Positions 1 to 37,967 of a DNA stretch of 37,967 bases are shown one piece after another. The translations under genes were made by a program, and so were the position numbers. A model generated the notes under the pieces. It had not been told where the DNA came from, did not search any database, and worked only from the letters and a program-made list of their open reading frames with translations. Source of the DNA: Clostridia bacterium (GTDB lineage: Bacteria; Bacillota; Clostridia; DUPQ01); the NCBI GenBank assembly GCA_030590175.1, contig JAUUZE010000003.1, positions 1 through 37,967 on the forward strand, read 5' to 3'. Position 1 is the stretch's first letter, and every line of letters starts with the position of its first letter.

Positions 1-506
1 ATGAAGAGTTTATATATGAAAATGAAGAGAGACAATTAAACTTTATAATGGACGCTATTAAAGGAATAAGAAATACTAGAAGTAATATGGATGTTAAACC
101 ATCTAGGAAAGCTTCACTAATTTTTATAACTGATGATAAAGATATTAAAAAATTGCTTATTAGTTCTTCAAACTATTTTGAAAAATTAGCATATGCTAGT
201 GATGTATCAATTATTGATTCTACACAACCAATTCCAGAAAAAGCAGTTTCTCTTGTATTAGATAAAACAACACTGTATATACCTCTATCAGATTTAATTG
301 ATTACAAGGCAGAGCTTGCTAGGTTACAAGGAGAAAAGAGTAAATTAGAAAATGAAGTAAAGCGAGCTTCTTCAAAATTAAATAATGAGCGATTTGTTAG
401 TAAAGCTCCAAAAGATGTGGTTGCTGAAGAGCGAGAAAAATTAACAAAGTATGAAGAGATGTTAAGTAGAATTATTATACAAATTGACACATTAAAAAAC
501 CAATAA
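1..506 (+). CDS. valS: Valyl-tRNA synthetase, C-terminal fragment (5' end outside window)
   Basis: The open frame runs in from the left edge (first full codon at base 3) and ends at the TAA at 504-506, giving about 167 residues. It is the tail of a class I aminoacyl-tRNA synthetase. The run MDAIKGIRNTRSNMDV is the typical end of the anticodon-binding domain, and the last 65 or so residues (ELARLQGEKSKLENEV onward, rich in K/E/L) form the two-helix coiled-coil arm that closes bacterial ValS. The enzyme charges tRNA-Val in the cytoplasm. The catalytic domain lies upstream of the window, so activity cannot be judged here. An internal ATG at 48 is not a start, because homology continues upstream of it. 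A hairpin follows 33 bases after the stop. I see no overlap with the next gene, so valS ends its own unit. Confidence 0.93.
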   Translation, partial: EEFIYENEERQLNFIMDAIKGIRNTRSNMDVKPSRKASLIFITDDKDIKKLLISSSNYFEKLAYASDVSIIDSTQPIPEKAVSLVLDKTTLYIPLSDLIDYKAELARLQGEKSKLENEVKRASSKLNNERFVSKAPKDVVAEEREKLTKYEEMLSRIIIQIDTLKNQ

Positions 507-538
507 TATACCTAAAAAAATTATATTAAAATTCTTAA

Positions 539-562
539 AACTCCCCTAGAAATAGGGGAGTT
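539..562 (+). terminator. Hairpin after valS, probable terminator
   Basis: AACTCCCCTA and TAGGGGAGTT form a perfect 10-bp stem closed by a GAAA tetraloop. The run after the stem is TTATTGG rather than a real T tract, so termination may be partial. The hairpin sits 33 bases beyond the valS stop and before the promoter at 626. Confidence 0.65.
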
Positions 563-625
563 ATTGGCATATACTCACAATAATAGTATCTGTAAATATT
601 TGCTAAAAAAAATATTGTTAAAAAA

Positions 626-654
626 TTGACACAGTGTTTATTTGATGGTAGATT
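626..654 (+). promoter_or_regulatory. Predicted sigma-A promoter of the Mrp/complex-I-like operon
   Basis: A perfect -35 box TTGACA (626-631) is followed after 17 bases by TAGATT (649-654), which matches four of six -10 positions. The predicted start of transcription is near 661, about 60 bases before the GTG start of the first gene. The dyad at 661-692 begins exactly there. Confidence 0.6.
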
Positions 655-660
655 ATAAGT

Positions 661-692
661 ACATATTATCATATTAGAATATGATGATATGT
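661..692 (+). promoter_or_regulatory. 32-base dyad at the predicted transcription start
   Basis: ACATATTATCATATT, a two-base centre AG, then AATATGATGATATGT form a 15-bp inverted repeat with a single mismatch that becomes a G-U pair in RNA. It covers the predicted +1 region between the promoter and the ribosome binding site (707-716). It could be a repressor operator or a 5' mRNA-stabilising hairpin. I do not recognise it as a known operator type. Confidence 0.55.
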
Positions 693-721
693 GGAAGATT
701 TTACATAAAAGGGGGGATAAT

Positions 722-1207
722 GTGAAAAGATATTTTTCAACATTTATACTCTGTTTTGGTGTTTGGCTTCTCTTAGCAGGAGTACAACCAGTGGAACTCA
801 TTGTTGGCGCAATCGTATCTGCGATTATCGCTTTCATAGCAAAAAGTATATTTACTTATGAACTGACTTGGAAATTCCCAGTCAATTTATTACTGTTTAT
901 TGTTTGGTACATACCAATATTTTTAGTTGAACTAATCAAAGCAAATATTGATGTTGCTATTAGAGTACTAAATCCCAAAATACCAATTAATCCAGGGTTT
1001 GTAAAAGTAGATACCAAGGTAACAAATGAACTTGGCAAATTAACATTAGCAAATTCTATTACTTTGACTCCAGGAACGATTACAGTTGATGTAGCCGAAG
1101 ATGGATTATTTGTTCATTGGATTGATGTCAAAGGAAAAGACCGCGAAGATATATCTTCACGTATTGCTGGAAAATTTGAAAAAGTGTTAAGGAGGATATT
1201 TCAATGA
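722..1207 (+). CDS. mrpE: Mrp antiporter subunit E-like protein (MbxA/MbhA position)
   Basis: A 161-residue membrane protein of the MnhE/MrpE family, first gene of the operon. I chose the GTG at 722 because AAAAGGGGGG lies five bases before it. The upstream in-frame ATG at 689 falls inside the dyad, has no Shine-Dalgarno sequence and would add 11 non-conserved residues. Two or three hydrophobic segments lie in the first 75 residues (FGVWLLLAG, GAIVSAIIAFIA, LLLFIVWYIPIFLVELIKAN), followed by a soluble domain with NSITLTPGTITVDV, which is highly typical of the family. In Mrp antiporters and Mbh/Mbx complexes this subunit belongs to the ion-translocating module; its exact role is unresolved. 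The stop overlaps the next start (ATGA), indicating translational coupling. Confidence 0.9.
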   Translation: MKRYFSTFILCFGVWLLLAGVQPVELIVGAIVSAIIAFIAKSIFTYELTWKFPVNLLLFIVWYIPIFLVELIKANIDVAIRVLNPKIPINPGFVKVDTKVTNELGKLTLANSITLTPGTITVDVAEDGLFVHWIDVKGKDREDISSRIAGKFEKVLRRIFQ

Positions 1208-1455
1208 GTACAATTATTTTCTTATCTTTAGCAGGACTAGGTGTAGTTTTTTCTGTTTTTCGTTTAATTGTAGGGCCTACTCCATTTGATAGAATAGTAA
1301 GCCTTGATGCAATGAATATTTTAATAACTGGGTTATTAGTAGTTATTGCTTTAATACTTGATAGATCTTTATATCTTGATATTGCCATTGTTTATGCAAT
1401 TTTAGCATTTTTAGAAACTGTGGTATTTGCCAAGTTTTTGGAGGGTAAATCATGA
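1204..1455 (+). CDS. mrpF: Mrp antiporter subunit F-like protein (MbxB position)
   Basis: 83 residues with three transmembrane helices, the usual size of MnhF/MrpF. The signature RLIVGPTPFDRIVSLDAMN follows the first helix, and DIAIVYAILAFLETVVFAKF ends the protein. It is part of the small-subunit cluster that packs with the antiporter subunits in the membrane. It starts within the stop of mrpE and ends within the start of mrpG (ATGA at both junctions). The Shine-Dalgarno sequence AAGGAGG lies at about 1189-1195. Confidence 0.92.
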   Translation: MSTIIFLSLAGLGVVFSVFRLIVGPTPFDRIVSLDAMNILITGLLVVIALILDRSLYLDIAIVYAILAFLETVVFAKFLEGKS

Positions 1456-1793
1456 ATATAGCAGGAATTATTTTATTAATAGCTGGAGGCTTTTTCTATG
1501 CTATTGGTGGTCTTGGATTAGTCAGAATGCCAGATATTTATAACAGAGCACAAGCTGCGACTAAGGCTACAACTTTAGGAACAATTTTTACATTAATAGG
1601 AGTAGGGCTTTATCAACCAACTTGGTTCCCGAAACTTGCAGTTATAATTATATTTATTCTAATCACCAATCCCATAAGTAGCTCAACCTTAATAAGATCA
1701 GCTTATAAGAGTGGTGTTAAGGCAACTGATAAAACAGGTGTCGATGAATTGAAAGATTATTATGAAAAGGAGGAAAGTGATGCAAATAGTTAA
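1452..1793 (+). CDS. mrpG: Mrp antiporter subunit G-like protein (MbxC position)
   Basis: 113 residues with three predicted helices. The MnhG/MrpG signature GGLGLVRMPDIYNRAQAATK sits after helix 1, and ITNPISSSTLIRSAYKSG follows helix 3. A charged C-terminal tail (DELKDYYEKEESDANS) faces the cytoplasm. It belongs to the ion-translocating module of the complex. The stop lies 14 bases beyond the start of the next gene, whose ribosome binding site is inside this reading frame. Confidence 0.91.
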   Translation: MNIAGIILLIAGGFFYAIGGLGLVRMPDIYNRAQAATKATTLGTIFTLIGVGLYQPTWFPKLAVIIIFILITNPISSSTLIRSAYKSGVKATDKTGVDELKDYYEKEESDANS

Positions 1794-2034
1794 TATTATC
1801 GAAATAGCTGTTAGTGTTTTTCTAGTATTATTTGCACTTGTAGCAGTATTTTCTAAAAACCTTATAAATAGTATTATTTTTCTATCAATCATGAGTATGT
1901 TGGCTGTTGTTGCTTTTGCATTATTTAGAGCACCTGATGTTGCGATTACTGAAGCAGTTATCGGTTCTGGTTTAATAACCTTCATTTTTATTATTACCAT
2001 AAAAACTGCGAAGAAAGCAGGTAAAGAGAAATGA
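1780..2034 (+). CDS. MbhD-like membrane subunit (DUF4040 family)
   Basis: 84 residues with three transmembrane helices. The motif FRAPDVAITEAVIGSGL is typical of the MbhD/DUF4040 domain that forms part of the large MrpA protein in classical Mrp antiporters and is a free-standing subunit in Mbh and Mbx. The start at 1780 is preferred over the in-frame ATG at 1762 because AAGGAGG precedes it at proper spacing; the upstream start would add six charged residues. In known structures this subunit sits between the antiporter subunits and contributes to the ion path. It overlaps mrpG by 14 bases and the next gene by 4. Confidence 0.87.
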   Translation: MQIVNIIEIAVSVFLVLFALVAVFSKNLINSIIFLSIMSMLAVVAFALFRAPDVAITEAVIGSGLITFIFIITIKTAKKAGKEK

Positions 2035-2774
2035 AAAAAATATTTATTGGAATCTTTGTAATTGCTTTTAGCGTAGTATTTTTACTAGCTATTTCAAATA
2101 GTGTTGATTTGTTTACGTATAATGATTCTTTATCAAGTGATAGTGTGTCAAATGGTTATATCAATAAAAACGTAACAAAAAATCAAAGTGAAGTTATTTT
2201 TAATGAAACTACTGATGCAGAAACAGGTTCTGCAAACATTGTAACTAGTATAATAGTAAATTATCGTTCTTTTGATACTTTAGGAGAGGTTACAGTTCTG
2301 TTTCTTTCTGCTATTGGAGTATCACTATTATTTGGTTCAACAGGAAAATTAGCTGAGAGGAAAAAAAGTGGTTTTATTCTACGAACAGCTGCTAGAATTA
2401 TTTTTCCAATGTTATTAGTAACAGGAACATATTTGTTTACTCATGGACATTTAACACCAGGTGGAGGTTTCCCAGGTGGTGCCATGATTGCAGCATCCTT
2501 TTTATTACTTTATTTAGCTGATGAAAAATTTGTTACAGCTATTGAGAAAATTAAACTAGTAGAAGGTAGTGCTGGTACACTTTATGTTCTTATTGGAATA
2601 ACAGGATTAGTAACTGGAGGATATTTCTTAGCAAACTTCATACCAACTGGAACAGTTGGTCAGTTAATTAGTTCAGGAATTATTCCTTTAATATACGTAT
2701 TAATTGGATTAAAGGTAGGCGCTGAAATTACTTCAGTTGTTAGCCGTTATTTACAAGAGGAGGTAACTTCATGA
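2031..2774 (+). CDS. mrpB: Fused MbhE plus MnhB/MrpB-like membrane subunit
   Basis: 247 residues, longer than a lone MrpB (about 140), because an MbhE-type domain precedes it. Residues 1-100 hold one hydrophobic segment, a polar extracytoplasmic loop rich in S/N/T and the motif NIVTSIIVNYRSFDTLGEVT. Residues 115-245 are the MnhB domain with FTHGHLTPGGGFPGGAM, the family hallmark. The combination corresponds to MbhE+MbhF or to the C-terminus of MrpA plus MrpB. It forms part of the ion-translocating membrane module. ATGA overlaps on both sides tie it to its neighbours. Confidence 0.9.
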   Translation: MKKIFIGIFVIAFSVVFLLAISNSVDLFTYNDSLSSDSVSNGYINKNVTKNQSEVIFNETTDAETGSANIVTSIIVNYRSFDTLGEVTVLFLSAIGVSLLFGSTGKLAERKKSGFILRTAARIIFPMLLVTGTYLFTHGHLTPGGGFPGGAMIAASFLLLYLADEKFVTAIEKIKLVEGSAGTLYVLIGITGLVTGGYFLANFIPTGTVGQLISSGIIPLIYVLIGLKVGAEITSVVSRYLQEEVTS

Positions 2775-3115
2775 TTAGAGTAGCCTCATTACTATTATTA
2801 ATGATTGGATTGTATGGATTATTATCTACTAGAAATGTTATTAAAATGATTATTTCTATTAATATCATGGAATTAGGTGTAAATATCTTTATTGTCTCCA
2901 TTGGTTTTGTTACAAATGGTGTTGCACCAATTTTAACTAGTCAGGTCAATTCATCACTTAGTAATTTTGTAGATCCTTTACCACAAGCATTAGTATTAAC
3001 ATCTATTGTTATTGGTTTAGGGATAACAGCATTAGGGTTAGCATTTGCTAGAAAGCTATACAAAAAGTATGGCACCTATGATTTAGCAAAGATAGGAGGT
3101 ATGAAAGATGAATAA
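2771..3115 (+). CDS. mrpC: MrpC/NuoK-like membrane subunit (MbxG position)
   Basis: 114 residues with three transmembrane helices, the NuoK/MnhC fold. Family features include SINIMELGVNIFIVSIG (helix 2, with the conserved Glu) and DPLPQALVLTSIVIGLGITA (helix 3). In complex I the Glu residues of NuoK are part of the proton path, and the equivalent role in Mrp systems is accepted. Its start overlaps the stop of the preceding gene by four bases; its end overlaps the next gene by eight. Confidence 0.92.
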   Translation: MIRVASLLLLMIGLYGLLSTRNVIKMIISINIMELGVNIFIVSIGFVTNGVAPILTSQVNSSLSNFVDPLPQALVLTSIVIGLGITALGLAFARKLYKKYGTYDLAKIGGMKDE

Positions 3116-4544
3116 TCCTGTATTATTAATTGTCATACCGTTATTATTAGCATTTTTATCTGTAATTATTAAAAAAGCAGGTAAATGGCTATTATTAGTT
3201 GGTTTACTTTTCAACACAGCATTGGCATTCTTTATTACAACGGGTGAAACTATTATTGGTGGATTTGCTCCTCCATATGGAATAAATCTTGTTGTCGATC
3301 AATTTACTTTAGTAGGAGTTATCTTAATAAACACATTAATGCTCATTACAATTGTTGTGTCATTTGATTTAGTGGGTAAATATTCCATTGTTTTATTAAC
3401 AGCATTAGCAGGTATTAATGGTATGCTTTTGACAGGTGACTTATTTAATCTGTTTGTCTTTATGGAAATTACAGTTATTGCAGCATATATTTTAAGTGCT
3501 CAAGCTAAAAAGTATCACCACACAATAACCTATTTGGTAATTGGTTCAGTTGGTTCAGTTTTATACTTGCTAGGTATTATATTATTGTATAACTTAACAG
3601 GTAGTTTAAATATGGCTGATGTAGCAGCAAAATTACCTCTATTAACTACTAAAGAACTTTTAGTTCCAGTCTTATTGATTTTCATTGGGATTGGTGTTGA
3701 AGTTAAATTAATGCCTGTAAGTGGATGGGTTAAAGGAGTTTATTCAAATGCAAATAGACTTATTGCTCCATTATTCGCATCAGTAATTGCAGGAACTGCT
3801 CTATTTGTTTTTGGTAAATTATTCGTAAGCGTCTTACCAGTTAGTGATACTTTAACATTATTAATGTTAATTATGTCAGTTATGACTTTTGTCTTTGGTG
3901 AGTTTGCAGCATTTAACCAGAAAAGAGTAAAAAACATTCTACTTTATTCAAGTATTGGACAAGCTGGTTTAGTTACTGCTTTGTTTATATCAGGTTTAGT
4001 ATATGCAGCTGTGATTTTACTAATTAGTAATGTTATTTCTAAATTAATTATGTTTACCATTGCAGGTGCTTTTACTGAAAAATATGAAACTGATGACTAT
4101 GAGTCATTAAACGGTGTATTTGTTCATAATAAATTTACTGGGATAGCATTTACAATTGCAGCTTTATCTATGGCAGGTATTCCACTATTAATTGGTTTCT
4201 ATGCTAAGCTAAATATCCTTATTGGATTTTTCCAAGCGCAGAACTATGTTCTTCCAGCAATCATTTTACTTATGGCTATAGTTGAAGGGGCATATATTAT
4301 TAAGTTATTACTAGCTCTTTGGGCACCTGGAAAAGAAGGACAAGTTTCAGAAAAATCATTTGCAGTAGAGAAAAAACAATTATTATCAGTTAAAAATACA
4401 ATAATCTGTTTAATAGTTGCCTTAGTTATTATTGCAGGTGGAGTATTAATAGATATAACAGAAAAAGTTGTAACAGATGGACAACCACTATTAGGTGATC
4501 AATCACCATCATTTACAATATCTCAAAGTAAAGGAGGGGAATAA
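3108..4544 (+). CDS. mrpD: MrpD-type ion antiporter subunit (MbxH position)
   Basis: 478 residues with about 14 transmembrane helices, the proton-conducting antiporter family shared by MrpD, MbhH and NuoN/M/L. Key residues are visible: Glu120 in the helix-5 motif NLFVFMEITVIAAY and Lys200 in helix 7 (GVEVKLMP). The region after Lys200, usually PLHxWLPxAHxxAPSxVSA, reads PVSGWVKGVYSNANRLIA and is atypical, as in MbhH/MrpD relatives. It is predicted to carry Na+ or H+ across the membrane. A one-base overlap joins it to the second, more canonical antiporter subunit; possession of two such subunits argues for Mbx/Mbs architecture rather than Mbh. Confidence 0.9.
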   Translation: MNNPVLLIVIPLLLAFLSVIIKKAGKWLLLVGLLFNTALAFFITTGETIIGGFAPPYGINLVVDQFTLVGVILINTLMLITIVVSFDLVGKYSIVLLTALAGINGMLLTGDLFNLFVFMEITVIAAYILSAQAKKYHHTITYLVIGSVGSVLYLLGIILLYNLTGSLNMADVAAKLPLLTTKELLVPVLLIFIGIGVEVKLMPVSGWVKGVYSNANRLIAPLFASVIAGTALFVFGKLFVSVLPVSDTLTLLMLIMSVMTFVFGEFAAFNQKRVKNILLYSSIGQAGLVTALFISGLVYAAVILLISNVISKLIMFTIAGAFTEKYETDDYESLNGVFVHNKFTGIAFTIAALSMAGIPLLIGFYAKLNILIGFFQAQNYVLPAIILLMAIVEGAYIIKLLLALWAPGKEGQVSEKSFAVEKKQLLSVKNTIICLIVALVIIAGGVLIDITEKVVTDGQPLLGDQSPSFTISQSKGGE

Positions 4545-6367
4545 TGACTTTAATTACTGTATTAATCACCCTGCTTACCTTAGCAGCAGTTACATATTTA
4601 TTATCACTTGTTAATAGCAAATTAGGAGCTTACTTTACTATTGTAACTTCACTAGCTACGATTGTTATGCTATTTTTAATAAAAGATAGTATAGGTCAAT
4701 CTTATAGCTTGTCGTTTTTCACTTTTAAATTAACAACTGTTGGATGGTATTTTTCCATGGTTATGGTGACAGTATATTTCACAACAGCTTTTCTAAATCC
4801 ATTTTGGATAAAAAAAATGATTTATCCTGCTGCATATAACTTATTCTTTTTAGTTTCATTAATTGGAACAATTGGAATGTTTTTTGCCAGAGATTTCATT
4901 ACTTTATTCATTTGTTGGGAAACAGTGGTATGGACATCTACTTTCATTATACAGATGGGAAAATCTAGAAAATCATCTTATGTATACTATGTAGTTAGTG
5001 CAATTGGTTCAATGGTAACACTTTTTGCAATGATGTTAGTTTATCAAGTTTCTGGAACATTAGAAATTTCAACAGCATTTAGTGCGCTTTCTGGACAACC
5101 AGTATTAGCTTTAATTGTATTCTTTACATTTATATTAGCTGGACTTAGTAAAATTGGTATATTCCCATTTCATGTATGGTTACCAATGGCACATGGAAGT
5201 GCTCCACATACCTTTTCACCGGTATTATCAGGTGGACTAGTAAAAATGGGAGCATTTATCGCTTATCTAAGTGTTACAGCATTTGCAGCTTATGAAGTTT
5301 TTGCTAATACATTCACTATTATGGGAATACCAGCACCTTTATACATAATTATGGTGCTTGGTGCAATTTCAATTGTTGTGGGAACAGTGATGGCCATTAG
5401 GCAAGATGATGCTAAAAAGTTATTAGCATATTCCTCTGTAGCAAATGGAGGATATATATTAATTGGAATTTTATTATATGATCAAATAGCTTTTGCAGGT
5501 GGAATGCTTCATTTAATTTCCCATGCATTAGCTTCAGCTACAGCTTTTATTACAATTGCCATAGTGGCATATCGTACTGGAACAACAAAAATGTCAGAAT
5601 TAGGTGGCATGATTCATAGAATGCCAGTAACTTATACTGTTTATTTAATTGCAATTATATCCATGGCAGGAATACCTCCAATGGGTGGATTTGTTTCTAA
5701 ATGGTTAATATTACAAGGACTTGCAGATCGTGGGTTATTATTCCTAGCGGCAGCTGCTTTCTTTGGTTCAATTGGTTCATTTATGTATGTGTTTAGACCA
5801 CTTAGTGCTGTATTCTTAGGTCAATTAGCTCCAAAATATGAAAAAATAAAAGAAGCTAATATAATGATGCAAATTCCAATGTACTTATTAACTATAGCAA
5901 CATTATTAGTTGGAGTATTCCCAAATGTTGTATTACGTGTCATAGCTGATATTCAACTTGAAGCTGGAATACAAGAAATAGTATTAGTTGGAAACACAAT
6001 TGTAGTATCAAATGGTGTATTAGACGCTTTAAGAGTATTTATTGTATTCGGATATGGTTTCTTAATTGCTTTAGTAATATTCATCTTAAGGAGAAAGAGC
6101 AGAAGGGTAACTTTAATGGATACCTATACTTCAGCTGAGTTTATTCATACACCAGAGTTATTACATTATTCAAGTAATTTTTATGCTCCTTTTGAGCGAT
6201 TAACAAAAAAACCTTATCCAGTACTTAACTTATATGAAAAAGTATCAATTAAGATAAAAGAGATTGGGCATATGGCAGAGAGCCTATTTTCAAGTTCTAA
6301 ACCGGCAATTACCATATTCTGGATTATCATTGTGTTTGCAATATTTTTCTTAGGAGGTGTTCTATAA
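4544..6367 (+). CDS. Second antiporter subunit, NuoL/MrpA-like (MbxH' position)
   Basis: 607 residues with about 14 core helices plus a C-terminal extension. Canonical motifs are present: Glu126 (FICWETVVW), Lys203 in SKIGIFPFHVWLPMAHGSAP, a further Lys in GGLVKMGAF, and SVANGGYILIG later. The core ends near residue 500. Then comes a basic loop (RRKSRR), a hydrophilic stretch starting TSAEFIHTPELLHY, an amphipathic segment around the Pro-rich KKPYPVLNLYEK, and a last helix. This tail resembles the lateral-arm extension of such subunits. In archaeal Mbs/Mbx a second antiporter subunit in this place distinguishes the complex from Mbh hydrogenase. It should translocate a second ion per turnover. 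One-base overlaps join both neighbours. Confidence 0.9.
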   Translation: MTLITVLITLLTLAAVTYLLSLVNSKLGAYFTIVTSLATIVMLFLIKDSIGQSYSLSFFTFKLTTVGWYFSMVMVTVYFTTAFLNPFWIKKMIYPAAYNLFFLVSLIGTIGMFFARDFITLFICWETVVWTSTFIIQMGKSRKSSYVYYVVSAIGSMVTLFAMMLVYQVSGTLEISTAFSALSGQPVLALIVFFTFILAGLSKIGIFPFHVWLPMAHGSAPHTFSPVLSGGLVKMGAFIAYLSVTAFAAYEVFANTFTIMGIPAPLYIIMVLGAISIVVGTVMAIRQDDAKKLLAYSSVANGGYILIGILLYDQIAFAGGMLHLISHALASATAFITIAIVAYRTGTTKMSELGGMIHRMPVTYTVYLIAIISMAGIPPMGGFVSKWLILQGLADRGLLFLAAAAFFGSIGSFMYVFRPLSAVFLGQLAPKYEKIKEANIMMQIPMYLLTIATLLVGVFPNVVLRVIADIQLEAGIQEIVLVGNTIVVSNGVLDALRVFIVFGYGFLIALVIFILRRKSRRVTLMDTYTSAEFIHTPELLHYSSNFYAPFERLTKKPYPVLNLYEKVSIKIKEIGHMAESLFSSSKPAITIFWIIIVFAIFFLGGVL

Positions 6368-7287
6368 TGACTGTGATGAATTTTGTTTATGGCTTTATTG
6401 TCTTATTGGCAGCATTTATTTTTCAGACAGCTTTAACAGGTGTTAATAGAAAAGTAACTGCACGTATACAAAAGAGATATGGACCTAGATGGTATCAACA
6501 GTTTTTAGATATCTTCAAAGCGCTACGTAAAGGTTCAATTACTCATGGATGGGTATTTGACTTTGGTGTAATAATGGCACTTGGAGGAATTATGGCAACG
6601 GTTATTTTCATTCCTGTTGCTGGATTTGAAGCATTCCCAAATATGGATAATGTATTTGTAATTTCTTATCTACTAGCTGTTGGAATGCTAGGAATGGCTA
6701 TGAGTGCAGCAGGTTCTGGTAACCCTTGGGCAAGTATAGGTGTATCTAGAGCACTAACCAATATGGTTGCTTATGATGTTCCATTAATGATTGTAATCTT
6801 TACATTAATATTTGCCTTTGATACAGCCTCTGTATCAGAAATTGCCGCTATGCAACAAGGAATGGGTGTTCTAGGTTGGAATGCCGTTAGAATGCCTTTA
6901 GGAGGCATTGTAGCCTTTATAGCATTGTTTGGTATGTTGGGTAAAAAACCCTTTGACTCTTTCATTGCTCCTGCTGAAATTGCTTCAGGACCAATGGTAG
7001 AATATGGTGGAAAACATTTAGGATTTATGTTCATTTTACATGAACTAATGACATTTATTGAAGTATCATTAATTTTAAGTTTATTCTTTGGTGGTGGAAG
7101 TTCAATTTTAGTATATGCCATCAAATATGCAATATTATATACTCTGGTCAATATAATATCTCAGGTTATGCCTAGATTTAAAATTGATCAAGCTGTTAAA
7201 TTTTTCTACAGAGTTCCGTTAGTTTTCGCAATTATTCAGGGCTTAGTAGTCATCTTCTTAGGATGGGGGGTATCTGTATGGTTTTAG
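6367..7287 (+). CDS. nuoH: NuoH-like membrane subunit (MbxM position)
   Basis: 306 residues with eight predicted helices; this is the NuoH/MbhM/EchB family that joins the peripheral redox arm to the membrane arm. The N-terminal motif GVNRKVTARIQKRYGPRWYQ is diagnostic, as is the loop KPFDSFIAPAEIASGPMVEY, which retains the acidic residues that surround the quinone site in complex I. Here a quinone substrate is not implied; Mbh and Mbx keep the same loop. Encoded before the NuoB-like gene, as in archaeal Mbx clusters. The stop overlaps the NuoB-like start by ten bases, with the Shine-Dalgarno sequence inside this gene. Confidence 0.93.
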   Translation: MTVMNFVYGFIVLLAAFIFQTALTGVNRKVTARIQKRYGPRWYQQFLDIFKALRKGSITHGWVFDFGVIMALGGIMATVIFIPVAGFEAFPNMDNVFVISYLLAVGMLGMAMSAAGSGNPWASIGVSRALTNMVAYDVPLMIVIFTLIFAFDTASVSEIAAMQQGMGVLGWNAVRMPLGGIVAFIALFGMLGKKPFDSFIAPAEIASGPMVEYGGKHLGFMFILHELMTFIEVSLILSLFFGGGSSILVYAIKYAILYTLVNIISQVMPRFKIDQAVKFFYRVPLVFAIIQGLVVIFLGWGVSVWF

Positions 7288-7829
7288 AAAATCAAGATAA
7301 CAGAAACTTATGGGAAAAAATCGGTGATTTTTTCAGTGCCAACTCAATTTGGATGAAATGGTATTGTACTGGTTGTGGAGCAATTGAATTGCCTCCAACA
7401 ATGACATCACGATTTGATATGGAACGTTTAGGAATGGGGCCAATGGCTACACCTAGACAAGCAGATGTACTGCTTATTACAGGTTACTTAAGTAGCAAAA
7501 CACTAAGAAGGGTTATCTACTCTTATGAGCAGATGCAAGATCCTAAATATATTGTAGCTTTTGGTTCATGTACAATCAATGGAGGAATCTACTATGATTC
7601 CTATGCAACTATTAATCAGTTAGATAAATATATACCTGTTGATTTGTATATTGCAGGATGTATGCCACGTCCAGAAGGAATTATGAATGCTTTTGCTGAT
7701 TTAATTACCATGATAAAAAAAGGGCAAGCCAATGGATGGCGCCATTACCAAGAAAATTATGAATGGTATAAGCAAAATCAACTAGACTCATTAAAGGAGG
7801 TAATTATACATGATGAATTCCATGAATAA
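7278..7829 (+). CDS. nuoB: NuoB/MbhJ-like [4Fe-4S] subunit
   Basis: 183 residues. The start at 7278 follows GGGGGG (7265-7270) at seven bases; the in-frame ATG at 7263 would lie inside that site. Four cysteines expected to bind the cluster proximal to the active site are present: Cys30 and Cys33 (WYCTGCGAIE, spaced as in the hydrogenase-type small subunit rather than the adjacent pair of complex I), Cys98 (FGSCTINGG) and Cys128 (AGCMPRPEG). RFDMERLGMGPMATPRQAD is strongly NuoB-like. It passes electrons from the ferredoxin-like subunit to the site at the NuoD-like interface. The gene overlaps both neighbours and its 3' end contains the ribosome binding site of nuoC. Confidence 0.93.
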   Translation: MVLENQDNRNLWEKIGDFFSANSIWMKWYCTGCGAIELPPTMTSRFDMERLGMGPMATPRQADVLLITGYLSSKTLRRVIYSYEQMQDPKYIVAFGSCTINGGIYYDSYATINQLDKYIPVDLYIAGCMPRPEGIMNAFADLITMIKKGQANGWRHYQENYEWYKQNQLDSLKEVIIHDEFHE

Positions 7830-8328
7830 TATTATCAAACAAATTGATGATGTCTTAACAATTACAAATAGTGAAATTATTACCAATAGACAGTTTGCTA
7901 TTGATATAAATAGTGGCGATGTTCATCAGTCATTAGCATATTTAAAATCAATTGGATTTACTCAATTAAGTATTCTTACTTGTATTGATTTGATTGCTAA
8001 TAACGAGTTCCAATTAATCTACATTCTTAATAACTGGGAACTAGGATTGTTTGTTATAGTTAGAACCATAATACCTAGAGACAATCCAGCATTTGTTACA
8101 ATAATAAATATTTTTCCAGGTGCAAAGTATTATGAGCGAGAAGTACATGAGTTCTTTGGAGTGACCTTTGAAGGAAATGATTCCTATTCTAAACCATTAC
8201 TACTAGAAATTTGGGATGATATACCTCCACTTAGAAAAGATTTTGATCCCCAAGTATATTCAGATAGTAAGTTTCCAAAGCGTGATTTAGATAAAATATA
8301 TCGCTCTAAAATAGGAGGTGTTGACTAA
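7810..8328 (+). CDS. nuoC: NuoC/MbhK-like peripheral subunit
   Basis: 172 residues, NuoC 30-kDa family. The N-terminal domain is divergent (residues 1-95). The C-terminal signature YEREVHEFFGVTFEGN followed by PPLRKDFDP (about residues 110-150) is diagnostic. This soluble structural subunit holds the NuoB/NuoD-like pair against the membrane arm. AAAGGAGG (7793-7800) lies nine bases before the chosen ATG at 7810; a second ATG at 7813 is equally usable. It overlaps the preceding gene by 20 bases, and its stop directly abuts the next start. Confidence 0.92.
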   Translation: MMNSMNNIIKQIDDVLTITNSEIITNRQFAIDINSGDVHQSLAYLKSIGFTQLSILTCIDLIANNEFQLIYILNNWELGLFVIVRTIIPRDNPAFVTIINIFPGAKYYEREVHEFFGVTFEGNDSYSKPLLLEIWDDIPPLRKDFDPQVYSDSKFPKRDLDKIYRSKIGGVD

Positions 8329-9438
8329 ATGAAAGAAGTAAAACTGTTTTTAGGTCCTCAGCATCCTGGAATGCATGGAAACTATAGTGTTCATATGTAT
8401 GTTGATGGAGATATAATAAAAAAAGCACGTCCTACACCTGGGTTTTTACACCGTGGTTTTGAAAAACTTATGGAGAGAAGACTTTGGATGGGTAATTTAG
8501 CTTTAATTCCTAGAATTTGTGTTGTGGAACCAGATATTAATGAAATGGTTTATGCACAAGGAATTGAAACCCTAGCTAATGTAGAAGTTCCTGAAAAAGC
8601 ACATTGGATTAGAATGTTAATTTTAGAAATGGCTCGTTTAGCTATTCATATTATGGGGTTAGGAGGCATTGGTGGACCTACTGGAATGTACACAATCACT
8701 TATTGGGCTATTGCACAGCGTGATTTGATTTTAGATTTATTTGAAGAAATAACTGGAGCTAGAGTTTATCATATGTATATTGTACCAGGTGGTGTTAGAA
8801 AGCAATTACCAGTTGGGATTTTAGATAAAGTTAGTAAGTTATTAGACGAATTAGATGTTAAAATTCCAGAGTATAAAGAATTAGCACTAAAACATCCTAT
8901 TATTCATAAACGTATTAAAGATAATATTATGTTACCAGCTGATGTTGTATGGGAACTAGGTGTAACTGGTATTGGAATGAGATCTGCAATAGGAAAAGAA
9001 TATGACCTTAGAAAAGTTCAACCATATGCTAGATATGATCAAGTTGAATTTGATGTACCAATTGCAAATTATTCAGATGGGTTAACTAGAATGAATACTA
9101 AGTATAAGGAAATTTTCCAAAGTATTAGAATTCTTAGGCAGGTTATTGAAAAAATGCCAAAAGAAGGCGAAGTTAGAACTAGAGTTTCTACTGGAAGTGC
9201 ACTGCGTTGGACAGTTCCAGCTGGAATGGTCTATTCTGCTATTGAATCAAGCAGAGGAGAATATGGATATTTCATTGTATCAGATGGAAAAGAAATGCCT
9301 TATCGTATAGCTGTTAGAGGCGCGTCTTTCCCACAGGGGCTATTAGGTATTGAAAAATATTTAGTAGGTCATAGAATTGATGATGCATCCCTTTGGATGG
9401 ATACAATGGGTGTTTGCTCACCAGAGATAGATAGGTAG
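8329..9438 (+). CDS. nuoD: NuoD/MbxL-like catalytic subunit with incomplete NiFe cysteine set
   Basis: 369 residues, the 49-kDa/NiFe large-subunit family. Family motifs are GPQHPGMHG at the N-terminus, PGFLHRGFEKLMERR and IVPGGVRKQLP. In NiFe hydrogenases the metal is held by two CxxC pairs. Here the first pair position reads RICVVEP (Cys64, with Glu67 where the second Cys would be) and the C-terminal pair reads MGVCSPEIDR (Met360, Cys363). Two of four ligands are therefore gone, so a normal H2-evolving NiFe centre is unlikely. Archaeal Mbx/Mbs also have altered motifs in this subunit and reduce polysulfide or related acceptors. The true substrate here is not known. AGGAGGTG precedes the ATG at good spacing. 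Confidence 0.9.
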   Translation: MKEVKLFLGPQHPGMHGNYSVHMYVDGDIIKKARPTPGFLHRGFEKLMERRLWMGNLALIPRICVVEPDINEMVYAQGIETLANVEVPEKAHWIRMLILEMARLAIHIMGLGGIGGPTGMYTITYWAIAQRDLILDLFEEITGARVYHMYIVPGGVRKQLPVGILDKVSKLLDELDVKIPEYKELALKHPIIHKRIKDNIMLPADVVWELGVTGIGMRSAIGKEYDLRKVQPYARYDQVEFDVPIANYSDGLTRMNTKYKEIFQSIRILRQVIEKMPKEGEVRTRVSTGSALRWTVPAGMVYSAIESSRGEYGYFIVSDGKEMPYRIAVRGASFPQGLLGIEKYLVGHRIDDASLWMDTMGVCSPEIDR

Positions 9439-9446
9439 GTGATTAT

Positions 9447-11270
9447 ATGAATGAAAGAAAAAGTTTTTTTGCACCAGTAAAAGCATGGAAATATCTACTA
9501 AGAAGACCAGTTACAATACTTAAAAAAGATATTTTTGAGAATCCTAGAGAAGGTTCAGATATGTATCGTGGTTTTCATCAGAACGACTGGGATAAATGTG
9601 TTGGTTGTGGTACCTGTGAGTCTATATGTCCAACTAATGCTATTAGTATGGTTGAAATTGCATCACTAGAAATAGAAGATGGCAAAAAAAATGAGCGACC
9701 TGGTTTTGATTACGGTCGATGTTCTTTTTGTGCTCTTTGTGTTGATATATGTGTATCAGACTCATTAAAAATGTCAAAAGAATATTTACATTTATCAAAG
9801 GATGCTGAAAGTTTTTACTTTATACCAGATATTAATGGTATTCACAATAATAAAGCAAAACAAGGTTATGTTCGCGATGAAACATCTGAATTGCTTGATT
9901 TAGTGCGAGTGAAAATGGAACATGAAGATGTTAGTAGAAAAAATTCTTTCATAGAAATCGTAAAAGGTTATTCAATGGAAATGGCATTAGCTGAAAGTGC
10001 TAGATGTGTAGAATGTGGTATTTGCACTGATACATGTCCTGCTCACATGAATATACCTGAATACATTAGAAGTATTTATGAAAATGATTTAAAGGGTGCC
10101 ATAACTCATCTATATAAAACTAATCCACTATCAAACGTATGTGGACGAATTTGTACCCACTTATGTGAAGGCGCTTGTTCGTTAGCAATCAGAGGTGAAG
10201 CAATTTCAATAAGATGGTTAAAACGATATATTGTTGATAACACACCTATGGAAGATTATGAAGAGGCTGTATTATCATTTGTTACTGAACCTGTTAATGG
10301 AAAAGTAGGAATTGTAGGCTCTGGACCATCTGGTTTATCAGCAGCTTATTACTTACGTACATTAGGATATGAAGTTGATGTATATGAACAACGTGCAATA
10401 CCAGGTGGTGTTATTAGCTATGGTGGACCTGAATATAGATTACCAGAAGCTAGTGTACAAAAAGATATTTCTATGATTGAAAAAACTGGTGTTAACTTTA
10501 TTACAAATACTAAAGTTGGAACAGATATTACTCTTGCTCAACTAGAAGAAAAGTATGATGCTGTATTTTTAGGAATTGGATTTTCTTTATCTAGAAAATT
10601 AAATATTCCTGGAAACGATCATGGTGATGTGGAATATGCAATTCCATTTTTAGCGCAAACAAGAGACTATTTAAGAGATGTATCTAAAATGCCTGATATT
10701 CATGAAAAAGTTGTTGTTATTGGTGGTGGTAATGTTGCATTTGATGTTGCAAGAACATTATTAAGACTACAGATTGAAAAATATGGTAAAGCTGATGTTA
10801 AAATGGCATCATTAGAACATCGAGATATCTTACCTGCTGACTTAGAAGAGTTAGAAGAAGGGGAAGAAGAAGGAATTATTGGTAGCTTTGGGTATGGACC
10901 AGAAGAGATTGTTATTAAAAATAATAAAATTGTTGGTTTAAAAGTAAACAAAGTATTATCAATCTTTGATGAAGATAATAATTTTAACCCAAGTTATGAC
11001 AAATCTGATAGTCATGTTATAGAGGCAACACAGGTATATATTTCAACAGGACAAATGCCAGAATATGACATGATTACCGATGAAATAAAAGAAAAAATGG
11101 AAATTGTTAGAGGTAAAATAATTACTGCTGAAAATGGCCAAATTGTTAATGTTCCTTGGCTATTTGCAGGTGGTGATATTGTTAGAGGCCCTGATATTAT
11201 TAATGGGGTAGCCAATGGCCATGATTCGGCAGTTGGAATTGATAAGTATTTACAATCTAAAAAGAAATAA
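9447..11270 (+). CDS. Fused NuoI-like ferredoxin and GltD/NfnB-like FAD-NAD(P)H oxidoreductase
   Basis: 607 residues. Domain order: a short basic N-terminus; two [4Fe-4S] motifs of the NuoI/MbhN type (Cys51-54-57-61 and Cys92-95-98-102); then a GltD-type module with its own cysteine pairs (Cys187-190-193-197 and Cys232-236-240-244); an FAD-binding GIVGSGPSGLSAAYYL near 288; the NAD(P)H site VVVIGGGNVAFDVAR near 426; and the C-terminal GGDIVRGPDIINGVANG typical of the GltD/NfnB/DPYD family. It is the expected entry or exit point for electrons, coupling NAD(P)H (and probably ferredoxin) to the membrane complex. It is not a glutamate synthase subunit: no GltB is near, and it is last in the operon. 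A terminator follows at 11275. Confidence 0.9.
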   Translation: MNERKSFFAPVKAWKYLLRRPVTILKKDIFENPREGSDMYRGFHQNDWDKCVGCGTCESICPTNAISMVEIASLEIEDGKKNERPGFDYGRCSFCALCVDICVSDSLKMSKEYLHLSKDAESFYFIPDINGIHNNKAKQGYVRDETSELLDLVRVKMEHEDVSRKNSFIEIVKGYSMEMALAESARCVECGICTDTCPAHMNIPEYIRSIYENDLKGAITHLYKTNPLSNVCGRICTHLCEGACSLAIRGEAISIRWLKRYIVDNTPMEDYEEAVLSFVTEPVNGKVGIVGSGPSGLSAAYYLRTLGYEVDVYEQRAIPGGVISYGGPEYRLPEASVQKDISMIEKTGVNFITNTKVGTDITLAQLEEKYDAVFLGIGFSLSRKLNIPGNDHGDVEYAIPFLAQTRDYLRDVSKMPDIHEKVVVIGGGNVAFDVARTLLRLQIEKYGKADVKMASLEHRDILPADLEELEEGEEEGIIGSFGYGPEEIVIKNNKIVGLKVNKVLSIFDEDNNFNPSYDKSDSHVIEATQVYISTGQMPEYDMITDEIKEKMEIVRGKIITAENGQIVNVPWLFAGGDIVRGPDIINGVANGHDSAVGIDKYLQSKKK

Positions 11271-11274
11271 AAAT

Positions 11275-11310
11275 AACAAAACCTCGATATTATACGAGGT
11301 TTTGTTTTGT
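11275..11310 (+). terminator. Rho-independent terminator of the respiratory operon
   Basis: AACAAAACCTCG (11275-11286) pairs perfectly over 12 bp with CGAGGTTTTGTT (11295-11306) around an 8-base loop, and the 3' arm runs into TTTTGTTTTGTG. It starts four bases after the stop of the oxidoreductase. Confidence 0.9.
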
Positions 11311-11311
11311 G

Positions 11312-11340
11312 TTTACATATATATTGAAAAGCAATATAAT
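11312..11340 (+). promoter_or_regulatory. Predicted sigma-A promoter of the peptidase/NadE/Pxp unit
   Basis: TTTACA (11312-11317), 17 bases, TATAAT (11335-11340). The predicted start of transcription is near 11347. The spacer and -10 contain an inverted repeat, TATATTG-AAAAG-CAATATA (11320-11338), which could be an operator or chance in AT-rich DNA. Confidence 0.75.
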
Positions 11341-11363
11341 CAAATTATATGAAAGAGAGTAAT

Positions 11364-12248
11364 ATGCATACTATAAAAGCTTATCAACATACATTGAATA
11401 AAACAATCAATATACAAAACGCATTAGTTTCTTGGCAATCATATAGTGATGAGATGTATAAAATTTATAAACCCTATCTTTTAAATAAAAAAGTAATAAT
11501 AATTGGAGCAGGACATATAACAGATTTTCCAATGGAAAAAATTCTTAATCAAGTTACAAGCATTTCGCTATATGATATTGATAAAGAGGCCATGTCGTTA
11601 GGGTTAAAAGCACAAAATATTAGTAGTAATAAGGTAACCTTTATAACCAAAGATATTACATGTCTAGATGATGTTGGTTTTTATAAACAAGTAATCTTGT
11701 TATTACAAGCTAAAGATTTAGAAGGCATAAAGAGGTTTTTTAGAATAGTAAGCCATATGAACATTGATGTTTCAATCGATTCAAAATATGATTTACTTAT
11801 TATTTCTCCGTTTTATACCCAATTATTATTACCACAATACTTAGCTTATCTTAATGAATTTATTGAAGATACCCTACATAATGAGTACATAGAACCCTTA
11901 TTATCATTATTAAGTTTATTTATTGATAAAATTAATAATCAATTACTTTTTTGTCTAAATGAAAGTGGTAAAATAATTGTAATAAGTGATTACTTAGAAT
12001 TTATGCTAGATGATTCTAAGTATATTGCATTAAAAAATAAAAATAATCAATCTTCTATTGATAAATATTATGAAGATTACTTGATGAAGTATGGACAAGG
12101 GCTTGGTCCGTATGGACTAGAGGACTTAGTTGAAAAGACAAGATTAATTCATCAATCATGGCACTGGTGGCCATTTAATGGAGAAAAAGAACTTTTAGTG
12201 AAAATAGGTATTATGGGAAAAATGAAAGTAGAAGAAAATGACATATAG
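11364..12248 (+). CDS. Uncharacterised protein with methyltransferase-like Rossmann motif
   Basis: 294 residues from the ATG at 11364. That start is preferred over the in-frame ATG at 11349 because the predicted transcript begins near 11347 and AAAGAGAG precedes the later ATG. I do not recognise a named family. Residues about 44-73 read VIIIGAGHITDF, then SISLYDIDKEAM, matching motif I (GxGx) and the acidic ribose-binding end of strand 2 in class I SAM-dependent methyltransferases. The remainder is hydrophobic and leucine-rich with no visible catalytic signature. Near the C-terminus is a WHWWPFNGE segment. Its stop overlaps the M14 carboxypeptidase start by 11 bases, so a role linked to peptides or amino acids is plausible but unproven. 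No signal peptide. Confidence 0.8.
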   Translation: MHTIKAYQHTLNKTINIQNALVSWQSYSDEMYKIYKPYLLNKKVIIIGAGHITDFPMEKILNQVTSISLYDIDKEAMSLGLKAQNISSNKVTFITKDITCLDDVGFYKQVILLLQAKDLEGIKRFFRIVSHMNIDVSIDSKYDLLIISPFYTQLLLPQYLAYLNEFIEDTLHNEYIEPLLSLLSLFIDKINNQLLFCLNESGKIIVISDYLEFMLDDSKYIALKNKNNQSSIDKYYEDYLMKYGQGLGPYGLEDLVEKTRLIHQSWHWWPFNGEKELLVKIGIMGKMKVEENDI

Positions 12249-13455
12249 TGCTATTAGAAAACTATCAGGAACTTATGATGGTAAAAAGGTTACGTTGCAA
12301 TTTTATCGTTCACAGCGAGCTAGTAAATCAAATAAACCTATTGTGTTTACTATTTTTCGTCAGATTTGTAATGATTTTTTATTTGGACGTGATTATGAAG
12401 AATTTGCATATTCACTAGACATTAAAGATGCAACAGTAATTTATGAAGGAATATTACAAGTTGATGTTGATATTAGTTTTTATACGTATGAAGATAAAGA
12501 TGTAAAAGAAGGGATTACCTATGCATACTATATAGGGTCACTTTTAAATGATATTGTATATGGACCCCTATTAATTAAACCGCGAAATCAGAAATTATGG
12601 TTACCATATGAAACAATAAAAAGCGAATTATCACAATTGGCTTGTGATTATCCTGATTTAGTTAAAATATCAAACCATGGTCATTCAGTTTTAGGAAGAG
12701 ATATTGACAGTATTACAATTGGAAATCGTCAACATATTAAGCTTGGGTTTGTAGGACTTATTCATGCTGGTGAGTCAGGACCAGAGTTAATGCTTTATAC
12801 CATAAAAAAATTATTAAAGTCGCAATCTTCATTACTTAAAAAAATTGGATTATCTTTTTTAGTAAATGCTAATCCTGATCAACGAGAAAAACAAGTTAAA
12901 GGTGTACCATGGTATTTGAGAAAGAATGCAAATGGTGTGGATTTAAATAGAAATTTTGATGCACAATTTGATATAGTAGAATTAGGGTATGGCTTTAGAA
13001 CAGATGTTTTAACATCTCCTACCTATAGAGGGAAAAATCCTGAATCAGAACCTGAAACTAAAGCACTAATTGATTTTATTGAATTTGCTATGCCACAAGT
13101 TGTATTTGTTTTTCACAGTCTATCAAGTATATGTACTGATAGCTTTTTATTGTCTAAATATTCTAAAGATGATACGTTATATATTAATAAATGTATGAAG
13201 TACCTTAAACCTTATACAAAAGGGTTTGGTGTTAAAAAGAAACCTTCTATTTACTTTGGTACTAGTTATGGTTCGTTACCTCATTATCTATATAAAAAGT
13301 ATGGTATTCCTGCCTTTGATATGGAATTAGGAGAGGTAGATGATGAAACAAAACAGATGGTTATTCATGATAATGTAACTAATCAATTAATGGAATATTA
13401 TCAAGAGAGACACTATCAAGGAATAAGCGAGGTAATAAAATCATGTATATCGTAG
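12238..13455 (+). CDS. M14-family zinc carboxypeptidase
   Basis: 405 residues. The C-terminal two thirds is an M14 metallocarboxypeptidase domain: zinc ligands His176 and Glu179 (LIHAGESGPE) and His293 (VFVFHSLSS), the substrate-binding RKNANGVDLNRNFD, and the catalytic Glu363 (PAFDMELGE). The first 110 or so residues form an extra N-terminal domain of unclear type. It would remove C-terminal amino acids from peptides or from peptidoglycan-type gamma-D-Glu links; which one cannot be read from sequence. There is no signal peptide, so it probably acts in the cytoplasm. Overlaps of 11 and 13 bases couple it to the methyltransferase-like protein and to the dipeptidase. Confidence 0.9.
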   Translation: MTYSAIRKLSGTYDGKKVTLQFYRSQRASKSNKPIVFTIFRQICNDFLFGRDYEEFAYSLDIKDATVIYEGILQVDVDISFYTYEDKDVKEGITYAYYIGSLLNDIVYGPLLIKPRNQKLWLPYETIKSELSQLACDYPDLVKISNHGHSVLGRDIDSITIGNRQHIKLGFVGLIHAGESGPELMLYTIKKLLKSQSSLLKKIGLSFLVNANPDQREKQVKGVPWYLRKNANGVDLNRNFDAQFDIVELGYGFRTDVLTSPTYRGKNPESEPETKALIDFIEFAMPQVVFVFHSLSSICTDSFLLSKYSKDDTLYINKCMKYLKPYTKGFGVKKKPSIYFGTSYGSLPHYLYKKYGIPAFDMELGEVDDETKQMVIHDNVTNQLMEYYQERHYQGISEVIKSCIS

Positions 13456-14363
13456 ATGGTCATTGTGATACTTTGTTAGCATTACAAGAAAAAAAAGAGA
13501 CACTTAAAGAGAATTCATTACAAATTAGTCTAAATAGAATAAAAAAAACTAGTAGTGACTATTTGCAATTTTATGCAGTTTTTGTATCTCCTAGCATTAA
13601 AGGTTTAGAAGCAATTAATCAATATAAGAATATGGTTAGTATTTTACAAAATGAATGTGAAAAAAATAATATACCTAGGATATTAACAAAAAGTGATTTA
13701 AATTTTAAAGGACATGGGGCATTATTATCAGTTGAGGGTCTATATTTCCTAGATGAAAAACAAATAACTTTAGATGACTTATATAAGGATGGAGTTAGGT
13801 GTTTATCTATGACATGGAATGGTAGTAACTCATATGCTGGAGGAGTGTTAGGTAAATTATCTCATGGGCTAACTAAAAAAGGGGCGAACCTAGTTAAAAA
13901 AGCTGAAAAATTAGGAATTATTCTTGATGTATCGCACTTAGATGATAGAAGTTTTTATGATTTAAGTGAAATATCTTCTAACCCTTTTGTAGCTACTCAC
14001 TCAAATGCGCGTGCAATATGTGAAAATAGCAGAAATTTAACTGATGACATGTTAGTTACACTAAAAAAACATGGTGGTTTAGCTGGTATAAATATGTATG
14101 GACGATTTTTAAAAGAACAAGGTGATACTTCAGTAGTTGATGTAATTAGACATATTGAACATATTTGTACAGTGGCATCTGTAGATACAGTAGGTTTTGG
14201 GACTGACTTTGATGGGATACCAAGGGAACACTCAGCAATTGATAGTCCTATTGCATTAATTGCTGTTTTAGAGCAATTAGCGATACTTAATTATACACAA
14301 GAGCAAATTGATAAAATCGCTGGTGGTAACTATTTACGTGTCTTAACAAGAGTGCTTAAATAA
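13443..14363 (+). CDS. Membrane dipeptidase family (M19) zinc dipeptidase
   Basis: 306 residues, the size of bacterial M19 renal-dipeptidase-like enzymes. Metal ligands are visible in order: His7 and Asp9 (VDGHCDT), Glu98 (LLSVEGLY), His165 (LDVSHLDD) and His186 (ATHSNAR); GFGTDFDGIP supplies the later Asp. These enzymes hydrolyse dipeptides, including D-amino-acid-containing ones, with a binuclear zinc centre. No signal peptide or anchor is present, so the enzyme is cytoplasmic. It starts 13 bases before the carboxypeptidase stop, so the two are likely made together, with the carboxypeptidase trimming peptides and this enzyme splitting the last pair. Confidence 0.93.
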   Translation: MYIVDGHCDTLLALQEKKETLKENSLQISLNRIKKTSSDYLQFYAVFVSPSIKGLEAINQYKNMVSILQNECEKNNIPRILTKSDLNFKGHGALLSVEGLYFLDEKQITLDDLYKDGVRCLSMTWNGSNSYAGGVLGKLSHGLTKKGANLVKKAEKLGIILDVSHLDDRSFYDLSEISSNPFVATHSNARAICENSRNLTDDMLVTLKKHGGLAGINMYGRFLKEQGDTSVVDVIRHIEHICTVASVDTVGFGTDFDGIPREHSAIDSPIALIAVLEQLAILNYTQEQIDKIAGGNYLRVLTRVLK

Positions 14364-14371
14364 TAAAATTA

Positions 14372-14380
14372 TGGTACAAT
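14372..14380 (+). promoter_or_regulatory. Possible extended -10 promoter before nadE
   Basis: TGGTACAAT is an extended -10 (TGn plus TACAAT). No good -35 is visible, and the predicted start would fall close to the ribosome binding site, so this is a weak internal promoter at best. Confidence 0.3.
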
Positions 14381-14394
14381 ACCCATGAGGTATT

Positions 14395-16314
14395 ATGATG
14401 AATTATGGATATGTCAAAGTAGGGACCTACTCACCAGAAATGAAAATTGCAAATTGTCAGTACAATAGTGCTGTCATAATAAAAGCTGTAAAAGAATATG
14501 ATGGACAACTATCATATTTGCTTTTTCCAGAACTTAGTGTAACAGGGTATTCTTGTGGAGATTTGTTCTTTTCACAGCATTTATTAGATCAAGCGCAATT
14601 ACAATTAGAAAATATTTCTAAAAGCACCAAATATAGCAACATGGTTATTATATTTGGAATGCCAATACGTCACAAAAATCAATTATTTAATGTGGCAATT
14701 GTTATGCAATCAGGAAAAATACTAGGTGTAGTTCCAAAATCATATATACCAAACTATGCTGAGTTTTACGAAGAACGATGGTTTTCATCAGGAAAAGATC
14801 TTAATGAAAGTATCTCACTACTTGGCAATGATGTTCCTTTTTCGCCTAATACAATATTTAAAGCAATAGGTAATGAGAAAGCTTCTTTTGCCATTGAAAT
14901 ATGTGAAGATTTATGGGCAGGTATTCCACCTAGTTCATATCATGTTAAAAAAGGTGCTCATATGATTTTTAACTTGTCTGCTAGTAATGAACTAGTTGGT
15001 AAGGTAGATTATAGAAAGCAATTAGTTATAGGGCAGTCAGCTAGTGGGATATGTGGCTATATTTATTGTTCAGCGGGTCCTAATGAATCATCTACTGATT
15101 TGGTATATGGTGGTCACACATTAATAGCTGAAAATGGTAGATTACTTGCTAAAGGGAAACGATTCTCATTTGAATCAACAATAACTATAGGTGAGATTGA
15201 TTTATCACTATTAGCCCATGATCGTATGAAAAATACAGTATATATGGAAGATGATATTTCACTATCTTATCAATATGCTTCATATAATTTAGAAGAGTTA
15301 ACTATTACAAAACTAATAAGACAAATAAATAAAACACCTTTTGTACCATCAGATGAAAGAAAACTACATCAAAGATGTGAAGAGATATTTGCAATACAAG
15401 CAACTGGATTGGCCAGAAGAATTAGCCACATTGGTTGTAAAAAAGTAGTTTTGGCCATTTCAGGAGGTTTAGATTCCACCTTAGCCTTATTAGTAACAAA
15501 TAAAGCATTTGAAAAACTTGGGTTGGATAAAAAAGGTATTATTGCAATTACTATGCCAGGTTTTGGTACTACTAATAGGACATATGATAATGCTGTGGCA
15601 TTAATTAAAGAAGTGGGAGCTACTTTTAGAGAAATTGACATTAAAAAAGCGTGTTTATCTCATTTTGAAGATATAGGACATGACCCATCAATTCATGATA
15701 CTACATATGAAAATGTACAAGCTAGAGAACGTTATCAAATCGCCATGGATATCGCTAATAAAGAAAATGGTATTGTGGTAGGTACTGGTGATTTAAGTGA
15801 ATTAGCACTTGGATGGTGTACATATAATGGAGATCATATGTCTATGTATAACGTCAATTGTTCTATACCAAAAACACTTGTTAAATATTTAATTGATTAT
15901 GTTAAAAATTTCGAAGTTGATAAACATGCAAGTAATATTTTATCTAGTATAATGGACACTCCTATATCACCTGAACTATTACCACCAGATAATGATGGAA
16001 ATATATCTCAAAAAACAGAGGATATTTTAGGACCTTATGAAGTCCATGATTTTTACTTATATAACATGATAAGAAAAGGATTTAGCCCTAAAAAATTATT
16101 ATTCTTAGGAAAACAAGCTTTCTTAGAAGTGTATCATGAAGATGATTTGAAGAAGTGGCTAATAATTTTCATAAAACGATTTTTTACTCATCAATTTAAA
16201 CGTTCTTGTATTCCTGATGGTCCAAAAGTTGGTTCTATTAATTTATCTCCAAGAGGAGATTGGAGAATGCCATCTGACGTCAGTGCAAAATCTTGGCTTG
16301 ATGAATTGGAGTAA
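14395..16314 (+). CDS. nadE: Glutamine-dependent NAD(+) synthetase
   Basis: 639 residues, full length for the two-domain enzyme. The N-terminal nitrilase-type glutaminase has its Glu-Lys-Cys triad at Glu46 (FPELSVTGYS), Lys115 (VVPKSYIPNY) and Cys170 (IEICEDLW). The C-terminal ATP-pyrophosphatase synthetase domain has the P-loop SGGLDSTLAL at about 356. DGPKVGSINLSPRGDWRMP is the conserved ending. It makes NAD from deamido-NAD, ATP and glutamine-derived ammonia, the last step of NAD synthesis, in the cytoplasm. GAGG (14387-14390) is four bases from the ATG at 14395 and seven from the next ATG at 14398, so 14398 may be the real start. A 31-base gap separates it from the dipeptidase, and mtnA follows after four bases. 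Confidence 0.95.
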   Translation: MMNYGYVKVGTYSPEMKIANCQYNSAVIIKAVKEYDGQLSYLLFPELSVTGYSCGDLFFSQHLLDQAQLQLENISKSTKYSNMVIIFGMPIRHKNQLFNVAIVMQSGKILGVVPKSYIPNYAEFYEERWFSSGKDLNESISLLGNDVPFSPNTIFKAIGNEKASFAIEICEDLWAGIPPSSYHVKKGAHMIFNLSASNELVGKVDYRKQLVIGQSASGICGYIYCSAGPNESSTDLVYGGHTLIAENGRLLAKGKRFSFESTITIGEIDLSLLAHDRMKNTVYMEDDISLSYQYASYNLEELTITKLIRQINKTPFVPSDERKLHQRCEEIFAIQATGLARRISHIGCKKVVLAISGGLDSTLALLVTNKAFEKLGLDKKGIIAITMPGFGTTNRTYDNAVALIKEVGATFREIDIKKACLSHFEDIGHDPSIHDTTYENVQARERYQIAMDIANKENGIVVGTGDLSELALGWCTYNGDHMSMYNVNCSIPKTLVKYLIDYVKNFEVDKHASNILSSIMDTPISPELLPPDNDGNISQKTEDILGPYEVHDFYLYNMIRKGFSPKKLLFLGKQAFLEVYHEDDLKKWLIIFIKRFFTHQFKRSCIPDGPKVGSINLSPRGDWRMPSDVSAKSWLDELE

Positions 16315-16318
16315 TTAA

Positions 16319-17308
16319 ATGGATATAATAACTATCAGATTAAGTGATAATAAACTGATTATGTTAGATCAAAGAAAATTACCGTTAGAAATTTCATATT
16401 ACATTGCTAAAACTAAAGAAGAAGTTTTTTATGCTATTAAAGAAATGGTTGTAAGAGGTGCACCGCTAATTGGTGTAACCGCAGCTTATGGTATGTATAT
16501 TTCATATTTAAATGGTGAAAACTTAGAAGAAGTTGCAGATTATCTAGCTAAAGCAAGACCAACTGCTGTTAATCTTACATGGGCAATTGATAAAATGATG
16601 AAGGCTCATTATGAAGAACGAGGTCTTTTAGAACAAGCAAAAGCAATACATCAAGAAGATGTGGATACGAATTTTTCTATTGGTAATCATTTAATAAAAT
16701 TATTAGGGAAGAAGCGTAATATTTTAACACATTGTAATGCAGGTATATTAGCTACAACAAAATATGGGACAGCTACTTCACCATTTTATATTGGAAAAGA
16801 TTTAGGTATAAATTACAAAGTTTATGCAGATGAAACTAGGCCACGATTACAAGGTGCTAGCTTAACAGCTTTTGAATTAATGGAATCAGGAATTGATGTA
16901 ACTGTTATTACTGATAATATGGCAGCCTATCTAATGAGCAAAGGTTTAATTGAAGCTGTTATTACAGGTTGTGATAGAGTAGCTGCAAATGGTGATGTAG
17001 CAAATAAAATTGGTACATTAAATGTATCTATTATTGCTAAATATTATAATATTCCCATGTATATTGCTGCACCTTCATCAACTATTGATATGTCTCTAAA
17101 AAGTGGTGAGTTAATACCTATTGAAGAGCGAGAGTCTTGGGAAGTTACTAGTCGTTTTGGTAAACAAATGACACCTAATGAGACTAAAGTCCTAAATCCT
17201 GCATTTGATATAACACCAGCTTGTAATATAACCGCTATTGTTACTGAAAAAGGGATAATCTATCCACCATATAGTAAAAACCTAAAGGAGCAATATGAAC
17301 AAAGTTGA
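16319..17308 (+). CDS. mtnA: S-methyl-5-thioribose-1-phosphate isomerase family (aIF2B-like)
   Basis: 329 residues. Diagnostic motifs are VVRGAPLIGVTAAYG, THCNAG with the catalytic Cys139, TRPRLQGASLTAFEL and GCDRVAANGDVANKIGT with the catalytic Asp219. The family converts methylthioribose-1-phosphate to the ribulose form in methionine salvage. Close relatives act on 5-deoxyribose-1-phosphate or ribose-1,5-bisphosphate, and the sequence does not separate these by eye. No other salvage gene (mtnK, mtnB, mtnD, mtnN) is in the window. It follows nadE by four bases, with GGAG overlapping the nadE end, and its last 14 bases overlap pxpA. Confidence 0.9.
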   Translation: MDIITIRLSDNKLIMLDQRKLPLEISYYIAKTKEEVFYAIKEMVVRGAPLIGVTAAYGMYISYLNGENLEEVADYLAKARPTAVNLTWAIDKMMKAHYEERGLLEQAKAIHQEDVDTNFSIGNHLIKLLGKKRNILTHCNAGILATTKYGTATSPFYIGKDLGINYKVYADETRPRLQGASLTAFELMESGIDVTVITDNMAAYLMSKGLIEAVITGCDRVAANGDVANKIGTLNVSIIAKYYNIPMYIAAPSSTIDMSLKSGELIPIEERESWEVTSRFGKQMTPNETKVLNPAFDITPACNITAIVTEKGIIYPPYSKNLKEQYEQS

Positions 17309-18038
17309 TATAAATTGTGATATGGGTGAAGGTGGATTATTTGATGAATCCATTATGAAATATATTAAAAGTGCAAATATTGCCTGTGGATATCATGCAG
17401 GTAATGAAGAAATAATGAAAAAAACAATTTATATGGCAAAGGAACAAAATGTTATTGTAGGCGCACACCCTGGGTATGATGATTTAGAAAATTTTGGTCG
17501 TAAAGAATTAAATTATGAATACGATTTAGTTATTGCCATTGTGCTTCAACAATTACATACATTTTATAAAATAGCCTGTGCAGAAGGTGCAAGTATGGCT
17601 TATGTGAAATTACATGGAGCCTTATACAATAGAGTAGCAGATGATGATAAATTAGCAGAAAAATTGCTTTACTATATAACCTTAGAATATCCTGGAATTT
17701 CTTTTTTATCATTAGCGTTATCTCCAATGCAACGTGTTGCAGAGAAAATGGGGATTTCTTGTTATCATGAAGTATTTGCAGATCGTGCATATGAAAATGA
17801 TGGTACATTAGTTTCTAGAAGCAAAAAGGGCGCAATTATTACTGATGTAGATGATGTGAAAAAGCGAGTATATCAGATGGTATCAGAGCAAACAGTAAAT
17901 AGTATTAACTTAAAAGACATTCCAATTATTTGTCAATCAATATGTGTTCACGGTGACTCTTTACAAGCGCTATCTTTGTGTCAGGGTATTTATGAACATC
18001 TATCATTAAAAGGAGTAATTATTGAAAGTTACATGTGA
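17295..18038 (+). CDS. pxpA: 5-oxoprolinase subunit A (LamB/YcsF family)
   Basis: 247 residues, normal length for PxpA. Signatures are VDINCDMGEGGLFD at the N-terminus, ANIACGYHAGN, VGAHPGYDDLENFGR, VKLHGALYN, and CVHGDSLQAL near the end. With PxpB and PxpC it forms the ATP-dependent bacterial 5-oxoprolinase, which opens pyroglutamate (5-oxoproline) to glutamate in the cytoplasm. The ribosome binding site (AAAGGAG at 17284-17290) lies within the end of mtnA, and the start overlaps mtnA by 14 bases. The 3' end overlaps pxpB by 17 bases. Confidence 0.95.
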   Translation: MNKVDINCDMGEGGLFDESIMKYIKSANIACGYHAGNEEIMKKTIYMAKEQNVIVGAHPGYDDLENFGRKELNYEYDLVIAIVLQQLHTFYKIACAEGASMAYVKLHGALYNRVADDDKLAEKLLYYITLEYPGISFLSLALSPMQRVAEKMGISCYHEVFADRAYENDGTLVSRSKKGAIITDVDDVKKRVYQMVSEQTVNSINLKDIPIICQSICVHGDSLQALSLCQGIYEHLSLKGVIIESYM

Positions 18039-18675
18039 ATATGCAAAGATGGGAAGTAATCATGTATTTGTGCGATTTTCTCATGTGATAGATAAATTAA
18101 TTAATCAACAAATTCGCCAGGTATATCAAACACTGATTACAAAACAACCACTAGGGTTTATTGAAGCATATTTTGCTTATGGCAGCTTAACTGTTCAATT
18201 TGATTTAACAATTACTACTTATAAAGCCATGAAAAAAGCTATTTCTCTTATTATTAGTGATACAACTATAACGAAAGTTACAAGTGGAAATGAAGTTATT
18301 ATTCCAGTTACTTATAATAACGAAACAGGACTTGATTTAGATTATGCAAGTGATTACTTAAAATTATCAAAAGATGAAATTATTGATATTCATAGCAGTG
18401 GCCAATATTTGGTATATATGATTGGTTTTTTACCTGGGTTTTGTTATTTAGGTGGGCTAGACAAAAGAATCCATATACCAAGAAAAAAGACACCGCGATT
18501 AATAGTACCAAAAGGAAGTGTGGGCATAGCAGCTTCACAAACGGGTGTATATCCTTTAGATAGTCCAGGAGGTTGGCAGATTATTGGTCGAACAAACCTA
18601 AAACTATATAAACCATATGACAAATCGCCATTCTTAATACTACCAGGTGACAAAGTGAGGTTTATTAAAAAATGA
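18022..18675 (+). CDS. pxpB: 5-oxoprolinase subunit B (KipI family), TTG start
   Basis: 217 residues. The start is a TTG at 18022, supported by AAAGGAG (18008-18014) seven bases upstream and by homology beginning immediately (MKVTCEYAKMGSNHVFVRF). The KipI/PxpB signature GFLPGFCYLGGLD, then IHIPRKKTPR, then GSVGIAASQTGVYPLDSPGG is complete. It works with PxpA and PxpC in ATP-dependent pyroglutamate hydrolysis. The Bacillus homologue KipI was also described as a kinase inhibitor, but with the full pxpABC set here the enzymatic role is more likely. Four bases overlap pxpC. Confidence 0.95.
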   Translation: MKVTCEYAKMGSNHVFVRFSHVIDKLINQQIRQVYQTLITKQPLGFIEAYFAYGSLTVQFDLTITTYKAMKKAISLIISDTTITKVTSGNEVIIPVTYNNETGLDLDYASDYLKLSKDEIIDIHSSGQYLVYMIGFLPGFCYLGGLDKRIHIPRKKTPRLIVPKGSVGIAASQTGVYPLDSPGGWQIIGRTNLKLYKPYDKSPFLILPGDKVRFIKK

Positions 18676-19526
18676 TAAGACAAGTATTTTTAATAAAGAA
18701 TCCAGGAATGTATACATTGATTCAAGATGGAGGGAGAATAGGTTTTCGTCACTATGGAGTACCTGTTTCTGGAGCCGTTGATAAAAAAGCGCTAAATCAA
18801 GCAAATTATCTAGTTTATAATTCAAAAGATTGCCCATGCCTTGAAATATTATCAACTGGTATTGAGTTATTAGCATTGGATGATTGTTATATTGCTTTTA
18901 CTGGGGCTTTAGCTACTATACTAGTTGATCAACAAGTTGTTAATTCCTTTCAAACTCTATTAATAAAAAGTGGACAAACTATTATAGTAAAAGCACTGAA
19001 AAGTGGTTTGAGAACATATTTAGGAGTACATGGGGGTTTTGTATCTGACATATTAATGGGTTCAGCTTCAGTGGATGAGCGAATTTTAATAGGAAGCCGC
19101 TTAAAAAGAGATGATATCTTAACAACCAATGAACCGCTTACTAATTTATCTATTCGTACCATTAAAAGACCAGTTTATGATAATCATTATAGAGTTATAA
19201 TAGGCCCTGATAAACATAAATTTTCACCAAAAGAAATTAAAAAATTCTTTAATAATTCATATAAAGTAACTGCTAAATTAAGTAGAATGGGAATCAATTT
19301 AAAAGGGAATAAAATTGAGCATATAGATGGAGCAGATGTTCTTAGCCACCCTGTGATATTTGGATCTATACAAATACTAGCAAATGGACAACCAATAATT
19401 TTATTAGCTGATGGGCAAACAACAGGTGGTTATGCAGTTATTGGTAATATATGTGATGATGATTTATATAAATTAGGTCAAGTAAAAACAGGTGATTTAA
19501 TAACATTCTCAAAAATAAAAGGATAA
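18672..19526 (+). CDS. pxpC: 5-oxoprolinase subunit C (KipA family)
   Basis: 284 residues, somewhat shorter than many KipA/PxpC proteins (about 300-330). Typical motifs are LIQDGGRIGFRHYGVPVSGAVD, YLGVHGGF, RMGINLKGN, and GSIQILANGQPIILLADGQTTGGY near the C-terminus. It completes the 5-oxoprolinase. The start overlaps the pxpB stop (ATGA), and the gene ends only four bases from the stop of a convergent small gene. No hairpin terminator is visible there; a run of eight T follows at about 19538-19545. Confidence 0.95.
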   Translation: MIRQVFLIKNPGMYTLIQDGGRIGFRHYGVPVSGAVDKKALNQANYLVYNSKDCPCLEILSTGIELLALDDCYIAFTGALATILVDQQVVNSFQTLLIKSGQTIIVKALKSGLRTYLGVHGGFVSDILMGSASVDERILIGSRLKRDDILTTNEPLTNLSIRTIKRPVYDNHYRVIIGPDKHKFSPKEIKKFFNNSYKVTAKLSRMGINLKGNKIEHIDGADVLSHPVIFGSIQILANGQPIILLADGQTTGGYAVIGNICDDDLYKLGQVKTGDLITFSKIKG

Positions 19527-19530
19527 TTTA

Positions 19531-19773
19531 TTAATTGTTTTTTTTATTAGGATCTTTAGAACCTGAAAGATTAAAGCTACTATTAACGCTATGCTCAACA
19601 TTTTTGTAGCCTTCATTTTTATGTTTCTTTCTAATTAAACCATAATATAATAATACTAATGCACACAAAGTGGCTGCAACACCATAGAAGATATCTCCTA
19701 TTTGAAACAAACTAAATGCAAAAATACCAACGATGATTCCACCAATAGTCATGGTGATTGATTTACCTTTCAT
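19531..19773 (-). CDS. Small two-helix membrane protein, unknown function
   Basis: 80 residues on the minus strand. A Lys-rich start (MKGKS) is followed by two hydrophobic stretches (about 7-27 and 29-46), then a basic polar tail ending KKNN. The reading frame is supported by a clear AGGAGG about six bases before the ATG and by an extended -10 upstream. I do not recognise a family. It converges on pxpC and diverges from the small gene at 19896. It is probably a monocistronic inner-membrane protein. Confidence 0.75.
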   Translation of the reverse strand: MKGKSITMTIGGIIVGIFAFSLFQIGDIFYGVAATLCALVLLYYGLIRKKHKNEGYKNVEHSVNSSFNLSGSKDPNKKNN

Positions 19774-19795
19774 ATAGACCTCCTAATTTCATATA

Positions 19796-19804
19796 ATTAT
19801 ATCA
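19796..19804 (-). promoter_or_regulatory. Extended -10 promoter for the small membrane protein
   Basis: On the minus strand this reads TGATATAAT, a TGn-extended perfect -10. No -35 at normal spacing is seen. The predicted start is near 19789, upstream of the AGGAGG site. The perfect palindrome ATATAATTATAT (19791-19802) overlaps the box. Confidence 0.5.
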
Positions 19805-19854
19805 TAAAAGATAGATATTTACTTAAATTAGTAGGTTAATTGTAAAATTTTGTA

Positions 19855-19863
19855 TGGTATAAT
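19855..19863 (+). promoter_or_regulatory. Extended -10 promoter for the 19896-27789 unit
   Basis: TGGTATAAT carries a perfect TATAAT (19858-19863) with the TGn extension. The -35 region (GTTAAT at 17 bases) is poor, as is common with extended -10 promoters. The predicted start is near 19870, just upstream of AAAGGAG (19881-19887). Confidence 0.6.
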
Positions 19864-19895
19864 TAACACATATTTTTTACAAAGGAGAAATATAA

Positions 19896-20051
19896 ATGAA
19901 GTATGAATATAAAGTTGTTAATATCGTGAAATTTAAGCTTGAAAAATATGCTGAAAAATTAAATGAATATGGCTATGAAGGATGGAAATTAGTTTGCGTT
20001 GATAATAGTATGCATTACTTTATAAAAGAGCTAAAGGAAGGGACTTTTTAA
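19896..20051 (+). CDS. Small DUF4177-like protein
   Basis: 51 residues from the ATG at 19896, nine bases after AAAGGAG. MKYEYKVVN at the start, LEKYAEKLNEYG in the middle and YEGWKLVCVD near the end fit the DUF4177 pattern (a short beta-alpha-beta domain with a GWEL/GWKL motif). Function is unknown. The stop overlaps the next ATG by one base (TAATG), so the pair is translationally coupled. No membrane segment. Confidence 0.75.
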   Translation: MKYEYKVVNIVKFKLEKYAEKLNEYGYEGWKLVCVDNSMHYFIKELKEGTF

Positions 20052-20392
20052 TGGAAAAAGTTTTTTTAATTACTGCTACTGATCAATTAGAAGCATTTTT
20101 AATTGAATCAATATTGAAAAAAAATGAGATTTCATCAAATATTCAGCTTATTCCTCAAGAAAGCAAACCAAAATATAATCAAGAAGCTAATAAAGCTAAT
20201 ATATTTGTTGATGAAGAAAACTATGAACAAGCTATCAAATTAATGGATGTTATTGTTAATGAGCGACTGGAAAAAGAAGAGAAAAAAGAAGAATCACGTT
20301 TATTTACAAAAAAACAGCTATTTTTTGCAATTTTAACAACAAGCATATTTCTAATAATGGTTATTTGGATTGTTGTATATGCTATGAAATAA
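20051..20392 (+). CDS. DUF2007-like protein with C-terminal membrane anchor
   Basis: 113 residues. The N-terminal 70 (MEKVFLITATDQLEAFLIES, then ANIFVDEENYEQAIKLMD) match the DUF2007 'putative signal transducing' fold, a small ferredoxin-like domain. A charged E/K-rich linker (about 72-85) and a single hydrophobic helix (about 91-111) follow, so the soluble domain is held on the cytoplasmic face. Coupled to the DUF4177-like gene by a one-base overlap. The polysaccharide lyase starts 22 bases downstream, but a functional link to it is not evident. Confidence 0.75.
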   Translation: MEKVFLITATDQLEAFLIESILKKNEISSNIQLIPQESKPKYNQEANKANIFVDEENYEQAIKLMDVIVNERLEKEEKKEESRLFTKKQLFFAILTTSIFLIMVIWIVVYAMK

Positions 20393-20413
20393 GCATGAAA
20401 ATGAGAGGGTTTT

Positions 20414-22255
20414 ATGGAGACTATTAACTGGAAAAATGTTGCAGAAAAGATAAGCAAAGAATCATGGGCAAGTACCATGTATCAAACAATGAAAGATAAT
20501 GTTGATGATTATATCAAGACATATCATGATGATGCTAGTGATGTGGCAGGGTGGGGACATAATTATCACTGTACTGAATGCTCGGGACGATTACAATTTG
20601 ATATTAATAAAAGAAATAGCCATGTGTGTAGTGTTTGTGGCAAAGTTAACAGTGGTAACCAAGGACAAGATGATTCTTGGACAGCTACATACCGTGGGAA
20701 AAGTTGTACAACTGCATATCAAGCAGCAATTATATATAATATTAATGGGGGACAACAGTATATAAACTATATAAAAAAAGTAGTTAATTTCTTTGCTGAT
20801 CATTATGATGAATTTAAAGCATGGTCTCCAGCGAAACGATTTGAAGGAAAATTAACAGGTATTAATTTAACAGATGCTGCTCATATGATTCAAATTTTAT
20901 TTGCATTAGATATGACACGTACTCAATATTCACAAAGAGAATTAGATAAATGGTATGAGAAATTATTTGTAAGACAAGCTGCAATGTATGAGCAATATTC
21001 AAATAAAATATATAATATTCCAGTATGGATGAAATGTGCTGAGGGAATGATTGGGATTTTCTTTAATAAGCAAGTTACGATTGATAATGCATTTCACTCA
21101 CGCTTTGGAATAATGGATCAATTAAGAAGAGGAGTAACAAAAGATGGCATGTGGTTTGAAGCTTCACCACATTATCATTTTTATTGTGTACAACCAATAA
21201 CATATTTATTATATTTTGTAAAAAAATATGATAGAGAAATTAGTACACAACAAGAATTAGTTGATTATGTTGAACAGTTATATTTATTTCCATTAAAAAA
21301 TTCTTTTAGAAATGGTTTTACACCTAATCCATGTGATGGATGGCCAGGTACTTATATTGAAAAATATCGTGCTCAATATGAATATGCTGCTATGTTATTT
21401 GATAATCCATATTTTAAACAAACTGTTGGAACATTTTATAAAGGAAATGATTTACCAACTATAGAACGATTATTATTTAATCAAGGATATCAATCAGATG
21501 GGCTACCTAAGTTTGGATCACAGAATTTTGAAGATTCCTTTAGTGTAATGCTTAAAAATGATATAACAGAAGTTTATCTAAAAACAGGTATAAAAACTAT
21601 TTGTCATGCTCATCCTGATGTTATGACTTTTGAGCTTTGTTTTTATGATGACTTAGTGTCTACGGATCTTTCTAGTAATGGATATGGTAGTAAAATATTT
21701 AATGAATGGCAGCGAAAAAGTATTAGCCATAATACTGTTGTGATTAATCAAATAGATCAACGATATGAACCAGTTGGAGAAGGTATATGGCCTGAAGGTA
21801 TTGTTGAATATTTTGATGATAAAACGATTAAAGCAAAATCAAAAAATGTATATGAATGTTGTGATTATACTAGAGAGTTTAATATAAATGATAATGTAGT
21901 TAGCGAAAAGTTTTTAGTTAAAGGTGTTGAAGATTATACTATTGATTGGTGCTTTTATTGTAAAGGTGAAGTGAAAATAAGTAGCCCATATAAAAAAATT
22001 GATAGTTTAGGTGATGAAGAGGGATATCAACACTTATTTGACATAAAAGAGATTGATGGTAGTAGAAATCAGCGGATTTCCTTTGTTTTACCAGATAAAG
22101 TAATTCATTTAGATATGAAAGGTCATAACGATAGCAAAATCTATATAGTTAATAGTTATACAAAAACTTTCCAAGAAACAAGGTATGGGGTTATAGTTAG
22201 AAGACATGGAGAAAGCACATTGTATGAATGTACTTATACTTGTGAGCTTACATAA
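20414..22255 (+). CDS. Heparinase II/III-like polysaccharide or oligosaccharide lyase
   Basis: 613 residues. A zinc-ribbon-like knuckle lies near the N-terminus (Cys53-Cys56 and Cys72-Cys75), as in related Paenibacillus-type heparinase II/III proteins. An alpha-toroid region (about 110-350) has GMWFEASPHYHFY and PNPCDGWPGTY. A beta-sheet C-terminal domain starts near 390 with HAHPDVMTFELCFYDD, and the segment WQRKSISHNTVVIN is the heparinase II/III C-terminal signature. Such enzymes cleave uronic-acid-containing glycans by beta-elimination; the precise substrate (heparin, alginate, ulvan-type or exopolysaccharide) cannot be assigned. There is no signal peptide, so it probably acts on imported oligosaccharides. 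GAGAGGG precedes the ATG. The GH78-like gene follows 18 bases later. Confidence 0.85.
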   Translation: METINWKNVAEKISKESWASTMYQTMKDNVDDYIKTYHDDASDVAGWGHNYHCTECSGRLQFDINKRNSHVCSVCGKVNSGNQGQDDSWTATYRGKSCTTAYQAAIIYNINGGQQYINYIKKVVNFFADHYDEFKAWSPAKRFEGKLTGINLTDAAHMIQILFALDMTRTQYSQRELDKWYEKLFVRQAAMYEQYSNKIYNIPVWMKCAEGMIGIFFNKQVTIDNAFHSRFGIMDQLRRGVTKDGMWFEASPHYHFYCVQPITYLLYFVKKYDREISTQQELVDYVEQLYLFPLKNSFRNGFTPNPCDGWPGTYIEKYRAQYEYAAMLFDNPYFKQTVGTFYKGNDLPTIERLLFNQGYQSDGLPKFGSQNFEDSFSVMLKNDITEVYLKTGIKTICHAHPDVMTFELCFYDDLVSTDLSSNGYGSKIFNEWQRKSISHNTVVINQIDQRYEPVGEGIWPEGIVEYFDDKTIKAKSKNVYECCDYTREFNINDNVVSEKFLVKGVEDYTIDWCFYCKGEVKISSPYKKIDSLGDEEGYQHLFDIKEIDGSRNQRISFVLPDKVIHLDMKGHNDSKIYIVNSYTKTFQETRYGVIVRRHGESTLYECTYTCELT

Positions 22256-22273
22256 TAGCTTAAGGGGAGATTA

Positions 22274-25069
22274 ATGAAAAATTGGATTTGGGTGAAAGAT
22301 GGCTCACCAAGTGAAAATGTAGTTGCTTGTTTTAGAAAGCAATTTATTTGTAAAACCAATATAAAAACCATGGTTTCTATTAGCGCAGATACTCGATATG
22401 TTTTGTATATAAATGGCCATGAAGTAGGACAAGGACCTATTCGTTCCACAAAAGAGAGATGGTTTTATGATGAATATGATATCACTCCGTATTTAGATGA
22501 AGATTATAATGTTATTGCTATTAGTGTGTGGGACTATGGCATGTCTACCTACCAGAGTATTGCTAATCAAGGTGGGGTTATTTTTTCAGTTAAACAAAAT
22601 GAAACATATATTTGCCAATCTGATGACAGTGTAAAAAGTGCTATTAATACTGGTATTAAATCCAAAACTGTAAAACGTAATGTTAATTTAGGATTTATGG
22701 AATATTTTAATGCAAATAAATTTGATTCTATGTGGATGAAAAAAAGCTTTGATGATAGTGGCTGGAATAATAGTATAAATATAAAAGATGATTGGGGAAA
22801 TTTACACCAAAGACAAGTAAAGTTTATGGATCATCAATTAATAAGACCACAAAATATTTATTCAATTAAAGAAGTAATTCCAACTATAAAAAATATTTCA
22901 GTTAATTTGCGACCAACTATGTTTCCAAATAGAAAAGATGCTAATGCATCTATATTTTCTGGATTTTTAGGGTTTTATATTACAAGTGCAAGTGATCAAT
23001 CAGGATTTATTAACTTTCCTAACAATAAATGGAATGGTGTTTTTGGTGATTTAAAAATTGATCAAACATATTATAATGTGGATAATATTAATCGTAAAAC
23101 TGCCATAAAAATTAAAAAGGGGAAACAACTATTATTAATGAATATTGCTGCAAAGCATGATGACTTATATTCGCATATGGAATTTTCATTTGATGAAGAA
23201 CTTGTTTATTCTGATTTTTTTACCATTGGACCTACTACGTATATTGAAAATAAAACAGATGGTTATAATAAAATATACGGTGGATTAGAAAATTATGAGC
23301 GTTTATCAGATTTAAGTGATACACATAAAAACATATATGAATTAGCACCTAATTTAGAATCTGTACGTAAATTAATTAAACCTATTAGTAACGAATATGT
23401 ATTTTTTGATGAATATATTTTATCGCTGGTTGAAAATAAGAAAGTAGTTAATGAACGTATAGTTTTATCTAAAGATAATGGACTATTACATGGAAATACC
23501 TTGCCAACTATTTTAGAACCACCTACGAATGGAACTGATTTAGAAGTTGTAGTTGATTTTTATGATATGTTTGTTGGAAATATTGGTTTTTCCATAAAAA
23601 GTGATGCTAATATAATATTAGATATATATGGGTTTGAAAATCTATTTGAAGATGAAATTGACTTTACTTTTGGATTAAATAATGGGATTAGATATATTAC
23701 AAAAGAAGGTTATCAGCAATATACAACTTTTACTCGTCTAGGATTTAGGTATCTGATGTTAACTTTTAGAAATATGACAAAACCAATAGAAATATATTCG
23801 CTAACTGTTAATCAAAGAAGTTATCCTGTAGGACGGAATGGGCATTTTAGATGTGATGACTACCTGTTAAATAAAATATATGATATATCTAGACGAACAA
23901 ATCAACTTTGTTCAGAAGATACATTTACTGATAGCCCAACCTATGAGCAGGCTTTTTGGTCAGGAGATGCACAAGTCTCTTCAATGGTTAGTGCATATTA
24001 TTTTGGAGAAAAAAACTTAGTTAAAAACTGTATTATGCAAGTACCATTATCAAGGGGAAATACTAAATTATTAGCAGCATTAATGCCTACTGATTGGGAA
24101 ACTGCAATTCCACTTTGGACAATGAATTGGATAATTACCATAGATGAATACATATTTAATACAGGAGATGACAGTGTAATAGAAGAACTATATGAACCTG
24201 TAAAAGAAACACTTAAGTATTATACAAATTTTATTGAAGAAGATGGTGCTTTTAATATTTCTGCTTGGAATATGATTGACTGGGCACCTATGGATATACA
24301 TAATCAAGGAGTTATGACAGCACAGCAAGGACTCTTGGCTCATTGTTTTGAGATATTTGAAAAGATGGCTATTAGATTGCAAAAAGATGAAGCAAAGTTA
24401 TTCAATGAAGAAAAACTTAGATTATTAACATATCTTGATACAAAATTATGGTTAGAAAATGAGCAAGAGTTTGTTGATGGTTATACGCATAAATATGGAT
24501 TGTCTAAAACTGTTGGTATGCAGACTCATGTAATGCTTTATCAATATGATTTAATAAAAGATAGCGTAAAAAAAGAAATAGTTTTAAAGAAAATACTAAA
24601 CAAACCAAAACATTGGCTAGATGTAGGCTCACCTTTTATGCTTTTTTATCTATTCGATATATATAATAAACATGGAAAACATCAAAGGATATTAGACGAG
24701 ATAAGAAACAGATGGGGAATGATGTTACGTTATGATTCTTCAACCTGTTGGGAAGTATTCCCTGGTTTTTATGAGAATTCTAGAACAAGGAGTTATTGTC
24801 ATTCATGGTCATCTTCGCCTGGATATGTTTTTATTAAATATTTATTAGGATTTTTACCTATAGAAGAAGGATTTAATAAAATATCGCTAAAAATCCCAGA
24901 TGTTGATATAAAATGGTGTGAAGGAAGTATACCTACACCGCATGGTAGAATAGATGTTAGGTGGAGCACAGAAAATAATCAACAAGTTTTCCATGCTAAA
25001 GTTCCAAAAACTATTGAAATCGTTTTGCAAATAAATGATAATTGGAATATAGAAATTGAAAGGATTTAA
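22274..25069 (+). CDS. GH78-like alpha-L-rhamnosidase
   Basis: 931 residues. N-terminal beta-sandwich domains ([18 protein letters not shown], then [15 protein letters not shown]) are the carbohydrate-binding region of bacterial rhamnosidases. A catalytic six-hairpin (alpha/alpha) domain spans about 530-850, with the acidic signature [16 protein letters not shown] (Asp553, Glu558), the counterpart of the DCPxREQxxWxGDAQ motif of GH78. A C-terminal beta domain starts after [16 protein letters not shown]. The CP-R residues of the classic motif are SPTY here, so it belongs to a divergent branch and substrate preference may differ. No signal peptide. AGGGGAG precedes the ATG. The ZIP gene starts two bases after the stop. 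Confidence 0.85.
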
Positions 25070-25071
25070 TT

Positions 25072-25887
25072 ATGTATGATTGGTTTATAGGGTTATCCCA
25101 TATTACACAAGCTTTAATAGGAACATTATTTACATGGTTTGTAACAGCAGCTGGGGCATCACTAGTCTTCTTTTTTAAGACAATTAATAAAACAATATTA
25201 AATTTTATGTTGGGAATTGCTTCAGGTGTTATGATTGCAGCTTCATTTTGGTCTCTATTAGCCCCAGCTATTGAATTGGCTGAAGAAACAAGTAATAAAC
25301 CATGGCTTGTTGCGGCTATAGGATTTTTATTAGGTGGTCTCTTCTTATTCTTAGCTGATAAGTTGCTACCGCATATTCATGCAAATGCACATAATCAGCA
25401 AGCAGAAGGAGTTAAGACCTCTTGGTCTCGTAGTACATTATTAGTATTATCAATTACATTACATAACATACCAGAAGGACTAGCAGTAGGAGTAGCCTTT
25501 GGGGCTGTTGCATCTGGGATACCAAATGCTTCTATAGCAGCTGCTATTGCTTTAGCAATAGGTATTGGGATACAAAACTTCCCAGAAGGTGCAGCTGTTT
25601 CAATTCCTTTAAGACGAGAAGGAATGTCTAGAAGAAAAGCTTTTATGTATGGCCAACTATCAGGTGTGGTTGAACCAATTGCAGGGGTTTTAGGAGCTTT
25701 TGCAGTTATAAGTATGAGATCAATCTTACCATATGCTTTAGCATTTGCTGCTGGCGCCATGATTTATGTTGTGGCGGAAGAATTAATTCCAGAAGGAAAA
25801 ATTGGTGGGAAAATTAGTGATATAGCAACTATTGGTGTTATGATTGGATTTGCAATTATGATGACCCTTGATGTTGCGTTAGGATAA
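25072..25887 (+). CDS. ZIP-family metal transporter (GufA-like)
   Basis: 271 residues with eight predicted transmembrane helices. The metal-binding helices carry [15 protein letters not shown] (helix 4) and [17 protein letters not shown] (helix 5), the hallmark of the ZIP/GufA group that imports Zn2+ and other divalent metals. A short His-containing loop ([13 protein letters not shown]) lies between helices 3 and 4. The long N-terminal segment includes [14 protein letters not shown]. It lies in the cytoplasmic membrane. It is packed two bases after the GH78-like gene and two before the thioesterase, so it is transcribed with them, without an evident functional reason. Confidence 0.92.
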
Positions 25888-25889
25888 AA

Positions 25890-26612
25890 ATGAAAAAGAT
25901 TACAGAAAAATTACAGGTAAGTGAAATACATAGTGACTATCGATCATCAATGAAAGTGTCACAAATATTTTTAGTTATGCAAGAAATGGCTGAAAAAGGA
26001 GCAAATGAGTTAGGAATGAGTCGCGAGTCAATGATTGAAAATCATCAGACTTTTGTTCTATCTAGAATGTCCTTAGAAATTGGTAGGTTACCTAAACTTT
26101 ATGAAAGTATTGAGGTGACTACTTGGCCTAAAAAAACAATTAAGCTTTTCTATATTAGAGATTTTATTTTCACTCATCAGGAAAAAATTACCATGAGAGC
26201 TTCATCTGTCTGGGCAATACTAGATTTAAAAAGTAGAAAAATTGTTAGACAGCAAGCCACTGTACATTCATCTGATAAACAGCATGTAGATGAAGCATTA
26301 TCTTATATGCCCCCACGAATAAAACTACCAGAACAAATGGATGAAGTTGGACAGGTATTAGCTACTTATTCTATGACTGACCCTAATGGACATATTAATA
26401 ATATAAGATATATTGAATGGGTTTATGATTATTTACCAAAAGAAGTGATAGAGTTTTATAATCCTTACACAATGGACATTAACTACATAAATGAGGTATA
26501 TTATAAAGACAAAATTTCCATTGAGATGGGTAAAAAAGATAATAAGATAATCTTTTGTGGGAAGGTAAATGAAAAAATCTGTTTTATGGTACAAATTAGA
26601 GAAAATCAATAG
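25890..26612 (+). CDS. Acyl-ACP thioesterase (FatA/FatB family)
   Basis: 240 residues, a double hot-dog enzyme. The N-terminal half has MKVSQIFLVMQEMAEKGANE and TTWPKKTIKLFYIRDF, and the C-terminal half has the catalytic set Asp164-Asn166-His168 in DPNGHINN with Glu202 34 residues later, matching the plant FatB arrangement. It releases free fatty acids from acyl carrier protein in the cytoplasm, either to end fatty acid synthesis or to supply phospholipid precursors. A short in-frame gap from the transporter and the absence of a promoter indicate co-transcription. Confidence 0.92.
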   Translation: MKKITEKLQVSEIHSDYRSSMKVSQIFLVMQEMAEKGANELGMSRESMIENHQTFVLSRMSLEIGRLPKLYESIEVTTWPKKTIKLFYIRDFIFTHQEKITMRASSVWAILDLKSRKIVRQQATVHSSDKQHVDEALSYMPPRIKLPEQMDEVGQVLATYSMTDPNGHINNIRYIEWVYDYLPKEVIEFYNPYTMDINYINEVYYKDKISIEMGKKDNKIIFCGKVNEKICFMVQIRENQ

Positions 26613-26622
26613 AGGAGATATT

Positions 26623-27789
26623 ATGTATAAAATTAGAACGTATAACAAAATAGCTAAAGAAGGAATTAATAAATTTGATAAGCAATTATTTTCTGTAACT
26701 GAAGATGGTAAAAATGTAGATGCTCTTTTATTAAGAAGTGCAAAATTAAAATCAGATGATATTGAAGATACAATTAAGGTTATTGCTAGGGCAGGAGCAG
26801 GTGTTAATAACATTCCTGTAAATGAATGTAGCCAAAAAGGTATTGTTGTTCTTAATACACCAGGTGCCAATGCTAATGCTGTAAAAGAACTAGTAGTAGC
26901 TGGATTATTAATGGCTGCTAGGGACATTAGTGGAGCAATTATATATGCAAAAACATTAAAAGGAGAAAAGAGTCAAGTTCCTGTATTAGTGGAAAAGAAT
27001 AAATCTCGTTTTAAAGGTAGTGAATTAGCAGGAAAAAAATTAGGAGTTATTGGATTAGGAGCTATTGGTATAATGATAGCTAATAGTGCTAGTTCACTTC
27101 ATATGGATGTTATTGGTTATGATCCATATTTATCAGTTAAGTCAGCATGGGGATTATCAAGAAGAATAAAGAGAGCAGACAACTTAGATGAGTTATTTGA
27201 AAATTGTGATTATCTTACAATTCATGTACCTTTGATTGATGCGACAAAAGATATGATAAATAGTGAATCAATTAAAAAAATGAAAAAGGGAATGAAAATT
27301 TTAAACTTTTCCCGTGGTGGTCTAGTAAATAATAGCGATATTCTAAAAGCAATTGATTCTGGTAAAGTGGAACAATATATTACTGATTTTCCATCAGATG
27401 AACTACTTAATGTTGATGGGATTACTTGTATTCCACATTTAGGTGCTAGTACAAATGAAAGTGAAATAAATTGCGCAATTATGGCTACTAAACAAATATC
27501 TGAGTTCCTATTACATGGAAATATTGTGAATTCAGTTAATATGCCAAATTGTTTGGTTAATAGAACATCTGATTATCGTATTACAATTGTTCATTTGAAT
27601 AATCCTGATATACTTACTAAGTTATCTACAATTATTGGAGATGAAAAGTTAAATATTTCAAATCTTTCTACTCATATAAAAGGGGAGTATGGGTATACAA
27701 TTTATGATATAAACAGTCAAGTTAATGAAGATATTTTACAAAAACTTAATAAAATAACTGGAGTATTATCAACAAGACTTCTTAAATAA
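26623..27789 (+). CDS. serA: D-3-phosphoglycerate dehydrogenase
   Basis: 388 residues from the ATG at 26623, chosen because AGAGGAG lies just before it; the in-frame ATG at 26569 would overlap the thioesterase and has no such site. The NAD-binding motif GVIGLGAIG lies at 141-149. Catalytic residues are Arg231 (FSRGGLV), Glu260 and His272 (PHLGAST). A C-terminal ACT-like domain (about 318-388) is shorter than in E. coli SerA. It starts serine synthesis by oxidising 3-phosphoglycerate, with the ACT domain suggesting feedback by serine. serC and serB are not in the window. A terminator follows at 27817. Confidence 0.9.
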   Translation: MYKIRTYNKIAKEGINKFDKQLFSVTEDGKNVDALLLRSAKLKSDDIEDTIKVIARAGAGVNNIPVNECSQKGIVVLNTPGANANAVKELVVAGLLMAARDISGAIIYAKTLKGEKSQVPVLVEKNKSRFKGSELAGKKLGVIGLGAIGIMIANSASSLHMDVIGYDPYLSVKSAWGLSRRIKRADNLDELFENCDYLTIHVPLIDATKDMINSESIKKMKKGMKILNFSRGGLVNNSDILKAIDSGKVEQYITDFPSDELLNVDGITCIPHLGASTNESEINCAIMATKQISEFLLHGNIVNSVNMPNCLVNRTSDYRITIVHLNNPDILTKLSTIIGDEKLNISNLSTHIKGEYGYTIYDINSQVNEDILQKLNKITGVLSTRLLK

Positions 27790-27816
27790 ACAAAAGAATA
27801 AACAAATAATGTCATG

Positions 27817-27844
27817 AAACAGCCTTTTAAAGGCTGTTTTCTTA
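27817..27844 (+). terminator. Rho-independent terminator after serA
   Basis: AAACAGCC (27817-27824) pairs with GGCTGTTT (27832-27839) around TTTTAAA, followed by a short T-rich run (TTTTCTT). Closes the unit that begins at 19858. Confidence 0.85.
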
Positions 27845-27870
27845 TATAAATTAAACAAATTGATGAAAAT

Positions 27871-27910
27871 ATTAATAATGTTAATAAATATATTAATAAT
27901 ATTAATAAAA
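27871..27910 (+). repeat. Two tandem 19-base AT repeats just upstream of a promoter
   Basis: ATTAATAATGTTAATAAAT (27871-27889) and ATTAATAATATTAATAAAA (27892-27910) differ at two positions and are spaced 21 bases apart, close to two helical turns. They end three bases before the -35 box. They could act as an UP element for RNA polymerase alpha or as paired operator sites. Confidence 0.7.
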
Positions 27911-27913
27911 GTG

Positions 27914-27942
27914 TTGACAATGCTAAATTTATTTAATATAAT
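27914..27942 (+). promoter_or_regulatory. Consensus sigma-A promoter of the DUF2089/YvlD unit
   Basis: TTGACA (27914-27919), exactly 17 bases, TATAAT (27937-27942): both hexamers are perfect. This is the strongest promoter seen in the window; the predicted start is near 27949 with AAAGGAGGAGAG immediately downstream. Confidence 0.9.
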
Positions 27943-27968
27943 GCTGGTATACAAAAGGAGGAGAGATT

Positions 27969-28358
27969 ATGAAAAAGCATAAAGCACCAGGACAATGTCC
28001 CGTATGCAATGAAGAATTTGCTATTACTAAATTGACTTGTCAAAGCTGTGGTAGCGAATTAACTGGTTTCTTTGAGAAGGGGCGATTCTCTTCATTATCA
28101 GAGAATGATCAGTATTTTATAGAAGTATTTATTAAGTGTAGAGGATCTATTAAAGATGTTGAAAAAGAATTAGGAGTATCTTATCCAACTGTCAGAGGAA
28201 AATTAGACGACGTGATTAAAAAGTTAGGATATCAAGTATCTAATCAACAAGATGAAAGTGATAAAAAAGCAGCTTCTATTTTAGATCAAGTGGAGAAAGG
28301 TGAATTATCACCATCAAAAGCTGCAGACATGCTAAAGAAGATTAAAAGAGGAGTATAA
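27969..28358 (+). CDS. DUF2089 zinc-ribbon/HTH regulator
   Basis: 129 residues. A zinc ribbon at the N-terminus uses Cys10-Cys13 and Cys24-Cys27 (QCPVCNEEF, LTCQSCGSE). Residues about 61-87 (IKDVEKELGVSYPTVRGKLD) form a helix-turn-helix. The end (about 104-126, ILDQVEKGELSPSKAADMLK) is a SHOCT-like two-helix motif. This is the DUF2089 domain layout; the family is thought to be transcriptional but has no firm function. It is the first gene after a consensus promoter and repeat, so self-regulation through the repeat is a reasonable guess. The following small gene starts two bases after its stop. Confidence 0.85.
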   Translation: MKKHKAPGQCPVCNEEFAITKLTCQSCGSELTGFFEKGRFSSLSENDQYFIEVFIKCRGSIKDVEKELGVSYPTVRGKLDDVIKKLGYQVSNQQDESDKKAASILDQVEKGELSPSKAADMLKKIKRGV

Positions 28359-28360
28359 TT

Positions 28361-28486
28361 ATGAGAACAAACAGAAAAAGATGGGAAAAAAATCTAAACA
28401 CAAAATGTTATGGTAGTAATTGTATAAAAGAAGTTTATAGCAATGGCATTCCAAACCGTGCCTGCGTTAACTTTATTATTATTTAG
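28361..28486 (+). CDS. Possible 41-residue basic peptide with three cysteines
   Basis: An open frame from the ATG at 28361 to the TAG at 28484. GAGGAG (28348-28353) lies seven bases before the ATG inside the end of the DUF2089 gene, and the stop lies just before the next ribosome binding site, so the layout is that of an expressed gene. The product starts MRTNRKRWEKN, has Cys16, Cys21 and Cys35, and ends with a hydrophobic FIIII. No family recognised; a non-coding spacer is the alternative. Confidence 0.5.
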   Translation: MRTNRKRWEKNLNTKCYGSNCIKEVYSNGIPNRACVNFIII

Positions 28487-28497
28487 AGGTGAATAAA

Positions 28498-28920
28498 ATG
28501 AGTGATGAGCGAAAAAAAATTCTAGAAATGTTAGAAAGCGGTAAGATTAAAGCTGATGAAGCATTAGAATTACTAAATGCAATTGGAGAAGAAGAAGTAA
28601 TAGAAGAACCAACAAAAAGCAAACCTGGAAAAGCTAAGTTCTTGAGAGTAAGAATTGATGCAGCTGGAAAAGAAGGTAAAGAAAAAGCTAAAGTAAATGT
28701 TAATATTCCTTTATCTGTTGCTAAGAAGGTTACATCATTAAAAGGATTGATTCCTAAAAGTGCTAAAAAAGAAATGGAAAAAGAAGGATTTAATATTGAT
28801 GACATTGATTTACAAGAATTAATTAAAGCATTTGAAAATGGTGAGATGGATGAAAATTTAGTTGATATTGAAGCTGGAGATGGTGATGATCGTGTTGTGG
28901 TGAAAGTTTATGTCGATTAA
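28498..28920 (+). CDS. YvlB-like protein with N-terminal SHOCT-like motif
   Basis: 140 residues from the ATG at 28498 (AGAGGTG six bases before it; the GTG at 28489 is inside that site). Residues 7-29 (KILEMLESGKIKADEALELL) are the short helical motif at the head of YvlB/LiaX-type proteins. A Lys-rich linker leads to a domain with LRVRI, VNVNIPLS and LIPKSAKKEMEKEG, and an end LVDIEAGDGDD then VVVKVYVD. In Bacillus the yvl genes belong to cell-envelope stress responses; the role here is inferred from that and from the YvlD-like neighbour. The last 11 bases overlap the next gene, which resembles its C-terminal part. Confidence 0.8.
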   Translation: MSDERKKILEMLESGKIKADEALELLNAIGEEEVIEEPTKSKPGKAKFLRVRIDAAGKEGKEKAKVNVNIPLSVAKKVTSLKGLIPKSAKKEMEKEGFNIDDIDLQELIKAFENGEMDENLVDIEAGDGDDRVVVKVYVD

Positions 28921-29197
28921 TTTTGGGATACTACTAGTATATATTAGAGTTAAGAAATTCGTCATAGCAATACCATTTTCAACATATTTTCTAACTGATC
29001 TAATTCGTGGATTTATAGATTTATTTGACTTAATTGGTTGGAAAAAATTGAAAAGTGAAGACATTACCAAAAACGGACTACTGACACTTTGCACTATCTT
29101 ACAATTTACAAGGAATACAGGAAGTTATGATTTAGTAGATATTGAGGTAGGTAGTAAAAAAGATGGAAAGGTACGAATCAAAATAAAGGTGATATAA
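28910..29197 (+). CDS. Truncated paralog of the preceding YvlB-like protein
   Basis: 95 residues, starting inside the end of the upstream gene without a strong ribosome binding site of its own, so translation is probably coupled. Its pattern (VYIRVKKFVIAIPFS at the start, LVDIEVGSKKDG then VRIKIKVI at the end) lines up by eye with the C-terminal domain of the protein before it (LRVRI, NIPLS, LVDIEAG, VVVKVYVD). It lacks the N-terminal helical motif. No membrane helix is certain, although residues 18-42 are hydrophobic. Function unknown. Confidence 0.7.
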   Translation: MSINFGILLVYIRVKKFVIAIPFSTYFLTDLIRGFIDLFDLIGWKKLKSEDITKNGLLTLCTILQFTRNTGSYDLVDIEVGSKKDGKVRIKIKVI

Positions 29198-29198
29198 T

Positions 29199-29552
29199 AT
29201 GAGAAAATTAATTATAAGATCAGCAGTATATTTTACAGTTCTTTTTGTCCTTAGCTTAATATTAAAACGATTTAATGTTACAACACCTGCGATTTTAATA
29301 GGCGGAGCAGTAGTATTAGCATTGTTTAACACAATACTACGACCACTACTTAATTTATTGGCACTACCTATTAATATTTTGACATTGGGAATTGGTGTAA
29401 TATTTGTAAATATTTTGACTTTGTTAATTACAGATGGAATATTTGATAAAATCACAATTAGTGGATTTTGGGTTTACACACTGATTGCCATATCGATAAT
29501 GATGGCTGATGGATTTATTAGGCATAGAAGAATAGAAGAGAAGCTGTCTTAG
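29199..29552 (+). CDS. YvlD/phage-holin-4-like membrane protein
   Basis: 117 residues with four hydrophobic helices. ILRPLLNLLALPINILTLG is the hallmark of the YvlD family (often labelled phage holin family 4), here around residues 45-65. It is a cytoplasmic membrane protein of unknown activity, found with YvlB/PspC-type proteins in envelope-stress operons. AAGGTG precedes the start, and the stop of the upstream gene is one base away. A hairpin shared with the convergent hydrolase gene ends the unit. Confidence 0.9.
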   Translation: MRKLIIRSAVYFTVLFVLSLILKRFNVTTPAILIGGAVVLALFNTILRPLLNLLALPINILTLGIGVIFVNILTLLITDGIFDKITISGFWVYTLIAISIMMADGFIRHRRIEEKLS

Positions 29553-29566
29553 AACAGCTTCTTTTT
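29539..29566 (+). terminator. Hairpin terminator between convergent genes
   Basis: AGAAGCTGT (29539-29547) pairs with ACAGCTTCT (29554-29562) around a six-base loop, then TTTTAAAT. It overlaps the ends of both the YvlD-like gene and the minus-strand hydrolase. On the minus strand the tail is only T-rich (CTCTTCTATTCTT), so it is probably more efficient on the plus strand. Confidence 0.8.
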
Positions 29567-30802
29567 AAATGCATTTTTAATTGTGTCATCAATACCTTTC
29601 TTAAAAGGTCCTCTAAATCCTGAATAAGTAGGTGCATCAATACCTTCGTAACCACCTTCATCAATAATCTTATCTGATGGTATGTAGGTTAGGGCTTCAT
29701 GATAACCTAAGAAAATAATATCTTTATCCTTAAACACTTCTTTAACTAATAATTTAACTTCATAGCATATTTCTCCACCCATATATACTATATATAAATC
29801 ATCTGTCATTTTAATAAAACCTGAATGAATAGTTACATTATCATCTTGTTCATCAAAATGTTCTAAAAGATCAGCTATTACAGAAGTAATATAACCAGAA
29901 ACTTGGGTTAGACGTTTTTTAAAAAATTCTTTATCAAGTGGTTGTATTTTAGCGTTAATGGGGAAAGCACATCCTTTGAAAATAGGGAAAATTTCTTTGT
30001 ATTGGCTATTAATAATCAACTTGTTGATTGTATTTTCTATGGATTTTGCAAACTCATCAACCTCATTAAAAGTACAAGGTTTAAAGCGTTCGTAGTTTGC
30101 AGTTATTTTAGGTCGCATATTTCCTGCAGCTCCTTGTAAAAAGAAACAAGTGGATCCATAATATTTTGCTTCAATTAACTGATTAACTCTACCTGGAAAT
30201 TCAGAGGAAAGATGAAGTGTACCTGCTAAAGTTACAGGGTGACACGAGTAATTGTATACAACACCTTTAATGTTTTTTTGACTATCTTTAATTATTAATA
30301 CACTGACCTCATCATCTGTGATTCCTTCATAATTAGGAGCAAGTTTAATTCCATCAGGTGTAACTCGTCGTCTATTAATATTCCATCTACCACTTGTTAC
30401 ACCATAATATATTGTTCCTTCTTGTATATTAATAAAAGTTCTGTCAATACATAGAAGGGTTCGCTCAAGATAATAACTTTCTAATGGTGATTCATCGAAA
30501 CGTTCTGTGTGTGAAGAAACCTTAGGTCCAGCATGTGTATGGGAATAGGAAATAATAATCTGTTCTTTAGTAATTTTATATTTTGATTGTAAATAATCAA
30601 ATATTTTTTCATTAAAAGGATAGTTATAATGAAGAAGATCAAAAGCTATAACAAATAACTTAGTTTCATTACTATCAATATATAAACATTTAACATAAAA
30701 ATCATCGTGTATAGTTAAAAATTCTTCTTCTCTAGAGGCATAGCCTGACATGGTTGTTTTTTTATATGGAGTAATTAACTCTCTAGCAATAGCAAATTTC
30801 AT
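29549..30802 (-). CDS. Neutral ceramidase-like hydrolase
   Basis: 417 residues on the minus strand. It matches the N-terminal catalytic domain of neutral/alkaline non-lysosomal ceramidase-like proteins: likely zinc ligands His88 and His90 (SYSHTHAGP) and His188 (NYSCHPVTL), the Ser-type or anion-binding region FLQGAAGNMRP, and WNINRRRVTPDG. The family's C-terminal immunoglobulin-like domain is absent. Bacterial homologues without a signal peptide, as here, are often found among carbohydrate genes and their true substrate is not settled; an amide or ester of a sugar conjugate is as likely as ceramide. AAAGGAAA lies ten bases before the ATG. Monocistronic. Confidence 0.85.
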   Translation of the reverse strand: MKFAIARELITPYKKTTMSGYASREEEFLTIHDDFYVKCLYIDSNETKLFVIAFDLLHYNYPFNEKIFDYLQSKYKITKEQIIISYSHTHAGPKVSSHTERFDESPLESYYLERTLLCIDRTFINIQEGTIYYGVTSGRWNINRRRVTPDGIKLAPNYEGITDDEVSVLIIKDSQKNIKGVVYNYSCHPVTLAGTLHLSSEFPGRVNQLIEAKYYGSTCFFLQGAAGNMRPKITANYERFKPCTFNEVDEFAKSIENTINKLIINSQYKEIFPIFKGCAFPINAKIQPLDKEFFKKRLTQVSGYITSVIADLLEHFDEQDDNVTIHSGFIKMTDDLYIVYMGGEICYEVKLLVKEVFKDKDIIFLGYHEALTYIPSDKIIDEGGYEGIDAPTYSGFRGPFKKGIDDTIKNAFKKKLF

Positions 30803-30852
30803 AGTTTTAAATTTCCTTTCATTGTTATTTTTATTTTAGCAAATATTTGTTA

Positions 30853-30858
30853 TATAAT
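30853..30858 (+). promoter_or_regulatory. Possible -10 box for the YbjQ-family gene
   Basis: TATAAT in a very AT-rich stretch; a TGT precedes the overlapping TATATA (30851-30856). No clear -35. Predicted start near 30865, upstream of AAAGGAG at 30874-30880. Confidence 0.4.
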
Positions 30859-30886
30859 ATATATAAATATATAAAAGGAGTTTAAA

Positions 30887-31207
30887 ATGATTACAACAAC
30901 GACACCAAGCATTGAGGGAAAGAATATTATTGAGTATAAAGGAATTGTTTTTGGAGAAGTAATAAATGGAGTAGATTTTATAAAAGATTTTGCAGCAGGT
31001 ATTACTAATTTCCTTGGTGGACGAAGTGGCTCTTATGAAGGAGAACTAATTGACGCTAGAAAAAATGCAATAAGAGAAATGGAACAGCGAGCTATTAATT
31101 TAGGTGCTAATGCTATTGTATCTGTAGATATTGATTATGAAGTTCTTGGTCAAAGTAATAATATGTTAATGGTCACAGCATCTGGAACAGCGGTTATAGT
31201 GAAATAA
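30887..31207 (+). CDS. YbjQ/UPF0145 family protein
   Basis: 106 residues, the normal length. The family signature is complete: [17 protein letters not shown] at about 20-36, [18 protein letters not shown] at 45-62, and [15 protein letters not shown] at 72-86, ending in a TASGTAVIV strand. These proteins form a pentameric ring of cytoplasmic domains, sometimes annotated as heavy-metal-binding; the function is not established. AAAGGAG lies six bases before the ATG. Transcribed alone, since a promoter and T-box follow. Confidence 0.93.
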
Positions 31208-31213
31208 TATCAG

Positions 31214-31243
31214 TTGAACTATAGAGACAATATGTGTTATACT
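31214..31243 (+). promoter_or_regulatory. Promoter of the pheST T-box operon
   Basis: TTGAAC (31214-31219), 18 bases, TATACT (31238-31243) with TGT directly before it (extended -10). Predicted start near 31250, a few bases before the T-box stem I. Confidence 0.75.
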
Positions 31244-31260
31244 ATTTTACAGTAAAATGC

Positions 31261-31485
31261 GATGAATAAGACAAGTAATATCTAACGACTATTAAGGGAA
31301 TTAATACATTTACTGAGAGTATTAAATAGATCGATTTATGAACATTCACTTAGGAGCAAATGTCACTGAAATAATGTAGGGGACATCGTAATAAGACACG
31401 ATATAGTCTGTTAAGAAGTCAATTTATTGAAAATTGGGTGGTACCGCGGAGAATCCCTTCGTCCCTTGCTGGATGGAGGGTTTTT
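31261..31485 (+). promoter_or_regulatory. T-box riboswitch (Phe) upstream of pheS
   Basis: The T-box sequence GGGTGGTACCGCG (31436-31448) is perfect, with TGGT (31439-31442) able to pair with the ACCA end of tRNA-Phe. Stem I starts near 31261: TAAG (31267-31270) pairs with CTTA (31349-31352), and the loop E pieces AGTA (31274-31277) and GAA (31340-31342) flank the specifier triplet TTC (31345-31347), a Phe codon. Stem II ATGTC/GACAT (31360-31364, 31382-31386) and stem III ATCGT/ACGAT (31385-31389, 31398-31402) follow. Uncharged tRNA-Phe would stabilise the antiterminator and let transcription reach pheST. Confidence 0.95.
31455..31485 (+). terminator. Regulated terminator of the T-box leader
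   Basis: CCCTTCGTCC (31455-31464) and GGATGGAGGG (31471-31480) pair over 10 bp including two G-U pairs around CTTGCT, followed by TTTTT. It competes with the antiterminator, which uses CCC at 31455-31457 against GGG at 31436-31438. Confidence 0.9.
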
Positions 31486-31510
31486 ATATTTTTTTAAAGG
31501 AGTTTCTATT

Positions 31511-32530
31511 ATGAAACAACAACTACAAAACATATTACATCAAGTTACACTACAAGCAAGTGATGTAAAAAGTTTACAGGATATTGAGCAATTACGCATC
31601 AAGTTCTTAGGGAAAAAAGGAGAATTGACAACTGTTTTGCGTGGTATGGGAGCTTTGTCCAAAGAGGAACGACCTATTATTGGAAAACTAGCTAATGAGG
31701 TTAGAACCAATATAGAAAGCTTAATAAAGCAGGCAAATGACAAATTAGTTTCAATTGAAAAAGAAATTACACTAAAAAAAGAAAAGCTAGATGTTACTAT
31801 GCCTGGGAAAATATATGAAATAGGTAAAAAACATCCTCTTACTTTAGTAATTGAAGAAGTTGAAAATGTTTTTTTAGGATTAGGTTATCAAATTGCAGAA
31901 GGACCCGAAATTGAACTTGTACATTATAACTTTGAAGCATTAAACATCCATGAAGGTCATCCTGCTAGAGATGAACAGGATACTTTTTACATTCAACCAG
32001 ATGTTGTGCTTAGAACACAAACATCACCTGTTCAAATTAGGGTAATGGAAAATTCACAACCACCAATTAAAATCATATGTCCAGGTAGAGTGTATCGTTC
32101 AGATGCTGTAGATGCCACGCATTCACCTGTTTTTCATCAAATTGAAGGATTAGTAGTTGACAAAGGAATTACTATGGGAGACTTACGTGGGACGCTGGAG
32201 GTGTTTGCAAAAAGCATGTTTGGTGAAGACACAAATATTCGTTTTAGACCACATCACTTCCCATTTACTGAACCTAGTGCAGAAGTAGACGTTTCTTGTT
32301 GGAATTGTAATGGTGAAGGCTGCAAGGTATGTAAGGGTGAAGGCTGGGTTGAAATCTTAGGTGCTGGTATGGTACATCCAAAGGTTTTAAAAAACTGTGG
32401 TATCGATCCTGAAATATACAGTGGGTTTGCATTTGGTTTAGGCGTTGAGAGAACAGCCATGGGGCGTTTTGGCATTGATGATTTACGACTGTTATATGAA
32501 AATGACGTTCGTTTCTTAAAACAGTTTTAG
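31511..32530 (+). CDS. pheS: Phenylalanyl-tRNA synthetase alpha subunit
   Basis: 339 residues from the ATG at 31511, with AAAGGAG at 31496-31502; an in-frame upstream ATG at 31427 lies inside the T-box and is not a start. The N-terminal coiled coil (about 1-85, rich in K/E/L) grips tRNA. The class II catalytic core has [26 protein letters not shown] (motif 2 region), [18 protein letters not shown] and a [12 protein letters not shown] zinc-like knuckle usual in Bacillota PheS, then [17 protein letters not shown] (motif 3). With PheT it charges tRNA-Phe. The T-box regulates it by Phe-tRNA charging. pheT starts nine bases after the stop. Confidence 0.97.
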
Positions 32531-32539
32531 GAGGATAAC

Positions 32540-34924
32540 ATGAAAGTACCTATTAGTTGGTTAGCAGACTATGTAAAAATAGAAGAAAATATAAAAAATT
32601 ATAGTGAAATGATGACTATGTCAGGCTCTAAAGTAGAAGGCTATGAAAAACCATTTCACGAAATTACAAATGTTGTAACAGGTAAGATAACTGAGGTAGC
32701 TTCCCATCCAGATGCAGATAAATTAATTGTCACAAAGGTGGATGTTGGAGAAGAAATAGTACAAATTGTAACTGGGGCTAAAAATGTTTCTAAAGGAGAC
32801 ATTATTCCAATTGCACTAGATAATTCCACATTACCAAATGGAGTAATTATTACAAAAGGAAATTTACGTGGCGTGCAATCAAATGGAATGATGTGTTCAA
32901 TTGCTGAACTTAATCTAACAAAAAATGATTTCCCAACTGCTAGTGAAGATGGAATATTTATTTTACCTAAAAACACACCATTAGGAGTTGATATTAAAGA
33001 AATATTAGGATTAGATGATACAGTAGTTGAATTTGAAATTACACCTAATAGACCTGATTGCTTATCTATTATTGGTTTAGCAAGAGAATCAGCTGTAACA
33101 ATTGGAAAGAAATTTGTAGTACCTAATGTTTCTCTTCAGGAGAAAGGTAAGGGAACAGCCACAGACTATGTAAAAGTAACTATTGAAGATTATGATTTGT
33201 GTAAACGATATGCAGGGAAAATTGTAACAGATGTTTTGATAAAAGAATCACCATTATGGATGAGAAAACGTTTACGGGATGCAGGAGTTAGACCTATAAA
33301 TAACATTGTTGATATTACTAATTATGTAATGTTAGAATATGGACAACCAATGCATGCTTTTGATTTAAATTATTTACAAGAAAAAAATATTATTATAAGA
33401 CGAGCAAAAAAAGGCGAGATTATTCATACTCTTGATGATCAAGAAAGAATGCTAAATAACCAAAATTTAGTTATTGCAGATGGTGATAAAGCTATTGCAG
33501 TAGCCGGAGTTATGGGTGGAGCTAATTCAGAAGTAAATAATGATACAACCAAAATATTATTTGAATCAGCAAACTTTGATGGAGTATCTGTTAGACTAAC
33601 TGCTAAACAGTTAGGTTTACGAACTGAATCATCAGCTAGATTTGAAAAAGGACTAGATCCACACAATGCAAAACCTGCTTTATTAAGAGCTTGTGAGCTT
33701 GTTGAAAAACTAGGTGCTGGTAAAGTTGTTCCTGGTATTATTGACTGTCATAGTGAGTTACCAACAAAAAACATAATACCATTTAGACCTAAAAAAATGA
33801 ATGAATTTTTAGGAACATCTATTGAAGAGAAAACTATGGTTGATATTTTAACTTCTCTGGAATTTGAAGTAAATATGGAGAAAATGGAAATTGCTGTTCC
33901 ATCTTTTAGACCTGATGTGGAAGCTTGGGCAGATATTTCAGAAGAAGTAGTTCGCTTTTATGGATATAATAATATTAAAGCATCCTTACAATCAGGTAAC
34001 CGAGCAACACAAGGAATAAAAACCTATGAACAGCGAATTAGAGATACCATAAGAGAAGCTATGTTAGCCATGGGATTAATGGAAATTTATACTTATTCAT
34101 TTACCTCACGAAAAGTATTTGATAAATTATTATTAAAAGATGATTCACCATTACGAGAGACTGTGGTTATTACTAATCCATTAGGAGAAGATTTCAAAAT
34201 TATGAGAACTACTACCATTCCTGAAATGCTACAGGTTATTTCACATAACTTTAATCGTCGTATTCCACAAGCTGGATTTTTTGAGACATCAAAAACCTAT
34301 CATCCTATAAAAGGGGAAAAATTACCAAATGAAAAAAATGTACTAACTATAGGATTGTATGGAGATTATGATTTTTATGCAATAAAAGGAATTGTTGAAA
34401 AATTAGTTGATACATTAGATATTCCTGATGTTAAATATGTAATAGATAGTAATAATCCAAGTTATCATCCAGGTCGTTGTGCACTTATAACTGTTAATGG
34501 AAACACCATAGGTACAATTGGTGAAATACACCCTGATGTAGCTGATAATTTTGAAACACCTAAGAGAAGCTATATTGGTGAATTGGATATTGAAAAACTA
34601 TATAAATTAACAAATGTTTTAAAAAGTTATAAAGGATTACCTAAATATCCTGAAGTAGATAGAGACTTAGCAATGGTAGTTGATGAAGAGATTATTGCAT
34701 ATGATATAGAGCAAGTTATCAAGAACAGTGGAGGAGACTTGTTACAAAAAGTTACATTATTTGATGTTTATAGAGGAGAGCAAGTGGGAGAAAACAAAAA
34801 AAGTATGGCCTATGCATTATCCTTTAGAGCTGATGATCGTACACTTACTGATGAAGAAGTTAACAAAGCAGTCACAGAGATACTATCAAAACTAGATAGT
34901 GAAATAGGAGCGATATTACGCTAA
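32540..34924 (+). CDS. pheT: Phenylalanyl-tRNA synthetase beta subunit
   Basis: 794 residues, full length. Domains in order: N-terminal B1 (MKVPISWLADYVKI), the EMAP/tRNA-binding OB fold (VVTGKITEVASHPDADKL to about 150), B3/B4 editing domain (RPINNIVDITNYVMLEYGQ, then GVMGGANSEV), B5 (FRPKKMNEFLGTSIEEK), the catalytic-like core (DFKIMRTTTIPEMLQVISHN) and the C-terminal FDX-ACB anticodon-binding domain (YPEVDRDLAMVVDEE). Works as an alpha2-beta2 enzyme with PheS. AGGAGGATAAC precedes the ATG. The stop overlaps the next ATG by one base. Confidence 0.97.
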   Translation: MKVPISWLADYVKIEENIKNYSEMMTMSGSKVEGYEKPFHEITNVVTGKITEVASHPDADKLIVTKVDVGEEIVQIVTGAKNVSKGDIIPIALDNSTLPNGVIITKGNLRGVQSNGMMCSIAELNLTKNDFPTASEDGIFILPKNTPLGVDIKEILGLDDTVVEFEITPNRPDCLSIIGLARESAVTIGKKFVVPNVSLQEKGKGTATDYVKVTIEDYDLCKRYAGKIVTDVLIKESPLWMRKRLRDAGVRPINNIVDITNYVMLEYGQPMHAFDLNYLQEKNIIIRRAKKGEIIHTLDDQERMLNNQNLVIADGDKAIAVAGVMGGANSEVNNDTTKILFESANFDGVSVRLTAKQLGLRTESSARFEKGLDPHNAKPALLRACELVEKLGAGKVVPGIIDCHSELPTKNIIPFRPKKMNEFLGTSIEEKTMVDILTSLEFEVNMEKMEIAVPSFRPDVEAWADISEEVVRFYGYNNIKASLQSGNRATQGIKTYEQRIRDTIREAMLAMGLMEIYTYSFTSRKVFDKLLLKDDSPLRETVVITNPLGEDFKIMRTTTIPEMLQVISHNFNRRIPQAGFFETSKTYHPIKGEKLPNEKNVLTIGLYGDYDFYAIKGIVEKLVDTLDIPDVKYVIDSNNPSYHPGRCALITVNGNTIGTIGEIHPDVADNFETPKRSYIGELDIEKLYKLTNVLKSYKGLPKYPEVDRDLAMVVDEEIIAYDIEQVIKNSGGDLLQKVTLFDVYRGEQVGENKKSMAYALSFRADDRTLTDEEVNKAVTEILSKLDSEIGAILR

Positions 34925-35307
34925 TGAAAGAAATATATGAAAGGTTTTCTAAAGATCGTTTTTCCAAGCTTTGTGGGATTATTATTGATGACATCCAATT
35001 AGGATATGCAAAAACATCAGTAATGGTAAAAGAACAGCATTTAAACGGTGTAGATATTACACAAGGTGGATTAGTATATACTCTTGCAGATGTGGCTTTT
35101 GCTTGTGCATCAAACTCCTATGGACCTATAGCTGTAGGATTAACTACTAATTTTTCATTTTTAAAATCTACTACAGCAGGACATGAACTAACAGCCATTG
35201 CTAAAGTTGATTCACTAACAAGAAAAACTTGTACAGTTACAGTAGAAGTTTTTCAACAAGATGAATTAATTGCTAAAATGTTAGGGACAGCTTATGTCAA
35301 AGGATGA
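34924..35307 (+). CDS. PaaI-family hot-dog thioesterase
   Basis: 127 residues, a single hot-dog fold. The signature LNGVDITQGGLVYTLADVAF (about 38-57), followed by TTNFSFLKSTTAGHELTA, fits PaaI/YdiI-type acyl-CoA thioesterases. The substrate is not set by sequence; phenylacetyl-CoA and other aryl-CoAs are typical for the group. It begins within the pheT stop (TAATG) and overlaps the next gene by 14 bases, so it is translated from the Phe-regulated transcript. No signal peptide. Confidence 0.9.
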   Translation: MKEIYERFSKDRFSKLCGIIIDDIQLGYAKTSVMVKEQHLNGVDITQGGLVYTLADVAFACASNSYGPIAVGLTTNFSFLKSTTAGHELTAIAKVDSLTRKTCTVTVEVFQQDELIAKMLGTAYVKG

Positions 35308-36214
35308 AAAATATAAGCTTACACTAGTTCATGAGCATCCTGTTATTGACGATCCTAAAGGCCATATTAGAATGGTGGCAGGCTATCGTGATTTAAATGG
35401 GATGTATCATGTATTTTGTGATTTTATTGATTATTCTTTTCACACAATTCATTCTTGGCAAGCTTCAATTAAATATTATAAAGGTAAGAGTTTAACTAAT
35501 TTGTATGATCAGGGAATATTAATTTCATCAAATGATTATGGCGTTGGTTCACCTGGAGTAGTAGTTTATCAAAAAAAAGTCTATCTTTTTTATTCTAATC
35601 ATAAAATATATGGAGATACTTCTGTATTTAATGGATATTCTAAACCAGGGGAAACAGGGTATGTTAGTTCAGATATTCATGTAAATATTTATAAAACAGA
35701 TAAACAGTTAGCAATTGATACAACCTCTAATGAACATTTTGAAGTTCTTAATAGAGATAATGGCTGGAAATCAATGAGAGTTGATGATCCAAGTCCTATT
35801 ATTATTGATAACCAATTGATTGTTTATTATAAAGGATTTGATGATAATCGTGATAAAAGCCATATACAAGTTGGGGTAGGTACTTTTTTGAATAATCACT
35901 TAATAGAACAGGGGATTATTTTATCATCGACATATGGTTTTGAAATGCCTCGTCCATTTATAAAAGATGGGAAAAAACAGTTGTTTGTAAGAAATTTCAG
36001 TCACGATATTAGTTCGTGGAGTCATTATATTTTTAGAAATAATAAGTATATTCTTCATGACAATCAATTTTTTTATGGCCATCCTAATTCAAAGGCAATG
36101 GATGTTAGTTTCATTTGTGATACCTTTGGAAATCTAACAGGTGATGTGTTGGCTTGTGGAACTAATAACAACCAATTAAAACAATGGGCTTATAGTTTGT
36201 CTATCAAATCATAA
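35294..36214 (+). CDS. Five-bladed beta-propeller glycosidase-like protein (GH43/GH32 type)
   Basis: 306 residues with repeated propeller-blade motifs: YHVFCDFIDY, SPGVVVYQKKVYLFYSN, DDPSPIIIDNQLIVYYKG and MPRPFIKDGKKQLFVRNF. The Asp-Pro and Tyr/Phe-rich strands are those of GH43/GH32/GH62-like catalytic propellers, but I cannot place it in a numbered family. Candidate acidic residues lie in the DDPSP and FEMPRP blades. Being without a signal peptide, it probably acts in the cytoplasm on small arabino-, xylo- or fructo-sugars; a non-enzymatic role is possible. The start overlaps the thioesterase by 14 bases. Confidence 0.75.
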   Translation: MSKDEKYKLTLVHEHPVIDDPKGHIRMVAGYRDLNGMYHVFCDFIDYSFHTIHSWQASIKYYKGKSLTNLYDQGILISSNDYGVGSPGVVVYQKKVYLFYSNHKIYGDTSVFNGYSKPGETGYVSSDIHVNIYKTDKQLAIDTTSNEHFEVLNRDNGWKSMRVDDPSPIIIDNQLIVYYKGFDDNRDKSHIQVGVGTFLNNHLIEQGIILSSTYGFEMPRPFIKDGKKQLFVRNFSHDISSWSHYIFRNNKYILHDNQFFYGHPNSKAMDVSFICDTFGNLTGDVLACGTNNNQLKQWAYSLSIKS

Positions 36215-36225
36215 TATGGTACTAT
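36197..36225 (+). promoter_or_regulatory. Promoter of the sensor/response-regulator pair
   Basis: TTGTCT (36197-36202), exactly 17 bases, TACTAT (36220-36225) with TGG before it (extended -10). Predicted start near 36232, immediately before AGAGGTGG. Confidence 0.65.
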
Positions 36226-36247
36226 TTTAGTAATAGAGGTGGGTATA

Positions 36248-37576
36248 TTGAGTAGTATCTATAGTACATTTTATAATGATGGGAAATTGCTAATCTTTGC
36301 ATTACTCATGTTTTCTATGTTTTTAACTGTATATGTTACTGTAATTATTTTAACAAATCTTCGTCAAAATAAATTAATATATCCATATATGATGTATCAA
36401 TCGATTGCATTTATTGTCCAATTTTTTACATTGATGAAATTATTAGCAATGCCTGAGCAATTTATCTTCTTAACAAGAATTAGTGCAATAATGTCAGTTT
36501 ACCTTGAAAGTTTATTCTTAATATTAATATTTTCACTTGTTCTGGAAAAAACACCATCTTTACCATTTATGCTTTCAATGATTGCAATACCTTTTGTTCT
36601 TATGAATATTATTATAATTGAACCCACATCACTTTTGACAAGTACAGTACCTTATCAAATTAATTATGGCTTAATTTATTATGCTAAAGGGATTTTTCAA
36701 TATGTGGTAGCTTTTATTTCATTAATAATTGTATATGTGTTCATCTATAGGATAAAAGGAAAACTAGAAATTAAAGATATATGGCTATCTTTGTTGATTT
36801 TATTACCTATATGTTTTGATATTTATTCAAGCTTTTTTAAAAATGGTGCGTATGAAGAAGTTTTGTATTTTCTGCTTTTTACAAAACAGTTAATTCTATT
36901 ATATACAATTTCACAAAAATGGGCTTTTAAAATGATTGGAAATATTCAAAAAAATACTTTAAATATTATTAGTGGTGGTGTAATAATTGTTAATAATTAT
37001 GGTACAATAGTTTATTCAAATGGAAATGGTTTGTTAGGAAAAATCCAATCTGTAGAAAGTGAAAACCAGTTAAAAGTTGAATTAAATAAACAGCTTCTTG
37101 AACCATCACTTTCTCTTGAGGGATTAACTTTTTCATTAGTTGATGAAAATATTCAATTTGATTTTCAAACAAAAGATTATTTGTATTATTTGTGTTCAGT
37201 TAACAAACTGCTTGGTGAAAGAAATACAGTAGTAGGAGTTATTGTTTCATTCACTGACATTACAGAGTATAAATTGTTGATTGAAGAGCTTACAGAAAAG
37301 AATTTAAATCTTGATAAAGCAAATACAGAACTAGAAAATCAAGAAATAATAATTAGAAATATAAGTAAAATGAAAAAACAGGAGAAAATTTCTCAAGATA
37401 TAAGAGATTTATTAGCGAATACTATGACACAGATACTAACTAGTTTGGAAGCTAGCGAGATACTAATATCTTTAGATAAAGAAAAGGCAAAAGCATCACT
37501 AGAAGATGTTATGAATTTAGCTACAGAATATTTAGCTAAAGTACGAAAAATGGTATCTAGTCTTAAAGAATGGTAG
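36248..37576 (+). CDS. Histidine-kinase-like membrane sensor lacking phospho-His and ATPase domain
   Basis: 442 residues from the TTG at 36248, preferred because AGAGGTGG (36235-36242) lies just upstream and the in-frame GTG at 36239 is inside that site. About seven hydrophobic helices fill residues 10-225. A PAS-like domain (about 235-340) has ISGGVIIVNNYGTIVYSN and VVGVIVSFTDITEYK. A coiled coil follows, then an HisKA_3-type dimerisation helix pair. There the usual RELHDxLGHxLT reads QDIRDLLANTMT: the phospho-accepting His is Arg386. The protein stops right after this domain (VRKMVSSLKEW) and has no HATPase domain. The stop is clean and the response regulator starts ten bases later, so this is not a simple frameshift in the window. 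Confidence 0.85.
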   Translation: MSSIYSTFYNDGKLLIFALLMFSMFLTVYVTVIILTNLRQNKLIYPYMMYQSIAFIVQFFTLMKLLAMPEQFIFLTRISAIMSVYLESLFLILIFSLVLEKTPSLPFMLSMIAIPFVLMNIIIIEPTSLLTSTVPYQINYGLIYYAKGIFQYVVAFISLIIVYVFIYRIKGKLEIKDIWLSLLILLPICFDIYSSFFKNGAYEEVLYFLLFTKQLILLYTISQKWAFKMIGNIQKNTLNIISGGVIIVNNYGTIVYSNGNGLLGKIQSVESENQLKVELNKQLLEPSLSLEGLTFSLVDENIQFDFQTKDYLYYLCSVNKLLGERNTVVGVIVSFTDITEYKLLIEELTEKNLNLDKANTELENQEIIIRNISKMKKQEKISQDIRDLLANTMTQILTSLEASEILISLDKEKAKASLEDVMNLATEYLAKVRKMVSSLKEW

Positions 37577-37586
37577 GAGGAAAGAA

Positions 37587-37967
37587 ATGATAAAAATAGT
37601 TATTGTAGATGACCATGTTTTATTACTTGAAAGTTTAAAAACTTTTATTGAGCAAAATGAAGAGTACAGAATAGTTGGTGAGGCTAAAAATGGTATTGAA
37701 GCTATTGAAGTATGTAAAAAAGTGTATCCTGATGTTGTATTGATGGATGTGAAAATGCCAGAATTAGATGGTATTAAAGCCGCCAAAGAATTGAAACGAG
37801 AATTTCCACGTATTAAAATTATTATTCTAACCTCATATGAAGATAATGAAAGTATTTTTGAAGCTTTTGCTATGGGAGTCGATGGATACTTACTTAAAAA
37901 TACTAACCCAAAAGATTTGATGGAAGCCATCAGATTGACTGTAAATGGATTATGTGTAATTCAGCGG
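37587..37967 (+). CDS. NarL/LuxR-type response regulator, receiver domain (3' end outside window)
   Basis: 127 residues are visible; the window ends in frame within the gene. The receiver domain is intact: acidic pair Asp8-Asp9 (VIVDDHVLL), phospho-acceptor Asp54 (VVLMDVKMPE), Thr in IIILTSYED, and Lys in GYLLKNTNPK. The LuxR-type helix-turn-helix expected after residue about 145 lies outside the window. AGGAGG (37575-37580), overlapping the sensor stop, precedes the ATG. Since the neighbouring sensor cannot phosphorylate it by the usual route, its phosphate source or mode of control is open. Confidence 0.93.
   Translation, partial: MIKIVIVDDHVLLLESLKTFIEQNEEYRIVGEAKNGIEAIEVCKKVYPDVVLMDVKMPELDGIKAAKELKREFPRIKIIILTSYEDNESIFEAFAMGVDGYLLKNTNPKDLMEAIRLTVNGLCVIQR

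Follow-up and report, generated by a model that had tools for sequence, protein, structure and literature searches.

Histidine kinases are generally pictured as homodimers of two complete chains. Among described systems, FasB/FasC/FasA of group A Streptococcus appears, by its design and description, to be the closest precedent for the locus reported here, which comprises a truncated sensor (hereafter half-sensor), a response regulator and a complete kinase (together, the trio). According to the available part of the source (PMC12675982), two sensor-kinase-like proteins and one regulator are encoded in one operon, one of the sensors is proposed to be a pseudokinase whose TM and DHp part is sufficient, and two-hybrid data indicated heterodimers, not homodimers. 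Likewise, two sensor-kinase homologues and one regulator are genetically linked in the trio. Yet FasC still has a HATPase-like domain, and its His (H246) is required; the trio regulator is of the NarL type, whereas the description of FasA is ComE-like; and reciprocal residue loss is not described in that part of the Fas report (PMC12675982).

The DesK/DesR system of Bacillus subtilis shares with the trio a HisKA_3 kinase, a NarL-type regulator and, as the heterodimer proposed below would have it, an asymmetric phosphotransfer state; it differs by having a single kinase, which is a homodimer carrying His, Arg235 and CA on every protomer (PMC5231405, available part). In the RcsD/RcsB/RcsC system, one transcriptional regulator is likewise served by a complete kinase together with a kinase-like protein whose kinase domain is inactive, but RcsC is a hybrid kinase, RcsD takes part in a phosphorelay through an HPt domain and both are homodimers (PMC13317618, available part). 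No HPt or receiver match was obtained by domain scan in the scanned half-sensors and kinases, which sets them apart from an Rcs-type phosphorelay. A pseudokinase variant of ChrS, studied with HrrS in Corynebacterium glutamicum, illustrates that a kinase without a working CA affects phosphorylation by a paralogous one, and the native paralogues heterodimerise; this variant is however a laboratory-evolved mutant and not a conserved gene, and no heterodimer was seen with its truncated form (PMC9491836, available part). DivL (Caulobacter) and RocA (group A Streptococcus) are further non-catalytic kinase homologues regulating another kinase, but their domain makeup and gene setting are different and, in the available parts of the sources, they are not described as sharing an active site with their partner.

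The window, i.e. the whole stretch of DNA analysed (37,967 nucleotides), is the entire contig C121; the assembly comprises 190 contigs and is 77% complete. The window stops inside the regulator gene, and therefore lacks the regulator's HTH and whatever lies downstream of it (Table 1). The half-sensor is 442 aa long when read from a TTG start at 36248, a codon that is ATG in three congeners; an alternative GTG start yields an ORF at 36239-37576. Pfam recognised HisKA_3 at 26.4 bits (cut-off 24; residues 383-443 of the GTG-numbered protein, model positions 4-64 of 68), while PAS_9 (13.4 bits) and HisKA_7TM (7.8 bits) were both under cut-off. The same scan found no HATPase domain in the half-sensor, which terminates at the end of the DHp. 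The earlier note had described an Arg in place of the His, a protein ending where the HATPase should begin, and an Asp54-bearing receiver-domain regulator ten bases further on, and these observations were all confirmed: Arg386 (numbered from the 36248 start) sits at the phospho-His position and, like Arg433, is invariant in 4/4 congeneric half-sensors, and 10 bases separate the half-sensor stop (37576) from the regulator ATG at 37587. With phospho-His and HATPase, two defining features of histidine kinases, both absent, the half-sensor is not such a kinase. The seven membrane helices mentioned in that note are plausible; a crude hydropathy rule gave 4-5 segments in the half-sensors of the window's genus and 3-6 in other half-sensors. 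An AlphaFold2 model of the half-sensor built on a 4-row alignment (pLDDT 41, pTM 0.23) was too low in confidence to interpret.

Table 1. Position and characteristics of the features at the downstream end of the window
Feature	Position	Strand	Characteristics
Half-sensor (pseudo-histidine kinase)	36248..37576	+	Membrane and PAS-like regions followed by DHp helix pair; catalytic domain absent; His replaced by Arg386
DHp (HisKA_3) helix pair, final half-sensor domain	37385..37567	+	Carries Arg386 (His position) and Arg433 (DesK Arg235 counterpart)
NarL-type response regulator, first 127 aa only	37587..37967	+	Response_reg 105 bits (Pfam), Asp54; gene cut by contig end
330-bp overlap with start of contig C115	37638..37967	+	323/330 bp identical

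Elsewhere in the window, a 306-aa ORF (35294-36214) without Pfam or NCBIfam match lies between a thioesterase gene and the half-sensor gene; it occupies the same place in congener G001, and G002 and G003 lack it at this position. Also recorded were genes of Complex I/Mrp-type antiporter and 49-kDa subunits (3108-9438) and a pair formed by a heparinase-like and a rhamnosidase gene (20414-25069).

The earlier note took the locus for a two-component pair, which proved wrong since past the contig end a third gene encodes a complete kinase. The regulator sequence recurs at the start of contig C115, from the same genome, and continues there into its LuxR-type HTH part (GerE scored 44 bits in the G002 orthologue). 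Seven bases past the regulator stop, C115 encodes a kinase of 574 aa (L034:596-2320, outside the window) in which HisKA_7TM (56.2 bits), PAS, HisKA_3 (41.5 bits) and HATPase_c (33.9 bits) are all above Pfam cut-off and the HisKA_3 His is present. In congeners G001 and G002, a single contig carries the half-sensor gene, then the regulator gene, then the kinase gene; in congener G003, regulator and kinase are again separated by a contig break. The locus thus consists of three genes (half-sensor > regulator > complete kinase) and is split by the contig end, and the claim of a design unlike ordinary two-component systems is supported. That note had also held that a complete kinase at this locus in relatives would speak against its reading; they do have one, but as a separate third gene, and the sensor itself stays truncated.

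The 330-base overlap between C121 and C115, at 98%, suggests that a strain mixture at the regulator gene caused the break. In the window's genus, the kinase gene is followed by an oxidoreductase-like gene in 2/4 species and by a LacI-like regulator gene (both named by eye). A profile search of the window's own genome (77% complete) yielded only two HisKA_3 matches, the half-sensor and the C115 kinase, and 14 HATPase matches. An orphan HATPase protein as partner was set aside, one of these 14 being the adjacent C115 kinase.

Could the half-sensor simply be a kinase truncated recently, by decay or by an assembly error? Assembly trouble is real at this locus, where the window stops at a contig break and the overlap reaches 98% and not 100%, and one relative (G131) carries a broken half-sensor copy. 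This explanation is nevertheless extremely improbable. Half-sensors of the genus are 61-90% identical to that of the window, and all have the same end point and the Arg. The end point is also the same in 14 families, at a median identity of 17% (18 compared), and the 10 bases between half-sensor and regulator hold no leftover HATPase. The frameshift that, according to the earlier note, resequencing might reveal is not applicable either, as the truncation also occurs in four congeners and in 13 other families at low identity. Nei-Gojobori dN/dS among three close congeners was 0.08-0.12 for the half-sensor, 0.10-0.14 for the kinase, 0.01-0.03 for the regulator and 0.07-0.09 for the half-sensor DHp alone, pairs with the fourth species being saturated and giving no value. 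Decay of the half-sensor, already contradicted, was ruled out by its dN/dS together with the trio survey. As for homologues with the same truncation and the same Arg, the truncation does recur and Arg is found in 4/4 of the genus; elsewhere the His is replaced variously.

Surveys of 391 genomes of the class and 398 genomes of the phylum showed a conserved module, composed, to judge from domain and motif content, of a half-sensor (TM-PAS-DHp, no His, no ATPase), a NarL-type regulator and a 7TM-PAS-HisKA_3-HATPase kinase. Since only the best 3-4 candidates per genome were scored in these large surveys, genome counts are lower bounds. The trio was found in at least 22 genomes from at least 14 families of the phylum: at least 13 genomes in the class survey (families f1, f7, f21, f22, f23 and f77) and at least 9 further ones in the phylum survey (f101, f109, f132, f152, f162, f173, f197 and f209). 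No match was obtained in 7 genomes of the family's two sister genera. The three genes are on one contig in at least 19 genomes, and trios split by contig ends were those of the window's own genome, G003 and G241. The half-sensor gene is always directly upstream of the regulator gene. In at least 8 genomes the kinase gene follows in line (G001, G002, G327, G054, G081, G357, G131 and G521); in at least 11 it is convergent to the other two (G140, G183, G268, G562, G474, G760, G619, G755, G675, G662 and G575). A convergent gene order is also known for rcsDB and rcsC.

A tree built from 53 kinases placed all 20 trio kinases, together with the edge case G241, in one group (support 89/89), within which a convergent subgroup is separate from one that is mainly in-line. 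The 20 trios represent a single lineage and do not count as 20 separate events; the trio stayed together while gene order changed. Beyond this group, related 7TM kinases (f53; g114 of f7) lie beside a regulator, without half-sensor. Half-sensor and kinase distances were strongly correlated (r 0.93, 0/2000 permutations, 18 genomes), as shared species history would likewise predict. Half-sensors of the convergent systems and of G521 are short (319-389 aa), with a reduced membrane part. The scanned half-sensors of other families did not match Pfam HisKA_3 (0/3 and 0/4 in two scans), their DHp being seen only by local profiles or alignment.

Several other arrangements were encountered during the surveys. 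The G131 assembly has its half-sensor gene broken across two reading frames (L153:4525-5816, minus strand), the C-terminal piece having Asn for His and keeping the Arg, while regulator and kinase look intact. Two f53 genomes encode solitary 7TM-PAS proteins of 415 and 407 aa (L157:3534-4781, minus strand; L158:3687-4910, plus strand) that stop soon after the PAS, without DHp, and represent another truncated sensor type. In G184, 7TM-PAS and DHp-HATPase parts occupy adjacent ORFs (L079:1412-2437 and 2524-3192) with stops between them, corresponding either to a split kinase or to a broken gene. Six convergent trios (L180, L181, L182, L183, L184 and L186) display a large ORF of 712-829 aa to the left of, and divergent from, the kinase gene; the three that were scanned contained GLUG and Cu_amine_oxidN1, SLH and GLUG, and TPR repeats, respectively. 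This ORF is possibly the target of the convergent system, which, like the genes that follow the kinase in the window's genus, is a lead only.

Residue conservation in the DHp was counted in 20 trio kinases, 20 half-sensors and 32 other HisKA_3 kinases, the latter being high-scoring non-trio search matches and not a random sample. Left out of the kinase set were G241 (contig end), G068 (DHp not alignable), G357 (split by N runs), L109 and L136 (duplicates) and L113 (actually a half-sensor), and the broken G131 copy was left out of the half-sensor set. The alignment showed that half-sensor and kinase have, as far as residue conservation can tell, lost complementary parts of the DHp domain. Around the phosphorylation site, it is the half-sensor that is degenerate. 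The phospho-His and the following Asp (H+1) are present in 32/32 other kinases and 20/20 trio kinases, as against none and four, respectively, of the 20 half-sensors; Ala, Gly or Ser at H-4 is found in 32/32, 20/20 and 6/20, and His or Gln at the phosphatase position H+5 in 30/32, 20/20 and 6/20. The opposite holds for the helix-2 Arg, conserved in 31/32 other kinases and in every half-sensor but in 0/20 trio kinases (0/21 if G241, with Lys at this position, is counted), although helix 2 of trio kinases is poorly conserved, so that its register is uncertain in places and an Arg lies one residue off in G755 and G675. Trio kinases also depart from the others at R+3 (hydrophobic in 32/32 other kinases, 9/20 trio kinases and 20/20 half-sensors), at R+6 (hydrophobic in 27/32, 0/20 and 18/20), at H-6 (Arg or Lys in 32/32, 2/20 and 16/20) and at H-9 (Glu in 32/32, 4/20 and 12/20).

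Replacing residues vary at both key positions (Arg, Asn, Lys, Gln, Glu, Ser or Val for the His of half-sensors; Ser, Asn, Ala, Lys, His, Gln, Pro or Met for the Arg of trio kinases), and the conserved feature is therefore the absence itself. When scored against the other kinases, helix 1 exceeded helix 2 in 20/20 trio kinases and helix 2 exceeded helix 1 in 16/20 half-sensors, the four exceptions being those of the window's genus. Once the His/Asp/Gly/His and Arg columns were removed, this tendency remained but was weak, with 0.39 (helix 1) vs -0.11 (helix 2) bits per column in kinases and -0.21 vs 0.17 in half-sensors. The helix-2 Arg rule had been predicted before the phylum survey, and all nine newly found trios conform to it. 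No report of the trio or of reciprocal loss in paired kinases was found in the open-licence literature, which is weak evidence of absence.

DesK provides the closest solved structures for both the kinase and the half-sensor DHp. Both proteins align to it, with the half-sensor Arg falling directly on R235; the helix-2 Arg sits 47 residues past the His and, as the DesK His is H188, it corresponds to DesK R235. In the DesK:DesR structures, Arg235 forms a salt bridge with DesR Asp103, and the main support for DesR is helix 1 of one DesK protomer, its contacts with helix 2' of the other protomer being minor (PMC5231405, available part). Since Arg235 is located in helix 2, and helix 2' is the sole helix-2 contact named in that part of the source, it would be contributed by the second protomer. 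The phosphotransfer complex is asymmetric, with two kinase chains for one regulator, and one CA lies against helix 1 of the opposite protomer (PMC5231405). The residue aligned with Asp103 is an Asp in 16/19 trio regulators; Ser takes its place in G268 and Asn in the window's genus, where the exact salt bridge is thus not conserved.

This asymmetric state requires CA and His from one protomer and, from the other, only a resting place on helix 1 and helix 2', which matches a heterodimer of complete kinase and half-sensor. The half-sensor is the non-catalytic member of the module and, judging from these conservation patterns, probably forms with the kinase an asymmetric heterodimer with one composite regulator site. 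The kinase would give the ATPase domain, the phospho-His and helix 1 as main regulator docking element. The half-sensor would give helix 2' with the regulator-contacting Arg, as well as a second sensory input through its membrane and PAS regions. Each dimer would have a single working regulator site, to which the kinase contributes helix 1 and the half-sensor helix 2', its mirror image being dead, and a signal perceived by the half-sensor would tune the kinase, phosphotransfer or phosphatase output. With the Arg missing from both of its chains, a kinase homodimer would signal weakly, if at all. The Glu at H-9 and Arg or Lys at H-6 kept by the half-sensor could reflect the resting place for the CA. 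Of the three roles put forward by the earlier note, direct binding of the regulator, a phosphatase-like scaffold and dimerisation with a separate kinase, the last one is favoured on these grounds, the separate kinase being presumably the product of the next gene.

The half-sensor might instead bind the regulator directly as a homodimer, by sequestration or as a phosphatase aid, independently of the kinase. Its gene is always directly upstream of the regulator gene, and it retains the helix-2 Arg that contacts the regulator. But in 16/20 half-sensors the degeneration affects helix 1, on which the regulator mainly docks in DesK, Gln or His at the phosphatase position and Asp next to the His are limited to the 6/20 and 4/20 given above, and the loss of helix-2 residues in the kinase is left unexplained. 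Direct binding is accordingly considered improbable, and the same two counts disfavour a stand-alone phosphatase-like scaffold. A somewhat better, though still unlikely, alternative is that the kinase works as a normal homodimer and that the half-sensor is an accessory co-sensor acting through membrane and PAS contacts, as proposed for RocA/CovS, with its DHp as a passive linker. Both proteins indeed have membrane and PAS-like parts. This explanation does not fit with the selection acting on the half-sensor DHp (see the dN/dS above) or with half-sensors ending right after the DHp in all families, and a normal homodimer does not explain why the kinase has lost helix-2 residues kept by 27-32 of the 32 other kinases.

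Autophosphorylation is the main difficulty for the favoured heterodimer of kinase and half-sensor. If it occurred in trans, a heterodimer having CA and His on one chain could not phosphorylate itself; the lone His on the CA-bearing chain would require cis autophosphorylation or a higher-order or exchanging complex. A hetero-oligomer of homodimers, i.e. a kinase dimer with a half-sensor dimer and not a 1:1 heterodimer, would lift this difficulty. It has a parallel in Rcs, where cryo-EM showed RcsC and RcsD homodimers and a heterotetramer was suggested (PMC13317618, available part). Such an assembly has a small chance of being right since, by itself, it does not explain helix-2 residues lost in the kinase and kept in the half-sensor.

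In its widest form, the proposal is that two-part kinases are widespread, one chain carrying ATPase, His and helix 1, the other helix 2' and a sensor of its own. The kinase alone could then not serve the regulator, and the pair would necessarily work as a two-input device, with one regulator site only, frozen in the asymmetric state through which ordinary DesK-type homodimers pass. This generalisation is put forward tentatively and has somewhat less than an even chance of being correct. With His and ATPase on one chain and Arg on the other, in a lineage spanning at least 14 families, the trio amounts to a natural experiment on what each chain contributes, and composite regulator docking across the dimer becomes testable residue by residue. 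For the construction of two-input sensors, the trio proteins would also offer a natural candidate for a heterodimer scaffold.
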